Assembly: GCA_022984795.1 (NCBI GenBank)
Contig: JALIHJ010000026.1
Location: 218,538-282,537 of the forward strand
DNA length: 64,000 nucleotides
Direction of reading: 5' to 3'
From: Fabrea salina
Taxonomy: Eukaryota; Ciliophora; Heterotrichea; Heterotrichida; Fabreidae
A program made the position numbers and the translations under genes. Below, one piece after another: positions 1 through 64,000 of the stretch. Numbering within the stretch: the first letter of the stretch is position 1; every line of letters begins with the position of its first letter. A model generated the notes under the pieces. The model made no database searches. It was not told the DNA's origin and saw only the letters and a list, made by a program, of their open reading frames with translations.

Positions 1-389
1 GGGACACAGAGTCCACAACAGCTATTTCAAGGATGACGGGACACCAACAACTAGTGTCCCAAGTTAGTTTTTCGCCAGACGGACACTTCATAATATCAGC
101 GAGTTTCGACAAAAGCATTAAGTTGTGGGACGGATTCAAAGGAAGTTACTTAACAACTTTCAGAGGCCACGTAGGAGCAGTGTACCAGATAAGTTGGGCA
201 CCTGACAGCAGGATGTTTGTTAGCGGAAGCAAAGACAGCACACTTAAGATTTGGAGCATGAAAAGCAAAAAGTTGCTAGTGGACTTGCCAGGCCACGCAG
301 ACCAAGTTTACGCAGTGGACTGGAGTCCCTGCGGGGGTAAGATAGCTAGTGGGTCTAGGGACAGAATCTTGAATATTTGGCGTAATTAA
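1..389 (+). CDS. NLE1: Notchless/Rsa4 (NLE1) ribosome-assembly factor, C-terminal part
   Basis: The frame is open to the left edge, so this is only the 3' end of the gene. About 129 residues remain, covering the last WD40 blades of the propeller: MTGHQQLVSQVSFSPDG, then FDKSIKLWDG, FRGHVGAVYQISWAPDSR, GSKDSTLKIW, LPGHADQVYAVDWSP and a final RDRILNIWRN. This wording is typical of Notchless, the WD40 protein that links pre-60S ribosomes to the AAA ATPase Rea1/Midasin. The first ATG in the window (33) is internal by comparison with the family. Its TAA overlaps the stop of the convergent TPR gene by 4 bp. The family call is firm; the N-terminal ubiquitin-like domain of the family lies outside the window. 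Confidence 0.9.
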   Translation, partial: DTESTTAISRMTGHQQLVSQVSFSPDGHFIISASFDKSIKLWDGFKGSYLTTFRGHVGAVYQISWAPDSRMFVSGSKDSTLKIWSMKSKKLLVDLPGHADQVYAVDWSPCGGKIASGSRDRILNIWRN

Positions 390-1393
390 TTTAAGTAGTT
401 ATAAAAAAGATAAAACAGTGTAGCAAATACAGAAACTAAAACTATGTATACCCAGAAGTCCTTTTCTTTAGGTTGTTTGTAGCGAGGAAACTTAGGCAGC
501 AAGTCCAGGCCTTTGTGTTTTGCCTTGGCTAACTCAGTTTTCATCACAGCGTCAGTAAGGTCGATTCCGAACTTAGAAGCTTGGACCTTGAGCATTTGGG
601 AGTGCTTGTCAAAGTTAGTTTGGTACTTAAGCATGTCTTTTTTGCACTTTTTCATTTCCTTGAGTTTCTTTTTGATCCTTTTGGCTTCGGCTAGTTTATT
701 GCAGTCTTCGAAGTTGCTGATCATTGCTTTGGCTTTAGAAATCATGTCGTCTATTTCGTTTAAGGTGGTTTCTTTGCTTTCGTAGTTAAACAAAGACACT
801 AGGCTTCTGGACTTTTGAGTTTGGTCTGCAATGAACTTTTTGTACTCTGTCAGCTTTTGTTTAACTGCGTTGTTTTTGGGGTCAGCTTTGTTTGCAGTGC
901 TTAGCAAGCCAACGGCTTCTTTGAAGTCTGAAAAGTCAGACCCAGCTGGGAGAGTCAAGGCAACAGCTTTTCTGTACAGGGCTTTTATGTTTTTGTTGTC
1001 TATTTTAAGTACTTCATCGCAGGCCAGTATAGCTTCTTTCCACCTTTCGAGTTTTATATTGCAAAAAGCAATGTTGAGGTAAGCAGCTAGAATGCAGTCT
1101 TTTACTTCAGGGGTGGCTGAGTAGCTTCTTAGTAAAAATCCTTCAGAGGTGTCTTCTACCCACCTGAAGACTGAAAGGGCTTCTTCGTAGTTCTCAAGTG
1201 CTAAGTCGTACTCAGCTTTTATGAAGTGCTGAGTTCCTTCTGACTTTTTTTGGTTGAAAGCGTTTGTTTTCTCAGAGACCGGGGAGTCTCTTAGGGCTTT
1301 GAAGGAGTCTGAAAAGTACAGTCCTGCTTGGTGGAAGTGAGGCCACTTTTGGAAGTCTGACTCGGTTACTGAGAGGGAATTGGCTTCTTCCAT
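386..1393 (-). CDS. Tail-anchored TPR protein (FKBP/co-chaperone-like)
   Basis: A 335-aa protein. Residues about 45-190 form TPR-type helix pairs in the pattern seen in TPR immunophilins and co-chaperones (NQKKSEGTQHFIKAEYDLALENYEEAL, then AAYLNIAFCNIKLERWKEAILACDEVL and NIKALYRKAVAL). A charged Lys/Glu-rich coiled segment follows, and a single hydrophobic segment (about 312-333, FWVYIVLVSVFATLFYLFYNYL) ends the protein, as in tail-anchored ER or mitochondrial outer-membrane proteins such as FKBP8. No PPIase domain is visible. A role as a membrane-bound Hsp90/Hsp70 co-chaperone is inference. It starts only 8 bp from the divergent PEX12-like gene. Confidence 0.7.
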   Translation of the reverse strand: MEEANSLSVTESDFQKWPHFHQAGLYFSDSFKALRDSPVSEKTNAFNQKKSEGTQHFIKAEYDLALENYEEALSVFRWVEDTSEGFLLRSYSATPEVKDCILAAYLNIAFCNIKLERWKEAILACDEVLKIDNKNIKALYRKAVALTLPAGSDFSDFKEAVGLLSTANKADPKNNAVKQKLTEYKKFIADQTQKSRSLVSLFNYESKETTLNEIDDMISKAKAMISNFEDCNKLAEAKRIKKKLKEMKKCKKDMLKYQTNFDKHSQMLKVQASKFGIDLTDAVMKTELAKAKHKGLDLLPKFPRYKQPKEKDFWVYIVLVSVFATLFYLFYNYLN

Positions 1394-1401
1394 GTTATTA
1401 A
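1394..1401. promoter_or_regulatory. 8-bp divergent intergenic spacer
   Basis: Only GTTATTAA separates the ATG of the minus-strand TPR gene from the ATG of the plus-strand PEX12-like gene. Both genes have good family matches from near their start, so both starts look real. Core promoter elements for each must therefore lie within the 5' coding sequence of the other, or initiation needs almost no upstream DNA. Confidence 0.6.
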
Positions 1402-2169
1402 ATGGACGTTCTTGACCAGCAAAAACCTAACTTTTATGAGTTGGTCATGTGTGACAAGTTGCAAGAAATGATTGAGCAGAGCTCAAGGTTCATAACTAGG
1501 GTAGTTTGTGACAAGTACCCTTTGTTCACTGGACTTAGGTACTACACTGAGGAAATCTCGAGTTTATTCATGGGACTTGTAGATGCTTTTTCGCTGTTCA
1601 AAACTGGAGGCAATTTTTCTGAGAACTTTTACTCCTTAGAAAGAACTCCTTTGGGCCACATAGGCGTTGTTAAGTACTTGTTGGTTAAGTACTTACTGCC
1701 TCTTTTAGCAAGGCACTTGCCTTGGAGTTCTTACTGGGTGTCGTTGGTTGACTTAGCCAAAGGACTCCACATGGGAGCTTACCTGTACTTGTCCTTTAAG
1801 TACTTTTCGCCCCAACACTTGGTACTTAAACAAACTATTTCCCGCAAAAGCCAACCCACACAAAACAACCTGGCCTTTTTAGGAGTATTATTTGTGTTGA
1901 AAGGACTGGAGATATTTGTGAACTCCAGAGACAGAAAAAAAGAACTAGGAGAAGTCAAAATGGTGCCTCCTCCTTACCGTACCAGCAAAGTGCCCAAAGG
2001 CTACTGCGGGATCTGCAAAGACAAGTTCGTCAACCCCACAGCACTTTCAGTTTCAGGCTACGTGTTTTGCTACATGTGCATCAAAGCCCACGTGCAAACC
2101 TTTGCAGCCTGTCCTGCAACAAACTTCCCAGCTGGTCTTAAAAACTTAAGGAAACTCCATGCTAAGTAA
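1402..2169 (+). CDS. PEX12: Peroxin-12-like peroxisomal RING protein
   Basis: A 255-aa protein resembling PEX12, a membrane subunit of the PEX2-PEX10-PEX12 ubiquitin ligase that recycles the peroxisomal import receptor. The N-terminal Pex2/Pex12 region contains the SENFYSLER motif and several hydrophobic stretches (about 90-135 and 150-175). The C-terminal zinc region (about 201-245) reads CGIC, CYMC, then a single CP, so several RING zinc ligands are missing, as in known PEX12 proteins, which bind one zinc. It is shorter than animal PEX12 (about 359 aa). It heads the long plus-strand run and ends 2 bp before the RNase H gene. Confidence 0.8.
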   Translation: MDVLDQQKPNFYELVMCDKLQEMIEQSSRFITRVVCDKYPLFTGLRYYTEEISSLFMGLVDAFSLFKTGGNFSENFYSLERTPLGHIGVVKYLLVKYLLPLLARHLPWSSYWVSLVDLAKGLHMGAYLYLSFKYFSPQHLVLKQTISRKSQPTQNNLAFLGVLFVLKGLEIFVNSRDRKKELGEVKMVPPPYRTSKVPKGYCGICKDKFVNPTALSVSGYVFCYMCIKAHVQTFAACPATNFPAGLKNLRKLHAK

Positions 2170-2171
2170 AC

Positions 2172-2963
2172 ATGCCCTTTTTCGTGTTGAGATGCAGCAA
2201 CGAGGTGAAAATAGTAGTTTCCAGGCGAAAAGTAGAAGTCCTGGTTAGGTTATTTCCCCACACTGAAGTTATGACCTTCAACAAGAACCAAGATTTCAGG
2301 GCTTACCAAAGAAAGCACCAACTAACTCTGCTACCTAAAAACCAAAACTTCACTGTGAGGAAAGACCCAGTTCCTTGCTCACAGGAGTCTCTTAGTGAGC
2401 AAGAAGACTCCTTAATTCCTTCCAAAAGGTCTGCTTCAGCTTCTACAGAGGAAGAAGCCCCTGTGAAGCTGGTGAAAAAAACTCCTCCGATAAGTGTTAC
2501 TTTCCAAAAAAGAAGCATCAAAACTCTAGAAGGAGCAACTCTGAGTCTGTTTGCTGAACCTAAAAGGTACAGAACTGTGCACACTTTAGCTTTTGACGGA
2601 AGCGCGCGGTTTTACGATTCAAGTTGTGCCTGGGTGCTGTTTGACTTGAAGAAAAGGATAATACTTGAGGGCTACCAAGCCCTTGGGAAGCAAGACAGCA
2701 TGTACGCAGAGTTCCGGGGGTTCATGAGGGGCCTTGAAGAAGTTAAAAGGCTTCCTATTGAAAACTTGCAGGTCCTTACAGACTGCAAGTCACTGACTCA
2801 ACTTGTGAAGTACCCCCACAGGTGCAACAACGACGCTTTAAGCAGACTTGCTAGAGAAGTCAGGAGGAACTTAGAGTGCTTTAGGGTTTGGGACATCTTT
2901 TTTATTCACAGAGAGTTTAACTCTTACTCTGACGGTCTTACTAAACTTGCTTATAATAACTAA
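2172..2963 (+). CDS. RNase H-fold nuclease with N-terminal extension
   Basis: A 263-aa protein. Residues about 135-262 form an RNase HI-type domain close to the plant-like RVT_3 branch: FDGSA (Asp142), AEF (Glu180), LTDCKSL (Asp204) and the late SDGLTKLA (Asp254) supply the four acidic metal ligands, and IHREFNSYSDGL matches the usual H-x-x-R-E-x-N-x-x-x-D block. The first 130 residues are a basic, low-complexity region; the opening FFVLRCSNEVKIVVS may be a small fold of the kind that precedes many RNase H1 domains. All catalytic residues are present, so hydrolysis of RNA in RNA:DNA hybrids is the likely activity. It lies 2 bp from both neighbours. Confidence 0.75.
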   Translation: MPFFVLRCSNEVKIVVSRRKVEVLVRLFPHTEVMTFNKNQDFRAYQRKHQLTLLPKNQNFTVRKDPVPCSQESLSEQEDSLIPSKRSASASTEEEAPVKLVKKTPPISVTFQKRSIKTLEGATLSLFAEPKRYRTVHTLAFDGSARFYDSSCAWVLFDLKKRIILEGYQALGKQDSMYAEFRGFMRGLEEVKRLPIENLQVLTDCKSLTQLVKYPHRCNNDALSRLAREVRRNLECFRVWDIFFIHREFNSYSDGLTKLAYNN

Positions 2964-2965
2964 TA

Positions 2966-3757
2966 ATGGGGAGCATTGTACCTAAGTTCTGCACTGACTG
3001 CTTTGTAGGCAACGATGTACTTTACGACCAAGAAATGGAAAACCCTTTGTTGCAAGAAGTGCCTGTTAAGCCCAGGTCCAAGTCCAAAAAGAGTTCTTTC
3101 GAAATGATCGACACTAGTGAACCCTTGCCTCAAGACCAAGAGTACCTGCTGCGACTTGTAGAAGCTGCTAGTTTGGAGTTCCTGAACCATTTAAGTGAAG
3201 AAGAAGCTCTAGAGCATGTAGTCTCCAAAAATGGAGTTTCAGTGTACTCTGGAGACTCAGCAGATGGCTACATCATTAAAGCAGTTTGGAAAGTGCCCTT
3301 TTCGTCCCAGGAGTTCATTTCCTTCGTCAGAAACACCCAACACCGCAAAAACTGGGACAAAAAAATTGAAGAAATAAAAGTAGTCGAAGAACCTTTGCCT
3401 GACCTGAAAATAATTTACTCTAAGTACAAAAAGATGATGATGGTCTCTCAAAGAGACGCTGTGACAGTCAACAAGTCCTTGTACATGAACAAAGGCTCCT
3501 TACTAGTTGGCACTTCCTGCGAGCACCCTAGTTGTCCGCCCTCAAAAGATGTAATTAGAGCCAAAATTGACGTGAGTGGTTACTACGCTGAACCTATAGA
3601 ACCTGACTCAGAAGGAAACACCACCAAAGTTGTGAACTTAATCATAGGCAGCTTCGGAGGCAAGTTGCCGAAGAAAATGATAAAAAAGGTAATGGCATCA
3701 TCCTTACCTAAGTTTGCGCAGACTCTTAACCAAGAAATCCAAAAGTCTCTTAACTAA
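2966..3757 (+). CDS. START-domain lipid-binding protein
   Basis: A 263-aa protein with a START (StAR-related lipid transfer) domain at about 50-260. Recognisable pieces are NGVSVYSG...GYIIKAVWKVPFSSQEFISFVRN, RKNWDKKIEEIKVVEE, IIYSKYKKMMMVSQRDAV and the C-terminal GGKLPKKMIKKVMASSLPKFAQTLNQEIQ amphipathic helix that caps the pocket. This family carries phosphatidylcholine, ceramide or sterols between membranes; the ligand cannot be read from sequence. There is no transmembrane segment, so it is probably cytosolic. The stop is followed by TTTAAATAAAG, a possible very short 3' end signal, before the next gene. Confidence 0.8.
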   Translation: MGSIVPKFCTDCFVGNDVLYDQEMENPLLQEVPVKPRSKSKKSSFEMIDTSEPLPQDQEYLLRLVEAASLEFLNHLSEEEALEHVVSKNGVSVYSGDSADGYIIKAVWKVPFSSQEFISFVRNTQHRKNWDKKIEEIKVVEEPLPDLKIIYSKYKKMMMVSQRDAVTVNKSLYMNKGSLLVGTSCEHPSCPPSKDVIRAKIDVSGYYAEPIEPDSEGNTTKVVNLIIGSFGGKLPKKMIKKVMASSLPKFAQTLNQEIQKSLN

Positions 3758-3777
3758 GTTTAAATAAAGACTATTAA

Positions 3778-4449
3778 ATGGCGAAAGAAGAATTATTGCT
3801 CCAACTCAAAGAAAAAGACCTTGAAATTAACAAACTAAGAGAAGAATTTGAAGACTTCCAGGAAATGAGCAAGTCCATCGAAGCCGAACTCGAAAACGAA
3901 CTCGAACAAGAACAACAGAAAAACAAAAAACTCCAAAGGCAAAATGACCAATTAAAAGAACAGCTTGACTCATTCAAGCTCCAACAAATCACCAAGTGCA
4001 AAGAACTCGAATCACTCAACAATAAATTAACCTCAAGTAACTCAGCTCTCGAAGAAAAACTCAACCAAGCACTCCGCAGCAAAAGACACCTCGAGACCGA
4101 GATGGACTTTTACAAAGCCAAGCTGCGCGAAAAAGACCACGAAATAGAGAAACTCACTGAGTTCTACCACCAAACCCTAGAAGACTTAGCTATAACCTGC
4201 TCAGAACTAGAGACCTACAAAGACCTCAATAAAGAAAGCACTTACAGACTCCAAGAGCAGATCTCCGAACTCAACCACGAACTTGACGTAGCCAGAAAAA
4301 TCTCCCTCAAAAGAATGCAAGACCATAACCGCCAAATGAAAAACGGGTACGGGTCACTTAAAAGCTCAATGAGTGGGCAGAGAGCTACAGTCATGGTAGA
4401 CCTACTAATAGACTCTTTAAGCTCCCAGCTTAATTGTTATAAAACTTAA
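3778..4449 (+). CDS. NDE1/NDEL1-like coiled-coil protein
   Basis: A 223-aa protein that is almost entirely coiled coil, rich in Glu, Lys, Gln and Leu. The opening (LREEFEDFQEMSKSIEAELENELEQEQQKNKKLQRQNDQLKEQLDSFK) matches the N-terminal coiled coil of NDE1/NDEL1/NudE, the dynein-LIS1 adaptor, including the EFQE...SIEAELENELE stretch that precedes the LIS1-binding part. The C-terminal 40 residues are loose and basic. The family call rests mainly on this one block, so a generic coiled-coil protein remains possible. Its TAA is directly followed by the ATG of the next gene (TAAATG), with no spacer. Confidence 0.55.
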   Translation: MAKEELLLQLKEKDLEINKLREEFEDFQEMSKSIEAELENELEQEQQKNKKLQRQNDQLKEQLDSFKLQQITKCKELESLNNKLTSSNSALEEKLNQALRSKRHLETEMDFYKAKLREKDHEIEKLTEFYHQTLEDLAITCSELETYKDLNKESTYRLQEQISELNHELDVARKISLKRMQDHNRQMKNGYGSLKSSMSGQRATVMVDLLIDSLSSQLNCYKT

Positions 4450-5463
4450 ATGGGAGAATCAGACTCGCCCCTTTACATAAACAACGAGTCAGGGTACCTC
4501 ATGATTAAAGACGAAGAGTACTTTGCTAAGAAGTCCCAGCATTCCTCGGACAACTCACTAGTTGTAAAGTTCCAGTCTTTGCAAGGAGTGCCTGGCTCTT
4601 GGTTTTACAAGAAGTACACAAAGACTCACCTGAACCATCTGAGAACTGTCCACACTGTAGGCTACCTTTTAGAGTTGTTGGGGTACTCAGTAGGTGAAAT
4701 AATAGGCTTGTTTCACGAAGAAAATAGAAAAAACACTCCTTTTAATCTGGACTCAACATTTGAAGACTGCATGTGGGGCTTAGTAGTGTTTTTGGGACTT
4801 TTTTTAGTGCCAGTGGTGTTTAAAACGAATCCTTACTCTATTTCTTTGATAGCTGACAAAATCCAGTTTTACCAGGTTCCAGTGTATGCTTTGTTCTCTA
4901 TATACTTAACTACTAGGAGGTACTTTGGCCTGCACACATACTTTTTGGTTTTTAACTCCATTTGTTTGTTCGTCAACTCAGGATTTGTATTTTACATATA
5001 CTCGCGAGTTAAGTACAAAGACGACGGAAGATACTACGTAGGTTGGCTGGAGTATGTCGGAGCCCACGTTCAGTTTTCAATGTTAGCTGCTTGGAACTTA
5101 GTTGAATTCTGCAGCTGTGTGATTGCGCTTATTGTGGAGTTGTCGAAGCACCAGCAAGACTCTAAGTTCCTGGGTTGGGACAACGAAAACTGGACCCTGC
5201 TCTTGATGAGCTTAGCTTTTGTGTTAGGAGTGATTATGCTGAGTTCCTTTAAAGATGTTTTTTTTTCCTTTGTGCTTACTTACACCTTCTTTGCAATCTA
5301 CTACCAGCAAACTAAGTCTAGTGGGGACAACGATAGTTCAAACGTAGAAGTCACTTCTTTGGTGTTTGGGGGACTTATGTCTGGCTTTATAGTGCTTACT
5401 AGCGCTGTTTACCCAAATTTAATATGCTACAGCGTAAGGAAAAGTAAAAAGCTCACTAATTAA
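4450..5463 (+). CDS. Multi-pass membrane protein of unknown function
   Basis: A 337-aa protein I do not recognise. A soluble N-terminal ~100 residues (with a KKYTKTHLNHLRTVHTVGYLLELLGYS segment) is followed by about seven hydrophobic segments, roughly at 110-127, 140-155, 162-183, 205-230, 250-268, 270-286 and 302-322. There are no signal peptide, repeats or catalytic motifs that I can assign. It begins with zero spacer after the NDE1-like gene and ends 5 bp before an F-box/kelch gene, so it is either transcribed from a promoter inside its neighbour or co-transcribed. A receptor- or sorting-like role cannot be supported. Confidence 0.65.
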   Translation: MGESDSPLYINNESGYLMIKDEEYFAKKSQHSSDNSLVVKFQSLQGVPGSWFYKKYTKTHLNHLRTVHTVGYLLELLGYSVGEIIGLFHEENRKNTPFNLDSTFEDCMWGLVVFLGLFLVPVVFKTNPYSISLIADKIQFYQVPVYALFSIYLTTRRYFGLHTYFLVFNSICLFVNSGFVFYIYSRVKYKDDGRYYVGWLEYVGAHVQFSMLAAWNLVEFCSCVIALIVELSKHQQDSKFLGWDNENWTLLLMSLAFVLGVIMLSSFKDVFFSFVLTYTFFAIYYQQTKSSGDNDSSNVEVTSLVFGGLMSGFIVLTSAVYPNLICYSVRKSKKLTN

Positions 5464-5468
5464 TTAAC

Positions 5469-6344
5469 ATGTTGGACCAACTTGGGAGTTGTTTTATTGA
5501 GGTCCTGGAGTTCCTCCGCCCTATTGAGGTTCTTAAGTTAGAAAGGGTTTCTAAGGGCTTCAAGAAGAAACTCAGTTGCGTTCTAAACAGCAGTTTTAAG
5601 CACTCTTTGAAGCAAAGATACAACAACTACTTAGAACTCTACCAAACTAGGTACTTGTTTGTGCCTATAGAAAATCGACTAGCTACTTTTGACTTAGAAA
5701 CCTCTGAAATCAAAAGAGTCCAAAACATCCGAATACCTAAGAAACCAGTTATGTGCAAACTACCCTTTAATAGAACTTTTTTTCTGTCCACAAAGAGTGC
5801 TTACAAGTGCTTCATTCTAGAAAGTAACTGGGAAGTCAAGGAGCTTCCAGAACCTCCAAAGCCAATGCCTGGAAGCTGTGCAGTGTACTATAGAGACTAC
5901 GTATACGTATTTGGAGGCTTTGACACTCAAAGAGAGTGCCAAAGATTCAACTTGGAAACTGAAACCTGGGAACCAAGGTCCAGAATCCCCACAAATGCCA
6001 TTCACTGCTCTGCTGTGGTTTACAATCACCAAATTTTTATAGGAAATCACTTTCAACAGGTGCTAGTCTACAACCCCCAACAAGACACTTTCCAAATAAG
6101 CATTTCCCTTGACGACGGGTCACCTTTTGTGTGCAGAATAGGCAACCGACTGTTTTTTATAGTGCTGTTTGGAGTTTACGAGTACATTGAGGACAACTGG
6201 GTGTGCACAAAAAGCTACGGGAAGTGTCTGGATCTGTACTGGGCTCCTATGGAGTACAAAGGGTGGACTTACTTCTACGGCAGACTCAAAGTGTACAAGT
6301 TCGACGGGTCCAACTTCCAAAAAGTAAGGTGCATTGAGTTCTAA
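5469..6344 (+). CDS. F-box/kelch-repeat protein
   Basis: A 291-aa protein. Residues about 5-45 resemble an F-box (EVLEFLRPIEVLKLERVSKGFKKKL), which would bind SKP1 in an SCF ubiquitin ligase. Residues about 120-290 hold kelch-type blades: GSCAVYYRDYVYVFGGFDTQRECQRFNLETETWEPRSRIPTNAIHCSAVVYNHQIFIG is a clear kelch unit with the GG and Y/W spacing. A substrate-adaptor role for a cullin-RING ligase is the usual job of this architecture. It is the first of three successive genes for F-box or B-box proteins, two of them with kelch repeats. Confidence 0.7.
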   Translation: MLDQLGSCFIEVLEFLRPIEVLKLERVSKGFKKKLSCVLNSSFKHSLKQRYNNYLELYQTRYLFVPIENRLATFDLETSEIKRVQNIRIPKKPVMCKLPFNRTFFLSTKSAYKCFILESNWEVKELPEPPKPMPGSCAVYYRDYVYVFGGFDTQRECQRFNLETETWEPRSRIPTNAIHCSAVVYNHQIFIGNHFQQVLVYNPQQDTFQISISLDDGSPFVCRIGNRLFFIVLFGVYEYIEDNWVCTKSYGKCLDLYWAPMEYKGWTYFYGRLKVYKFDGSNFQKVRCIEF

Positions 6345-6370
6345 CACTAATAAAATATTAGAAGTACAAG

Positions 6371-8215
6371 ATGTCAAGCACAGTATGTGAGTGCGGTAAC
6401 AAAGCTAAAATTCAGTGTGAGTGCGAAAACCTATACCTGTGTGAGTTGTGTGTTGGAAAGCACTTAGTGGAAAAACCCAGTCTTCCCCACAAGCCAGTTT
6501 CACTGAAAGAGTTAAAAATCCAAGACAATACAGAACCCAAACAACAAAACCACAAATACGAACTCTTCAGAGCTATAAAGTCCAAACTCTCCAATGAGTC
6601 CCTTAAGTTGGAAGAACTTAAAAACGTAGGAATACAAGCAATCACTGAAGTTGTTAGACAAGCAGAAAAAGAACTCCTCGAAGCTGCTGATCAAATGACC
6701 CAAAAAGTAGTTAACGACTGCGAAGCCACTCAAAAAAAACTTACCGAGTCAGTTTCTTTGCTGAAGTTAGGCGAGATCTCCAATGACCCTATTTTAAAAC
6801 AACTAAAGAAATGCCAAACCATTGAAGAGATCAGGAACTTAGAACTCATCCAAAAAAAGGTCGATTTCAAACAAGTAACTATATCCGAGTTAGTTAAAAA
6901 CTCAATAGTCTTCGAAATTAAACTATTTTGCGGCGAAAACGATTTTCCAGCTAAACAGCCAGGCAAAAAGTCCAAAAAACCTAGTTTTACTTCACCAAGG
7001 TCTTTTAACGCAAGGAAGTCTTTCCACAGCTTCAATGTGAGTGCCAAAGATAAAAAGCCCAAAAAGTCCTTGCAGCCACCCAAAACCACCAAGAAACACC
7101 CTAACAAAAAAAGCATCCCTGAGTTATTCGACCTCGAAAAAATAAACTCTTCTGAAGACATGGACTTAATTGAACTCGAAAACCCTTTTGAAGTAGTTCA
7201 CTCAGAGGAAACCAAAGAAACTCTAGAAACTCCAGAAACCTCCAGAGAAACTCCACCAGAAACCAAACCCTTTTCCAAGTCACAAACATACAGTCCTAGC
7301 AAACTCAAGTCCCCCACAAAAACGTCCAAGATTCCCTCTCTTTCAAAAATGTCTTTTTCAAGTCCTAGGGCCAAAGAAATAGAACTCTCTCCGTCCAAAA
7401 ACTTCATGCCCTCTCCAACTCGCAAAAGGGGCCTGAGTGCCAGAATGAGCCTTCCAGAACTACCCCCTTGTCTTTACTACTTTGTTCCTGGAACTAGCAC
7501 CTTGGTTTCTTATGACACTCTCAATTCCCAAATAACCAACACCAACCTAGAGTGCGAATCCATTCCTGAGAAGTCCGCTTGGTCAACAACTCCTGACGGA
7601 AGACTAGTTCTCACTGGGGGCTTTGACTCCAAACCCAGACCCACCACCTTTATTTACAACTTACAAACTAAAGACTTCAACAGAGGCCCTAACATGGCTC
7701 ACGGCAGGTACAACCACACCCAAACAAGTACTGGGAACTTCTTGTACGTTTTAGGAGGCTGCAAAAAAGAAGGTCCTATCAAGGACTGCGAAAAACTCAA
7801 CTTAATCACCAACAAGTGGAACAAAGCAGGCCAGATGCTTATAGCTAGAGAAAGCCCTGCAAGCTGTGTCCACAAAGGAAGGATATACGTGGCAGGGGGA
7901 ACTGGTTTGAACTCAATTGAAGCTTACAATACTGTTTCAGAGAAGTTTTCTCTAATACGTGTAAGGCTGCCTTTGCCTGGAAGGTGCTGTATGTTTTCTA
8001 ACAATGAAAACGTGCTTTTGTTCCAGGAAAGCAAAGTCCTGAGTTTGCAGGTGTCAAGCATGAGCGTAGAAGAGGTGTCTAGAACTCAACACAGAGATTG
8101 GTGGACTCCTACTGACTGTGTTTTCAAAGATGCTTTGTATTTCGTCCACGGTTTTGAAGTATTCAGGTACGACTTAGAAAGCTGTGTCATGGAGGAGGTA
8201 ACTAGCTTCAAGTAA
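6371..8215 (+). CDS. B-box-like zinc finger/kelch protein
   Basis: A 614-aa protein in three parts. Residues 1-45 are a B-box-like zinc finger (CECGNKAKIQCECENLYLCELCVGKHL...PHKPVSLKEL). Residues about 50-190 are helical or coiled. Residues about 200-360 are a long, presumably disordered Lys/Ser/Pro/Thr region with many SP and TP sites. A kelch propeller occupies about 365-610 (LVLTGGFDSKPRPTTFIYN, NFLYVLGGCKKEGPIKDCEKLNLITNKW, GRIYVAGGTGLNSIEAYN). The layout resembles TRIM-like proteins without a RING; scaffold or adaptor function is inference. It ends 7 bp before an F-box gene. Confidence 0.7.
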   Translation: MSSTVCECGNKAKIQCECENLYLCELCVGKHLVEKPSLPHKPVSLKELKIQDNTEPKQQNHKYELFRAIKSKLSNESLKLEELKNVGIQAITEVVRQAEKELLEAADQMTQKVVNDCEATQKKLTESVSLLKLGEISNDPILKQLKKCQTIEEIRNLELIQKKVDFKQVTISELVKNSIVFEIKLFCGENDFPAKQPGKKSKKPSFTSPRSFNARKSFHSFNVSAKDKKPKKSLQPPKTTKKHPNKKSIPELFDLEKINSSEDMDLIELENPFEVVHSEETKETLETPETSRETPPETKPFSKSQTYSPSKLKSPTKTSKIPSLSKMSFSSPRAKEIELSPSKNFMPSPTRKRGLSARMSLPELPPCLYYFVPGTSTLVSYDTLNSQITNTNLECESIPEKSAWSTTPDGRLVLTGGFDSKPRPTTFIYNLQTKDFNRGPNMAHGRYNHTQTSTGNFLYVLGGCKKEGPIKDCEKLNLITNKWNKAGQMLIARESPASCVHKGRIYVAGGTGLNSIEAYNTVSEKFSLIRVRLPLPGRCCMFSNNENVLLFQESKVLSLQVSSMSVEEVSRTQHRDWWTPTDCVFKDALYFVHGFEVFRYDLESCVMEEVTSFK

Positions 8216-8222
8216 TTAATTA

Positions 8223-8963
8223 ATGGAAAGTTTAAGCCAAGTGACTAAAAGAAGTAAGGAGTTCGCAGTGCTAGGTGCTGGGCTTTTAAGGGAGTATTCT
8301 AACTTTGAAGTCAAAGAAGTCAAAAAACTCCCAGAACCTCCAAAAGCTGTTAAACAGCCTAAACACTCCTTAAAGGTTGTAAAGCCTATTCTTGTTCAGA
8401 AAAAGCACACTAAGTCTAGGTTCCCCAAACCACTCTGGGAAATCATCATAAGTTACTGCGAAATAACTACTTGCATAGTGCTTGAAAAAGTGTGTTCTAT
8501 GTTTTTTTCAATACTGAATTCAGAGTCCAGGTGGAGGGCCTACGCTGAATACTTAGGAGCTTCCCAGAGACAACTAAGCATGGACTGTGCTTTCTTGCGG
8601 AAACTTTCACTCCAGTTAGAAACCCAACAAACGCTTGACTACCACTTAAACTACCTAAAAAGCACTTTGTGCCGTAACAACCTTCACTGCTGTGAAGAAC
8701 TTCCCCAAAAAAAGTTCTACGGGTGCTTTTACTGCAGAAAAGGCTTCTCCAAAAGCAACTACTGCTCGCAAAAGTGCCAGCACGGATTTATGTGCCACCT
8801 TTCCCAGACCCACAGTTTCCATTTATGTCCTATTTGCGAATTCACTGGAAGTGCAGAGTCCTTCAGGGCTTTAGACAGGATCTTCAAAAAATTCAAAGTC
8901 AGAATTAACCCTGCCAAAGCCTTAGTTGTGTTTCCAACAGACCTCCAACAAACTTTTAACTAA
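8223..8963 (+). CDS. F-box-like protein with C-terminal Cys-rich zinc module
   Basis: A 246-aa protein. Residues about 65-110 (SRFPKPLWEIIISYCEITTCIVLEKVCSMFFSILNSESRWRAYAEYLG) have F-box character. Residues about 158-205 are Cys/His-rich (CCEELPQKKFYGCFYCRKGFSKSNYCSQKCQHGFMCHLSQTHSFHLCPICEF), with CxxC, CSQKC and CPIC pairs that could bind two or three zinc ions, somewhat like MYND or HIT fingers. I cannot assign the module to a named family. An adaptor for an SCF-type ubiquitin ligase is inferred from the F-box and from the two preceding genes. The stop region TAATAAATATG places a possible AATAAA signal within 6 bp of the next start. Confidence 0.55.
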   Translation: MESLSQVTKRSKEFAVLGAGLLREYSNFEVKEVKKLPEPPKAVKQPKHSLKVVKPILVQKKHTKSRFPKPLWEIIISYCEITTCIVLEKVCSMFFSILNSESRWRAYAEYLGASQRQLSMDCAFLRKLSLQLETQQTLDYHLNYLKSTLCRNNLHCCEELPQKKFYGCFYCRKGFSKSNYCSQKCQHGFMCHLSQTHSFHLCPICEFTGSAESFRALDRIFKKFKVRINPAKALVVFPTDLQQTFN

Positions 8964-8968
8964 TAAAT

Positions 8969-9694
8969 ATGAGCGAAAAAAGCTTTTATACATACAGAAA
9001 AGTGACTCCTAGTAAACTAGACCCACGCCAGTCAGTTAACTCCCAGCGTCCAGAAGTCTCAGTTGACACTGTTAACCGTTTAGCCAACCTTTCCAAAAAG
9101 GTTTACCCCCTTAATTGTTTCCAACAACCCAACACTAAAGTTCGCAAGTCAGACAGCAAAATAAAACCTACTCAGGTTCCAAGGTTCATGGAAGAGTACG
9201 TCCAAGCAGTCCTTAAACCTAAGTCGCGTCCTCAAAGTGTCCTTAAACTTTCCCGAAAAAAAGGGATAGGCACTGCCCACGAAAGGTCGGCTTCTACCGA
9301 GTCACAGGCCTACAAAGACTCCTCTGGAATTCCTAAACTCAACTACTCACAAATCAAACACGAAAAAAACACTAAGTCCCTGCACTCCAACGAAGCAAAC
9401 GGACTCTACAAACCCCACCAAGTCCGGATTTCCCAAAGAAGCAAAATGGTCTTGTACTCCCCTGAACCAATGCAGTTAAAACCTTACAGCTACAAAAACC
9501 CACTCAGGTACCAGAAGTCTGCAGTTTTAAAACCCAAAAAGAAGCCAATTGACTTCAGGTCCTTTAACCCCAAAACTAAGAACGACCCTTCTGACTTAGA
9601 AATAAACAGCACGGAAGCCCCTGCCTTTACCTTTGGAGAGAAGCTGCTTAGGGTCAAAGAACTTGCTTTGGATCTCCACCTGAGGAACGCGTAA
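8969..9694 (+). CDS. Basic, low-complexity protein of unknown function
   Basis: A 241-aa protein rich in Lys, Ser, Pro, Gln and Asn, with no recognisable domain. It carries many SP, TP and KP dipeptides and short basic patches (KLSRKKG, LKPKKKPIDF) and ends with a short helical stretch (GEKLLRVKELALDLHLRNA). Such proteins in ciliates are often cytoskeletal or microtubule-associated, but nothing here proves it. Spacing of 5 bp upstream and 15 bp downstream fits the compact run. Codon use matches its neighbours, so it looks like a genuine gene. Confidence 0.5.
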   Translation: MSEKSFYTYRKVTPSKLDPRQSVNSQRPEVSVDTVNRLANLSKKVYPLNCFQQPNTKVRKSDSKIKPTQVPRFMEEYVQAVLKPKSRPQSVLKLSRKKGIGTAHERSASTESQAYKDSSGIPKLNYSQIKHEKNTKSLHSNEANGLYKPHQVRISQRSKMVLYSPEPMQLKPYSYKNPLRYQKSAVLKPKKKPIDFRSFNPKTKNDPSDLEINSTEAPAFTFGEKLLRVKELALDLHLRNA

Positions 9695-9709
9695 ATAAAC
9701 TATTGATAA

Positions 9710-10687
9710 ATGGGAAACTGTACAGCCTTTCTGTTTAATTGCTACCCCAAAACTACAGAAACTACCCCTCGCAACCACAAATCTAACTCATCCAACTCAG
9801 TTGAAGAAGTAGTAGTCTCTTCCCAAGGAAAACTAGCTTTCCAAGCCAAAAAACCTAACTTACTTTCAGCTGCTGCTAAAGGTTACTTAGCACGTAAGTA
9901 CTTTAACACCTCAACTAAGACACCTCAAGTCTCAGTCAGAGGCAAGGTTCTCAAGCCTCTTCCAGACAAAGACTACCAGTGGGTCGAAAACAAAAGGTTC
10001 GGCGAAGACCAAGTGTACACAGGACAAATGAAGAAGGAGTTCAGAGAAGGACTTGGGTTCCAGCACTGGAATGACGGAACTTACTACCAAGGCATGTGGA
10101 AAAACGACAAGTGCAACGGACTTGGGAAACTTGTGCACTCTGAACTAGACTACTACGAAGGAGACTGGGTAGAAGACCGAATCCACGGGTTCGGCGAGTA
10201 CATTCACGCCGACGGAGCAAAGTACATTGGGCACTGGGAGTTCGACAAACAAAACGGAACAGGAACAGAAACCTGGCCCGACGGGTCCAGGTACGAAGGC
10301 AGTTATAAGGACGGAAAGAAACACGGAGAAGGCAAACTAGAGTTTGTAGACGGGTCTTGGTACAGAGGAGGATTCCAAAACAACTGCATTTCTGGAAAAG
10401 GAGAGTACCACTGGGCAGACGGACGAGTATACGAAGGAGAGTGGAAAGACAACAAGATGCACGGAAAAGGCAAGTTGAGCTGGAAAAGTGGCAAGTACTA
10501 TGAAGGCAACTATGTCAAGGACAAAAAAGAAGGCTGGGGAGTCTTTGACTGGGGCGACGGACGCAAGTACGAAGGCTACTGGAAGAACGGAAAGCAACAC
10601 GGAATTGGGAACCTGCACGAGCCAGACGGAACCAAAACCAAAGCAGTGTGGGAACACGGCAAAAAGAAAAAGGTACTTAATGAATAA
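9710..10687 (+). CDS. MORN-repeat protein with N-myristoylation signal
   Basis: A 325-aa protein. It begins MGNCTAFLFNC, a plausible N-myristoylation site (Gly2) with nearby cysteines for palmitoylation. An IQ-like stretch (LLSAAAKGYLARKYF) lies at about 44-60. From about 95 to the end there are roughly ten MORN repeats of ~23 residues (YTGQMKKEFREGLGFQHWNDGTYYQGMWKNDKCNGLG, and so on). MORN proteins sit at membranes and cortical or ciliary structures; membrane attachment through the lipidated N terminus fits a cortical role. A second MORN protein at 45059-46090 lacks this N terminus. Confidence 0.8.
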   Translation: MGNCTAFLFNCYPKTTETTPRNHKSNSSNSVEEVVVSSQGKLAFQAKKPNLLSAAAKGYLARKYFNTSTKTPQVSVRGKVLKPLPDKDYQWVENKRFGEDQVYTGQMKKEFREGLGFQHWNDGTYYQGMWKNDKCNGLGKLVHSELDYYEGDWVEDRIHGFGEYIHADGAKYIGHWEFDKQNGTGTETWPDGSRYEGSYKDGKKHGEGKLEFVDGSWYRGGFQNNCISGKGEYHWADGRVYEGEWKDNKMHGKGKLSWKSGKYYEGNYVKDKKEGWGVFDWGDGRKYEGYWKNGKQHGIGNLHEPDGTKTKAVWEHGKKKKVLNE

Positions 10688-10701
10688 CCTGTTTAATAAA
10701 A

Positions 10702-11469
10702 ATGCTGGGAAGTTTAAGGAAGGCTTTGTCTCAAGTGAGGACGCCTTTTGTAGTCTCTGGGAAAATGATTGACAGCTCAGGAAGCAACTACACCCTAGAA
10801 CCAGTCCAAGAAAACATGATGAGGTTAATGAAGTTTTCAGGCGAACCTGGCTCCCAGTCACTCACAGCTTTAGAAGTGTCTTGTTTCCTTTACGACTTTG
10901 CAAACCAAGACTCAACTGCTATCCAGCAAAAACTCAACTCTGCTGAGCAAAAAAAGAAACAAGTCGAACAAGGCAACCCCGCTATGGGCTTTGTGAGTTT
11001 CTTCATTGACTCTGAGTACCGCAACTACACTAAGATTGTCAACACTGCCAAGCAAAGAGAAGAACATATTCGTTTGTGCTTCAGCAACTTAGTTCAGCTA
11101 CTCAAGTACACTCCTCAAGAAGAAGTGCCTGTAGCTACTGCTTCCAACACTCTTTACTCAGCAGCCAAACTAGGCTTAGACATCACACCCCACATGGAGT
11201 TGATTCTTGATGTGCTCAAAAAGAAAGCCCACTACTTGCATGCCCAAGGAATCGCTGAAGCTCTTTGGGGTCTTTCGAAACTAGGTGTTAAAGACGCTTC
11301 TATTGAAAAAACTCTAGTGGACCAACTCAAAAGCAAGGAATTGGACTTTGTTCAAGTAGAGAGCTGGTGGCTGAACCACCTTGAGTACAAGTATACTGAG
11401 GAGCAAAACGAGTTGTCTAACTTACTCAAAGAACTCAACCACCCCGACCTCAAAGGTCTAAATAACTAA
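10702..11469 (+). CDS. FASTK/OPR-like helical-repeat protein, probably mitochondrial
   Basis: A 255-aa protein. The first ~20 residues (MLGSLRKALSQVRTPFVVSGK) are basic and amphipathic, like a mitochondrial targeting peptide. Residues about 110-200 contain helix pairs of the FASTK/RAP-associated type (ASNTLYSAAKLGLDITPHMELILDVLKKKAHYLHAQGIAEALWGLSKLGVKDASIEKTL), known from mitochondrial and chloroplast RNA-binding proteins. No RAP domain follows. A role in organelle RNA metabolism or mitoribosome structure is inference from family and N terminus. Spacing is 14 bp from the MORN gene. Confidence 0.5.
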   Translation: MLGSLRKALSQVRTPFVVSGKMIDSSGSNYTLEPVQENMMRLMKFSGEPGSQSLTALEVSCFLYDFANQDSTAIQQKLNSAEQKKKQVEQGNPAMGFVSFFIDSEYRNYTKIVNTAKQREEHIRLCFSNLVQLLKYTPQEEVPVATASNTLYSAAKLGLDITPHMELILDVLKKKAHYLHAQGIAEALWGLSKLGVKDASIEKTLVDQLKSKELDFVQVESWWLNHLEYKYTEEQNELSNLLKELNHPDLKGLNN

Positions 11470-11500
11470 ATGGCCTATAATTAACGGCTAAAGTTTGTCA

Positions 11501-13312
11501 ATGCTGAGTGTAGAAACCGAGTACCGACTAGGGAGACTCCTAGGAGATGTAGCAGAAAAAGAACGCAAAGTAGAAGTAGTCAGGCAAGTGCTGGCAGAAC
11601 AACCTGACTTCGAGCCTTATTCTTTGTTCAGTGCACTTGACAGAAACAACAACGGGTACCTGTCAAGCAATGACTTTGTGGACTTTATGAGGAACAACTG
11701 CGTAGTGGCTAGCGAAAAGGAAGGATACCACCTCCTTAAAAACCTTGACAGAAACCAAGACGGAAAAGTGTCTTACAATGACTTTGTCAATTCTGTGCTA
11801 CCTGCCACGCGTCCTTCCCTTAAAAACTTAGCTTACTCCCGGCCTTCACCTTCCAAAATATCTTACGAAGTCGAGTATGCTTTTGTAAGGGTGCTCCAAA
11901 GAGAACTTGAGTACATCAGAGAACTTGACTACAACAAGGCAGCTTTGTCTTCTAGGTACGACTTCAGTCTTCTGGAGGGGTTCAAGGTCCTGGACCCTTA
12001 CAGTTTGTCCTACATTTCTAAGTACCAAGTGTTGGAGTTTTTGCGGCTGCACAGATTTCAGGTGGACGAAGAAGACATTGAAGCTATTTTCAGAAGACTC
12101 GATAAAGACGAAGATGGAAAGTTAAGTTACTCCGAGTTTGTGGAAGCAGTCCTGCCTTCTTCGCCCTACATATCTAGCTCCAGGGTTTCAGGAACCCAAA
12201 CTCAAAGGTTCTACTCTTCTAGACACACTTCACCCTTGCGCCGAAGCATGAGTCCTGAGAGACTAGAAAGGTCTGTTGGGTTTGCTTCGCCTTTGTCCCA
12301 AACACTTAAAACTTCTTTTAGGGACGAGCCCCTCCATGACTCTAGGTCTCGTTACGCAACTTCCCCACTCAGGAAAACTTCTCCACTAAGAAACACTTCT
12401 CCACTTAGAAACACCTCTCCACTAAGGTCTGGAGGCCTTAAAAGATCAGTGTCTCCCCCCAGAGAGCCCTTTAAGTCCTCCCTAACTTCTTTAAGGGGGT
12501 CTTACCGTTCCCCTTTGTCCAGGTCAACTAGGTTGGGGTCGCCCCAAGCAAGCATGAAGAGAAGTGAGTTACTGACTCCAGAAAGACCTACTAGGGGTTT
12601 ATTTAGGTCTGCTTCTCCACTTAGCATCCAACAAAAGCTTGAAACCGAAAAACTTGTTAATGCTTTTCGAGAACAAATACAACTAGACAAAGAACTAGAA
12701 AACTCCCTAAGAGAACTAGCTCTTAGAAGAGACTTTACTTTGATAGACGCTTTCAGGGTGTTTGACCACCTAGGAAGGGGGTACTTAACACCCGTAGACC
12801 TAGAAGAAGCTTTTCGTTACTTAGGCATATACTGTTCTAAAGAGGACATTTACTTGCTGCTGCGCCACTATGACAGAGACTCAGACGGCAAACTGCGTTA
12901 CTCAGACTTCTGTGAAATGTTTGCACCTAAAGACGAAGAGTACTTGCGACTCATACAGAACCGCAATCCTTCCCACAAAAGACAAGAAATATTTTCCCCA
13001 GAAACTAAGTTCCAACTTGGAAGAGTCGTTAGGTGCCACTTGACAGTTGAGAAGACTGCTGAAACTCTGCGGCAAGGCCTGTACTCAAGACCTAACTTCA
13101 GCCTGCATTCTGCTTTTTCAGAAGTTGACAGGGACAAGAACGGGTTCATCACTTTAGAAGAGTTCAGGAACTTACTTAGCGAACATGGAGTTTATGCCAG
13201 CGAAAAAGACTTGCTGTGCTTGATGAACAGGTACGACAAGAACAAGGACGGAAGGGTCTCTTACTCAGAGTTCGCCCAAGAAGTCACTCCAAAGTCAAGT
13301 AGGAATTATTAA
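11501..13312 (+). CDS. Calcium-binding protein with eight EF-hands
   Basis: A 603-aa protein, starting at the first ATG (11501). EF-hand loops occur in pairs. Pair 1: DRNNNGYLSSNDF and DRNQDGKVSYNDF. Pair 2: DPYSLSYISKYQV (degenerate) and DKDEDGKLSYSEF. Pair 3: DHLGRGYLTPVDL (degenerate) and DRDSDGKLRYSDF. Pair 4: DRDKNGFITLEEF and DKNKDGRVSYSEF. Six loops keep the Dx[DN]xDG pattern. Between pairs 2 and 3 is a Ser/Arg/Pro-rich linker (about 225-370) with a tandem SPLRNT repeat. The architecture suits a long calcium-responsive filament or cortical protein; heterotrichs are known for Ca2+-driven contraction, but a link to myonemes is speculation. Confidence 0.8.
   Translation: MLSVETEYRLGRLLGDVAEKERKVEVVRQVLAEQPDFEPYSLFSALDRNNNGYLSSNDFVDFMRNNCVVASEKEGYHLLKNLDRNQDGKVSYNDFVNSVLPATRPSLKNLAYSRPSPSKISYEVEYAFVRVLQRELEYIRELDYNKAALSSRYDFSLLEGFKVLDPYSLSYISKYQVLEFLRLHRFQVDEEDIEAIFRRLDKDEDGKLSYSEFVEAVLPSSPYISSSRVSGTQTQRFYSSRHTSPLRRSMSPERLERSVGFASPLSQTLKTSFRDEPLHDSRSRYATSPLRKTSPLRNTSPLRNTSPLRSGGLKRSVSPPREPFKSSLTSLRGSYRSPLSRSTRLGSPQASMKRSELLTPERPTRGLFRSASPLSIQQKLETEKLVNAFREQIQLDKELENSLRELALRRDFTLIDAFRVFDHLGRGYLTPVDLEEAFRYLGIYCSKEDIYLLLRHYDRDSDGKLRYSDFCEMFAPKDEEYLRLIQNRNPSHKRQEIFSPETKFQLGRVVRCHLTVEKTAETLRQGLYSRPNFSLHSAFSEVDRDKNGFITLEEFRNLLSEHGVYASEKDLLCLMNRYDKNKDGRVSYSEFAQEVTPKSSRNY
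12361..12426 (+). repeat. 18-bp tandem repeat (SPLRNT) in the EF-hand gene
   Basis: About 3.5 copies of an 18-bp unit encode SPLRKT-SPLRNT-SPLRNT-SPLR within the disordered linker of the EF-hand protein. Copies differ at silent third positions, so this is an older in-frame expansion. Each unit adds one Ser-Pro and one Arg, potentially one phosphosite per copy. Confidence 0.75.
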
Positions 13313-13316
13313 GAAA

Positions 13317-13637
13317 ATGGCAAACGTTTCCTTTATATTTGCTTCGAGTCCTCGCAGGGTCGAAAACACCTTTCCAAACGACTTCACTGTAGCTGACCTT
13401 AAAATGCACTTGCTAAAGGAAAACTGGCCTGCTGACTTGGTTGAAAGCGAAAAGGTAGAAAGGCTCAGATTCTTTTGTATGGGAAAAGAACTCGAGGACG
13501 GACTCAAGCTTGGAAACATTTCAAGACCTGACAACAATATTGGAATCCCCATCCATGTGCACATTGTAAAGGGAAACTCCTTTTCTGTGGAAAGCCGAGA
13601 AGACCCTAAGTGGTGCTGTTCTTGCAGTATACTCTAA
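13317..13637 (+). CDS. UBL3/MUB-type membrane-anchored ubiquitin-fold protein
   Basis: A 106-aa protein. It has a ubiquitin-like fold (VSFIFASSPRRVENTFPNDFTVADLKMHLLKENWPADLVESEKVERLRFFCMGKELEDGLKLGNI...IPIHVHIV) and ends in CCSCSIL. The last four residues, CSIL, form a CaaX box; a terminal Leu favours geranylgeranylation, and the neighbouring cysteines could be palmitoylated. This is the signature of UBL3/MUB proteins, which dock ubiquitin-conjugating enzymes at the plasma membrane or sort cargo to vesicles. There is no C-terminal diglycine, so it is not conjugated like ubiquitin. It ends the long plus-strand run. Confidence 0.85.
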   Translation: MANVSFIFASSPRRVENTFPNDFTVADLKMHLLKENWPADLVESEKVERLRFFCMGKELEDGLKLGNISRPDNNIGIPIHVHIVKGNSFSVESREDPKWCCSCSIL

Positions 13638-13658
13638 GTAATGTGATTTCATATTTAG

Positions 13659-14399
13659 TTACTCGTCCTCGTCTGAGTTCCAAAGCTGCAAGTTGTCCCG
13701 AAGCAGCTGCATTATGAGAGTGCTGTCCTTGTAAGTTTCTTCAGACACGTTGTCCAGGTCTTTAATGGCTTCGTCAAAGGCTTTCTGGGACATTTGGCGA
13801 GCAGCGTTCCTGTTGCCAGTTATTTCGTAGTGGAAAACTGAGAAGTTAAGTACCAACCCTAGCCTAATAGGGTCGGTAGTGTTCATTTCTTCTTCGGCCA
13901 TCTTCATTGCTTCTTCGTAGGACTTCTGTGCTGTCTGGGCGTTTTCGTCGCGTTTGCCTCCACTTACGAACTCGCACATGTACCTGAAGTAGTCTCCTTT
14001 CATCTTTTGGTAAAAAACACGCGCTTCCACAGAAGAGGCTTTCGGGATGAGTTTTTCTTCAAGCAAAAATAAAACTTCTTTGCATAGGGACTCCAGCTCA
14101 GACTCCACTTCTTGCTTGTACAGGGCAGCTGACTCTTTGTTGGAGTTGTTGCCTTTGCGTTCCTCTTTGTGCTCTAGAGCTGAAAGCACTCTCCAAGAAG
14201 CCCGCCTACACCCCACTACGTTCTTGTAAGCTACCGAAAGTATGTTTCGCTCCTCCACTGAGAGTTCTTTGTCGGCTTGGTTCACAAACTGTTTCACAAA
14301 AGAGATCATGTCGTCGTAGCGTTCTGACTGCTCAGCCACGCGTGCCAGGTACAAAAGGGTTTCTGTGTCGATGCTTTCTAGATTATCTATAGACACCAT
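13659..14399 (-). CDS. 14-3-3 protein
   Basis: A 246-aa protein of normal family length. It shows the nine-helix 14-3-3 layout: YLARVAEQSERYDDMISFVKQFV near the N terminus, RNILSVAYKNVVGCRRASWRVLSALE (helix 3, with the conserved Lys and Arg of the phosphopeptide pocket), FYLKMKGDYFRY-like VFYQKMKGDYFRYMCEF, PIRLGLVLNFSVFHYEI, and the C-terminal STLIMQLLRDNLQLWNSDEDE. It is a dimeric phosphoserine/phosphothreonine adaptor in the cytosol. A small oddity is an insertion around the KGNNSNKESAALYKQ loop. It is convergent with the UBL3-like gene, 21 bp between stops. Confidence 0.95.
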   Translation of the reverse strand: MVSIDNLESIDTETLLYLARVAEQSERYDDMISFVKQFVNQADKELSVEERNILSVAYKNVVGCRRASWRVLSALEHKEERKGNNSNKESAALYKQEVESELESLCKEVLFLLEEKLIPKASSVEARVFYQKMKGDYFRYMCEFVSGGKRDENAQTAQKSYEEAMKMAEEEMNTTDPIRLGLVLNFSVFHYEITGNRNAARQMSQKAFDEAIKDLDNVSEETYKDSTLIMQLLRDNLQLWNSDEDE

Positions 14400-14414
14400 T
14401 TATCACATTTAAAT

Positions 14415-17400
14415 TCATTTACACTTAGGCCAGTAAGGGGCAGTGTTTTTCTTTTGGGTTTCTAAAACAACCATGCTTTGATTGATGCGTGACTTCCTTC
14501 TTTCGAGGATTTTGGTGCTTAAGTTGTTGGGTTTGAAAAGGGCTTGTTTCTTTTGTTGTGAGTTTTGTGAGTTTTGGAGTTTGAGTTGTTTGTGTTTGGC
14601 CCAAACAAACAAAGAGTCCACAGTTTGATCAAAGGACTTAGTGCGGGGTTTAGCTGGAGTGCTGACTTCTTTAGTTTCTTTGTAAGTCTTTTCGAGGATT
14701 CTTTTTTCTCTGCGTGCTCTGTACTTCCTAACAGCAGCTTCTTGTCTTTGCAAAAAGTTTTGGCTGAAGGTTCGGGTGTTGTTGATAGCTGGACTGAAAC
14801 TGTAAGTGGACTCTTCTTTGAGTAGTTTTTCTTGTCTGGAGTCTTTGATTCTTTGAGTTCTGTGTTTTTCAAGCAAGTTAAACCGCTCGAACATTGAGTA
14901 GTGGTGGTATCCTTGTTTGATTCTTTTCTTTTCTGCGAGTTTTCTAGAGGAGTCCAGTATGCTTGGGGAAAAGGACAGTTGCTCTTCAAAACTTATTTCG
15001 CTTTTAGCTCGGGTTCGTTCTGTGCTGCGTTTGCTTGTGTGCAGAAAAGGACTGGAGTCCCTTGAAACTTTAGAGTAGTAAGAAAACGAGTAGAACTTTT
15101 CTTTTTCCAAGACTTTTCTGTACCAGTTCTGGATTTTCTTAGCAGCTCTTTGGCGCTTCACCAGCCACTTCAACACAGACCTCTGGATAAGAACTATTGC
15201 CTTTTTGGTGTTTTCTAGCTCAGTGACTTTCCGGCACTTGTAGCCTCTCCAGACTCTTTGGATAGTTGTTGCGTGGACTTTCAAACGTTTGTAAGCCTTG
15301 TAGTACTTTCGGGCTTTGAAGCCCCTCCAGCAGGCCTGGATCTTAGTGATTACTTTGGTTGTGTGGGCGTAGTTGAGATTTTTAAGGTTAGTAGCAACCT
15401 TTTTAATGGTGTGGTATAGTTTTTTGTCTGAACACACTACTAAGTTTTGGGTTTCTAGGGGCTGGGGACAGTAAACCAAGTTTTCAGTGTGTCTCCTTCT
15501 CCTAGTGTTGGGCAACTTAGAGTGTTGGAAAGAAGTTTCTACTGAAAACTCAGGCAGTAAGTAGTCTTTGAGGTTAGGCTCACTGACATTTAGTTTTTCG
15601 CCCAACAAAGTGTATTCAAACAACTCTTCTTTGCAAGGCCTAGATGCTTTTGAGTGGAGTTTGTTAACAAAGTCCAAGTTGAGTTGGTCTGCAAAGAATT
15701 TGGCTTTTTGGATGAGTTTGTGGAACTCAGGCTTCTTGAGCAAAAGGTACCTTGTTCCTTTGTAGTAGTCTGCTTCTCCTAAAAGCTGTTTCAGCAGCGA
15801 GTCTAGTTTAGTTTCTTCGTAAAAGTTAACTACTAAGTCTTCTAGGTTAACCCAGTAGTGGTATCCATACCACTTCCAAATAAGTAAGGGCAGCACAAGA
15901 GTGTTTCTCAAACTACTTAGAGTGTAAGAGTAGTCAAGGGCGTTCTGAGGTGCACTCAAAAAGTAAACTAAGTGGCACTTCAGGTTGAGCACATGACTTA
16001 GCAAGTTGGATATTTTTTGGTTAAGTGAGTCAAATAAGTTCAGTGGAGGGTTCTTTTTGAGTTTGTGCCCGAGTGCAGGGTGGCTGCAGTGGCTCAGCAA
16101 CTTGTAAACTACTTTTCGGTTTTTTAACATTGAAGCTTTTTCCCGTAGCTTAGTGACGTCATACTGCACTTCTCCAAAAGAGTGCTTAACTGTGAACTTA
16201 GACTTGTTGAAAAGCATTACTTCTCTGTAGAATTCGTGGTCTTCAATGTCTTTTTTAAGAGTTTTCCAGTAAGTTGGAAAGTTCTCTTTAGTTAAGTTTT
16301 TGAGGACTCCGTCCTTAGAACCTAGTAAAAGGTCTACTATGTACCTAGAGTTGCTCATATCTAAGCTATCTATTTTAACTCTTTCAACTGCCAAAGCTGT
16401 TAACAGCTTTAAGTAGTTGTTTTCCGACACAAAACTCAAACACTCAGCAGCTAAGTTAGTGCAGAAACCCCCCAAAGTACTGTTCTCTCTGAAGCCTGGA
16501 AAGTCCACTATTGATATAAAGTGTTTGCCTTTAAAACTTTCCAAAGCTAGTTTCTTCTGAGTTTTCCAGTTTTTAGAGTTGAACTTTAGTTGACTGAACC
16601 TTTTTTTAACGATACTGTCGCTCTGTGCTTCGAGTTTTTCGTTGACTTTAGTAACTAACCAGTCAAAAGTAGACTCGTACAGGACCTTAGCCAGTTCTTC
16701 AGTAGCAGCTTCTGCTTGGGACTTAGAACTGAACTCCCCAAAGATTTCAGTGAACTTGGCTTCGTGGAGTTTGAGGTGCTTGCAGACCTTTTGTATTGCA
16801 AACCTGTGACGAGGAGTCCACTTAGGTTTTTCAGAACCACCTGCGGCTACAAAGTTTTCTCCTACGTAGGTTATTTCCAACACCAATATTACACTTGCAA
16901 GCACTTCAAAGACACTTTGGGTTTCTTGGCGAGAAAAGCCTAGGGTTTTCAGACACTCTGTGAAGTGCTTGTAAACTTCTACATCGCTAAGACTATGCGT
17001 TGGTTGGTGGTTAAACACTTCATAGGATGGCTGCAAGTTAAGGCCTAAAGAGGACAACTGGACCTTTGCAGCACCAAACAAAGCGTGGAGTATGTGGTAA
17101 GTCCGCTTAGTTTCGGTTTTGGGAAACGAGTCCAGCAAATTGGCATGAATCACACAACCCATTGCTCTGAACTCACTGTCAAAAACAACTTTAAGGGACA
17201 TTCCACTGCAAGTGCCTTCTTTGTTTTGGTCAAAGTACACAGAACCCATAGTGTGGACTAACTTCAAAGCAGAGTGGATGCTTTTGAACAGGTCTTGCTT
17301 GATCGACTCTTCAGTGGACATAAACAGAAGGTGGTCTATCAAGTGCACAGCTGCAAAAGTCTTTCCAGTGCCAGACGGACCCATTAAGGATAGGGCTTGT

Positions 17401-17783
17401 GCTTGCTTAGTTTGTTTTAGTCTTTGGTAAGCCTTAGCAGTCACACTGAACAAGTGGGGAGGCAAGTCCCTGTCTTTTGAGTAGTTGTCTCTGATTTCCT
17501 GAGTTAGTTTCTGAGGAAAAGAAGCACACAGAAGCACAGGACCTGCAAAGGTGTAGTTGACTCCAGCTTCTAAACGGTTTTGCAACGTAGAAAAAAGGCA
17601 GTCTTCGTTGTGCTCGCTTACGTCGCAAAGGTCATCACTGAAGCCTTGTGCAGCCAAGAAATTAGAACTCATAGAGGACCCAGAACTGTAACTTTTGTGA
17701 CTGTAGCGGGACTGCAAGTTCTTAGAAATTATCTTTGTAGGCAGCTGCAGAGTTGGTGCTAAACTAAATTCATTTTCCCACAT
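14415..17783 (-). CDS. Divergent myosin heavy chain with IQ motifs
   Basis: A 1,122-aa protein with a myosin-like motor followed by a short tail. The P-loop GPSGTGKT (135-142) is intact in form, though the family consensus is GESGAGKT. Switch I, normally N-x-N-S-S-R-F-G-K, is represented by NKEGTCSGMSLKVVFDSEF and lacks those residues. Switch II, normally DIxGFE, reads DFPGFRE. Residues about 810-890 contain several IQ motifs (IQACWRGFKARKYYKAYK, IQRVWRGYKCRK, IQRSVLKWLVKRQ, IQNWYRK). The C terminus is basic and low-complexity. ATP binding may survive, but normal hydrolysis is doubtful. It ends with TGA, one of two clear TGA stops here. Confidence 0.75.
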   Translation of the reverse strand: MWENEFSLAPTLQLPTKIISKNLQSRYSHKSYSSGSSMSSNFLAAQGFSDDLCDVSEHNEDCLFSTLQNRLEAGVNYTFAGPVLLCASFPQKLTQEIRDNYSKDRDLPPHLFSVTAKAYQRLKQTKQAQALSLMGPSGTGKTFAAVHLIDHLLFMSTEESIKQDLFKSIHSALKLVHTMGSVYFDQNKEGTCSGMSLKVVFDSEFRAMGCVIHANLLDSFPKTETKRTYHILHALFGAAKVQLSSLGLNLQPSYEVFNHQPTHSLSDVEVYKHFTECLKTLGFSRQETQSVFEVLASVILVLEITYVGENFVAAGGSEKPKWTPRHRFAIQKVCKHLKLHEAKFTEIFGEFSSKSQAEAATEELAKVLYESTFDWLVTKVNEKLEAQSDSIVKKRFSQLKFNSKNWKTQKKLALESFKGKHFISIVDFPGFRENSTLGGFCTNLAAECLSFVSENNYLKLLTALAVERVKIDSLDMSNSRYIVDLLLGSKDGVLKNLTKENFPTYWKTLKKDIEDHEFYREVMLFNKSKFTVKHSFGEVQYDVTKLREKASMLKNRKVVYKLLSHCSHPALGHKLKKNPPLNLFDSLNQKISNLLSHVLNLKCHLVYFLSAPQNALDYSYTLSSLRNTLVLPLLIWKWYGYHYWVNLEDLVVNFYEETKLDSLLKQLLGEADYYKGTRYLLLKKPEFHKLIQKAKFFADQLNLDFVNKLHSKASRPCKEELFEYTLLGEKLNVSEPNLKDYLLPEFSVETSFQHSKLPNTRRRRHTENLVYCPQPLETQNLVVCSDKKLYHTIKKVATNLKNLNYAHTTKVITKIQACWRGFKARKYYKAYKRLKVHATTIQRVWRGYKCRKVTELENTKKAIVLIQRSVLKWLVKRQRAAKKIQNWYRKVLEKEKFYSFSYYSKVSRDSSPFLHTSKRSTERTRAKSEISFEEQLSFSPSILDSSRKLAEKKRIKQGYHHYSMFERFNLLEKHRTQRIKDSRQEKLLKEESTYSFSPAINNTRTFSQNFLQRQEAAVRKYRARREKRILEKTYKETKEVSTPAKPRTKSFDQTVDSLFVWAKHKQLKLQNSQNSQQKKQALFKPNNLSTKILERRKSRINQSMVVLETQKKNTAPYWPKCK

Positions 17784-17804
17784 TTTAACTGATTTTAAAA
17801 GAAA
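17784..17804. promoter_or_regulatory. 21-bp divergent intergenic spacer
   Basis: An AT-rich stretch of 21 bp lies between the ATGs of the divergent myosin gene (minus) and the small basic-protein gene (plus). It must hold or border the start sites of both genes. No motif can be recognised. Confidence 0.45.
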
Positions 17805-18269
17805 ATGGATAAACCTAAAAGTTCTGTAAGGAAAAAACTCACAAAACCCGTGCTGATGTTTAAAAGGGCAAAGACTCCCTTCACCAACGCCAAGTTAAAG
17901 TACAGAGAAAAAATATTTTCAGATATTCCAGATGAACTCCGTTCTGGGTTCTCTCCGTTTCCTTTGAGAGTTTGCACTCCTAACTCTCTAAGACAAAGCA
18001 GTCCTAACTACGGCAATTACCCACAGCCTTACACTAATCCTTTGAGAATCTACACCCCTAAACCCTCCTCTAGGAACCTCAAAGTCCAAGGCCTCAGTAT
18101 TTCTCCTAAGTCTACTTGCAACTCCATCAACTACTCCAGTTCCAGAAGCATGCGTCCTAGGTCTTCCTTTGCCTTCAAGTACAGAGTTTCTTCTCCTGTG
18201 CCTGCCACTGACATTTCGCTTTGTTCTTACCCTGCTAAGTTTTATTATAAAAAAGAAAGAGTACTTTAA
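17805..18269 (+). CDS. Small basic Ser/Pro-rich protein of unknown function
   Basis: A 154-aa protein rich in Ser, Pro, Lys and Arg, without a recognisable domain or membrane segment. It contains repeated short proline-centred phrases (RVCTPNSLRQSSPNYGNYPQPYTNPLRIYTPKPSSRN), which suggest disorder and phosphorylation. Its TAA overlaps the convergent TAA of CSN2 by 4 bp (TTAA shared). Clean codon use and lack of stops over 154 codons favour a real gene, but a function cannot be given. Confidence 0.5.
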   Translation: MDKPKSSVRKKLTKPVLMFKRAKTPFTNAKLKYREKIFSDIPDELRSGFSPFPLRVCTPNSLRQSSPNYGNYPQPYTNPLRIYTPKPSSRNLKVQGLSISPKSTCNSINYSSSRSMRPRSSFAFKYRVSSPVPATDISLCSYPAKFYYKKERVL

Positions 18270-19612
18270 GTCCTTATTCTCTCTATGATTTGGAAGTGCA
18301 GTGACCCCAAACTGCGTGCCCACTTGTTGTAAGCTTCTTCTTTGCGGCCAGTTGTTCTTTCACCTCCTGTTCTTTCTACAAGTCCCTCTACTTCGTCAAT
18401 TCTAGCTGCAATCTTCCCTTCAATTATCAACTCTACGAGTAAGTTGATCAAACTTTGCTCTGTGATTTGCAGGTTGCTGGCTAAGTAACTTAACTTCACT
18501 GCTTTGTAAGGCTTAAGTTTGGCTTGGAGCACACTCAACCGCACAGTGCGGAGTAAGTCTTCCATGTACTGAGCAATGTAAGGGTCGTCTAGGATGTGTA
18601 CTGAGGGGTCGTTTAGGATTCCTTGGACTTCAACCATGTTGTTGGCTTCGTAGGCGTCCCTGAGTCTGCGCAAAGCCATGATTTCGGGGTCGTCTTTGTA
18701 AACTTTGGCTTCTTGGGAGTCGAAGGGGTTTATGTCTGAAGAGCAAAGAATTCCAGTAAGTACAACGTACTTAAGCATGGTTTTGGCCCTGGGGTTGCCT
18801 ACTTCTTGGTAGCACTTAAAGGCTTCGAACTGTTCTGAAAGGGCGTTTTCCCAAAGTTTTTCACTCATGTACATTTTGCTTCCGCTTTCTTTGATGACGC
18901 CTATGATTCTGGGGTCAGACACGTCGGCGTTAAGGGCTTCGCACCTTTTAAAGACTTCTTTGAGTCGCTTGTTGTTTTTTTTGAGAGTGCATACTTGAAT
19001 TTCAAGCGCGTAGGCTTCTATCAAGCTTTGGGCTTTGGAAGAGTCGTCCTGGCCGTCAGGGTGTTGGCAGGACTTAATTAGTTCTTGTATAGTGAACTCT
19101 GCCTTTTCGAGGTCTTTTCTTTCTAAGTAGAGTTTAGCTAGTTTGGCTTGGGTGTTGAAAAGCAGTCTTTGGTTTTTGCTTTCTTTCAACTTTTCAATAG
19201 TCATAGCAAGTACCTTCATGGAGTACTCTGAGTCTTGGATTTTCCCAGAAGCGTCAATAACTGCATTGATGGCGTCAGTGGCATCGTTCCGGGCTACAGA
19301 GTCCATCATTTCTACTAGCTGTGAAAGGTGAGCGCACATTTGTTCGTACTGACTTAAGTTGCACTCAAGCAACACTGCGTTTTTGAGTGCTTGGAACCTC
19401 CACTGTTGTTCTTCGTAGGGTTTGTGGCTTTCTAAGTCAAGCACCCGAAGAAACTTATTTAGGGCTTCAACAGGGTTTGACTTTTTGATGTCGTCTGCTT
19501 CGTAAAAAGTGTTTTCAATTTCAACTTGTTCTTCGTCGATTTCTTCTTCGTTTTCACTCCACTCGTCGTCTTCACTGCCGTACTCGTAGTCTTCGAACTC
19601 GCTGGATGACAT
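18266..19612 (-). CDS. CSN2: COP9 signalosome subunit 2
   Basis: A 448-aa protein, close to the ~443 aa of animal CSN2. It opens with the typical acidic stretch (FEDYEYGSEDDEWSENEEE), followed by VEIENTFYEADDIKKSNPVEALNKFLRVLDLE, helical repeats, and a C-terminal PCI domain (about 260-420, including MLKYVVLTGILCSSDINPFDSQEAKVYKDDPEIMALRRLRDAYEANN). CSN2 is the scaffold subunit of the complex that removes NEDD8 from cullins. It is the best-conserved gene of this part of the window. Its start is 10 bp from that of the divergent CNNM gene. Confidence 0.95.
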   Translation of the reverse strand: MSSSEFEDYEYGSEDDEWSENEEEIDEEQVEIENTFYEADDIKKSNPVEALNKFLRVLDLESHKPYEEQQWRFQALKNAVLLECNLSQYEQMCAHLSQLVEMMDSVARNDATDAINAVIDASGKIQDSEYSMKVLAMTIEKLKESKNQRLLFNTQAKLAKLYLERKDLEKAEFTIQELIKSCQHPDGQDDSSKAQSLIEAYALEIQVCTLKKNNKRLKEVFKRCEALNADVSDPRIIGVIKESGSKMYMSEKLWENALSEQFEAFKCYQEVGNPRAKTMLKYVVLTGILCSSDINPFDSQEAKVYKDDPEIMALRRLRDAYEANNMVEVQGILNDPSVHILDDPYIAQYMEDLLRTVRLSVLQAKLKPYKAVKLSYLASNLQITEQSLINLLVELIIEGKIAARIDEVEGLVERTGGERTTGRKEEAYNKWARSLGSLHFQIIERIRT

Positions 19613-19622
19613 TTACAATTAT
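19613..19622. promoter_or_regulatory. 10-bp divergent intergenic spacer
   Basis: TTACAATTAT is all that separates the start codons of CSN2 (minus) and the first CNNM gene (plus). Both starts are supported by homology close to residue 1, so promoter sequence must reach into one or both coding regions. Confidence 0.55.
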
Positions 19623-21102
19623 ATGGAAGACTTAGCTTGGGTGCTTCCGAGTTCGGTATTGCTTGTGTTTCTTACAGGTCTGTTCCAGGCTTTGGCAATA
19701 GGGTTCATGAGTCTGGACAACTTCCAGTTGAAAGTTCTGATGTCTGTGGAAACTTCTGACCAACAAACCAAAGAAGTAGCTGCATCCGCTGCTAAAATAG
19801 CTCCTTTGCGCAAGCAAGGGAACCTTGTGCTTTGTGCCTTGATGACTGGCAACATAGCTACCAACGCAGCTTTGTCTATTATTTTGGCTGACTACACAAG
19901 TGGAGTGACTGGGTTTGTTTTGTCAACTGTGCTGATTGTTGTTTTTGGAGAAATAATACCCCAAGCAATTGGCAGCAGGTACGGCTTAGTTCTGTGTTCC
20001 AAAATCACTTGGTTTATAAAGGCACTCGTGGTATTTGAGTTCCTTGTAGTTAAGCCAATAGCTGCAGCTCTTGACTGGGCCATGGGCGAAGACGTAGGTT
20101 ATGTGCTTAACAAGCACCAAATGAAAGCAATGTTCTCAGTTTACACACAACAAGAAGCTTTAGGCAAAAAAGAAGGGAAACTACTTGCCTCGACACTTGA
20201 CTTTGCTGAGAAAAAAGTCTCAGACGCAATGACTCCTCTCCACAAAGTCTACATGATAGACTCAAAGCTTGACTTGGACATAGTGCTTATGAAAGACATC
20301 TACGAGAAAGGCTTCAGCAGAGTCCCAGTTTACAAAGGCACCAAAGACTCTGTGGTGGGAGTGATGCTAGCTAAAGACTTGATGCTTGTGGACGAAGAAA
20401 AGGCCAAACAACTTTGGAACATGCAGTCTTTGTTTCTAAGACCTCCTTTGTTTTTAAAGCCCAAAGACTCCCTTAACAAAGCTATGCAGAGCTTCAAGCA
20501 GGGCTCCACACACCTCGGCGTCGTAAGACAAACAGAGCTAGACCCCAACAAAGGACTAGTACATAAAACACTTGGAATTCTGACTATGGAGGACATTATA
20601 GAGTGCTTGATTGCTGACCAAATTGAAGACGAGCACGACCTGCACAGGATTCCTTCAGACTTCCTTAAAAGACACAAAAGCAACTTGTTTTTCACAGAAT
20701 ACAAAGCAGCAGCAGTTTTATCTCCCGAAGAACTAGGAGCTGTTTCGAGTTACTTGAGAAGTTTTTTGGAACCCTTCTCAAGTAAGTTCATTTCTAAACA
20801 CAGTCTCAGGGCTTTGGTAAACAACTCCAACGTTCTGTATTTGAGTGGAGACGAAGAAGACCCCCAACTCTACCAAAAAGGTTTAAGCAGTACTTGTTTT
20901 TACTTAGTGCTTAGTGGACTGATAGTTACTGAGATCGGGGACGAAAGAGCTAAAGTCTGAACACGGGCCTTTTAAGTACTTAGGCTTGCCTGCACTCACT
21001 GACTCCCAAGAGTATTTCCCTGACTTCACAGTAAGGGCCCAAAGGCCTTCTAGAGTTCTTCAAGTAACCAAGTCTCTATACTCAGAATTTAAGAAGCATT
21101 AA
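19623..21102 (+). CDS. CNNM/CorC-type metal transporter, copy 1, with +1 frameshift
   Basis: The first frame runs 19623-20960 (445 aa): a DUF21/CNNM transmembrane domain (about 5-165), two CBS domains (about 185-330) and the start of a cyclic-nucleotide-binding-like domain. It stops at TGA 20958 just after LVLSGLIVTEIGDERAKV. From 20959 the +1 frame continues EHGPFKYLGLPALTDSQEY...RAQRPSRVLQVTKSLYSEFKKH to TAA 21100-21102. This matches the C terminus of copy 2 (QLGPFKTLAMN...VPSRLLRISKSEYFALRSN). No GT...AG intron of 15-16 nt fits the junction. So this is an assembly error, a recent frameshift or programmed +1 shifting. The family handles Mg2+ or other divalent cations at membranes. Confidence 0.8.
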
Positions 21103-21105
21103 TAA

Positions 21106-22608
21106 ATGTCTGAACTAGGAATCATTTCCTTAACGTCTGTTTTAGTAGTGCTGGCAGGGTTTGTTTCTGGACTTACTTTGGGTTTTATGGGACTGGACAT
21201 TTCGCAACTCGAAATTCTGAAGTCAGTCCAAACAAACGACAAAGAAACTCAAAAAATAGCTTCTTACGCCTCCAAAATAGCTCCTCTGAGGAAGTCAGGT
21301 AATTTGCTTCTGTGCAGTTTAGTGTTGATAAATGTTCCTTTGAAAACAGGAGTCTCAATACTACTAGCAGAGTTAACATCAGGACTAGTAGGGTTTTTAC
21401 TAGCAACTGGTTTGATTCTAGTATTTGGGGAGATCACTCCACAAGCAATTTTCAGTAGGTATGGTTTGAATCTGTGTTCTAAAGTGGTTTGGTTAGTTAA
21501 GTTGTTGATGAACTTGGTTTACTTAGTGGCTAAGCCAATGTCTTTAACGCTTGACTGGGCTTTAAAAGAAGACAAAGGCAGTGTGCTCAACAAAGACCAA
21601 ATGAAAGCTATGTTTACTTTGTACTCGCAACAACTCAACCAGAGAGAAATCAAAATGCTCACTTCCACACTTGACTTTCCACAGAAAAAAGCCAAAGTTG
21701 CTATGAAGCCAGTTGAAAAAACCTTCATGATAAACGCAGCCAGCCCCATGGACGAAGACTTAATTAAAGAAATCTACAATAAAGGGTTCAGCAGAATGCC
21801 TGTGTACAAAGAATCCACAAACAACGTCATAGGAGTTCTGTTGGCCAAAGACTTGATGTTCTTAAGCAAAGAAAAAGCACAGAAAATGTGGAACTTCAAG
21901 TCTATGTTTTTGCGAGACCCACTGTTTGTGTCTCCTAACGAAAGCTTAAAGAAAGTAATGCAGAAGTTCTTAAAGAACTCCACACACTTAGGCATAGTCA
22001 AAGAAAAGGAATTCCACAACCAAGTAACTGAAAAAGTAGTGGGCATCATCACTTTAGAAGACATAATTGAAAACTTAATAGCTGAAGAAATACAAGACGA
22101 AGGCGACTTAAAAAGAATCCCTTCAGACCCTTACTCCTTGAACCCAGTGCTCTTCAACACTCCTTTCACTTATGTGTCCCAAGAAGAGTTACTTGCAGTA
22201 GCTAAGTTCATGAGCAAGAACCTCCCTCCTTTTTCCAAAAACCTCATTTCTAAAGATAACCTGAACCAACTAGTAAGTCCTTCCAACGTCATACTCACTG
22301 GAGACAACCACAGCGAGTTCGACTCAAACAACATCGACTTGGAGTTCCCAAACGAACTAGAAGACTCCCCACTCAAAAACGTTTTGTTTGAATCCGGACA
22401 AGAAGTTGAGGACTTCTACTTGGTACTGAGTGGTCTGGTAGAAGCTGACTTTGCAGGGATGAAGTGCCAACTAGGTCCTTTTAAAACTCTAGCAATGAAC
22501 TGTTTGCTTGAGGAAACTTTTATTTCTACCTACACTGCCCAGGTCAAAGTGCCTAGTCGTTTGCTTAGAATTTCCAAAAGTGAGTACTTTGCTTTAAGAA
22601 GTAATTAG
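21106..22608 (+). CDS. CNNM/CorC-type metal transporter, copy 2
   Basis: A 500-aa tandem paralogue of the gene just upstream, 3 bp away (TAATAAATG). The DUF21/CNNM membrane domain occupies about 5-165 with the same FGEITPQAIFSRYGLNLCSK block as copy 1. A CBS pair follows (about 190-330; VIGVLLAKDLMF, VVGIITLEDIIENLIAEEI), and then a C-terminal cyclic-nucleotide-binding-like domain (VLFESGQEVEDFYLVLSGLVEADF). Animal CNNMs and bacterial CorC share this order and are linked to Mg2+ transport. It is uninterrupted, in contrast to copy 1. Its last 15 bp overlap the 3' end of the convergent lipase gene. Confidence 0.9.
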   Translation: MSELGIISLTSVLVVLAGFVSGLTLGFMGLDISQLEILKSVQTNDKETQKIASYASKIAPLRKSGNLLLCSLVLINVPLKTGVSILLAELTSGLVGFLLATGLILVFGEITPQAIFSRYGLNLCSKVVWLVKLLMNLVYLVAKPMSLTLDWALKEDKGSVLNKDQMKAMFTLYSQQLNQREIKMLTSTLDFPQKKAKVAMKPVEKTFMINAASPMDEDLIKEIYNKGFSRMPVYKESTNNVIGVLLAKDLMFLSKEKAQKMWNFKSMFLRDPLFVSPNESLKKVMQKFLKNSTHLGIVKEKEFHNQVTEKVVGIITLEDIIENLIAEEIQDEGDLKRIPSDPYSLNPVLFNTPFTYVSQEELLAVAKFMSKNLPPFSKNLISKDNLNQLVSPSNVILTGDNHSEFDSNNIDLEFPNELEDSPLKNVLFESGQEVEDFYLVLSGLVEADFAGMKCQLGPFKTLAMNCLLEETFISTYTAQVKVPSRLLRISKSEYFALRSN

Positions 22609-23790
22609 TGAGTGTTGTTTGAGTAAACGAATAGTGTCTTGTACATGCTCTTGGTTGTTTGACACTGCAAACCCTGAGTGGTCTTGTTTGTAGTCTCCTT
22701 TTGCCCAAACTAGTTTATCTTTGGGGAAGTGCTTCACGTTGTTTTCAAAGTCTTCAGGAGTAATCAAAGTGTCGTACTTGCCTCCCATAAGGGCTAGTTT
22801 GCACCTTATTTCGTGCAAGTTTACTCTTTTGGGTTTGGGTTGTCCGTACACCTGCAAGTTGGTTTCTTCGCCGTAGTCGTAAGTGTAAAGGGCGTCTTCT
22901 GGGTTCTCTTTGACTTGAGTCCAAAACTTAAGGTTCATCAAACTAGTTCCTCCTGTGAACTTTTGGAGGTAAACTGCTATTACTCTTGGGTCGTCGTTGT
23001 TCAAAAAAACGTTGTACTTCTCAATCAAAAGGTTTGCGTAGTACTTGGGAAACATCAAAGCTTTTCTAGCTTCAAGAGTGCTTTTGGGGTAGTCGCCAAC
23101 TACTTTGAGTCCTTGGTTTTCAAATTCCTTTATAGTTTCATAGTTAAATAGGTCAGCTACGTACTTGCAGTTTACTGTTAAACTAGGACCTACCGGGGTC
23201 CATAGTACTGCTAGTTTGACTTTGTCAGCGTACTCAGGCTTCATAGCAAAGCAGTAAAGTGCTACATAAGTTCCTTGGGAGTGTCCTAGGTAACTCAGTT
23301 TCCTTTTCCCGGTTTTGGTCAGAATGAAGTCGATGGTAGCTGGAATGTCGTAGTGGCCTATGTGATCTGCACACCACTCCCAAAACTTGTCTTCTGAGGG
23401 GCTTAGTGAAGTGTGGCTACGACTGAGGTAGTTGCCTCGTGTGTTAAGCAGCCAAACGTCAAAGTCGTTGTCTACTAACTGGAAGGCTGGTGCCTTTGAA
23501 GTTTGCGACACCACGTAAGTGTGGCTGCTATGAGTCAAGCCGTGGACTATAAGGAGAGGTTCTTTGTTAGCATTGATCCCCTCAGCCTTTCCCAGTCTGT
23601 AAAGAGTCAAAATGTAGTTGTCTTCAGTCTTCACCTTGTACTCCTCAACTCTGTAGCCCATGAATCTACAGTAGTCTGGGAAGTCCATAGTAACTGCTTC
23701 AGGCAGTCTGAGCTTGTGGTAGTAAAAACTCGTGGCCAACCACCCCAGCCCTGCGCCTAGAAGCACTTTTGAGTACACACTAGAAAACAT
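22594..23790 (-). CDS. Acid-lipase-like alpha/beta hydrolase
   Basis: A 398-aa protein, the same length as lysosomal acid and gastric lipases. It has an N-terminal hydrophobic segment (VYSKVLLGAGLGWLATSFYY) that could be a signal or anchor. The family entry motif MGYRVEEYKVKTEDNYILTLYRL, the oxyanion-loop phrase PLLIVHGLTHSS and the nucleophile elbow GHSQGT are present, with likely catalytic Asp in GKYDTLITPEDF and His in DHSGFAV. Hydrolysis of triglyceride or sterol esters in lysosome-like vacuoles is the expected role. Its 3' end overlaps the CNNM copy 2 gene by 15 bp. Confidence 0.9.
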   Translation of the reverse strand: MFSSVYSKVLLGAGLGWLATSFYYHKLRLPEAVTMDFPDYCRFMGYRVEEYKVKTEDNYILTLYRLGKAEGINANKEPLLIVHGLTHSSHTYVVSQTSKAPAFQLVDNDFDVWLLNTRGNYLSRSHTSLSPSEDKFWEWCADHIGHYDIPATIDFILTKTGKRKLSYLGHSQGTYVALYCFAMKPEYADKVKLAVLWTPVGPSLTVNCKYVADLFNYETIKEFENQGLKVVGDYPKSTLEARKALMFPKYYANLLIEKYNVFLNNDDPRVIAVYLQKFTGGTSLMNLKFWTQVKENPEDALYTYDYGEETNLQVYGQPKPKRVNLHEIRCKLALMGGKYDTLITPEDFENNVKHFPKDKLVWAKGDYKQDHSGFAVSNNQEHVQDTIRLLKQHSLITS

Positions 23791-23818
23791 ATTAATCTAG
23801 AAATATACAGTGTTAACA

Positions 23819-24505
23819 TTAAACGTCTTGGTGAAGCACAACTCTAGGGACTTGGCTTTGAATGTGGTCGACAATAGTTTTGTCAGCAAGTCTAGTATCG
23901 AAGTAGAACTCTTCGAAGTTTTCAAGGTTGCTCAAAGCACGGGAAAGCTTTGCGAGTCCTTTTCCCGTTATTTGGTTTTTGTGGACCCAAAAAACACGCA
24001 AACTTGCAAGCTGGGGAAGAGCCTTAGCAAGGCTTTCCACTCCTTTATCCGAAATAGCATTGTCCTCTAAAACAAGTTGTTGGAGATTAGGCAGGTTGCG
24101 AAGAACTTCTGAAAGACTAGCAACTCCGTCGTCGCCTAAGTTGTTTTGGCAAATGCATAGTTTTTGCAGGTGCTTGCAGTAGCTTAGAGAATTCTTGAAC
24201 TTGTTGAACTGAGGTGGTCCAATTAAGTTGTCTCTCAAAGTGACTTCTTTGAGGTCCTTGAGTTCTGGAAGGGCTAGTGAGAGTAAGTAACAACTGGTGT
24301 CGTCAAGTTCACTCCATAGTATTCTTAGTTGCTTGATACTGGAGGATTCTGATTTGAGAATAGCTAAATAAACAGTCCTTATCTCGCCTATCATTTTGGT
24401 TTTAAAGTTAGCATAAGCAGACGCAACAGGTGAGTTGATTTCCAAAAATTCTTGCATCTGCTCCTCTTGCTTTTCGGGGCATCTGTAGCAATTAAAGTTT
24501 CCCAT
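23819..24505 (-). CDS. Leucine-rich-repeat protein with myristoylation-type N terminus
   Basis: A 228-aa protein. It begins MGNFNCYRC, a candidate N-myristoylation site followed by cysteines. From about 65 to 210 there are ribonuclease-inhibitor-like LRRs (LKDLKEVTLRDNLIGPPQFNKF, KHLQKLCICQNNLGDDGVASLSEVL, PNLQQLVLEDNAISDKGVESLAKAL, ASLRVFWVHKNQITGKGLAKLSRAL). It is a protein-binding module, probably membrane-tethered; the partner is unknown. It starts 14 bp from the divergent KNTC1-like gene. Confidence 0.75.
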   Translation of the reverse strand: MGNFNCYRCPEKQEEQMQEFLEINSPVASAYANFKTKMIGEIRTVYLAILKSESSSIKQLRILWSELDDTSCYLLSLALPELKDLKEVTLRDNLIGPPQFNKFKNSLSYCKHLQKLCICQNNLGDDGVASLSEVLRNLPNLQQLVLEDNAISDKGVESLAKALPQLASLRVFWVHKNQITGKGLAKLSRALSNLENFEEFYFDTRLADKTIVDHIQSQVPRVVLHQDV

Positions 24506-24519
24506 ATTATATTGCTAAA
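24506..24519. promoter_or_regulatory. 14-bp divergent intergenic spacer
   Basis: Fourteen bases (ATTATATTGCTAAA) separate the ATGs of the LRR gene (minus) and the giant KNTC1-like gene (plus). It is AT-rich, as are the other short divergent spacers. Confidence 0.5.
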
Positions 24520-27500
24520 ATGGCGGTCCGGCTAGAAATCGAATCCTGCGACCCCTACCAAATCCTTCCTTCGCAGTCTTTAGTGCTTAAAAAAGCGTTG
24601 GTCTGCTCGCACGTGTGTCAGGTACAAATTAAGGGTTCTGAAGGCTTTGTTATGACTAAACAAGAACTCCTACAGATAAACTTAAAGGGGGAGGTTTTGA
24701 ACAGGTGGGAGTTCCCTAACAGCTTTTTGGAGATCCTGAACACTGAGGGCCAAACACTTCTTGGAGACAAAACAGGGTTGATTTGGGTGCTTTCTAAAGA
24801 AAAGTTCAGTATTCCTGTAAAGGAAATCCCGCCTTCTTCTCCTTTTTTCAAAGGACTCACTTGGCTCAACGGCAATATACTAGCTCAGTTCGCAAACCAA
24901 ATAATTCAAGTGATATCTCTTAGTGGTCAAGTCATTCAAAGCTTTGAGTTCTCAACGCAGCTTCCTTTAGTGTCCTTCGGGAGTTTTGTTGTGGGGTCCA
25001 ACATTCAGGAGTTGTGTTTAATTGAAACCACTCATTGCACTTCTATGCAAGCTGAACTGCCTGCTGCTTTTGAAGCTAGGAAACTAGGACTTCACTACTT
25101 TTTGCTGAGTCAGCACAGTCTGCGGTCTTACTCCACTAGTCTTTTTTTAGAGTGTTTGTGTTTAAACTTGGACGAAGAACTACTTGACATGTCAGTTTTA
25201 ACTGAAAACACCACTGATATTTTGTTACTTTTAAAGGACTCCAACTACTTAATTGCTTCTCTGTGGAAGTATTCTGGGTACTTAGCTACTAAGGTCCAAA
25301 CTAGTGTGGTTTGTGACTTTGGAGTTTCCTTGGCAGGGGAGTTATTTGTACAGAACCAAAACGAAGTATATGAGATAACAAGTGCCCAAGCCAGTGTTAA
25401 GTTCAGGTGGTTAATGGACCAAGGCAAGTTTGAAGAAGCCAGTGCCTATGCTTCAGAGTGCGGAGAAGCTGGCCACGAACTTGTGAAGTCTATGATTTCT
25501 ACTATTTTGAGTGAAGGGAACCCGCGTTCCAACTTTCAAAGTTTGGTTTCACTAATAAAGTGTTTGACCTACAATAAAGAAGAACTTCTGAAGTACCTTA
25601 GCCAAGTCCTAACTACCATCACTCCCTGTGACCCCTACGACTACCTTCACCAGCTGGACTTTGCTCTTCTCAACTTAAAGAACTTGTCTGCTAAGTCCAA
25701 CACCCAGCACTTAAAAAACCTTAGAGACATCAGAAGCAAACTCAGGAGTTTCTTAGCTGTTTTCAAAAGCTTGTATGGAGAGTACAAACCCCAGGACTGG
25801 AAAGCCTTTGCACACTCCAATTTAGTTAGAGAAACCAAAAAACTCTTTAGCATAGGGGACACTGAACTAGCAATCTTTGTGTTCAACAAGCATTCCTCTG
25901 AGTGCTCTGAGTTGCGAGCCCAAGTAACAGAGTTAGTTAGAAACATTCCACTTACAGAAGACTTAGACAAGTACTCTACTTGGCTGCAACAAAGAGTAAT
26001 TCCTTGGCTTAAGCCAGAAGAGTTGAAAAGTTTAGAAGGACTCCTGCTCCACAGAGCTCAGGAACTAGAAGCTATAGAAGGCCACCCTCTTAAAGCCCTT
26101 CACACCACTTACATCCTTTCGCACTCGCCGTTAGTAGCCTCGCGCTTAGGACACTCTGCCCCTTTTAAAAACGTTTTTAGACCAGGCGAAAGGTTTGGAC
26201 TGGAAGTAGGGGGTTACTTGCCTTCCTCTGAGTTCCTTGAACTCCAGAAGTGCCTTGAACAACTTGTTGAAATGAAAGACAGGTACGGACTCACTTTAAG
26301 TTTAAGTGGAAGGTGTGTAGACAGAGACACTATAGCTTTGGCAATGCTTGAAAGGGTAGTGGCCCCGGAACTACTTATCCACGAAATCAAAAACAACCTA
26401 ATTCCCTATACTTCAGAGTACTCTTTGGACCTTGACCAAGTTCTGCTTACTTACATCAAAGACCTTACTGAAAGAATGACTTACTCTGGGTGCGAAACCT
26501 GGGAACAAAAAGCAGTGCACGCCCTTGAGTTCATACAAGACCTTGAAAAGCGCATTAATGCCACAATTGAAGTAATTCAGCATGCAAGGCAGCCCCTTTC
26601 GCCTTTGATTTCTAAGCTTTTAGAAGACTCACTGAAACTGCCAACAACCAACAAAGACAAGTTGCTGACACAAAGGAGAATGGAAGACCTTCACGAAATA
26701 GCAGGTTACTACAAGATAGAAGACATACACATCACAGACAAGTTCCAAACCACTGCAGTTTTACTTCAAGTGCTCCACTCAAAAGATCCTGACTCTTTGA
26801 AGCACTCTCTAAAAATTACGGAAGTGTTTTCTTGGATGAATGAAGGAAAAAGCTTACTTTTACTACTTGATGATTTGCAGTGCCCGCGGAGAAGTCAAGC
26901 AAGGAATAGAACATCTCAAAAAACTCAGAAATGAAGAAAAGAAAGCCAAAGTTATTGAACAGGTACTTTCTTGCTGCTTGGAAAGAATGCAAGGCAACTG
27001 GCACAACAGAAGGGCCTGGCAAAGTGAACTCTTCCATACAGCTGTTGAAGCAGCTATTAAACTTTCCCAGGAACTGTGCAGGTTTCCTTCTTTAAGTGTT
27101 TTTGAGGCGGAAAGTCTTTACAAGCAGCTCCAAAGTGTAAGGACTTTAGCAAAGGACTTTAAAGTGTACTTAGGAGTTCCAGACTACACACTCAAACAAA
27201 ATAGACTTAGGGTTCTGGAAGAGTTCCTGACTCCTTACCTCCACGAAATCAACAAACAAACAGAAGTCGACGACAACTCCTCAGTGTTTTCACAGTCTTC
27301 AACAAGTTCCAGGAAAAGGAAAAAGGTTTCTTTGCAGTCTCCAAACAAAAGAGTCAAAATGGACTGTTTGTCCCTTTCTAACCTCTACCACCTTTCTGAC
27401 CTGCTGGGACTTTCCAGAACTGAATTCAGACTTGCTGCAGCTGAGCTCTGTGGACACTTGGGCTTCTACCACACAAGTGCTATGTACTTGAAGGAACTCT

Positions 27501-30496
27501 CTAACTGCACTCCTTCTAAGGAACTTCTTGGCTCAATCAAAGCAGTGGTGATGCGCTTAATGGACTCCGAAGACCCTAAGATTTTCGAGCACTTAATTCC
27601 CATTGCAAAGTGGAGTTTAACTCACTGTGGAGCTAACGAAATAAGTAACTACATGAGACTTGCAGAGGACCTTGAAAGGGGGTCGTTAATTTTGATGCAG
27701 ACTGAAATGGGAGAAGAACTGCACAAACACAAAGACAATATTTTTGGAGAAGAAAACTTTGTGGAAGAACAAATGTACCTAGACAAAGACATCATCATGC
27801 CTCAAGTGCGCTCTTACGTACTGAGCAGAGAGTGCTTGGTGCAAAACCAAACCAGACAACTTGTAGAAGACCTTAACAGAAACGGATGTTTGATTCTAGG
27901 GATCCACATTGTACTGGAGTCACCTGAAGTACTTAGAGAAAACGAACTAGAAACCACCAATGTTTCTTTACTTGAAAAAGTGATTAACTCTAGAGAAATC
28001 GACCACAAGCTAGCTTTGGCACTCACAGTTTCGGTGGACTCCTCTGTTGCACTAAAAACCCTCCAAAGGTCACTACCACAGCGCTACGGGGACTACGCAA
28101 GGATGAAGAAAATATGCCAAATAGGCTATGACTCAGCTCTTTTGAAGAAAGACGAGGACCAGGCTGGAGTGTGGAGTTCCTACGAAGGAACTTCTAGGTG
28201 GCTCCACACCCTCACTTTGCTGGACGTTTCTTTTGAAAAGTCAGCCCTTACTTCAGGGGACCCTGAAGAAATCATTTTGCTATTCAGGGAGATCCTTGAA
28301 AAAACCCAGGACCTCTACTTGTGCTTGGAACTCTGCAGAACTTACAACATCAGGGAGTCCGAAGCTGTTTTGGCTTACATAGAGTACCAACTGCTCAACC
28401 CAATCATAAAGCCTAAGTACTTAGAAATGCTTGAAAGCGGAGACTTAGTTCTACAAGACTCTCCTTTTGACGAAAGCTACAAAGACAAGGTAGCTGGAGT
28501 GGCCTTTGAAGTCACAGACGATGAACTAGGAAACTTGCTTAAGTGCAGGTGTTTGCCTAGAATTGTGCAAACTGACTACTCAAGAATACTTTTCATTTTT
28601 GACTACTTAGTTAAGATCTACCCCGAAAGTCCCATATACCGAAACCACTACAATGTAGTGCAGATACTCAGCAACTACAAAAGGGTTTCCCAGCCTACCT
28701 ACGAAGAAACCTCAGTGCTAAGTGACTTGCTGAAGTTTGCTCCCTCTGAACTCCAAGCAATCTACTCAGCAGTGCTTAAAGAAAAGCTTTCCCTGGACAT
28801 ATTCTTAACTGACCCTTGGGTGCTTTTGAACCAAGAACTCCACATCCACACTTTGGACACTCTGATTCTGCTGGCAAACCCCCTTAAAAAAGACCCAGAC
28901 TCCTTCAGAATAAAAGCTGTGGAAAACAGCTTTAGTGGTAAGGTGGTTCACCCCTTCAGCGAAGTGTATGTTGCTATTTCCAAAATCAAAACAGCTAAGT
29001 CCAAGTACAACGTGCTAGAGTACGCCAGTAAGTACTACCCTTTAGGAGAGGACTACTTAAGGCTCAGAAAGGAACAACTGAAAGTGTGCAAGATCTGGAA
29101 AGACCATGTAGAAAGAACCAACCCTGACCCCAACCTTATATCTAAAATAGAAGGCTACGTCCAAATCAACGAAAAGAAACTTAACACCGAAACACTGAGA
29201 CTTAAACTCCAAAAACACGGTTTAGAAAGTGAGTTTGTTTCCTTGCTTGAAACTCCAGAGGAGCTTATAAGCCAGCTGTACTACTCCTTGATTCCTAGAG
29301 TCTTTTACGGGCTGTGTTACTTCACTTCTTATGAACTAGAAGACTTAGTGGAGTACGTAGCAGAAAGGTTTGCAATAAAACTCGAAGACCTTAAGTGCAA
29401 CTTGCTTCTTCAGTGGCTCAAAGAAGACTCCAACCCCCCTGGAGACCCTTCTCAAGTAGCAAACTCCTGTGCTTCCAGTCTTGGAATCTACCTTCCTCAA
29501 GTGCTTGACCAAGACAACTTGCTGCGCCTTACTTACTTAGCCAAAAGCATGAGTTCTTCCTGGGTACTCACTTCCTTTTTGGATTACGCTGCCTTTGAGC
29601 ACTCCAAAACTACCTACAAGTCAAGGGCTAGAGCTACGCAGGTGCTCATTAGACTTTTTACTTACAAAGAACTAAGTGGTTACCTGCACAAGTTTCCGGT
29701 GGAGGACCTGCAGGTTTTTCTGCAGCACTGCCTTTACATGTCAGACTTGGAAGCACTTAAGATTCCATACGACTTCATGACTCTGCTGAACTGTGACAAA
29801 CTAGCCTTGTGCAAGTCGTTGTACAAAAACCACTACAAAGAAAAAAGAACTCTGCAGTTAGTAGCTGCTATTATGATGGACTACTGCTTGCAAGACTCTA
29901 AGCTTTGGAAAAACATAGTGGAGGGACTTAAGGAGTGCAGTTCTTACCTAGTGTTGCTGCACTTGTTGGAGTGGCTGTGCAGTTCAGGAATCTACAACTC
30001 TATTTTTACACTTAGTCTGCACAAACTTTTGTCAAGTACTACTTTGGAACTTTTAAGAATCAGTTGTGAAAAAATAGACAAGTACAAAGACGCAGACAAA
30101 GCAATAGAAAGAATAGTTGAAATAAGTTTGGAGTTGGAGTTAAGGAAACAGTCACTAGAAGAAATGGTCAAACTTTTAGTGGAGTTCCGCAAAGGCAACT
30201 GGGTCAAAGGAGTCCTTAAGTTAGGATTGGTTTTAGGGGACACTGCAGTAGCCCAACTACTTGCTTTATCTTTTAAAGACAAGTTTATCATTAAGGAAAT
30301 AAAGAAACACGGAGGTTGCCTTTGCAAGTACTTAGACCTTTCAAGCAAGCGCAGGATTCTCAAAACTATGGTGGCCAACCCAGACATGTTCCACAAGTTC
30401 ATAAACTTTTTGCCCAAAGACTGCTACAGTGCTTTTGAGTCTGACTTGAAAAAGTACGGGATACAACTAGACTTAAACTGGATAACAACTAATTAA
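24520..30496 (+). CDS. Giant beta-propeller/alpha-solenoid protein, ROD (KNTC1)-like, with one frameshift
   Basis: Two overlapping frames make one protein of about 1,990 aa. Frame A (24520-26934) has an N-terminal propeller-like half and then helices. Frame B continues from about 26840 to 30496. In frame A, VFSWMNEGK is followed by nonsense-like LLLLLDDLQC. In frame B, the same DNA reads KAYFYYLMICSARGEVKQGIEHLKKLRNEEKKAKVIEQVL, normal helical-repeat sequence. Removing one A from the AAAAA run at about 26847-26851 joins them; no 15-16 nt intron fits. The phrase LAMLERVVAPELL...IPYTSEYSLDLDQVLLTYIKDL resembles ROD of the kinetochore RZZ complex; NBAS/Sec39, a related solenoid, is the main alternative. 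The C-terminal half is all helical. Confidence 0.6.
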
Positions 30497-30498
30497 TT

Positions 30499-33400
30499 CT
30501 ATTGATTTAGTATATTAGAAACAGGGCCAGCGCAACTCTTAATCATCTTTTCGTAGAGTTTTTCTATTTCGGGAGTGCTTCGGATGAAGGGCTTCTTGAG
30601 GAATTCGTACTTGGGGTTTCTAATGAGTTCAATGAGTGTTATGAGTATTCCCCAGGGGTGGGGTCTGTGCACTATAGCCCTTTCAGTAAGCACTCGGGTG
30701 ACTTGCTCTTCCACCAAGCCTTGCTTGCACTCCACAAAAACCACCAAAATCAAGCATGAAAAGTACTTAGTGTGGGAGTTGGGGAACCTGAGATGGTTTG
30801 CCAAGGCGTTGATGAAGTGCTTCCTTGCTTCAGTTTCTAGTCCTAAAAGTATTGCTAAGTACAGTTCGTTTCCTGTTTTGTTTTCAGCTTCTCCACTAAG
30901 TACCTTTTCTGCAATGTAAAGTGAGGTTGCGTTGATCACAGGAATGTTGGCTTTAATCATGAGTTCAGAAGGAGTGTTGGGGTCAGGAATCATGAGTTTG
31001 TTGCAAATTTCTTTAACTGAGTCCTGGCTTTGGCTCAACAAGTACTGGTCAATGTCGTCCTTTATTGAAAGGTGGCCTAACTTCGAGTGGTAGTTCGAAA
31101 GCACGTTGGGAGTAACGTTCATCTCAGGAAGCAGGTCTACTTTCAGGTTGGGAGTGAAGGGCAAAGGCATCCTCATGTTTTGCGGGTAAGCACTCAGAAC
31201 TAAGTTTTTGAGTTGCACACAGTGCTCAGGAATGAAGTCGCAAAAGTCTAAGTAGTAGTCGCACAGGAACTCAGGGAAGTCGTGCATCAGCACAAGCAAA
31301 ACACGCAGCACGCCTTGGTAGAACTCCCTAAGTGCTTCGCTGATAGGAGTTTTGCTGAAGTGCAAGTAGATGAACTTGAAAAGGTCCATCATGAGGGTGT
31401 GCATTTTCTTCCAGTGGAGGGACTGGGTCCTGGGTTCTTGGTTCAAGTTGACAGTGCGGAGCATCTTAGGCATGAAGAACCTGTGGGAGACCAGTTCCAA
31501 CCAACAAAAACTAAAAGCAGGGAGTTTGCAGGGGTTGAGTTCGTGCAAAGTGTTGGCAATAGGAATGAGGAGTTCGTTAACTTGGTTTTGGTCCGGAAAC
31601 ACATCAGTGGGTTGGGTGGTTTCGCTTAAGATGTCCAAAAGGATCCTGAAGTAGGGTCTAGGTTTGAAGTTGGAGTCTGTTGAGTTTTTGATGATGAGTT
31701 CCTTAATGGGGTTGAGCAAGGACTGGAAAAGGCGTTTGTGTTTTTCAGGCTGTCTACTGAGGATGATGATTACGTTGAGGAGTTTGGAGAAAGCGTCTAT
31801 GGGGGAGTAGTCTATTTGTTCTTCAAAGGTGCTTTTTTTGATGGCGAGTTCTGCCATTACTCTAAACACAAACTCAGCTCTGTCGTCAGGACTCAAGCAC
31901 CCCTGAGCATCTAAGCTCTTCACGAAGTCAGGCACTTTTTCACTGTTGATGAAGGGCTCGTCTAAACTAATAGACAACCACTCTAAAAACTTAGACTCAG
32001 CTACGTCTCTGAGCTTTTCTTGCTCAGCAGAAAGCATAGGGGACTTCTGTGCACTTGAAGCAGCTAGTTCCCCAAGTATTTTGTTGAGTTCTTCAATGTT
32101 GGGTTGTTTTTCTTTGAGGAGTTTGAGAGCGTTGAGTGTGAAGGAAACTTCGTTGTAGGAAAGAACTTTTTGGGAGATGACGAACTCCCTAATCAACTTG
32201 ACGGCAAACTGCAGGGCCTGCATGTTGCCTACTTCGATTCCTTTGGAAAGTACTTTGTCGAACTCAATGATCTGGACTAGTTCTCCTTTGATGATTTCAC
32301 TAGTAACTGGCCAGTAGTACTTTTTGTTGTCTTCGCTGAACTTAAGCCAGTTAGTGATGTCCTTAACTACTGCTCGGTGCTGGGACTTTATGAGTTGCAG
32401 AATTTGTAAGTAAAAGTTCCCCATGAACTCGTTGGTGTAGCACCTTCTAAAGAGTTTCTGTGCACAAGCTGCTACAGTTTCAGTGCGACTTACACTGGAC
32501 ATGATTGTTTTGGTTACGTTCATCATGGCTTGTTTGACTTCAGGGTCTTCAAAGTCGTTTTTGGCAACAGCCAAGGTTTCGGTTTCTTCCAGTTGTTCGT
32601 CGAACTTGCGAATAGCCTGGTGAGGCGAAAGGGTTTCAGTTCTGGTTTCTTGGTAGGGAACAGGTTTGGGGAAGTCTTGGGCAATTGGTGCACTTGTGGA
32701 CTTGCGTGAAGTTTCCACTATTCCTAAAAACTCTTTGTAGACTTGGAACTGTTCGTGAGTCAGGCCAGTGGGCTTGGGTTTGAGGTTTTCAGGAAGAAAT
32801 TCAGCTTCTGCAGCCTTTTTTGAAGCTTGTTCGTCGTAGAAGTTGTCACCCATTTGTTTGCGTTTGTTGATGGCTTGGTTAAGACTTTCTTCGTGGTTAA
32901 CGTCGTCAAGGGCTTTTTTGATGACTATCTTAGCAATGAGTCCACAGCCAAGTTCTAAGTTGTCGATAGAAGCAAGTTCTACAATCTGCTTGATGGCCTG
33001 GTTGCTAAGGGTGTTGCTGGACCTAAGTAGTTCGTTAAGGAAGTTCACAACATGCACTCTAAAGGGTTCTCTAGAAGTTACTTGTGCCAAGCTGCCTGCC
33101 AAACTCTGCACCATCCAGTGAGAGGCCTGTTGTAACTTGTTGTGGTCTTTTTCCATGGCAAAGTCCTTCAGAACGAGTTCTTTTGTAGTTATCAAAGCAA
33201 TGTTCATGTTGCGGTGCACAATAGGCTGGATGATTTCCTTAATGGCTTTTTCAATGGCTTGGGCTACAAGTTTCTTAAGTTCCATTTCTGGGTAGAGTTC
33301 AGTGATTTTGGGAGAAATGGTAACGTGCCTGTCTAAGTTAGCAAGCATCAAGTCGTCAGCAGGCAAAGGCAGGGACTCAGGAGTGGGGGTTTGCTGTTTG

Positions 33401-36400
33401 GGGGCTTCAGGAGGTTTCTTGACTTCTTTGGTGAGAAGACTGGTTTTGGGAACTTCTTCAGGAGTTATTCTGAGGTCCTTCAGCAGCACTTCAATTTCGT
33501 GAGAAATCCTCATTTTAAGGTTGGGAGTGTTTTTGATCTCAACCAGCACTGAAACAACTGCTATGAGCCAGGGATTAAGTTTGCTGAAAACTTCAGAGTT
33601 GGAAGCAGCCTTTATGATGTTGCAGATGAAAGGAATGATGGCTAAAAGGTTTTCGTGGGCGTATGCCTGTATGAGCATGTCTTTGAGGTCCAGGTGCTTG
33701 ATGAAGATAGGCTTGTTTCTGCTGAGAGTCATTGAACCCAGCCAAGTGCCCAGTGAGTTGAGTATTTTTCTGTCGGACTCTTCAAGCTTCTCTTTAGACA
33801 GTAGGTTTTTGATGTAGTTGTAGGTTTCTTCAAGTATGGTTTTGTTGACTTGCTTGAGTTCCATTTCCATCAACATCTTTAAGTACAGACCGTGGAAGTT
33901 GTGTTCCTGGGAAACCCTTGTCACCACTAAGTAGTTTGCAAACCAAGGAATGTTGTTTTGGAGGTCTTGGAGTAGGAGTTCTTGGAGCTGTTTGGACTTG
34001 GACTCCACATTCTGCAGAGAAATAGTGTTCAGGATAAACATAATGGTGTCTTTGGGAACTTTGGACTCTGGCTCAGGTTCTTTGGGTTCAGGCTTGCGGA
34101 CGATTCCAGGAGGGCCTTCTGCAAGGATGGTTTCTTGCTTAGGTTTGGGCTTGGGTTCCTCTTCTCCTAAGTGCAGAAGGATGTCGTAGAGGTCAGGCCT
34201 TTCCTGTTTGATGCTTTGGTTGGCCAGGAGTTCTTTGGCGTAGTTAGGCCACTCTGCTAGTTTCTCAATGAACTGTTCTAAAGCGTACATGCCGAACCTG
34301 TAGAGTTTACTCATGGGTTTCTGCAAAGACATAATCACTTGCTTGAGTGCTCCGTAAAGGTGGACTCCAGCTACAAACCCGTACTTGATGATTTTGCCAT
34401 AGAGTTCCCCTGTGATCTGGAGTTCCTTTTCAGGGTACTTGTGGAAGAACCTGTACTCGTCCATTAGGTTTTTGATCATGCAGTCGAAGATCTCGTTTTC
34501 GTGCTTGGAACTTGAGTTCCTGAGTTTCCGGATGATTTCAACCATGCCGTCCACTGAGATTTCTTCAGAGTAGAGTTGTTTGAAGTACTCGTTTGCAGCG
34601 TCGTCCACGTCTTCCTTGCTGCCAACTGGGTGCTGGAGTTCAGGTATGATGTTGCAAAGTCCCCTGTAAACCTCTGCAACTCTGCGCTTGACTTCTTCAG
34701 AAAAGCCTTCAGTTTCGATGAGTTCGCTGATTTTTTCGAACATAATCACAAGGCCTTCTTTGCTCACGCAAGCCTTTTCCATAATCGTTTCTACTTGAGG
34801 GGACTCTTTTGAGGGGTCTATCAAAAAGGACTCCAGGAACTCACACAGCACGTTTAAGAACTCTTCGCGTGCCTGGGAAATCCTTTCAGTCAGCCAGTGT
34901 TCTAAGTGGAGGTAGTCCTTTTTGCTAGCTAGCAACCCAAAGTGCACTGCAAAGCGGTGGTCGTTAGCCTTGGCAAGAGTGAGCAGAGACTCTTTGATTT
35001 CTTGAGTGAGGTCAATCAGGTGGTTCAGAGTGATCGTGTTGGGTTCTCGGTAGTAGTACTCAATAGCGCCCTTGATCAAAAGGTCAGGGTTGCTTTCCCA
35101 GAGGTTGTAAAGCACTCCTGGGTTGGAGTTGTTGAGGGGAAAGAACTTACTTAAAAGCTTCGAAAGCACGTCGGAAAGCAAGGACTGGCCTCGGCGGGGT
35201 TTGATGGTGCTCATCGAAATAAGCATGATGTCTGGAAAGCGGTCAGCTTCAGTCATAAACAAGTTCCTAATGCTAGTGTAAAACTCAGTAACTGAAAGTT
35301 CCACAAGGGTAGTTAAAAGGTCCTGACTAGAAAAAGCTTGGATGATGTGCCTTACTTCCTGGGAGATAGCTACGTCTTCTAGGGGGATCTTGTTAGGGGA
35401 CTCGTTGAAGTTAAAGGCTTCTTGGGGCAACTGGGAGTAGATTGAGTGCATCAGAAAAGACACTTGGCCTCTTGGGTTTTTCCAAAGCTTGAAAAAAGGA
35501 AGTACAGGGAACTGCTTGCCAGTAGTTCTGAAGTACACGTTCACCAGCAAGTTAAAGGCTTGGTCGCTCTTGATCACGAACTTAGGGATGTCTAGTCTCT
35601 CAACTACTTTTTCCCAGTGCAAGTTGTAGGTTTCTTTAACTACTTTGCAAAAAGCATCTACGTTCCAAGGAAGCTGGGCTTTGCGGTCAGGAATGTCTCG
35701 GTTAAGTGCGTCCCAGTCCTGGCGGGCCAAAGCTGAAAAAGTAGCTGACACCACACGCGACTCAAAGTCAACTACTTCAGCGCACTTTTCGCACATCACA
35801 GCAAGTACTTCTGCCATTTCGGACTCCTTGACGTCCCTAAACTCTGAAAAGATTTCCCGGAGAGTAGCTTCGTTTTGCATAGAAAGAGGCCCTAGGTCTT
35901 CCAGGACTTCTGAAAGTCCCAAAGAAGCTGAAACCTGGGTCATCACGCGGGGGTCAAGGTCTCTTTGGTTAAAGGTTTCAGGGCCTTCTTGCAGCAGAGG
36001 CAAGAGCAAGGTATTGTCTCCCACAGGGTTGGACATCAGCAAGAACTGTATCCAGTTGTAAGTGTTGCGGTCTGAAGTGAACTCAGGGTGAGTGCGCATT
36101 ACGTACAGAACAGAATGGAGGGAGTGGGCTGGGATTCTTTGGGGCTTGCCTAAGGAGTGGTACTCAGCAACCTTAGCTTTGAGAATGGCTATGCCTGCTC
36201 TGGCTACGTGAGGAGTGCTGGACATACTGATGCTCAGCGCCAGGAGGAGCTGCGCAGGAAGGGCTAAGTGGAGGGTCTTGACGAATTCCTCAAACACTTC
36301 TTCTATCTCCCCGGAAGGAAACACTTGCGAGAAGTAGTCCACGAACTCAGCCCTTTCGGACAGGTTCGAAATTGCTTGTTTGAGGAACTGCACCTTGAAC

Positions 36401-36606
36401 TGGTCTTTGGAGCCTGCCGCGGTACGGGGGTCTTTGAAATCGATTTCTTGAAGAAGCACTCCTAGAAGTAGCTTTTCGGCAGCAGTTCCGAAAGTGGAAA
36501 CTATCTTCTGCAGTTCTGCTGCGGTAGCTTTGTACTGTTTCTTGTTAGTCAAGGCAGAAACCAAGTTTCTGATATGCTGCCCGACACAACTTTCTAAGCT
36601 ACTCAT
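30499..36606 (-). CDS. CNOT1: CCR4-NOT complex scaffold CNOT1/Not1
   Basis: A 2,035-aa protein, slightly shorter than human CNOT1 (about 2,370). Helical HEAT-type regions span the N-terminal two thirds. The DUF3819 (CAF40/CNOT9-binding) block is very clear at about 1110-1250 (DRHVTISPKITELYPEMELKKLVAQAIEKAIKEIIQPIVHRNMNIALITTKELVLKDFAMEKDHNKLQQASHWMVQSLAGSLAQVTSREP). The C-terminal Not1 domain follows (FCWLELVSHRFFMPKMLRT... FPEFLCDYYLDFCDFIPEHCVQLKNLVLSAYP). It scaffolds mRNA deadenylation. The stop is TAG, 2 bp from the convergent stop of the KNTC1-like gene. The 2,035-codon frame without a break is strong evidence for the standard code. Confidence 0.95.
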   Translation of the reverse strand: MSSLESCVGQHIRNLVSALTNKKQYKATAAELQKIVSTFGTAAEKLLLGVLLQEIDFKDPRTAAGSKDQFKVQFLKQAISNLSERAEFVDYFSQVFPSGEIEEVFEEFVKTLHLALPAQLLLALSISMSSTPHVARAGIAILKAKVAEYHSLGKPQRIPAHSLHSVLYVMRTHPEFTSDRNTYNWIQFLLMSNPVGDNTLLLPLLQEGPETFNQRDLDPRVMTQVSASLGLSEVLEDLGPLSMQNEATLREIFSEFRDVKESEMAEVLAVMCEKCAEVVDFESRVVSATFSALARQDWDALNRDIPDRKAQLPWNVDAFCKVVKETYNLHWEKVVERLDIPKFVIKSDQAFNLLVNVYFRTTGKQFPVLPFFKLWKNPRGQVSFLMHSIYSQLPQEAFNFNESPNKIPLEDVAISQEVRHIIQAFSSQDLLTTLVELSVTEFYTSIRNLFMTEADRFPDIMLISMSTIKPRRGQSLLSDVLSKLLSKFFPLNNSNPGVLYNLWESNPDLLIKGAIEYYYREPNTITLNHLIDLTQEIKESLLTLAKANDHRFAVHFGLLASKKDYLHLEHWLTERISQAREEFLNVLCEFLESFLIDPSKESPQVETIMEKACVSKEGLVIMFEKISELIETEGFSEEVKRRVAEVYRGLCNIIPELQHPVGSKEDVDDAANEYFKQLYSEEISVDGMVEIIRKLRNSSSKHENEIFDCMIKNLMDEYRFFHKYPEKELQITGELYGKIIKYGFVAGVHLYGALKQVIMSLQKPMSKLYRFGMYALEQFIEKLAEWPNYAKELLANQSIKQERPDLYDILLHLGEEEPKPKPKQETILAEGPPGIVRKPEPKEPEPESKVPKDTIMFILNTISLQNVESKSKQLQELLLQDLQNNIPWFANYLVVTRVSQEHNFHGLYLKMLMEMELKQVNKTILEETYNYIKNLLSKEKLEESDRKILNSLGTWLGSMTLSRNKPIFIKHLDLKDMLIQAYAHENLLAIIPFICNIIKAASNSEVFSKLNPWLIAVVSVLVEIKNTPNLKMRISHEIEVLLKDLRITPEEVPKTSLLTKEVKKPPEAPKQQTPTPESLPLPADDLMLANLDRHVTISPKITELYPEMELKKLVAQAIEKAIKEIIQPIVHRNMNIALITTKELVLKDFAMEKDHNKLQQASHWMVQSLAGSLAQVTSREPFRVHVVNFLNELLRSSNTLSNQAIKQIVELASIDNLELGCGLIAKIVIKKALDDVNHEESLNQAINKRKQMGDNFYDEQASKKAAEAEFLPENLKPKPTGLTHEQFQVYKEFLGIVETSRKSTSAPIAQDFPKPVPYQETRTETLSPHQAIRKFDEQLEETETLAVAKNDFEDPEVKQAMMNVTKTIMSSVSRTETVAACAQKLFRRCYTNEFMGNFYLQILQLIKSQHRAVVKDITNWLKFSEDNKKYYWPVTSEIIKGELVQIIEFDKVLSKGIEVGNMQALQFAVKLIREFVISQKVLSYNEVSFTLNALKLLKEKQPNIEELNKILGELAASSAQKSPMLSAEQEKLRDVAESKFLEWLSISLDEPFINSEKVPDFVKSLDAQGCLSPDDRAEFVFRVMAELAIKKSTFEEQIDYSPIDAFSKLLNVIIILSRQPEKHKRLFQSLLNPIKELIIKNSTDSNFKPRPYFRILLDILSETTQPTDVFPDQNQVNELLIPIANTLHELNPCKLPAFSFCWLELVSHRFFMPKMLRTVNLNQEPRTQSLHWKKMHTLMMDLFKFIYLHFSKTPISEALREFYQGVLRVLLVLMHDFPEFLCDYYLDFCDFIPEHCVQLKNLVLSAYPQNMRMPLPFTPNLKVDLLPEMNVTPNVLSNYHSKLGHLSIKDDIDQYLLSQSQDSVKEICNKLMIPDPNTPSELMIKANIPVINATSLYIAEKVLSGEAENKTGNELYLAILLGLETEARKHFINALANHLRFPNSHTKYFSCLILVVFVECKQGLVEEQVTRVLTERAIVHRPHPWGILITLIELIRNPKYEFLKKPFIRSTPEIEKLYEKMIKSCAGPVSNILNQ

Positions 36607-36758
36607 TTTTATTCTTTATCCATTCTTTTTCAAATATCTCTTTAGAGTAGCAACTGAGGCACTCTTAGTTACTTAAGTTCTTCTGTGGTTTAAATTTAAA
36701 TACTCAAGTTATTTGGTGCTTTGTGCCCCTTTGACATTTTTACGTATAATTTAACGGA
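36607..36758. promoter_or_regulatory. 152-bp divergent promoter region
   Basis: This AT-rich spacer lies between the starts of CNOT1 (minus) and the HAT-repeat gene (plus). It is one of the longest spacers in the first 58 kb. It contains a TTTAAATTTAAATAC stretch and TACGTATAATTTAACGG close to the plus-strand start, but I recognise no established motif. Confidence 0.4.
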
Positions 36759-38744
36759 ATGAATTTAAACAGCAGTTCTCAACGCATTCCTTTCGGCAAC
36801 AAAACCAACTCCTACAGCTCTGCAGAACCCAAGCGCGCAACAGACTTGGTTTTTTCCAACAGAAAAACCAACCAAGAAAACAAACCTTTCCGCTCCAGAC
36901 CTAGGAAGTTCTCAGACTCTTCCAAGCACACAACCCTCGTTGAGTCTTCTGCCTGCAAGCAGCACGTAAAGGAGTTCCTCAACGAACTCAAACCTCTAGA
37001 AGAAAAAGGCTTCCGGACCGTACTTGAAGGAGTTCACCAAAAAATTGGAAAAGTACCTTCAGAATACCACTGGAAGGTGTTCTTGGAAGTAGCTGAACTA
37101 GCTAAGCGCCACGGAAAGGGCGAAGCTGCTAGGGAGTTACTTGAAAAAGTTAGGCTCCTCCAACCCCACGCCCAACAAGCCTGGCTTGAACAAAGCAAAC
37201 TCGAAGAAGAAAGCGGAGCACTTGCCCAAGCCAGAGACTTACTTCTGCAAGGACTGCGCCACTGTCCCTACTCCGACCAACTAAGCATCAAGTACATCAA
37301 ACTCCAAGAAAAACTCCAGGACTTAACTCCTGCCCGCCGAGTGCTAGGCTCGGCCTGGACTTACTCAGAAAAGAACTGGAAAATCCTAGTTGAGGGAGCA
37401 CTGATGGAAGCCCGTGCTGGAAATTTTGAAAAAGCTCGCAACGACTTCCAAACCCTCATGGCTAACTGCTCGGCATACGGAGCAGTTTTCTTGGAAGCAG
37501 TTAAGTTTGAGGAAAAGTGGGGGTGTTTAGGTGAAGCTATGAAGAACTGCGAAAAAGGCCTAGAAATGAACCCTAGGTACGGGCCTTTGTGGTTTGCGTA
37601 TTTGCGCATTCTAGACAAACTAGAATACCAAATAAACCTAGGCAAAGTCAAGGAGTTTAAAACTCTTGAAATCATACAGAAAAAACAAGACTTAGTTTCT
37701 CGAGGCAAAGACATGCTTACGAAAGAACTTATTTGGAAACTATACATTGACTACGCTTTGTCTTTGGAAAGAAAAGGCAACCTAGAAAAAACCCGCCAGT
37801 TCCTAAAGGAAGCTGTACTCACTTGTCCCAACAACCTTAGGTGGAAGGCCTTTATGATCGGGGCCCGTGTGGAAGTCAGAGCAGGAAACCATCAAGTTGC
37901 AGTGAAACTCCTACGGGAAGCACTGGAAGAAGTCCCTGCTAAGCAAAAAGCTTCAGTGCTAGTGGAACTAGGCAAAGCCTACGAACTTGCTGGCGAACTC
38001 CAACAAGCCGAAACCACTATGGTCAAAGCTTGTGAGTTTGCTTTCCAAGACTGGAAAATACACTTAGAAAGAATCACTTTCCACATGCGGGTTTCTGAAT
38101 TCGAAAAGGCCTTAGAAATCACCAAAGAAGCCATTGTTAAGTTTTCGTCAACTGGAAGACTCTGGGCAGCACTTATCCAGCTCAAGCACACCAGCAAGCA
38201 GTACATTGCTGAAGAAATGCACTTCAAAGCCTTTGCTTTAGCCTTGATGGAAGTTCCTAAGTCAGGTGAAGTCTGGTGTGAAGGTGCGCGTTTGAGAATG
38301 AACCCCTTCACTCCTTTTTACGACTTAAACAAAGCTGAAATCTACCTGAACTTCGCCATCCAGTTCACTCCGCAGTACGGAGATTCGTTCATAGAATTGC
38401 TGAGACTCTACATCATCAGAAAAGAGTACACTAAAATCAAGGAGTTGAAGAGACTCTGTATCAACGCCGACCCCAACTACGGAATGCTTTGGTTCTACTG
38501 CAAACAAAGTGGACTTGAAAGTGCAGCTGAGGTTTGGAAGAACGCCAAAGCCCACGTGATAACTGAACTTTGCTGCATCAAAACTCTTTACGAGAGTCCC
38601 TTGAATAGTAAACACATTTGGCAAGATCACATGTGGAGTGCAATTGCTCACTTAAACTGGAGTTTGAAGAACCACACCCAGATTGACCCTGCCACCAAGT
38701 ACAAGTTAGTCTTTGGAAGTGAAACTATAAAATGCGATATTTAA
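36759..38744 (+). CDS. HAT/TPR-repeat RNA-processing-type protein
   Basis: A 661-aa protein. After a ~70-residue disordered N terminus it consists of about 14 HAT/TPR helix pairs (GEAARELLEKVRLLQPHAQQAWLEQSKLEEESGALAQARDLLLQGLRHCPYSDQLSIKYIKLQEK and onward). Patterns such as WLEQSKLEEESG and FLEAVKFEEKWGCLGEAMKNCEKGLEMNPRYGPLW are typical of HAT proteins of RNA processing (PRPF6, CstF77, HCF107 relatives), but no specific orthologue is certain. It is convergent with SPEF2, 11 bp between the stops. Confidence 0.6.
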   Translation: MNLNSSSQRIPFGNKTNSYSSAEPKRATDLVFSNRKTNQENKPFRSRPRKFSDSSKHTTLVESSACKQHVKEFLNELKPLEEKGFRTVLEGVHQKIGKVPSEYHWKVFLEVAELAKRHGKGEAARELLEKVRLLQPHAQQAWLEQSKLEEESGALAQARDLLLQGLRHCPYSDQLSIKYIKLQEKLQDLTPARRVLGSAWTYSEKNWKILVEGALMEARAGNFEKARNDFQTLMANCSAYGAVFLEAVKFEEKWGCLGEAMKNCEKGLEMNPRYGPLWFAYLRILDKLEYQINLGKVKEFKTLEIIQKKQDLVSRGKDMLTKELIWKLYIDYALSLERKGNLEKTRQFLKEAVLTCPNNLRWKAFMIGARVEVRAGNHQVAVKLLREALEEVPAKQKASVLVELGKAYELAGELQQAETTMVKACEFAFQDWKIHLERITFHMRVSEFEKALEITKEAIVKFSSTGRLWAALIQLKHTSKQYIAEEMHFKAFALALMEVPKSGEVWCEGARLRMNPFTPFYDLNKAEIYLNFAIQFTPQYGDSFIELLRLYIIRKEYTKIKELKRLCINADPNYGMLWFYCKQSGLESAAEVWKNAKAHVITELCCIKTLYESPLNSKHIWQDHMWSAIAHLNWSLKNHTQIDPATKYKLVFGSETIKCDI

Positions 38745-38755
38745 ATAATCCTACT

Positions 38756-41700
38756 TTATTGTAAAGTTTCAAGAAATTCTTTTAAGCTTTGGGTTCTTTG
38801 GAGTCTAGACCTAACTTCTTCTGAGCTCAGCTGTTCTTCAAAACTGTTGATGGTCCAAAGTAGTTCTTTCACTTCAGAGGTTCTGTCGTAAGGCACTGCT
38901 CCTTCTTGGTCTTGGTTTTGGACTACTTGGTCAAACCATGCTGGTGCTTCCATCCAAGTTTCCTTGGTAAAGGGTGCTTGTTGGGCCAACAAGTCTACTT
39001 CTTCTTCTGAGACTGGAAGTGCTTCCAGCAACACCAAGGAGTTTGCTAGGTCCCTCCAGTCCAAGTAGGAGTTTTCTGAGTAGTCAAAACTGTTCAACAA
39101 ATTAACTATTTGGGTTTCTCTGAGTTGCAGCCAGTAACTAGGCAAACTCCCTAAAGAAGTAGTGACTCTTGAAAAGCAAGTTCTCCTGGCAAGTATGTTA
39201 GTAAGGGTTTGTTTGGAAACCAAGTGTGGGTACTGGGCAAGTTCCTTGACGATTGAGTGCAACTGGGAAACAGGAATTCTAAAAGGATTTCTGGACTCAC
39301 TAGGAGGCAAGGGAGAAGGAGCAGGGACTTGGAACGTGAGTTTGGTGTGGTCTTTTATGGCATCAAAGACTTGTAGTTCCAGCAAAGGCTGGAGTTTTGT
39401 CTGGTTTTCTATGGCTTCTTTAGCTATGTCACAAACTTTTTGGACAGCATTGTTTTCAGCGTTGATGGCAGCATAAATCCAGTTTTCAGAGTTCTCCCAA
39501 GCAAGTTTGGCTTTGAACTCCATTTCTTCTATTCTGTTTTTAGTCCAGTTTTTGAGTAAGTTGACTCTGGACTTAAAAACTTCTTGTTCTTTACTCAAAG
39601 CGTTTTCAAGAGTGACTTGGGTAGGCGACTTTTGCTTTTCTTCTTCCTTTTTGCGGTTGTCTCTTTTCTTGCCTTTGGGGTCTTTGGACTCTTCTTCAAA
39701 CACTACAGAAAACCCTGGAAGAGTTTCTGCTTTGGCACACATTTTTTCTAGACTGTCCAGAATTGAAGTGCCTTCTATTACAAACTCAACTTGTGCCACT
39801 TGAGGTTTGGGCAAAAAACCTTTTTCTTGCGAAGAGTAGTAGTCTGCAAGTACTTGGCAAGCAGCTGCGTACCTCAAGTGCTCCACTGTAAGGGCTTTCT
39901 GTGCTTGCAAAAGGGCTGCTTCTTGCTGGGCTTCCAACCACCCACTTTGCATGACTTCGCGGAGTTGTTCTTCAGCTTCTTGTTGTCTTAGTTCTATGAT
40001 GTCCCAGAGTTTGTTGCCTAGGTCCTCAGTTCTTTGGTGGAGCTCTGCTACAGTGTGGGGGTCTTCCCGCATGTCGGGGTTTTCGTCTGAAAACTTGTTG
40101 AAGGCAAACTGGAACTCAGTCAGTATTTCTTGTTTGTTGCTGGGTCTTTTGAGGAACTCAATGAAGTCCAGTTCTTGCTTTTGGATTTCTTTGAAAAACT
40201 CAGTCCGTGTTTCTCTTTCTTCTTGGAAGACACTCTTCAAAGTAGTTTCGTAAAGACCTTGCACTGCTTCCCAGAAGTCCCAGAGTCCCTCTACCACTTC
40301 GGCTTTTGACTGGTCTTCAACTTCTACTTCTTCTTCTTCAACTTGGTTCTCTTTTTCATCTTCGTCCAGCATCCGCAAAGTCTCTAAGTAAGCCATTCTC
40401 TTTTGCTCTAGGGCTTTTCGGGAGTCTTCCTGATACTGTTCTTCCAGTTCTTCTAGTTTCTTTTGGTGGTCTTCTTCGTCTTGGTGCTTTTGAATCAACT
40501 CCTGCACTACTTTTGACAGTTCCTCGCCTATTTCAATTATGGTTCTGTTGCCTTCAATGCTTTTCAGCAGAGGAATGTCTTCTTTGGCAAACTGTGCAAA
40601 CCAAGACCTCAGGGACTTGGAGTTCCTGTCTAAAGCTACTGATCTGTCCACTATAACTCCTCTGTGTTCCTTCATGTCGTCAATCGGTTCTAACTGCTCA
40701 ACTAGGGGAGACTGGTTGAAGGGAGGCTGGTCATCTTCTACGTGGTAAATTATCCCCGACTCAGGACTAACTCGCTTGCCAATGCTTCTGCGCAAACATT
40801 CCTTTTTGGAAGTGTCAATCCAGATAACATGGTCCAGTCCCGACACTTCAAGCCCTACAACTAGCTGCTCTTCAGTTTCTGGAGGACAAACAGCATACAG
40901 TTTTTGTTTTTTCTCTTCATAAAACCCAAGGGACCTTTCGTACTTGTGCTTGAAGTTAGTCAAAGCTTCCTCCAGCAACTTGGCCTGCTCCACTGTAGTT
41001 GGAAAGTCCACTAAAATCCACCCTTTCTCTGACTTCTTGATTTCTTCAACAATCAAACTAACTAAGTCAGAGTCAGAAATGCACCCTCCTTGGTACAAGT
41101 CTTCAGTAACTGCTTTTTCTATCAGGTCTTTGGCTTCTATAACACTTAAGTTATACCTGTTAGCAAGCCTAGTGGCATGGGTAGTTTTTCCTGAAAAAGG
41201 GTAGCCTATCATGCTGAGTTTCACAGGGAAGTTAGGAACTTGGGACTTGGACTCGTCTTTTTCTTCGACTTGGCACCAAGAGATTGCCTTTTCCAAGGCT
41301 TCAGTTAAGTAAAAGTTGTGAACAGCTTCACCTTTCCACTGACCCAAAGCATTGATATAGTTAGCAAGTTCTTGTTGGTTCAGAGTTTCTTGGTCTGGAC
41401 TGCTTACGTCAATTCCTTCTTTGAAAAGCTTAAACCACTCCAGTTGGTATCTGGGGTCCATTTCAGTGGAGTCTGAAACTTGTTGGTACTCCCCAAGTTG
41501 CTCTGCAATTCCTATAATCAAGTCTAAAACTCCCTTCATGGCTTCAGCTTTGCGTTCTTGCTTGTCGATTTGGAGAAAGTTCTCGTGCTTAACAGCTCTG
41601 TCGTGTTCTAGTTCGATTTCGAGCCAAGAGTTGTCGATCCACCTTTCTAGCAACTTCTGTTCTTTGACTGAAGCTAGGTCTAAGTCGTACTCGTGGCGTC

Positions 41701-42826
41701 TTTCGTAACGACTCTCCCTTAGTTTGCGGTGTGCAATAAACAACTCTGTGTAGTGAGTCACTTTCCAAATGTCCTGTGCCACAGACTCCTCTAGGGGAGA
41801 AAGCACGTCTAACTTACTTAAGTTCAGAGCAGTCCGGTACTCAGCTTCTTGGGAGTTTTCAATAGAGTACAAGTTAGCAGCCATAGTCCGGCGCCTGATG
41901 TCTCGTTCTTGGATGACGTGTGGAGCAATCGAAGTTTTGGAAATAGTAGGGAAGGACTGGGTAGTTCGGGAGTCTTCTTTGTAGGGCTTGACTGGAATTC
42001 CGAACTCCTTCATGCTCTTTTCGAAGTCTTCAATACCAGCCATGGCTTCGTTGCGGGCTTTGGAGTAAAAGGAGTCAGCTTTCATCTGCATTTTCTGCAT
42101 GCTTTTGAGTTTGTAGGTGAGTTCCATTTGTTCCCTTTTTTTCTTGGCTTCCATGTTTTTCTTCCAGTCCAGAACTCCTTTTTGTTCCCAGTCCTCCATA
42201 AACCCTGCGTTGCGTTGCAGTTTGTTGATGAGTACTTTGCGCTTTTCTTCTTTTTCTTGTTTCTGGAGCGTCATTTCTTCTTGTTTTTGCTTTTCAGCCT
42301 TTTGCTCCATCTGGGCCTGGAATTCCTTGAACTTCTGGAGTTTAGCGTCCAAGTCCAGTTGTTTTTGGGGCACTGTTCTAGCGTGGAGTCGGTCTTCTGT
42401 ATAACGCTTTTCCATTTTGTCGTACTGAGCACGTGCAGGACGGATACTTTTCACTGGGCGTTGTTCAAGCACTCTGCCGTCCTTCATGAGCTTCATGTCT
42501 AGGGGCGGCGAGGTCTTTTCCAGCGCCATCTTGACTTGGTAAAGCAACTTGCTAGCTGCCCCGCTTTCTTTGTTGATGATGGCGTTAATCACTCGGGTGT
42601 CGAACTTGACTCCTAAGGACTTGAAAGTTTCTATCATCCTTGTGAAGTTGCCTAAAACGTGCATGCGAGTTTGGGCGTCTGAAAACTCGTGGAAGTCAGG
42701 TTGTTGGTTGTACTTGTACAAAAGTTCTCCTAAAAGGTAACCGTTTGAAAAGTCTGTTTCTAAGTCAGTGACTTTTTTAGACAACTCAACTTCGCTATTC
42801 AGCCAAGTTTCTAGCAGTTTTGCCAT
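38756..42826 (-). CDS. SPEF2: SPEF2/CPC1-type central-pair protein of motile cilia
   Basis: A 1,356-aa protein (human SPEF2 about 1,820). Residues 1-110 are the CH-like N-terminal domain (LETWLNSEVELSKKVTDLETDFSNGYLLGELLYKYNQ...). A long charged coiled region follows. An adenylate-kinase-like domain at about 535-740 starts with the P-loop GYPFSGKTTHATRLA. More coiled coil, the SPEF2 C-terminal region and an EF-hand-like stretch (FDYSENSYLDWRDLANSLV, about 1265) come after. SPEF2 belongs to the C1b projection of the axonemal central pair, so the organism has motile cilia. It is divergent with a small orphan gene, 24 bp between the starts. Confidence 0.9.
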   Translation of the reverse strand: MAKLLETWLNSEVELSKKVTDLETDFSNGYLLGELLYKYNQQPDFHEFSDAQTRMHVLGNFTRMIETFKSLGVKFDTRVINAIINKESGAASKLLYQVKMALEKTSPPLDMKLMKDGRVLEQRPVKSIRPARAQYDKMEKRYTEDRLHARTVPQKQLDLDAKLQKFKEFQAQMEQKAEKQKQEEMTLQKQEKEEKRKVLINKLQRNAGFMEDWEQKGVLDWKKNMEAKKKREQMELTYKLKSMQKMQMKADSFYSKARNEAMAGIEDFEKSMKEFGIPVKPYKEDSRTTQSFPTISKTSIAPHVIQERDIRRRTMAANLYSIENSQEAEYRTALNLSKLDVLSPLEESVAQDIWKVTHYTELFIAHRKLRESRYERRHEYDLDLASVKEQKLLERWIDNSWLEIELEHDRAVKHENFLQIDKQERKAEAMKGVLDLIIGIAEQLGEYQQVSDSTEMDPRYQLEWFKLFKEGIDVSSPDQETLNQQELANYINALGQWKGEAVHNFYLTEALEKAISWCQVEEKDESKSQVPNFPVKLSMIGYPFSGKTTHATRLANRYNLSVIEAKDLIEKAVTEDLYQGGCISDSDLVSLIVEEIKKSEKGWILVDFPTTVEQAKLLEEALTNFKHKYERSLGFYEEKKQKLYAVCPPETEEQLVVGLEVSGLDHVIWIDTSKKECLRRSIGKRVSPESGIIYHVEDDQPPFNQSPLVEQLEPIDDMKEHRGVIVDRSVALDRNSKSLRSWFAQFAKEDIPLLKSIEGNRTIIEIGEELSKVVQELIQKHQDEEDHQKKLEELEEQYQEDSRKALEQKRMAYLETLRMLDEDEKENQVEEEEVEVEDQSKAEVVEGLWDFWEAVQGLYETTLKSVFQEERETRTEFFKEIQKQELDFIEFLKRPSNKQEILTEFQFAFNKFSDENPDMREDPHTVAELHQRTEDLGNKLWDIIELRQQEAEEQLREVMQSGWLEAQQEAALLQAQKALTVEHLRYAAACQVLADYYSSQEKGFLPKPQVAQVEFVIEGTSILDSLEKMCAKAETLPGFSVVFEEESKDPKGKKRDNRKKEEEKQKSPTQVTLENALSKEQEVFKSRVNLLKNWTKNRIEEMEFKAKLAWENSENWIYAAINAENNAVQKVCDIAKEAIENQTKLQPLLELQVFDAIKDHTKLTFQVPAPSPLPPSESRNPFRIPVSQLHSIVKELAQYPHLVSKQTLTNILARRTCFSRVTTSLGSLPSYWLQLRETQIVNLLNSFDYSENSYLDWRDLANSLVLLEALPVSEEEVDLLAQQAPFTKETWMEAPAWFDQVVQNQDQEGAVPYDRTSEVKELLWTINSFEEQLSSEEVRSRLQRTQSLKEFLETLQ

Positions 42827-42850
42827 TTATTACTGCTGTCCCATTTTTAA

Positions 42851-43243
42851 ATGAACCCCTTAGAAGAGGCTAGCTACAACTCGGTGCAACTCATAGACGA
42901 AAGACTCAAAAAACTCCAAGAAGAAGTTGCCCAAATCGAACAGGAGTACGGACAACTCTCTGAGTTAGAACCCCTTCCTCCACCCAAACCCATTTCCTAC
43001 TCAGACCTGCCCCCACTAGACCCAGAGCCTCCCAAGAAGCCCCAGGTTAAACCTCAGATAACTGAGCAGTACACCCGCACTCTGCAGTATGCACCTGAAA
43101 TTATGCAGCTTTACCAAACACAAAAACAAGAACCTGAATTCGTGCAGGACCTTTCTAGTCTCAAACTAGCTCCTAAGCCCAGCAAGCACACTTCGCTTTT
43201 GTTTTCCTACTTGGACAAGCAAGTGCTTGATTTTTGCAGTTGA
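42851..43243 (+). CDS. Proline-rich small protein of unknown function
   Basis: A 130-aa protein. Residues 1-45 form a short coiled coil (DERLKKLQEEVAQIEQEYGQLSELE). A Pro-rich linker follows (PLPPPKPISYSDLPPLDPEPPKKPQVKP), then a charged helix. It shares a 24-bp divergent spacer with SPEF2, so a ciliary role is possible but only by position. It ends with TGA; six codons later there is an in-frame TAA. If TGA were read as Trp it would add only WLLIFK. The standard code is preferred because no other gene here needs TGA as a sense codon. Confidence 0.5.
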   Translation: MNPLEEASYNSVQLIDERLKKLQEEVAQIEQEYGQLSELEPLPPPKPISYSDLPPLDPEPPKKPQVKPQITEQYTRTLQYAPEIMQLYQTQKQEPEFVQDLSSLKLAPKPSKHTSLLFSYLDKQVLDFCS

Positions 43244-43283
43244 CTGCTAATTTTCAAATAAAGATTCAAATAATTAAGTTCAA

Positions 43284-45026
43284 ATGGCGATATTACAGGA
43301 GGACTCCTCTTTCACGCACATAATAGCTATAGACTTCGGAACAGGAGCGTCAGGGTATGCAATTACTCCAAAGCTGATGGAATCAGGAAAACCCCGCATT
43401 GAGGTCTTCAACCCCTGTGACGACACTGACGACCAAAAAACTGTTACTGCAATTCTCTTTGACGACAACTTTAACTTTCTGGCTTTCGGAAGTCAAGCCC
43501 TCCAGCAATACGCTGAAATACTTGATGACGAAGAAACTGGACTTCTTTTCCAAACTTACAAAATGCACTTGCTGCACCTAGACTCCAACGCTGTCTCTGT
43601 GGACGGCCGAGAAATGCCTTTAATGACTATAATTGCAGAAACACTCAGATTCATATCAGAAAAAGCCCTCCACAAACTTTCAGAACAAGTTGGCAAAGTT
43701 GTTAAAACTAAAATCAAGTGGGTCCTTACTGTGCCTGCTTTGTGGAGCGAAGAACACAAACAGTTCATGAGAAGGGCTTGTGTGGAAGCTGGCATCATAG
43801 ACAACCTAAACGACACCAACTTGCTGCTTTGTTTGGAACCCGAAGGAGCCTCTATTTCTGTGCGCGAAGACGCTGAAGAAGCTGTGCGCCAACAAATGGA
43901 CTCAGGAAGTGTAGGAATGGTGCTGGACTGTGGAGGAGGCACCGTAGACATCACTATCCACAAACTGCTTTGTGAGCCCCACGAAAAGTTTTTGTGCGAA
44001 GAGTTGCTTCCTTCGAGTGGAGGTTGCGAGTGGGGTTCTAAGTTCGTAGACCTGTACTTTGAAGAGTTTTTAAAGGAGTTCTTTGGAGAAGAACTGTTTG
44101 AGTCCTACAAAAGAAACGCAGTGGGCAGACTGGACATCCTCAAGCACTTCGAAATGCTCAAAAGGAAGTTCTGCCCTGGAGTGGATGAAAGGTCCAGACT
44201 GCAACTCAGTTACATCGGAGAGGACCTTTGCACCAAGAAACTCACAGAACTTGTGAAGGAGTACAACTCCACCCACCCTTCCGAGTTTGCTCTGAAGCAA
44301 AGAGGAACTTCAAGTTTGGAGTTGCCCAGTGCCTTGATGGGTAGTTTTTTCCAGCCCTTGTTTGAAAACATCAAATCCAAAGTTGAGCAACTGCTTTCTC
44401 AAGTCGAAGAAAAAGGAGAACAACTCAAGTTCATATTCTTAGTTGGAGGGTTTTCAGAGAGTCCTTACTTGAAGTCTGAAATCAAAAAGCGCTTTGAAAA
44501 CAAAGGCCTTCAGATCCTTATGCCCCGCAGACCCCAAGTAAGTGTAGTCAGGGGAGCTTGTTTGTTCGGACTGGACCCTCACTCCATCAGTTCCAGAATT
44601 GCCAAAAAGACCTACGGCATCAACACCCTAACTACTTTTGACCCTGAAAAACATCCTGAAACCAAAAGAGTCACTATTGAAGGAGAGGACTTCTGCGAAG
44701 ACGTGTTTGACGCCTTTGTGAAGGCAGGGGACTCCATAGGCGCAGACGAAATGCACCACAAAACTTACTGCCCTGTGCGGTCCCGACAAACTGTAATGAG
44801 GATTATTTTCTACTGCAGCGACTCCAGAGACGCAGACTTCGTGGACGAAGAAGGCGTTGAACAGTTGGGCGAGTTAACTATAGACATTGGAAGGCCCTTC
44901 CAAAGCGTCGAAGACAAAACTGTCAAGGTGACTTTGCGCTTTGGCCACACTCACATCTACGCTTGTGCTACTAACCGCGACGGAACAGAGATCAGGAACT
45001 GCGAGTTCAAGTTCGATCACTCTTAG
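43284..45026 (+). CDS. HSPA12-like Hsp70-family ATPase
   Basis: A 580-aa protein with an actin/Hsp70-type nucleotide-binding fold. Phosphate-1 motif is IIAIDFGTGASGYA, followed by KWVLTVPALWSEEHKQFMRRACVEAGI, the phosphate-2 motif MVLDCGGGTVDITIHKL, and FIFLVGGFSESPYLKSEIKKRFE. These are HSPA12A/B features, including the LEPEGASI phrase in place of the usual Hsp70 EPTAAA. The canonical substrate-binding domain is absent, as in HSPA12. Function of HSPA12 relatives is poorly known. It ends with TAG and is convergent with the second MORN gene. Confidence 0.85.
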   Translation: MAILQEDSSFTHIIAIDFGTGASGYAITPKLMESGKPRIEVFNPCDDTDDQKTVTAILFDDNFNFLAFGSQALQQYAEILDDEETGLLFQTYKMHLLHLDSNAVSVDGREMPLMTIIAETLRFISEKALHKLSEQVGKVVKTKIKWVLTVPALWSEEHKQFMRRACVEAGIIDNLNDTNLLLCLEPEGASISVREDAEEAVRQQMDSGSVGMVLDCGGGTVDITIHKLLCEPHEKFLCEELLPSSGGCEWGSKFVDLYFEEFLKEFFGEELFESYKRNAVGRLDILKHFEMLKRKFCPGVDERSRLQLSYIGEDLCTKKLTELVKEYNSTHPSEFALKQRGTSSLELPSALMGSFFQPLFENIKSKVEQLLSQVEEKGEQLKFIFLVGGFSESPYLKSEIKKRFENKGLQILMPRRPQVSVVRGACLFGLDPHSISSRIAKKTYGINTLTTFDPEKHPETKRVTIEGEDFCEDVFDAFVKAGDSIGADEMHHKTYCPVRSRQTVMRIIFYCSDSRDADFVDEEGVEQLGELTIDIGRPFQSVEDKTVKVTLRFGHTHIYACATNRDGTEIRNCEFKFDHS

Positions 45027-45058
45027 TATTTAATGAGCTGTTTTCAAAATTACTTAGT

Positions 45059-46090
45059 TTAGCCTATGAATTTGTTTTGGTCAAACCGTCCATTCTTAGG
45101 TGGTCTTCCGTCACTGAAGGTCATAGATCCCATTCCGTGTTGGATTCCTTTCTCCCAGTCTCCTTTGTACACGCTGCCGTCTATCCACTCCATAACGCCT
45201 TTTCCGTGTCTTTTGTCGTTGAAGAACTCTCCCCTGTACTGGTTGCCAGACGCCCACCGGAAGTAGCCTTTGCCGTGCTTCACATCGTTTTCAAAGTGTC
45301 CTATGTAAATGTGGCCTTGGGGCATCTTCACTTTTCCTTTTCCGTGCTTTTTCCCTTCAAAAAACATCCCTGAGTACACTGTTCCGTTGGAGTAGGTGTA
45401 GATTCCAAACCCGTTGTGCTTTCCATCTCCGTAGTGCCCGAAGTACTTGTCTCCTGTGTCGCGGTAAAACTCGATTCCCAGTCCGTGCTTAACACACTTC
45501 ACCCACTCTCCTTCGTACCAGTCTCCATTGGCCCAGGTGTGCCTTCCCCAGCCGTGGGCTCTGGAGTCTTCCCACTCGCCTAAGTAGCTGTCTCCAGCAG
45601 GACTTGTCCACTTTCCCCGCCCACACTTAATTCCGTTTTCCCACTGGCCTTCGTAAACTTCTCCATTGTGCCACTCGTAGCGGCCTTCTCCGTGGGCTTT
45701 ACCTTCTTTGAACCAGCCAATGTACCTGTTCCCGTTAGTGTAAATTTCAATTCCGCGTCCTTCCCTCAAGTCATTGCGCCACTCGCCAAAGTAGCACCTG
45801 CCATTGTTGTACTTCATGGTTCCAAGGCCATGTCTGTTTCGGTCCAAAAGGTCTCCTTGGTACTCGCTGTCTGAGAACTTTTTGGTGGCGTTGAAGGAAA
45901 TCCTTTCTTCTTCTTCACTGCTGAGTTGGCTTTTGTAGTCTTTTTTTATTTCTTCTTCCCAATTTTCAAACCCCAAAGGCGAAAACCCTTCTTGTTTAGG
46001 CTTCAAGTCACTTATCTTTCTGGACTCAGTTTCAACAAAGCTTTCGATGGCGTCGATTTCTTCTTGAGTCATGCACTCTGTTACCTCCAT
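45059..46090 (-). CDS. MORN-repeat protein (RSPH1-like)
   Basis: A 343-aa protein. An acidic N-terminal ~80 residues is followed by about ten consecutive MORN repeats (YQGDLLDRNRHGLGTMKYNNGRCYFGEWRNDLREGRGIEIYTNGNRYIGWFKEGKAHGEGRYEWHNGEVYEGQWENG and so on). Repeat-only MORN proteins of this size include radial spoke head protein RSPH1 and cortical proteins; I cannot choose between them. It lacks the myristoylation signal seen in the MORN protein at 9710-10687. Confidence 0.75.
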   Translation of the reverse strand: MEVTECMTQEEIDAIESFVETESRKISDLKPKQEGFSPLGFENWEEEIKKDYKSQLSSEEEERISFNATKKFSDSEYQGDLLDRNRHGLGTMKYNNGRCYFGEWRNDLREGRGIEIYTNGNRYIGWFKEGKAHGEGRYEWHNGEVYEGQWENGIKCGRGKWTSPAGDSYLGEWEDSRAHGWGRHTWANGDWYEGEWVKCVKHGLGIEFYRDTGDKYFGHYGDGKHNGFGIYTYSNGTVYSGMFFEGKKHGKGKVKMPQGHIYIGHFENDVKHGKGYFRWASGNQYRGEFFNDKRHGKGVMEWIDGSVYKGDWEKGIQHGMGSMTFSDGRPPKNGRFDQNKFIG

Positions 46091-46171
46091 TTTACTACTG
46101 CTTTCAAATTGCCAGAACTCCCAAGTGCTTTTTAGTTAATAGACCCAAACTAACTCAGCATACTTTGTAAA
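46091..46171. promoter_or_regulatory. 81-bp divergent intergenic region
   Basis: The spacer separates the MORN gene (minus) and the orphan gene at 46172 (plus). It includes the AT-rich block TTTTAGTTAATAGAC. No known motif is recognised. Confidence 0.35.
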
Positions 46172-46669
46172 ATGGAAACTGAGGCTTCTGGACTTTCAAA
46201 TTTAGCAGGAGCTTTGTGGGAAGAGTTTAAAACCCGCAACCTTGGAGAAGAGCCAATAGAAGAACACCACCAAATCATTTCAGAACTCGTTTCCTTGACA
46301 GACATCACCAAAGACCACTTTTCTTTTAACCTCCACATCAAAAAACCCCAACTTCCAGACTCCTTACTCAGTAACATCCAGAGTTGCGACTGCCTTGACT
46401 CCAAAACTGTTTTGGAGATTATTGACTTAGAAAATGAACATTTTAAACAAACAATCCAAAAAGTCCGGCAGGCGCTGTTTCAGAAAAAAGAAGAAGCTGA
46501 AATCACTCTGAGGGAGTTGCTTCCCCCAAAAAGGAAAAAAAGACCTTCCAGAGGCATGCGGCTCCTTGAGTCCCTGTCTGAAGCTTCTCAAAAAAAGACC
46601 TTAATTCACTCAAACTTGGAATTCTCCCTTGTAAAGCAGTTGCTTAACCAAAGGTTCCAGGGTAATTAG
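46172..46669 (+). CDS. Helical protein of unknown function
   Basis: A 165-aa, mostly helical and charged protein (ENEHFKQTIQKVRQALFQKKEEAEITLRELLPPKRKKRPSRGMRLLESL). A basic PPKRKKRPSR cluster at about 120-130 could act as a nuclear localisation signal. No domain is recognised. Codon use and the lack of interruptions over 165 codons suggest a real gene. It ends with TAG, 20 bp before the next start. Confidence 0.5.
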   Translation: METEASGLSNLAGALWEEFKTRNLGEEPIEEHHQIISELVSLTDITKDHFSFNLHIKKPQLPDSLLSNIQSCDCLDSKTVLEIIDLENEHFKQTIQKVRQALFQKKEEAEITLRELLPPKRKKRPSRGMRLLESLSEASQKKTLIHSNLEFSLVKQLLNQRFQGN

Positions 46670-46689
46670 TGCTATAATAATTAAGCAAT

Positions 46690-47484
46690 ATGGAATCTGA
46701 GTCTAGAGAAAATAAAAGCAAGTTAAGAATTTACGCTGCCTTGGGAATCTTTCTCTTAATTGTAACAATGAAATAGGTAGGACTCTTCATAATCTTTTTG
46801 ACCAACTCAGACCGAGTAGCCCAGGTCTTTGTGGACTGGACAGACTGGATAATAAACAATCCAATTGAAGGCCTAGCCTACTTACTAGGAGCCTACGTCC
46901 TAGGAACTACCCTTATGCTGCCTGCTTCTATCTTCACCTTAACTCTGGGGTACATTTCCTGTAAGCTTTTTGGAGAGTTGGGGGGGTTCTTTTTTGCCTT
47001 GGTTTTGGTGTACATAGCAGCAACACTGGGTTCGACACTGGCGTTTTTGGTTGGAAGGATGTTGCTGAAAAAGGGACTTGACCAGTGGGTGCGGCCTTCT
47101 TGGAAAAAAACTAAAGCACTACTAAGTGCCCTTGAAACTAAGGGTTTCAAAATAGTGTTTCTTTGCAGGCTCTCGCCAGTGCTTCCGTACAACTTACTGA
47201 ACTACTTGCTGGGGGCTTCAAGTGTGTCTATGAAGCACTACGTGTACGCAAGTGTGGGAATGATTCCCATGGGTGCTTTGTACATTTACATCGCTATGAG
47301 TGTCCAGAGTCTAGACCAAGCACTGAGCGAAAGCAAGGCAAAGGAACCCTGGTACTGGGTTGTAATGGCTTTTGGAGGAGTTCTGCTGGCCTTTACAGTC
47401 ATTTACGTTACTTACTTGGGCAAAAAGGAACTCAACACTATGCTAGAAGAGCAACTCAAAGAGGACAGTGAAGAGCCGAATTAG
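46690..47484 (+). CDS. TVP38/TMEM64 (DedA/VTT-domain) membrane protein, with one intron
   Basis: A 259-aa protein after removal of a 15-nt intron (46762-46776). Exon 1 gives MESESRENKSKLRIYAALGIFLLI. Splicing in phase 0 joins it to VGLFIIFLTNSDRVAQVFVDW, completing the first transmembrane helix; without splicing, TAG ends the frame at codon 29. The VTT domain follows: VLGTTLMLPASIFTLTLGYISCKLFG, TLGSTLAFLVGRMLLKKGLDQWV, FKIVFLCRLSPVLPYNLLNYLLGASSVSMKHYVYASVGMIPMGALY. DedA/VTT proteins act at Golgi and ER membranes, some as lipid scramblases. It is convergent with the next gene, 2 bp between the stops. Confidence 0.85.
46762..46776 (+). other. 15-nt spliceosomal intron (VTT-domain gene)
   Basis: GTAACAATGAAATAG, phase 0. 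It begins GTAA, ends TAG and has A at position 10. It contains the only in-frame stop that would separate the N-terminal exon from the rest of a clear VTT-domain protein. Confidence 0.85.
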
Positions 47485-47486
47485 TA

Positions 47487-47870
47487 TTAATAAAGTGTGC
47501 CAGTTTTTCTGTTGAGGGGGTGAGTTGGAGGAATCTTGTACAAAGTGCTAGTGCAGCCGTCTTGCATGCACAAACTTTTGCAATGAGTGCATTCTAAGTA
47601 CTTGAGTTTTGCGTGGATTTGGAACTCGCAGTTGCAGTAAGGACACTGGCCTAGCCTTGGAGTTTCTTCTTCGTTAAGAACTTTAAGGGCTTGCTTCAGG
47701 TGTTCCGCAAAGGCAGTGTTTCCAGTTTTTTCAGCTTTTTTGATGCTAGTTAGTTTTTACTTGTCTGACAAAAAAGTTTTGATTGAAGCGTTTTGGGAAT
47801 TGGAAGCAGTGCTTGCAAAATCAGGGCTTCCTTGGGGTTTTTTCCTTTCTCCACAGCACTTGTTTCCCAT
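47487..47870 (-). CDS. Small myristoylation-type zinc-ribbon protein, with one intron
   Basis: A 122-aa protein after removal of a 15-nt intron (47746-47760). It begins MGNKCCGERKK, a candidate N-myristoylation site with two following cysteines. Exon 1 ends ...KTFLSD and the split codon AA|C gives Asn; exon 2 continues IKKAEKTGNTAFAEHLKQALKVLNEEETPRLGQCPYCNCEFQIHAKLKYLECTHCKSLCMQDGCTSTLYKI. The CPYC/CTHC/CMQDGC set suggests a zinc ribbon-like fold. Without splicing, TAA inside the intron truncates the protein and exon 2 has no start codon. Function is unknown. Its start is 28 bp from the divergent secreted-protein gene. Confidence 0.7.
47746..47760 (-). other. 15-nt spliceosomal intron (zinc-ribbon gene)
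   Basis: On the minus strand: GTAAAAACTAACTAG, phase 2. GTAA start, A at position 10 and TAG end. Splicing restores a continuous frame from the myristoylation-type start to the zinc-binding cysteines. Confidence 0.85.
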
Positions 47871-47898
47871 TTTGGATGCAATAATTCCGTTAACAATA
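47871..47898. promoter_or_regulatory. 28-bp divergent intergenic spacer
   Basis: This AT-rich spacer lies between the start codons of the zinc-ribbon gene (minus) and the secreted-protein gene (plus). Both must initiate from here or from inside the partner gene. Confidence 0.45.
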
Positions 47899-48801
47899 AT
47901 GAATTTAAAATTTTTAGCAGTAGCTTTGGGTATAAGCACAGTTCTTTCAGGACACCCAGGACTGTTTAGGGCTCCTCACTTCATAGACCTTTCCAGCACC
48001 CAAGAAGCCACTGACTGGGAAAACTTTTTAAGTGAACTAAACTCCTTTGACGAGGACTACAAAGAGGTGATGTCTGAAATCAGACAGTGGGGAAAGGACT
48101 TGGAGTCTTTGAAAAACAAAGTAAAGAAGAACCTTGCCCACGAACTGTTTGGAAAGTCCCAGGGAAGTGACTTCCTTAAAGAACTTAAGAAGTGTGGGTT
48201 CTCTGAAGTAAACAAGCAAGACTTTGTGGAGTTCAACCAGTTCTGCAAGCCAGACGGAGCTTTTAAGTTTGTCGACCAAGTAGTGGATGATGTCAAGCAG
48301 AACTCCAAAAACTGCCAAAAGGTAAAAAGCAAATTTAAGGAATTGTTCAACGGAGGGTTTGAGTTTATAGAAGAACCAACCTCCTTTTTGGAGTTCAGAC
48401 AGGATTTCTTGGACGAAGACCAACTTGTACAGGATGCTTGGGAGTCAGAAGAAGAGATCCAGTCTCTTTTGGAAGAAGTCGAGTACCTCATTGAAACTCC
48501 CCATTCCAACTTTCAAAGCATGTTTTTGCGCCTAGTAGAACTCGAGCAAGAAGAACTCATTCCAGAACCCACCCAACACCAAGAAGAACCAGAAACTCCT
48601 GAAACAAGAGTTGAATTCCGACAAGAAGAGTCTACTTCAAAAACCACGGAGCCCTTAACACCTAGTCAACAGAAAACAAGGGTCAAGCGAGTCAACGTGA
48701 ACCAAGAAATCCAGAAGCTATGCAAGTCACACAGTTTCGTGCTGAACAGTTTCAACTCAATAGAATACAACTGGAAGAACTTTATTTCGCAGTACGTTTA
48801 A
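47899..48801 (+). CDS. Secreted helical protein of unknown function
   Basis: A 300-aa protein. I chose the ATG at 47899, because it gives a textbook signal peptide (MNLKFLAVALGISTVLSG, cleavage likely after SG/H). The open frame extends 61 codons further upstream, but that part is antisense to exon 1 of the zinc-ribbon gene. The mature protein is acidic and mostly helical (EDYKEVMSEIRQWGKDLESLKNKVKKNLAHELFGKSQGSDFLKEL), with a Glu/Thr/Pro-rich stretch near residue 225-260. Only a few cysteines are present. No family is recognised. Contents of cortical granules or secretory vacuoles are possible. Confidence 0.6.
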   Translation: MNLKFLAVALGISTVLSGHPGLFRAPHFIDLSSTQEATDWENFLSELNSFDEDYKEVMSEIRQWGKDLESLKNKVKKNLAHELFGKSQGSDFLKELKKCGFSEVNKQDFVEFNQFCKPDGAFKFVDQVVDDVKQNSKNCQKVKSKFKELFNGGFEFIEEPTSFLEFRQDFLDEDQLVQDAWESEEEIQSLLEEVEYLIETPHSNFQSMFLRLVELEQEELIPEPTQHQEEPETPETRVEFRQEESTSKTTEPLTPSQQKTRVKRVNVNQEIQKLCKSHSFVLNSFNSIEYNWKNFISQYV

Positions 48802-48813
48802 TGTAAGTAAAAA

Positions 48814-48893
48814 TGACAGCTGTGGGATTCGAACCCACGCCCTTTCGGAATAGCGCCTAAAGCTACCGCCTTAGACCACTCGGCCAAACTGTC
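48814..48893 (-). tRNA. tRNA-Leu (anticodon UAG)
   Basis: An 80-nt cloverleaf on the minus strand. The acceptor stem GACAGTT pairs with AGCTGTC plus discriminator A. The D arm is GCC...GGC with GAGTGGTCTAA. The anticodon stem GTAGC/GCTAT encloses the loop TTTAGGC, so the anticodon is TAG, which reads CUA/CUN Leu codons. A long variable arm (TCCGAAAGGGC) marks a class II tRNA. The T arm is GTGGG-TTCGAAT-CCCAC, a good box B; the D arm matches box A. It is not a stop-codon suppressor, which would need CTA. CCA is not encoded. Confidence 0.95.
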
Positions 48894-48951
48894 AGCGTGT
48901 AATTTCAGGGTTTAATTTGCTGAAATATATTAATATTTACATATGTATAAG

Positions 48952-49530
48952 TTAGCGTTCTCTGCGCAAACAACACCATAAACAGCAATGCAGGAACATT
49001 GCAACTCCCAGCAAAACAAGTACAGCTAAAGCAATCATGGGCCCCTCTTCAGCACACACTGGAGCAGGGTCTTCGCCGTCCACAAGATCTTCGCAATCTT
49101 CTTCGTAGTCTACTTTGGACAAAGTTGCCCAAGAAATGAACCCAGCCAACTGGCACCCTAAAGAAATCACTACCAAAACTACAGTTGCAAATATCTTTTC
49201 AACTTTGGTGTGTCTTTGGCAAATTAGTAGAATTATAACTAAAAGGATAAGTAAGCACGAAAAGGCCGTAAGTATCAGGTAGACCATTCCTCCTATCCAT
49301 AAGTTGTCAAACATTTCTTCAACTCCTCCGGAGGAGTCCTCTGCCAGTTCGGAGTATGTTTTGTCTTCGTCGTAAACATCTTCTCCGTGCGGACTCAGCA
49401 GACCTCCTTCCCACTTGCTTGCACCTTCTCCTTGGGAGAACCAGGGCACTATCACTATTGACAAAAGCAGTCCTGCCAGTATTATCAAAAACACTATTAG
49501 GTGGATCATTCTCCAGATAAAGTACTTCAT
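48952..49530 (-). CDS. Four-transmembrane protein of unknown function
   Basis: A 192-aa protein with four hydrophobic segments at about 8-31, 80-104, 113-135 and 165-185. A large acidic first loop (SQGEGASKWEGGLLSPHGEDVYDEDKTYSELAEDSSGG) follows the first segment and a smaller acidic loop with two or three cysteines (VDYEEDCEDLVDGEDPAPVCAEEG) lies between the third and fourth. The tail HCCLWCCLRRER has several cysteines for palmitoylation. The layout is claudin- or tetraspanin-like, but the family motifs are absent. Confidence 0.6.
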   Translation of the reverse strand: MKYFIWRMIHLIVFLIILAGLLLSIVIVPWFSQGEGASKWEGGLLSPHGEDVYDEDKTYSELAEDSSGGVEEMFDNLWIGGMVYLILTAFSCLLILLVIILLICQRHTKVEKIFATVVLVVISLGCQLAGFISWATLSKVDYEEDCEDLVDGEDPAPVCAEEGPMIALAVLVLLGVAMFLHCCLWCCLRRER

Positions 49531-49624
49531 TTCTGATTTATAAATGGAGTTTTCTTTCCTTCTGATGAAATTACTTAAACAAGTCCCTGTCCAGTAACAC
49601 GTTGTAGGAAAAATTATTACTTGC

Positions 49625-50032
49625 TTAGAAATTAATTACTCTTCTAAAAACACTTCTGGAACTCAAAGCCCTTAAGTACTTGCTTTGCGTGAAAGAGTTC
49701 CCTTCCAACTTTCTTTTTCTGGACTCATTTTTTAAGCTCTTTTGACCCAAAATGTCAAGAAGGGCCATTTCTAGGATTTGGTTTTTTTCCTTCAAAGTCT
49801 GGATTTGGCTAGTTTTTTGCTCCACCAAAGCACTTAAGTTGGTGTTTTCTCTCGAAGTACTGTACACTTGGAACTTCAGAAAGCTTACTTCACTGCAACT
49901 CTTCTGCAAGTCCTTGACTGTGTTTTTTAAATCCCAAATTTCCCTTTCGAGTTCCTGTTGGTACTCTTCACTTGTTATATAGTACTCCTTGAAGAGTTCA
50001 ATTGTTCCGCTCCAAAGATCCCTTGTGATCAT
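49625..50032 (-). CDS. Short coiled-coil protein of unknown function
   Basis: A 135-aa protein, with a coiled coil at about 25-95 (EEYQQELEREIWDLKNTVKDLQKSCSEVSFLKFQVYSTSRENTNLSALVEQKTSQIQTLKEKNQILEMALLDIL) and a basic C terminus with RKRKLEG. No family is recognised. Its ATG is 2 bp downstream of the stop of the deaminase gene on the same strand, so the two could be transcribed together. The 94 bp after its stop hold nothing I can name. Confidence 0.5.
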   Translation of the reverse strand: MITRDLWSGTIELFKEYYITSEEYQQELEREIWDLKNTVKDLQKSCSEVSFLKFQVYSTSRENTNLSALVEQKTSQIQTLKEKNQILEMALLDILGQKSLKNESRKRKLEGNSFTQSKYLRALSSRSVFRRVINF

Positions 50033-50034
50033 AT

Positions 50035-51096
50035 TTAATCGTATAAAATATGTCTGTTTAGTTTAGCTACATTATAAACTTCTGAAACGTAGTGGTCTTT
50101 TTGCTCGCTGTCCAGAAAAGCTGACTTAAAGGAATTCGCACAAAGCTCCGTAAAACAGTGCTCTAGCTCCTGAATACTCAAGTCTGCAAAGTCTTCTTGC
50201 AGAATCTTGTAAAAGTTTGCCAAAATGTACCCGCCAAAAAAGGCAGGGTCGTCAGAGTGGACACTTACGCACACTCCACTTTCCAGGAACTTCCTCACAA
50301 TGTGTTTTCCTTCACAAAACCTGTCCAGAACCTTCAAAGCAACGTTTGACAAGGGGCACGAAGTCACTGGAATTCTACAAGTTTTAAGGAACTCCATTAA
50401 ACAGGGATCTTCGAAACTCCTGACTCCATGGTCAATTCTCCTAGCCAGCAGTGAACTCACTGCATCTATGACATAGTAAGGTGATCCCACTTCTCCTGCG
50501 TGGGCAGTGACATTGACTCCTTTAGGTCCACAGAGTCCCAAGTCCTTTGCAGTCTTAATTAGTTCTGCCATTTCAGAGCAGTAGCCTTCTTCTGGACCAG
50601 CCAGTCCTATTCCTAGTATGTTTAGGGGGTTGAGTGCAGCCTGGTGGATCATTTCAAGGTTTTCCTGCACTGGACAGTCCTTGATTAAAGTAAGTATCCA
50701 TTTTGCTTCTAAGCCGTATTCTCTTTTGGCTTGTTGGGCTGCTCTCTGCAGACCTGCCATGACTTGGTTATGAGTCAAGCCCCTTCTGGAGTGTATAGCA
50801 GTGTTTACAAACACTTCGCAGTACTTGACGTTTTCTGCAGAACACCTAGAAAAGTACTCCATTGCTAAGTCGTAGAAGTCCTCTTCTTGCAGGAGAACAG
50901 AACAAGCCAAGTAAAACTCTTCTGCAAAGCTGTGGAAGTCTTTGATGCAGTTCCTTCTTTCTGTCAGTTCTGACAAGGTGTAGGGAAAGTCCACTTGGTT
51001 CCTTTGTGCTAGTTTCAAAACCAAACTTGGTTCCATGCAGCCTTCTATGTGGACGTGCAGTTCTGCCTTCGGCAAAAGCCCAATGAAGGTTTCCAT
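50035..51096 (-). CDS. Adenosine/adenine deaminase
   Basis: A 353-aa TIM-barrel deaminase. I start at the ATG (51094-51096), METFIGLLPKAELHVHIEG. Zinc and catalytic motifs are complete: HVHIEG (HxH), VNVTAHAGEVG (catalytic Glu), RIDHGV and SVHSDDPAFFGGYI (Asp-Asp). SDDPAFFGGYI and the short length resemble the adenine deaminase (Aah1)/ADA-like branch as much as classical ADA, so substrate choice is left open. It belongs to purine salvage, in the cytosol. The thioredoxin-like gene upstream on the same strand ends 2 bp before this start. Confidence 0.9.
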   Translation of the reverse strand: METFIGLLPKAELHVHIEGCMEPSLVLKLAQRNQVDFPYTLSELTERRNCIKDFHSFAEEFYLACSVLLQEEDFYDLAMEYFSRCSAENVKYCEVFVNTAIHSRRGLTHNQVMAGLQRAAQQAKREYGLEAKWILTLIKDCPVQENLEMIHQAALNPLNILGIGLAGPEEGYCSEMAELIKTAKDLGLCGPKGVNVTAHAGEVGSPYYVIDAVSSLLARRIDHGVRSFEDPCLMEFLKTCRIPVTSCPLSNVALKVLDRFCEGKHIVRKFLESGVCVSVHSDDPAFFGGYILANFYKILQEDFADLSIQELEHCFTELCANSFKSAFLDSEQKDHYVSEVYNVAKLNRHILYD

Positions 51097-51098
51097 TA

Positions 51099-51440
51099 TT
51101 ATATTAGGCAATTTTCCACTAAGTTTCTAAGTTGAGTAGCATGGGCTCCTTTGATTTCTCCCAATTGCTGTCCACTGCGGATTACTTTGATGCAGGGCAT
51201 TACACTTACTTCGTACTTTTTGAAAACGTCCTAACTTTCGATTACTGGGCACTTGTCGAAATTGCACCTAACAATCTGGATTTCAGGGAACTCTTCTCCT
51301 AAACTAGACACTTCTTGTGAAATCGCTACTGAAGGAGCTGTCCACCTTGCGTAGAACTCCACCAAGACAAGTTTTTCTCCAGCGTTAGCTATAGCTCCCA
51401 TATAGTCGTTATCGCTTGAACACTCGATTACAGTTGCCAT
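51099..51440 (-). CDS. Thioredoxin-fold protein lacking active-site cysteines, with one intron
   Basis: A 108-aa protein after removal of a 15-nt intron (51231-51245). Exon 1: MATVIECSSDNDYMGAIANAGEKLVLVEFYARWTAPSVAISQEVSSLGEEFPEIQIVRCNFDKCP. Exon 2: DVFKKYEVSVMPCIKVIRSGQQLGEIKGAHATQLRNLVENCLI, with the cis-Pro after VM. Length and fold fit thioredoxin exactly, but the WCGPC motif reads WTAPS: both redox cysteines are gone. It cannot work as a dithiol reductase; a scaffold or chaperone role, as for other redox-dead thioredoxins, is inference. Unspliced, TAG in the intron truncates it at residue 69. It starts 67 bp from the divergent kelch gene. Confidence 0.85.
51231..51245 (-). other. 15-nt spliceosomal intron (thioredoxin-fold gene)
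   Basis: On the minus strand: GTAATCGAAAGTTAG, phase 0. GTAA start, A at position 10, TAG end. Splicing joins NFDKCP to DVFKKYEVSVMP, the usual thioredoxin spacing. Confidence 0.9.
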
Positions 51441-51507
51441 TAAATTATATTAACTGTCACTTATTCACAGTAAACTGATTGAAAGAGGCTGGATTAGTTA
51501 TAAAAAT
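51441..51507. promoter_or_regulatory. 67-bp divergent intergenic region
   Basis: An AT-rich spacer between the thioredoxin-fold gene (minus) and the kelch gene (plus), including TTAAATTATATTAACTG near the minus-strand start. No motif is recognised. Confidence 0.35.
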
Positions 51508-52719
51508 ATGGTAGAAGGTGTGAAAAGAATCGTAATTGAACAGAAAGACCAAGAACTAGCCCGAATTAGACCCCCTTTCGACTTCAAAGACTTGTTGCAG
51601 AGGTTTGGAGCTAAAAGAAAAGTCCTCTTTGCAGAAACTCAGGGCAACAAGCAAATAGTAATTAAAAACCAAAGTGATTATTTAAGGTGGATAGCAAAAT
51701 GCGGAAGAACTGGCCTAAGTATTTCCCTTTCCAAGCAGTACTTGAGAAACATCAAAGTGAAAAAACTAAACTACTTCAGAAACTTACTGGAACTCCCAGC
51801 CAAAAGACCCAGAAAGTCTGATTCCAGAAATACCGTTAAAAACCCCAAACAAAAAATAACCACTCCAAGTGTTGATGCCACCCCACAAAAACCCAGGAAG
51901 GTCCAGAAAACCCTTCACAGAACAAACCCGCCCCTGAAATCCTTAAACCAACTTTACTCAAATGAAGGTTCCGGAATAGTTTCAGTTCCCGAAACTGGAA
52001 AGTTAATCCACTATGACTTCCAAAAAGAAACATCAGTAACTAACAAAGACATCCAAATGTCTTCTAGAGTACTTCAACTCGACTCTAACACAGTTTTAGT
52101 GACAGGGGGTCTGCAAAATCCCTCCCAAGCCTTTACTCTAGACTTGAGTACCCTGAAAACCCAAGAAATGCCTTATCTAAACACTCCCAGATACTGGCAC
52201 TCAGTGTGTTTGTTCAAAGGAAAGCCCTTGATCCTAGGAGGCAAGTTTGAGTCGTTTGAAAAGTCCCTTACTTCAGTTGAGACCCTTGAAGAAAAGGGCT
52301 GGACAGAGATGCCACCTCTTTTGACAGGAAGGTGCAACCCCTCTACTGTAAGTGTGAATTCCTGCATTTATACTTTCGGGGGCATTCTGTACACTCAGAG
52401 TTACAAGTTGCTTCTGGACTCTGTAGAAAGGTTCAACGGAGAAATTTGGGAGACTCTGAAGTTCAAAACCCAAATGCCAATTCAGGGAATGGGAGTAGTT
52501 CCCCTAGGGAAGCAACAAGTAATTTGTTTGGGAGGCAAAAAAAGCAGCAACCAAATGGTAAAAGACGTATGGAAACTTAACTTAGAAACAGGAGAACGAG
52601 AAGACCTGAAGCCACTCAGCAAACCAGTGAGGTTCACCTACAACTCTTTTGTTCTGCAAAACAACAAAGTTTCAGGCTACGCAAACGGAGGCCAGCTTAT
52701 ATCCTATAACATAAATTAA
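51508..52719 (+). CDS. Kelch-repeat protein
   Basis: A 403-aa protein. The first ~80 residues form a small helical/basic domain (DFKDLLQRFGAKRKVLFAETQGNKQIVIKNQSDYLRWIAKCG) that reads like a PB1-type fold. A Lys/Pro-rich linker (about 90-150) follows. Kelch blades fill about 155-403 (NTVLVTGGLQNPSQAFTLDLSTLKTQEMP, KPLILGGKFESFEKSLTSVETLEEKGWTEMPPLLTGRCNPSTVSVNSCIYTFGG, QQVICLGGKKSSNQMVKDVWKLNLETGERE). It is a protein-interaction adaptor; partners are unknown. It is convergent with the phosphatase gene, 6 bp between the stops. Confidence 0.7.
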   Translation: MVEGVKRIVIEQKDQELARIRPPFDFKDLLQRFGAKRKVLFAETQGNKQIVIKNQSDYLRWIAKCGRTGLSISLSKQYLRNIKVKKLNYFRNLLELPAKRPRKSDSRNTVKNPKQKITTPSVDATPQKPRKVQKTLHRTNPPLKSLNQLYSNEGSGIVSVPETGKLIHYDFQKETSVTNKDIQMSSRVLQLDSNTVLVTGGLQNPSQAFTLDLSTLKTQEMPYLNTPRYWHSVCLFKGKPLILGGKFESFEKSLTSVETLEEKGWTEMPPLLTGRCNPSTVSVNSCIYTFGGILYTQSYKLLLDSVERFNGEIWETLKFKTQMPIQGMGVVPLGKQQVICLGGKKSSNQMVKDVWKLNLETGEREDLKPLSKPVRFTYNSFVLQNNKVSGYANGGQLISYNIN

Positions 52720-52725
52720 TTGAAG

Positions 52726-53463
52726 TTAAATCGTTATCACAGTAGCAGAGGAACCCTTTATGCTTTCCCAAAGCTTAATGCAACTAAGGGCAATCTGTGC
52801 TTCACGACTAGGACTCTTTTTGGTCAGAACTAAAGAGCAAGAACTTTTCTGGAGCATCAAGTAGGAAAAGCCTTCTCCTGAGTTAGTAAACATGTCGCAC
52901 TTGTTGTTGTAGCGGTAAATCTTCGGCGACAAAGGTTCCATTTGGAGTGAACGAAGCTGACCCAAAAACCCAATGTTGGGGTCTGCTGAGGGAAGAGTCC
53001 TTCTGAGTTCCTGCAAAGCTGAAAATTCGTCAAGCCCCTCGCTCAGCATCAAGTACGCAGCTGCAACTGTAGGAGCTCTAGAGATGCCTCTTTCGCAGTG
53101 CACTAAAACCTTTCCGCCTTCTTCGTGAGCACTCCTTATGTAGTCAAAAGCAAAGTACACGAAAAACAGAATGTCTACCTTGGGACTGTCTGGCATGTTG
53201 AGTGACTTGTAACTGAACTGGTCAGAACTGGTATTTACAGGCTTTTTGTGTCCAACTAAGTTGAGGACGTGGGTGATTCCAACTCTTTCAAGTGCGTTTG
53301 TGTCCTTAGCGAACTGGAATCCCGACACGTAGAGGTTTTCCCTGATGAGAGTAAGGGAAGTGGACTCTGTTTGCTTAGTTTCCTCCAGAGAAACTTCTCT
53401 AGGAACAACTAGTCTGGGAGGGCCTAGTTTTCTTTTCTTTTGTTCTTTGCCCTTTACGTTCAT
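52726..53463 (-). CDS. Dual-specificity protein phosphatase
   Basis: A 245-aa protein with a DUSP catalytic domain at about 38-175. The signature VHCERGISRAPTVAAAYLM contains catalytic Cys123 and Arg129; the general-acid Asp is likely Asp92 in NMPDSPKVD. LTLIRENLYVSGFQFAKDTNALERVGITHVLNL is the usual DUSP entry. The region after about 185 is specific to this protein. It dephosphorylates Ser/Thr and Tyr in proteins, or possibly other phosphate esters; the substrate is not predictable. It lies 15 bp downstream of BOP1 on the same strand. Confidence 0.9.
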   Translation of the reverse strand: MNVKGKEQKKRKLGPPRLVVPREVSLEETKQTESTSLTLIRENLYVSGFQFAKDTNALERVGITHVLNLVGHKKPVNTSSDQFSYKSLNMPDSPKVDILFFVYFAFDYIRSAHEEGGKVLVHCERGISRAPTVAAAYLMLSEGLDEFSALQELRRTLPSADPNIGFLGQLRSLQMEPLSPKIYRYNNKCDMFTNSGEGFSYLMLQKSSCSLVLTKKSPSREAQIALSCIKLWESIKGSSATVITI

Positions 53464-53478
53464 AAATTATGATTGTTA

Positions 53479-55251
53479 TTAGATAAAGAGTTGGATTTTG
53501 TCTTTGAGCACCACTGCCAACCAGGGCTGTTTCGGGTGGAACAAACACTTAACAGGCACTTCTTTTGTCTTGATGATTTTAACCGGCACTATCAGTGGCT
53601 GGTGCAAGTAGTCTTGGTAAACTTGGGCGTGGAAAATGTGTATTGAAGAGTCCCTTGAACTAGTTGCTAGCAAAGGGTAACGGGAGTGTGTGTCCACGCT
53701 CGTAAGTTCTGCTTTGTGGTAAAGGAAGGTTTTGTAGGGAGTTGTTGACAAGTCGTAGTCGTACCATTGCAACTTGCAGTCTTCACAAGCAGCCAAAATG
53801 TGGTCACCGGACCCGTGCACTTGCAACTGAACAGGCTGCTCTAGTCCTACCAAACGCTTCACCAAGAGCTCTTGTTTTAAGTTGTAAGTCATGATGTTCT
53901 TTTCCGTGCCCACAAAGAACAATGGTCTTTTGGGGTGGAAAGCTATTGTCCGAATGTCTCCTTTGCTTTGTTTCGAAAATATTTTTTGGGACTTAAACCT
54001 ACTTAGGCTGTGCACTAAAACTTTGCGACTAACGTTTTCTCTTTTGCAAAGCGTTGCAAAGTAGTCTCCTTTGTTGTGCCACACCACCTGCCTCACTCCT
54101 TTTCTGAGTTTTATCTTGATTTCTTCGTTTTTGAACTTCCACTCAGCGTACTCGTTATCAGTCTCTTGGGGTTCTATTTCGACCTTCCCAACAAAGTCAA
54201 AGCTCTTTATAATGAGTCTTTTGCCCGAACAAATTGCTAGTAGGGAGTTGACTGGGTTCCAGTTAACACAGTAAACACGCTTCTTAGCGTTGATGGTTTT
54301 AAAGCACCTTCCAGTGGCTGTTTCCCAAATCTTCACAAACCCCCCAGAGTCAGCTGATGCCAGCCATTGCCCTGAAGAACTAAAGTTTGCAGAGGTAACT
54401 GTGTGTTCGTGGCCCTCAAAACTCATCTGGAGTTGTTCAGGAAAAGGTCTAAATGACTCAGGGTCCGGAATGTCAGGTATCAAGGAGTCGGGGTCAACGT
54501 TGATCTTTGGTCTGTGGACTCGCGGAGCCAAAAACAAGTCCAAGCACCTTTCAAAGCGTTCCTTGACTGTTTGGGAGTAAGATGGAACTCTTCTGAGACA
54601 AGAGTGCTTTTGCGGAAGGTACCCAAGTTCCCGGTTCATTGGAAGTTTTTCGTGCCACTCCTTTTCTTCTTCAGGACTAAAAAGGTACTCTTCTGGAGGG
54701 TTGTAGCTTTCTGTGTGTGAAGGCAAATTGGTTTTGGGAGGTCCAGGTTTCTCGTCAGTGTTTTCTTCTGCCCAGATGTCCCAAACTTCTACTCCCTTTT
54801 CCTTTTTTTGTGGCTGAAGCCACTTTTTTTCCAGGGCTTCTGCTATCTTCCTGACCTTCATTCTTTCCCACTTGGAAGGCGTGAAGTTCTTCTTTTTAAG
54901 TGGTTTGTCCGAGTCTATTCCAAACTGCTGTTTTTCAGCTGCTAAGTCAAAGTCTGAGTAGGGGTCCAACTCCTGTGTTATTGGTCTTCTCTGCCTGATC
55001 CTTCTAATCACTTCCAGCATTTCGTCAGTGATCTTCACTTTCTTGGAGTTGAGGTGGTCTATCATGGTTCTCCACCACTCTGGGTCTTCTGCCTTTTTAA
55101 TGTGCTTTTCAAGTTCATCCGAGTCCACAATTTTCGGCACACTTTTTCCATCAACGTCGTAACCCAGAAACGGAAGGTTGTCGTACCAAGACAAAGGCAC
55201 ATCCCCAATCCTTGCCCTTACTTCTTCGTCTGATGAGTCACTAGAAGACAT
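53479..55251 (-). CDS. BOP1: Ribosome biogenesis protein BOP1/Erb1
   Basis: A 590-aa protein. The N-terminal BOP1NT domain (about 10-265) is unmistakable: RARIGDVPLSWYDNLPFLGYDVDGKSVPKI, HLNSKKVKITDEMLEVIRRIRQRRPITQELDPYSDF, FTPSKWERMKVRKIAEALEKKWLQ and PSHTESYNPPEEYLFSPEEEKEW. A seven-bladed WD40 propeller follows (FEGHEHTVTSANFSSSGQWLASADSGGFVKIWE and on). It is part of the PeBoW complex in 60S subunit maturation in the nucleolus, the same pathway as Notchless at the left edge. It starts 8 bp downstream of the stop of the methyltransferase gene (same strand). Confidence 0.95.
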   Translation of the reverse strand: MSSSDSSDEEVRARIGDVPLSWYDNLPFLGYDVDGKSVPKIVDSDELEKHIKKAEDPEWWRTMIDHLNSKKVKITDEMLEVIRRIRQRRPITQELDPYSDFDLAAEKQQFGIDSDKPLKKKNFTPSKWERMKVRKIAEALEKKWLQPQKKEKGVEVWDIWAEENTDEKPGPPKTNLPSHTESYNPPEEYLFSPEEEKEWHEKLPMNRELGYLPQKHSCLRRVPSYSQTVKERFERCLDLFLAPRVHRPKINVDPDSLIPDIPDPESFRPFPEQLQMSFEGHEHTVTSANFSSSGQWLASADSGGFVKIWETATGRCFKTINAKKRVYCVNWNPVNSLLAICSGKRLIIKSFDFVGKVEIEPQETDNEYAEWKFKNEEIKIKLRKGVRQVVWHNKGDYFATLCKRENVSRKVLVHSLSRFKSQKIFSKQSKGDIRTIAFHPKRPLFFVGTEKNIMTYNLKQELLVKRLVGLEQPVQLQVHGSGDHILAACEDCKLQWYDYDLSTTPYKTFLYHKAELTSVDTHSRYPLLATSSRDSSIHIFHAQVYQDYLHQPLIVPVKIIKTKEVPVKCLFHPKQPWLAVVLKDKIQLFI

Positions 55252-55259
55252 TATTAATG

Positions 55260-55907
55260 TTAATTACTTGCTTTCCTAAAGGCAAAAATGTATGTGTTCA
55301 GTTCCTGGAAAAGCACTTCGTGGCTAAACCCCTGCGCTCGGGACTCCTCTAGCAAAATTCTGTAAACGTTGTTTGCTCTTAACGTGTAGCACATAATAAA
55401 CACACCCTCTGGAGCCAGTAACTTACCTAAGCACCTAAAAAGAGGTGTCACGCTGTTTGCCCAGTACACTACGTCGGCTCCTAGAACCAGTTGATAAGTC
55501 CCAGGCAGTCCCTTTTCAGTGAGCGCTGTGGAGGGTTCTTGGTCATCCCAGTCTACTTTGCAAACTTCAACATCCTCTCCAAACTCTTTGTTCCTTTCAA
55601 GCAAACGCACTACTATGTCATTGCCATCACTCAAAATAACCTTAGCACCTAGCTTTGAAACAAACAATCCTAAAAACCCAGAACCTGCTCCTAACTCAAG
55701 CACCACCTTTCCCCTTACTAAATCAGTATTCTTGTTTAGGTACTTCGAAAGAGCTTTAGCTGCTGGCCACAAAACTTGTCCTGTTAAGTCGTAGTCTGTG
55801 CAGGCTGAAGGCAAGGCAAGAAACTCCTGGGTGACTCCAGTGTCTATTTCTTCAGTGAACTTGGCGTACTCTTCAGTTACAAAGAAATCCTCAGGTATGT
55901 CATCCAT
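55260..55907 (-). CDS. METTL21/MTF16-type lysine methyltransferase
   Basis: A 215-aa seven-beta-strand SAM-dependent methyltransferase. Motif I is VVLELGAGSGFLGLFVSKLGAKVILSDG; LTGQVLWPAAKALSKYL precedes it, as in the MTF16 family; the catalytic-loop region reads LVLGADVVYW (the family's D-V-[IV]-Y). Members methylate lysines in chaperones, elongation factors or calmodulin; the target is unknown here. It starts 26 bp from the divergent cytochrome b5 gene. Confidence 0.85.
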   Translation of the reverse strand: MDDIPEDFFVTEEYAKFTEEIDTGVTQEFLALPSACTDYDLTGQVLWPAAKALSKYLNKNTDLVRGKVVLELGAGSGFLGLFVSKLGAKVILSDGNDIVVRLLERNKEFGEDVEVCKVDWDDQEPSTALTEKGLPGTYQLVLGADVVYWANSVTPLFRCLGKLLAPEGVFIMCYTLRANNVYRILLEESRAQGFSHEVLFQELNTYIFAFRKASN

Positions 55908-55933
55908 AGTTATTGAGAAACCAATAATTAGAA
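55908..55933. promoter_or_regulatory. 26-bp divergent intergenic spacer
   Basis: An AT-rich 26-bp gap between the methyltransferase (minus) and cytochrome b5 (plus) start codons. No motif is recognised. Confidence 0.4.
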
Positions 55934-56281
55934 ATGAGTGAAACCAAAAGTTATGAACAAAAAGAAGTTGAAAAGCATAATAAGGAAGAGGACTGCTGGG
56001 TAGTGATTAAAGGAAAAGTTTACGACGTAAGCAAGTTTGATGACCACCCCGGAGGCAAAGACATTCTAGTAGAGTTTTCGGGGGGAGATGCGACTGAAGA
56101 ATTCGAAGAGATCGGACACAGCCAGACTGCATTAGATATGATGAAATCTTACTACATAGGAGACTATGTAGCCCCCGAAAAAGAAGAACTCCCAGCTACA
56201 GCTAAAGGCAGGAATCCCTTTTTGCTAGTTGTCCCCATCTTGATTATGCTTTTAGCACTTTTCGTAGCTAAAGTTCTTTAA
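55934..56281 (+). CDS. Tail-anchored cytochrome b5
   Basis: A 115-aa protein of standard length. The heme-binding core is DCWVVIKGKVYDVSKFDDHPGGKDILVEFSGGDATEEFEEIGHSQTALDMM, with axial histidines in HPGG and GHSQ. A hydrophobic C-terminal helix (FLLVVPILIMLLALFVAKVL) anchors it in the ER membrane. It donates electrons to fatty-acid desaturases, elongases and sterol enzymes. It lies 6 bp before SNAPC3. Confidence 0.95.
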   Translation: MSETKSYEQKEVEKHNKEEDCWVVIKGKVYDVSKFDDHPGGKDILVEFSGGDATEEFEEIGHSQTALDMMKSYYIGDYVAPEKEELPATAKGRNPFLLVVPILIMLLALFVAKVL

Positions 56282-56287
56282 ATCTAA

Positions 56288-57214
56288 ATGGATTTAATAA
56301 CTTTAAGGGAACTGAAACAAAAACTCCTGATTTCTAGAGAAAAGTTGTTTGAACTGCCTGACAAAGAAGACACTGGAGTCTCTGACTTAGTTGTTGAGTC
56401 CCCCAAACAGCTACTAGAAAAGAACATACAACTAGCCAAACAAAATATTCTAGCTGAGTCCAAACGAACCAAAAACCCCAGAATGCTAGACTTAGTTGAA
56501 GAAGCACAAATCCAGAGTTACCAAGACTACGAGGACTCTCTACACAACAAAGACTTCCTAGAGTCCTTTAAGTAATGACTACTTAGTTTGTCAGAACCCG
56601 TGAAACCTAAAACTAAGGAAAAAAACGTACTTCAAGTTAAAGTTTGCAACGAATCAGTCACCACAAAACTCCCAAGCAACGTTTTGCTAGTGACTGTGGC
56701 CCTGTACCACCCTAAGTACTACACAAAGACTCAAGAATGGCAAGTCCCTTCCTTTATGACCCTTTACGACCTCCACTCTTGCTTCCACTGCCTTTCTAAC
56801 TACGTTACTTTCGACACAAGCAACACCAAAGTTTCTTTCCAAATCGAAGACACTTCCTACGACAACTTAAGTGTCCCTCTCGAAGACTTGAAAGTCCGCA
56901 TTGGAGTTCCTTATGCCTACAGACACAGAGAGTGCTGCCACCACATGCTTGTTGTGACCGAAATAAAACTCATAGAACCCACTGACCCCCTTGACGCCAG
57001 TGCCTACCCCTTCCAGGTTTTTTCTTCCCCCAAAAAAAGGAGAACTTGTGAGGTCTGCAGCCACCTCCACGCTAAGTTTATCTGCCTTTACGACGAAATC
57101 TTGCAGAAGGACGTTTGCTACATCTGCGAAATGTGCTATGAAGAACTCCACTTCGACCTCGGCGGAACTCAAGTTTTCAAGCAGTATGAGGTCTACCCAT
57201 ATATCCACGACTAA
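56288..57214 (+). CDS. SNAPC3: SNAPc subunit 3 (SNAP50), with one intron
   Basis: Two apparent genes become one 303-aa protein when a 15-nt intron (56572-56586) is removed: ...DFLESF joins NLSEPVKPKTKEKNVLQVKV. The C-terminal half matches SNAP50: LLVTVALYHP, VPSFMTLYDLHSCF, HHMLVVTEIKLIEPTDPLDASAYPF and the zinc region KRRTCEVCSHLHAKFICLYDEILQKDVCYICEMCYEELHFD...YEVYPYIHD. SNAPC3 contacts the proximal sequence element of snRNA genes for Pol II and Pol III. Exon 2 alone has no ATG before its first conserved block. It is shorter than the animal protein (~411 aa). Confidence 0.85.
56572..56586 (+). other. 15-nt spliceosomal intron (SNAPC3)
   Basis: GTAATGACTACTTAG, phase 2. GTAA start, A at position 10, TAG end. 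Retention would place TAA immediately after Phe-Lys and split SNAPC3 into two frames. Confidence 0.9.
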
Positions 57215-57222
57215 CACCTTAC

Positions 57223-58347
57223 TTAAACTTTGATTTTCTCAAAGTAAGGAACAAAAGTCCTAGCTACAAGTAGCGGGAACACTAGGGTTCCCTCTCCGAA
57301 AATCTTTACGGGTTGCGCATTAGCATTGATCTTGCCCCAAGACTTTCCTTCGTCAGGGCGTGCACCTCCATCAGAAGCATCGAACTCCTGTGCTGTGTTG
57401 ATGTAAACAGCGTGCTTTAAGCCTCCGGCTATAATGTTTGAAAGCATTATGTGGTGCTTGGCAAGGCCACTTCCTACTACCACTGCTCCGGTTTTGTGGG
57501 AGTTCAAAGCAAAGTCGTATATTTTGCGAATATCTGAAACCAAGTCTACTTGCAGACCTGGGTTAGCAGTGTTGTGCATGTACAAAATGTCGCCTATGTT
57601 GCCGTCTGTAATTGATGGACAAAACACTGGAATGTTGTTTTTAGCTGCCCAGTAGTATACGCTTTCTTCGTTGTTGATTTCTCTCCCCAGCCGGTGGATT
57701 AACTTTGAGGGACTCCAAACTTCTCCCTGCTTCTGCTCTTCCAGCATCTTATCCAGCACCGGCAGGGCAAATTCCTGGAACTTTATGTAGTCGTCAGTTG
57801 CTATGATCATGTTTCCGTTCCTGTTCCAGCCTTTCTTCCTCATAGAGACTCCGTCCATCTGAAAGTCTCCTTGGTAAACATTGCCCAAGCACTTGATGAA
57901 ATCTTCTTCGATCCCACCTGTAGTGGTTACCAGGCAGTCAACTAACTTGTGTTGTACCAGCCACCTTATAATGTCACGCAGTCCACTCGTTGTGACTATT
58001 GAGGCGTAGCCTAGAAACACTGTGCACTTAGTTTTCTTGCGTTCTTCTAAATCTTTAACTGTGTCCTCAGGTTTCACTTCTTCGTCAGACAAACGCCACT
58101 CTAGCATTTTGTTGACCTCTTCAATCCCCTTACTTAAGCTATCAGCTTGTATCCCCATAGAACCGTAATGGTCCAGGATGTAATTAATGTCAGTGCTCTT
58201 ATTTAAGTCTGGACCTTTCACCACTTTCAGGTTTTCAGGTGACTCTTTGCTGTACTCATAAAGCACATCATAGACCTTCTTATTGAGTTGCTCAAACTTT
58301 GCCGCGTGGACCCATTTTGAGGCCCTGCGCACAACACTAAATAGCAT
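57223..58347 (-). CDS. DHPS: Deoxyhypusine synthase
   Basis: A 374-aa protein, family length ~369. Conserved blocks: VFLGYASIVTTSGLRDIIRWLV, LVTTTGGIEEDFIKCLG, NIPVFCPSITDGNIGDILYMH, VVVGSGLAKHHIMLSNIIAGG, AQEFDASDGGARPDEGKSWGKINANAQPVKIFGEGTLVFPLLVA. The Lys in SWGKI is the catalytic residue that forms the enzyme imine intermediate. It transfers the aminobutyl group of spermidine to eIF5A. The N-terminal MLFSVVRRASKWVHAAKF is longer and more basic than usual and could be an organelle-targeting leader or just divergent. This is the last gene before the looser subtelomeric part. Confidence 0.95.
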   Translation of the reverse strand: MLFSVVRRASKWVHAAKFEQLNKKVYDVLYEYSKESPENLKVVKGPDLNKSTDINYILDHYGSMGIQADSLSKGIEEVNKMLEWRLSDEEVKPEDTVKDLEERKKTKCTVFLGYASIVTTSGLRDIIRWLVQHKLVDCLVTTTGGIEEDFIKCLGNVYQGDFQMDGVSMRKKGWNRNGNMIIATDDYIKFQEFALPVLDKMLEEQKQGEVWSPSKLIHRLGREINNEESVYYWAAKNNIPVFCPSITDGNIGDILYMHNTANPGLQVDLVSDIRKIYDFALNSHKTGAVVVGSGLAKHHIMLSNIIAGGLKHAVYINTAQEFDASDGGARPDEGKSWGKINANAQPVKIFGEGTLVFPLLVARTFVPYFEKIKV

Positions 58348-58731
58348 TTTTGTTTATAAATGCTTGGTTCAATATAATCCGTTTCTTGCAGTATGGTTTT
58401 ATTCCTAGTAATTTATACTATGCTTAGATTCGATCCTGCGCTCAGTTGTCTTTCAAAATCCAAAACAGGTATTCCCCATGTGACTGGTAGGACATTTCCT
58501 GTTGCCTTTCCAACTTAATCCACATGTTTATGGTACTGCCATGTCCTCCCATTCTATGATTAGTCCAGCATAAGGCATTGGCTTCTTTTGTCAGGAGGCA
58601 ACAACCCTTCAGTTACTGGTTCACCACGCAGCACTACAAGAAGAAGGGAATCAACTAACCAATATTCAATCCAGAGGTTAAACAACTAACATATAAATAA
58701 GCAATATTCAGCCCCTAATCTACTATCTATA
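58348..58731. promoter_or_regulatory. 384-bp divergent intergenic region, no gene seen
   Basis: The longest gene-free stretch before the telomere, between DHPS (minus) and the kinase-RBR gene (plus). No open frame of note occurs on either strand. GATTCGATCC at about 58430 looks superficially like a tRNA T loop, but no flanking stems pair. AT-rich blocks near 58690-58730 (ACATATAAATAAGCAATATT) lie just upstream of the kinase start and could hold its promoter. It marks the change from ultra-compact to looser spacing. Confidence 0.4.
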
Positions 58732-61266
58732 ATGATGCAAATGGAAGCAGATATTACTCTCCAAAGAGTCATTTACGAAACTGAGAATGTCACTATCTGG
58801 AAAGGCTCCAAACAAGACAAGAACTGTGTAGTTAAAGTCTTTAAACCTAAAGACCTTCGTGAAGTCAATTCTGTCAAGTCTGAAGCCCACAAGATGCAGG
58901 GAGTTGACCACCCCTTTATTGCCAAGATTGAAGACTGCATAATGAAGGGCCAAGGCAATGAAGTATCCGAAGTTTGGCTAGTTATTGAATACTTCCCCAA
59001 GGGCGACTTGCAGAAACTGATTGACTCTAAGTCAAAGCAAAATTCTTTTTGGTCCGAACAACAGCTTTACCAGTACTTTCACCAGCTGATTGATGCCCTA
59101 GCCTACCTGGAGTCTATGGGGCTAGCTCACAGAGACATCAAGCCCCAAAACATTTTTGTGAGTGAAAGCGAAAACTTAGTCATAGGGGACTTAGGCAGTT
59201 TAAAAAAAAACTCAGAAGATTTCCAAACAATTGCGGGAACCCCCCTTTACTTAAGTCCTACTTTGAGGCAATGCTTTATGCAATTCCAAGCAGGAGTAAA
59301 CAGCGGAACTTGCCGCCATGACCCCATAAAGTCAGACGTGTATTCCTTAGGCCTTACTTTTCTGCAAATGGCCTCTTTGAAAGGAGTTGGTGAACTCATC
59401 TACCCTGGAACTATGCAACAGAAGATCTATGATAGAATAAACGAATTGCAGTATAGCAACTGGACTAAGTTATTGCTTTGGGAAATGCTCCAAGTAGATG
59501 AAAACCAAAGACCTACATTTATTCAATTGATTCAAAAGCACTTTGGAGGTGCTAGGGTCAATTTCCTAGAACAGAGCTCAATTCCAAGCAGTCAACTAAC
59601 TCAAGAACCCCTTGAGCCAGACACGATGAATCAACCAACTATAGTTTATCAAGAAAAATTCAGTGAATCCTTGCAAATCAGGGCTTACACTAAAGGAAAC
59701 AGTCTCTTCAAAGAATTTTACTCATCCAGTTTGGAAGGCTTGAACTTACTTGATCAAGAATCCAAAATCTGCAAAGCACTTTCCTCGACTGGACTATGCT
59801 TTGCTCAATTTTGCGATTATAATATTAGTTTTAACCAGGAATCGACTTACGTAGGACAGTTAGAAATAGAGTACTACCCCCGGAACTTGATGGAAGACAT
59901 TGAACAAAGAGCCCAAAACGGACAACCTTATGACCAGAGTTACTTAGAGTATGTGTTCTTCGAACTAGCCAAAGCTATCATAGAAACTAACAAGCATGAT
60001 GACCATCAAATTGACCTGAATCCCTGTCGTGTAATGCTAACTCCAGAAAATAAAATAAAGTTAGCTACCGGCAAGATCCACCAGCGAGAGTTCAAGGAAT
60101 CAAAGTTCTACATGGACCCTAACTTCTTTCACCAACCAAATGGCCATTGCCCTGAGAAAGCCAAAGTATACAACTTAGGACTTATCATTCTGCAAATGTA
60201 CTCACTTGAAACTCAACCAAAAGCTTTGGCAGAAAACATACAAGCCAGTCTGCAACGTGTTGGTGATGAGAACTTCAGAAGCATTTTAGCAAATATGCTT
60301 AACCCAGATTTCAAACAAAGACCCACTCTAGAGCAAATTTTGATCCAGATATATATTGACCAAAGAGGAGTTCGGTCCCAAATCGAGCAAAACGCTTTCA
60401 ATCAGAGTGGAGTTTTACCTGAAGAATCAAAAATCGATCAAAACACTTTCAATCAGATTGGAGTTTTACCTGAGGAATCAAAAACCCAACCCGACTCAGA
60501 TAAGTGCATAATATGCTCAATTGATCTCTCAGTCAAAGAAGTAAAAGTACTTGAATGCTGCACTCACAGGGTTCATATGGAGTGCTTCAATGGCAGTTCA
60601 AAAACTAACGACAATGAAAACTACTACTTTGTATGCCCCTTCTGTAGAAAAGAAACTCTTGCTTCTGTTATGAATTTGTTTAATTGTGATAAGTGCCAGG
60701 GAATGATTGACGCTGACAAGCTTGTAGCTTTTAATTGCAATCACAGTTTCTGTTACACTTGCTGCACAGCAAACCGTGATAGACTTGCTGCAAAGAAATG
60801 CTTAGCCTGTGAATCAAAATTTTCAGATGCTGATTTCCAAAAAGTTTCAAGGTTGCTTCAGTTGAGACACAGAGCAAGTCTAATTCCTCAAGAATGGGAA
60901 AACATTAGAAAGAAAACATTCGAAGAAGCAAAGTATTGGTAACTCTTATTTAGCAAATGCCCTAGTTGTGGTATTATAAATCGAAGTTCGGGTTGCAACG
61001 ATTACATAGTTCCTAATTGTAGATGTTCGCGGGAGCGTAAGAGAATCTGCTATATATGCAAATCAGGAATACACCCTGGCGAAACATGCATCTCTATGAT
61101 CCAGGACAAGCATTACTGTTTTAAATGCGGAGATACAACAATTACAGACGAAAATCAGTTCAATAATTGTGGAAAATGCGACCGCTATTGCATAGTATGT
61201 GGTAAATCTCACTTTGATTGTATTTCTGGAAAAGAATGCAGAGAACTGCTTTTAATAATAAGTTAA
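58732..61266 (+). CDS. Protein kinase-pseudokinase-RING/RBR fusion, with one intron
   Basis: An 839-aa protein after removal of a 15-nt intron (60939-60953). Kinase 1 (about 10-275) has VAIK-type Lys35 (CVVKVF), HRDIKPQN (133-140), DLG (153-155) and GTPLYLSP, so it is probably active. Residues about 305-555 form a second kinase fold with HRD replaced (DLNPCRVML) and DFG replaced (ATG): a pseudokinase. Two 17-residue repeats follow. Zinc modules: CIICSIDL...CTHRVHMEC...CPFC (about 590), CDKCQG...CNHSFCYTCC...CLAC (about 650), then, after the intron, KCPSCGIINRSSGCNDYIVPNC...ICYICKSGIHPGETC, like IBR/RING2 of RBR ubiquitin ligases with the Cys in SGCN, and more CxxC pairs. Spliced codon TG|C supplies a Cys. 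The combination is unfamiliar to me. Confidence 0.75.
60382..60483 (+). repeat. Two 51-bp tandem repeats in the kinase-RBR gene
   Basis: Two adjacent in-frame copies of a 51-bp unit encode IEQNAFNQSGVLPEESK and IDQNTFNQIGVLPEESK. They link the pseudokinase to the first zinc module. The copies differ at only a handful of bases, so the duplication is fairly recent. Confidence 0.85.
60939..60953 (+). other. 15-nt spliceosomal intron (kinase-RBR gene)
   Basis: GTAACTCTTATTTAG, phase 2. GTAA start, A at position 10, TAG end. The unspliced frame stops at TAA within the intron after YW; the spliced frame reads YCKCPSCG and stays open for another 103 codons of dense Cys pairs. Confidence 0.85.
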
Positions 61267-61298
61267 ATTGGGGATTAGGCTCTACCTTCTGGCTATAA

Positions 61299-62570
61299 AT
61301 GCGAGAAGAAGAAGAGCGGTGCCATAACTCATGTGAACCCAAAGGACAGTGCTACATTTGCAGGACCATTCTGTGTGGTCATAAAGTCCTTGAACACCTC
61401 GAAAGAGGCCACATTATCTACCCTCTTCCCTACCACATAAAGTTCAACCCAATTTTTGAATGTGAAGAAGAAGTACTTGAGTGCAACGAAAAAATCCTTG
61501 ATGAAGTTTGGAAGATAATCACCAACAGAGTTATAGAACTCCAGAACTTAGAGGAGGAAGTAGATAAAGGCATTTATGTAACTGGCCAACCCCCTACTAT
61601 TGACCAAACCAGAGAGTGGGTAGACGCTCTCGGACCAATAAGTGAGCTCTTGTCTGAACTCGATAACCAAATTAAGGCAGTGCTGGACGATAGAGAGCCT
61701 GTAATTGTTTCTGCAGGTGCTGATAAAACCATTAGAGTTTGGAAAGATGGCCAAGCTAGAGTCTTACAAGGGCATACTGATGGAGTCAACTCAGTAACTG
61801 TTTCTCGGAATAGGGAGATACTTGCATCCGGCAGCCTAGACAACACCATTCGAGTATGGGATCTAGCTACTGGAGAAGTAATCCAAGTGCTAGAAGGTCA
61901 CAGTGGTTCGGTGCACTCCGTGGCGATTTCCAGTACAGGGAATCTCTTGGTGTCAGGGAGTTGGGATAAAACACTCAAGGTATGGAATCTGGCTTCGGGA
62001 AAAGAACTCCTAGTCCTTAAAGGTCATAGAGATTACGTAAGGTCTGTAGCCATTTCCAGCAATGATGATTTCGCTGTTTCGGCCAGTCACGACACTACAC
62101 TCAGGATGTGGAGTTTGAGTACTGGAGAGCAAATTAAGGTCCTAAAGGGACATCTGGATATCGTCCTTTCGGTGGTCATTTCTAAGAATGATCAATATGC
62201 TATCTCCGGAAGTGCTGACTACACTATTTCAGTATGGAGCATCAGTTCTGGGGAGCAAATTAGAGTCCTGCAAGGACACTGTGGTCCTGTGTGGTCTGTC
62301 GATATTTCAAGTGACGAACAGTATGTGGTATCGGGAAGCACAGACTCTACCATTAGGGTGTGGAGTTTTGCTTCGGGAAAAACAACTCGAGTGCTCAGAG
62401 GACATTCCGGAGATGTGCATTCAGTTAGTTTATCACTTGATGGTAAATACTTAGTTTCTGGTGGAAGCTTCAGGGATAAATCAGTTAGAGTCTGGGACTT
62501 TTCTACAGGCGAACAAATTCAAGAACTGCAAGGCCATACTTCTTATGTGTGGTCAGTTAAGTCTACTTAG
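61299..62570 (+). CDS. B-box-like zinc finger/WD40 propeller protein
   Basis: A 423-aa protein. Residues about 8-38 are a B-box-like Cys/His cluster (CHNSCEPKGQCYICRTILCGHKVLEHLERGH). Residues about 55-130 are helical. Residues about 133-423 hold seven WD40 units, unusually regular, each close to GHxxxVxSVxISxxxxxxxSGSxDxTIRVWxxxSGExIxVLxGH. The end at GHTSYVWSVKST, with the first half-blade EPVIVSAGADKTIRVW, would close one seven-bladed ring. The regularity suggests recent repeat amplification. It lies 32 bp after the kinase-RBR gene on the same strand and is the last gene before the telomere. GAT and AAT codons are common here, unlike in most genes further left. Confidence 0.8.
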   Translation: MREEEERCHNSCEPKGQCYICRTILCGHKVLEHLERGHIIYPLPYHIKFNPIFECEEEVLECNEKILDEVWKIITNRVIELQNLEEEVDKGIYVTGQPPTIDQTREWVDALGPISELLSELDNQIKAVLDDREPVIVSAGADKTIRVWKDGQARVLQGHTDGVNSVTVSRNREILASGSLDNTIRVWDLATGEVIQVLEGHSGSVHSVAISSTGNLLVSGSWDKTLKVWNLASGKELLVLKGHRDYVRSVAISSNDDFAVSASHDTTLRMWSLSTGEQIKVLKGHLDIVLSVVISKNDQYAISGSADYTISVWSISSGEQIRVLQGHCGPVWSVDISSDEQYVVSGSTDSTIRVWSFASGKTTRVLRGHSGDVHSVSLSLDGKYLVSGGSFRDKSVRVWDFSTGEQIQELQGHTSYVWSVKST

Positions 62571-62799
62571 TTATTTAAGCTGCGATTGAATTATCTTGTT
62601 GGGCAATCATTATACTTGATGAGTTTCTCAAACAGGAACTGCCCCGGTTAAGTACTATAGAATATTGAAGCCCAATCTACTTGAGTCTCTTCATAAGATA
62701 GACTTGGCTCATCCACTCTACATAGATTGGCCAATATTATGATCCATTTAATAGTAAGATCAGGACTTTCAATCAAAAAGCCTTCTAATTGGTTCTGGT
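62571..62799. other. Subtelomeric non-coding spacer
   Basis: An AT-rich stretch of 229 bp between the last gene and the telomere array. No open frame, repeat or RNA gene is visible. It must hold the 3' end of the WD40 gene transcript. Confidence 0.6.
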
Positions 62800-64000
62800 T
62801 GTTAGGGTGTTAGGGTGTTAGTTGTGTTAGCGGTGTTTTAGGGTGTTAGGGTGTGTGGGGTTAGGGTGTTAGGGTGTTGAGAGGTGTTAGGGTGTTAGGG
62901 TGTTAGGGTGTTAGGGTGTTAGGGGGTGTTAGGGTGTTAGGGTGTTAGGGTGTTAGGGTGTTAGGGTGTTAGGGTGTTAGGGTGTTGTTAGGGTGTTAGG
63001 GTGTTAGGGTGTTAGGGTGTTAGGGTGTTAGGGTGTTAGGGTGTTAGGGGTGTTAGGGTGTTAGGGTGTTAGGGTGTTAGGGTGTTAGGGTGTTAGGGTG
63101 TTAGGGTGTTAGGGTGTTAGGGTGTTAGGGTGTTAGGGTGTTAGGGTGTTAGGGTGTTAGGGTGTTAGGGTGTTAGGGTGTTAGGGTGTTAGGGTGTTAG
63201 GGTGTTAGGGTGTTAGGGTGTTAGGGTGTTAGGGTGTTAGGGTGTTAGGGTGTTAGGGTGTTAGGGTGTTAGGGTGTTAGGGTGTTAGGGTGTTAGGGTG
63301 TTAGGGTGTTAGGGTGTTAGGGTGTTAGGGTGTTAGGGTGTTAGGGTGTTAGGGTGTTAGGGTGTTAGGGTGTTAGGGTGTTAGGGTGTTAGGGTGTTAG
63401 GGTGTTAGGGTGGGTGTTAGGGTGTTAGGGTGTTAGGGTGTTAGGGTGTTAGGGTGTTAGGGTGTTAGGGTGTTAGGGTGTTAGGGTGTTAGGGTGTTAG
63501 GGTGTTAGGGTGTTAGGGGTGTTAGGGGTGTTAGGGTGGGGTGTTAGGGTGTTAGGGTGGTGGGGTGTTAGGGTGTTAGGGTGTTAGGGTGTTAGGGTGT
63601 TAGGGTGGGGTGTTAGGGTGTTAGGGTGTTAGGGTGTTAGGGTGGGGTGTTAGGGTGTTAGGGTGTTAGGGTGTGGGTGTTAGGGTGGGTGTTAGGGTGT
63701 TAGGGTGTGGGTGTTAGGGTGTTAGGGTTGGGTGTTAGGGTGTTAGGGTGTTAGGGTGTTAGGGTGTTAGGGTGTTAGGGTGTTAGGGTGTTAGGGTGTT
63801 AGGGTGTTAGGGTGTTAGGGTGTTAGGGTGTTAGGGTGTTAGGGGTGTTAGGGTGTTAGGGTGTTGGGTGTTAGGGTGTTAGGGTGTTAGGGTGTTAGGG
63901 TGTTAGGGTGTTAGGGGTGTTAGGGTGTTAGGGTGTTAGGGTGTTAGGGTGTTAGGGTGTTAGGGTGTTAGGGTGTTAGGGTGTTAGGGTGTTAGGGGTG
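62800..64000 (+). repeat. Telomere, (TGTTAGGG)n
   Basis: About 1.2 kb of the 8-base unit TGTTAGGG runs to the window edge, with the G-rich strand 5' to 3' toward the end, as expected for a right-hand telomere. The first ~140 bp are degenerate (for example GTTAGTTGTGTTAGCGGTGTTTTAGGG). Long pure blocks follow, interrupted by units with an extra G and, at about 63510-63730, a cluster of altered units (TTAGGGTGGGG, GGTGGTGGGG, GGGTTGGG). The unit equals the known heterotrich repeat CCCTAACA. The array may continue past the window. Confidence 0.97.

Follow-up and report, generated by a model that had tools for sequence, protein, structure and literature searches.

PINK1 and parkin, a protein kinase and an RBR ubiquitin ligase that act in one pathway, are two separate proteins. 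The Arabidopsis protein KEG, by contrast, is a fusion of a kinase with a RING finger, but it carries a single RING together with ankyrin repeats and has no IBR or RING2 module. Tandem arrangements of a kinase and a pseudokinase are found in the JAKs and in plant tandem kinases. In the PINK1-parkin pathway, the kinase is described as the activator of the ligase (PMC5679756).

The gene described here lies in a stretch of 64,000 nucleotides from the heterotrich ciliate Fabrea salina, in the following referred to as the window. From the sequence, it is best explained as an intact gene of a family whose products carry a protein kinase fused to a RING1-IBR-RING2 module of RBR origin and, in some members, an extra RING. 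A preliminary description had proposed the order kinase, pseudokinase, RING, RING and IBR/RING2, which is borne out by Pfam searches, by profile-profile comparisons and by an alignment to RBR proteins of the same genome. The gene, its parts and its neighbours are as follows.

57223-58347, - strand (opposite to the window gene): neighbouring deoxyhypusine synthase gene
58732..61266, + strand: whole gene, 839 aa (exon 1 58732-60938, 15-nt intron, exon 2 60954-61266)
58807..59541, + strand: protein kinase domain, aa 26-270 (Pfam PF00069, E 1.4e-36)
59626..60369, + strand: predicted pseudokinase domain, aa 299-546 (profile-profile comparison)
60505..60645, + strand: predicted extra N-terminal RING finger ('RING0'), aa 592-638
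60685..60810, + strand: RING1-like finger, aa 652-693
60939..60953, + strand: 15-nt intron GTAACTCTTATTTAG, phase 2, carrying an in-frame TAA
60958..61089, + strand: IBR-like module, aa 738-781 (CxxC, CxC, CxxCx4Hx4C)
60994..60996, + strand: Cys750 of the SGCN motif, the candidate catalytic cysteine of the preliminary description, at a position that is not conserved
61117..61239, + strand: RING2-like module, aa 791-831 (CxxC, CxxC, CxxC, H, C)
61264-61266, + strand: stop codon TAA at the end of exon 2
61299-62570: neighbouring WD40 gene

The WD40 gene directly downstream has a short cysteine-rich stretch ahead of its repeats.

Compared with the systems above, the gene combines a kinase with an RBR-type module as PINK1 and parkin do, but in one chain instead of two proteins. 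Like KEG, it joins a kinase and a predicted RING in one protein, and unlike KEG it also has IBR-like and RING2-like modules. Judged by domain plan alone, it resembles the JAKs and the plant tandem kinases in placing a kinase beside a pseudokinase, while the order and the partner domains differ.

The gene belongs to a family, which had been missed before. At least seven members are encoded in the genome (18.33 Mb, 103 contigs), namely the window gene, C55:100k, C48:238k, C48:249k, C48:250k, C48:265k and C11:137k. Possible further members are long frames with a weak IBR match, including those at C48:217235 (217k), C46:10898, C46:13440, C43:84396 and C35:180560. In all seven genes, by eye, the first domain is kinase-like and the tail IBR/RING2-like, whereas the pseudokinase is present in four (window, 238k, 249k and 265k). 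Judged by eye as well, the RINGs are absent from C48:265k, and C55, 249k and C11 have them in reduced form, C55:100k lacking a usable first RING. The lysine, HRD and DLG/DFG motifs of the first kinase are kept in five of the seven genes and lost in 238k and 249k. Since C48:265k is devoid of RINGs and two of the first kinases are dead, neither RING nor kinase activity can be common to the whole family.

Close public relatives were found for three family genes, with one match per protein search. P0001 corresponds to the window gene, with 623 of 736 aligned positions identical, and ends at the corresponding tryptophan; P0002 is a relative of C48:250k (82% over the zinc region) and P0003 of C11 (91% over the zinc region). 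All three retain the lysine, HRD and DLG/DFG motifs of the kinase. This search relied on exact 5-residue words and its coverage of eukaryotes is uncertain, so a wider distribution is possible. Within the genome, four of the family genes are clustered in about 30 kb of one contig (C48:237k-267k; loci L029, L030 and L031), a local expansion; the 265k paralogue is on the - strand of L031 (C48:262500-270500), and an RBR gene (C48:256417, L043) is located among the four. Elsewhere, on the - strand of L035 (C6:270500-276500), a 566-aa frame encodes a kinase-like domain with a different, cysteine-rich RING-like tail, perhaps a separate kinase-RING fusion.

The first domain of the window protein is clearly a protein kinase. 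It retains the VAIK lysine (VVK, K35), the HRD aspartate (HRDIKPQN) and the DFG aspartate (GDLG), as well as the motif SDVYSLG, and is predicted to be active. This activity is likely rather than certain, because by eye the domain has neither a GxGxxG glycine loop nor a glutamate at the APE position. Its nearest PDB relatives by sequence, among the best 60 of 195 matches, are the PKR-labelled chain 6npy_B, GCN2 and Nek7, which sets it apart from the PINK1-parkin system.

The second domain keeps the HRD aspartate (IDLNP) but has lost the lysine that follows it and the DFG aspartate (KLATG). Taken alone, it scores 17.4 bits (E 0.003) against the Pfam Pkinase profile, where the cut-off is 31.7. 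Because the RING, IBR and pseudokinase matches of the window protein all stay below the Pfam cut-offs, we turned to profile-profile comparisons with shuffled and reversed controls. Five sequences of the second domain (window, P0001 and three paralogues) gave a score of 126.6 against eight kinases from the same genome, compared with a maximum of 21.0 in 30 column shuffles and 22.5 for the reversed profile. With the window protein and P0001 only, the score was 48.1 versus 21.7, over the C-lobe. By these comparisons, the domain qualifies as a pseudokinase, with a predicted kinase fold and lost catalytic motifs, as had been proposed.

The zinc region is more difficult to assign from the window protein on its own. 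A profile search with the 839-aa product confirms the kinase, while its matches to zf-RING_2 (aa 590-639), zf-RING_5 (aa 651-694) and IBR (aa 727-781) all remain below the curated cut-offs. The tail comprises two zinc modules, an IBR-like and then a RING2-like one, a point overlooked in the preliminary description. We compared the zinc region of six of the seven family genes with 17 reference RBR sequences, taken from loci with IBR matches in the same genome. The resulting alignment (probability 99.2, score 99.2) is co-linear over RING1, IBR and RING2, so that the second RING of the family corresponds to RING1, the first tail module to the IBR and the second tail module to RING2; a shifted register scored 48.3. 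A rerun with other settings yielded 104.3, compared with a maximum of 28.2 over 60 shuffles with the cysteine and histidine columns preserved and 23.3 for the reversed profile, and the tail alone scored 55.8 versus at most 39.5 in controls. With scores so far above those of the shuffles, the kinship to RBR proteins must extend beyond cysteine spacing, and the RBR affinity that had been claimed for this region thus holds, at the level of the family; the window sequence alone is ambiguous. Scored singly, eight of nine sequences align best in the family register. The ligands of the IBR-like module are invariant across six aligned genes, and the tail retains its zinc ligands.

Searches against known structures add little to this picture. 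Among PDB sequences, the zinc region gave seven weak matches, with TRIM proteins among them (best E 0.0095), and the tail profile gave nine, the best to a cysteine-rich PDZ-binding protein (E 0.026) and others to ribosomal zinc ribbons and to one fragment of RING finger protein 31 (E 0.16). AlphaFold models reached a pLDDT of 29.6 for exon 1 (two sequences) and of 54.3 for the zinc region (four sequences). In a Foldseek search with the latter, low-confidence model, the first 12 rows were all RBR entries, with E <= 0.001 for only one of 317 matches (TM 0.19), and its second RING resembled RBR RING1 domains in a VIA match. Given the weakness of the model, we regard these matches as minor support.

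The order and the zinc-ligand pattern of the RING1, IBR and RING2-like modules are those of RBR E3 ligases such as Ariadne/HHARI, HOIP, RNF216 and parkin. Two features distinguish the family from these ligases. Firstly, its modules are fused to a kinase, and in four of seven genes also to a pseudokinase; in the 17 reference RBR frames, no kinase motif of the type HRDxKPxN occurs within the sequence portions covered. Secondly, a cysteine at the catalytic position of RING2, taken as the site five residues ahead of the third ligand, is found by eye in none of nine sequences (the seven genes, P0002 and P0003); 238k, 249k and 250k have a cysteine elsewhere in the RING2-like loop. In the family register, nothing corresponds to the catalytic cysteine of parkin. 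The reference set itself is mute on RBR proteins of this kind, because the pattern used to select its members required a RING2 that has a catalytic-type cysteine followed by 3 to 5 residues. As the RING2-like part keeps its zinc ligands and has no catalytic cysteine, a ubiquitin thioester is most likely not formed, and the RBR-like module has most likely lost its catalytic cysteine. We therefore do not class the protein as an RBR ligase, the cysteine that defines this class having been looked for and not found at its place, even though the window sequence alone slightly favors another register. What the family possesses is a module derived from RBR proteins, newly combined with other domains. 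Among the matches listed in a phrase-based search of the open-access literature, we noticed neither a kinase-RBR fusion nor an RBR protein devoid of the cysteine; other print may hold one.

With this domain content, the protein is probably a kinase coupled to a RING/RBR-derived platform that would work without thioester chemistry, either as a RING-type, kinase-coupled ligase or as a scaffold of the ubiquitin pathway. From what is known of such domains, we infer kinase activity, E2 binding and regulation. The kinase would phosphorylate a client held by the fingers, or the protein itself, and the pseudokinase would regulate the kinase. The RINGs may recruit E2~ubiquitin or only partner proteins. 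RING0, with a first loop (CIIC) that we take to be of the E2-binding type, may bind an E2, and the remnant of IBR and RING2 would serve as a binding surface.

A less probable reading is that the zinc fingers no longer have any role in ubiquitin signaling and act as interaction or dimerization modules that regulate or place the kinase. It draws on the observation, made by eye, that nothing but the kinase-like domain and the pair of IBR/RING2-like modules is common to all seven genes, with C48:265k lacking RINGs and C55:100k lacking a usable first one, and on the first loop of RING1 (CDKC), which is without the hydrophobic residue characteristic of E2 binding. The kinship to RBR proteins, the retained zinc ligands of the tail and the constraint on both the RING1 and the tail stretches (see below) speak against this reading.

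The preliminary description had gone further in the other direction, suggesting a self-contained, phospho-regulated ubiquitin ligase with its candidate catalytic cysteine in SGCN. In terms of modules, RING0 would then act as RING1 and the second RING as the IBR, and the SGCN module would be an active RING2 whose catalytic residue is Cys750, which would amount to a complete kinase-regulated RBR ligase in one chain. Some features of the window protein agree with this: scored alone, it reaches 57.3 in that register versus 52.5 in the family register, and the first module of its tail fits RING2 (13.2 bits) better than IBR (9.1). Moreover, Cys750 is additional to the conserved zinc ligands, as expected of a catalytic cysteine, and an extra cysteine is also present in this loop of C48:265k, though at a different site, five residues ahead of the next ligand. 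The second tail module, taken alone, scores the same as an IBR and as a RING2 (25.7 and 25.9). Nevertheless, we consider this reading improbable. By the best family alignment, with its score of 99.2 against 48.3, Cys750 sits in the IBR and not in RING2, and an IBR is described in a review as a RING2 fold without the catalytic cysteine (PMC11354881). By eye, the second RING reads as a C3HC4 finger, and the end of the first tail module, CxxCx4Hx4C, is of the IBR type. Cys750 lies outside the invariant columns of the six aligned genes, and no cysteine aligns with it in the six paralogs (C11 included), P0002 or P0003. The alignment of C55 is uncertain at this loop, because of a long insertion there that itself contains a cysteine. 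The spacing differs as well: Cys750 follows the CxxC by 8 residues and precedes the next ligand by 7, whereas the catalytic cysteine of the reference RING2 modules follows by 9 or 10 and precedes the next ligand by 4 in 17 of 17, under a selection pattern that allowed 3 to 5. The insertion in the IBR of the C55 paralog (L028, C55:98500-104500, - strand) is in frame, and a 29-nt direct repeat, 84 nt apart, is present in this gene.

In a variant that we consider quite improbable, an active thioester cysteine, Cys750, would have arisen or persisted in the IBR-position module of the window gene alone. The window protein would then combine kinase and pseudokinase with a working RBR-like ligase whose center is displaced, and its paralogs would be RBR pseudo-ligases.

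The coupled platform that we favor includes a tail encoded beyond a stop codon. Read without splicing, the gene yields 736 aa from 58732 and then ends at the TAA at 60940-60942; joining 58732-60938 to 60954-61266 restores the 839-aa product, just as the preliminary description had it. A window scan for frame-rescuing introns of 10-40 nt found two 15-nt cases and showed no peak at this length, and we therefore counted the intron motif over the genome. The 15-nt motif GTAANNNYTAYTTAG occurs 518 times compared with 7 for its reversed control, whereas a 14-nt form occurs 12 times (control 2) and a 16-nt form 22 times (control 5). Within the window, GTAANNNYTANTYAG has two matches, compared with 0.14 expected (one of 100 shuffles had two), and a second 15-nt intron-like sequence, GTAATGACTACTTAG, is located at 56572-56586, just upstream of the frame 56588-57214.

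The same intron recurs across the family. With the paralogs scanned for 15-nt GT...AG sequences only, each of the four interrupted genes has its frame restored by removal of one 15-nt GTAA...AG, in the identical place and phase (2), just 5' of the first CxxC of the tail. An exact match to the motif counted above is seen in three of the four introns; that of C55 ends in TCAG. In three family genes, as in P0002 and P0003, the tail is encoded in one uninterrupted frame. Between the window gene and the C55 paralog, the tail (aa 767 to the end, 73 codons) has a dN of 0.278 and a dS of 0.95; with a dN/dS of about 0.29, the stretch 3' of the TAA is, by its substitution pattern, under constraint, as is the RING1 stretch. 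Introns of predominantly 15 and 16 bp are reported for the heterotrich Blepharisma (PMC9942806). An intron of the heterotrich type is thus well supported by its GT...AG ends, its length of 15 nt and its recurring motif. We also considered that the TAA might be read through as a sense codon and rejected this, because the uninterrupted paralogs have no residues matching the 15 nt and because GT-AG length and phase are identical in all four interrupted genes. That the TAA is instead a true stop, and the tail a decayed remnant or the product of a minor isoform, is very improbable in light of the shared intron site, the uninterrupted tails, the constraint and the genome-wide enrichment at 15 nt, although P0001, the sole public relative found of the window gene and known from protein alone, ends at the corresponding tryptophan, which is where an intron-blind gene caller would stop. 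Unspliced transcripts would yield a form without IBR and RING2, and it is possible that the intron acts as a putative switch.

For the annotation of such genomes, this means that conserved domains are lost when genes are called without regard to 15-nt introns, as illustrated by the end of P0001. If our reading is true, the family would be a naturally occurring case of a kinase and an RBR-derived module united in one chain, and it would offer a test of how kinases and ligases become coupled. Its retention of the RBR scaffold without the catalytic cysteine would likewise make it possible to test which functions IBR and RING2 have beyond thioester transfer. Judging from its predicted domains, the gene may link phosphorylation to ubiquitin signaling without being a classical RBR ligase.
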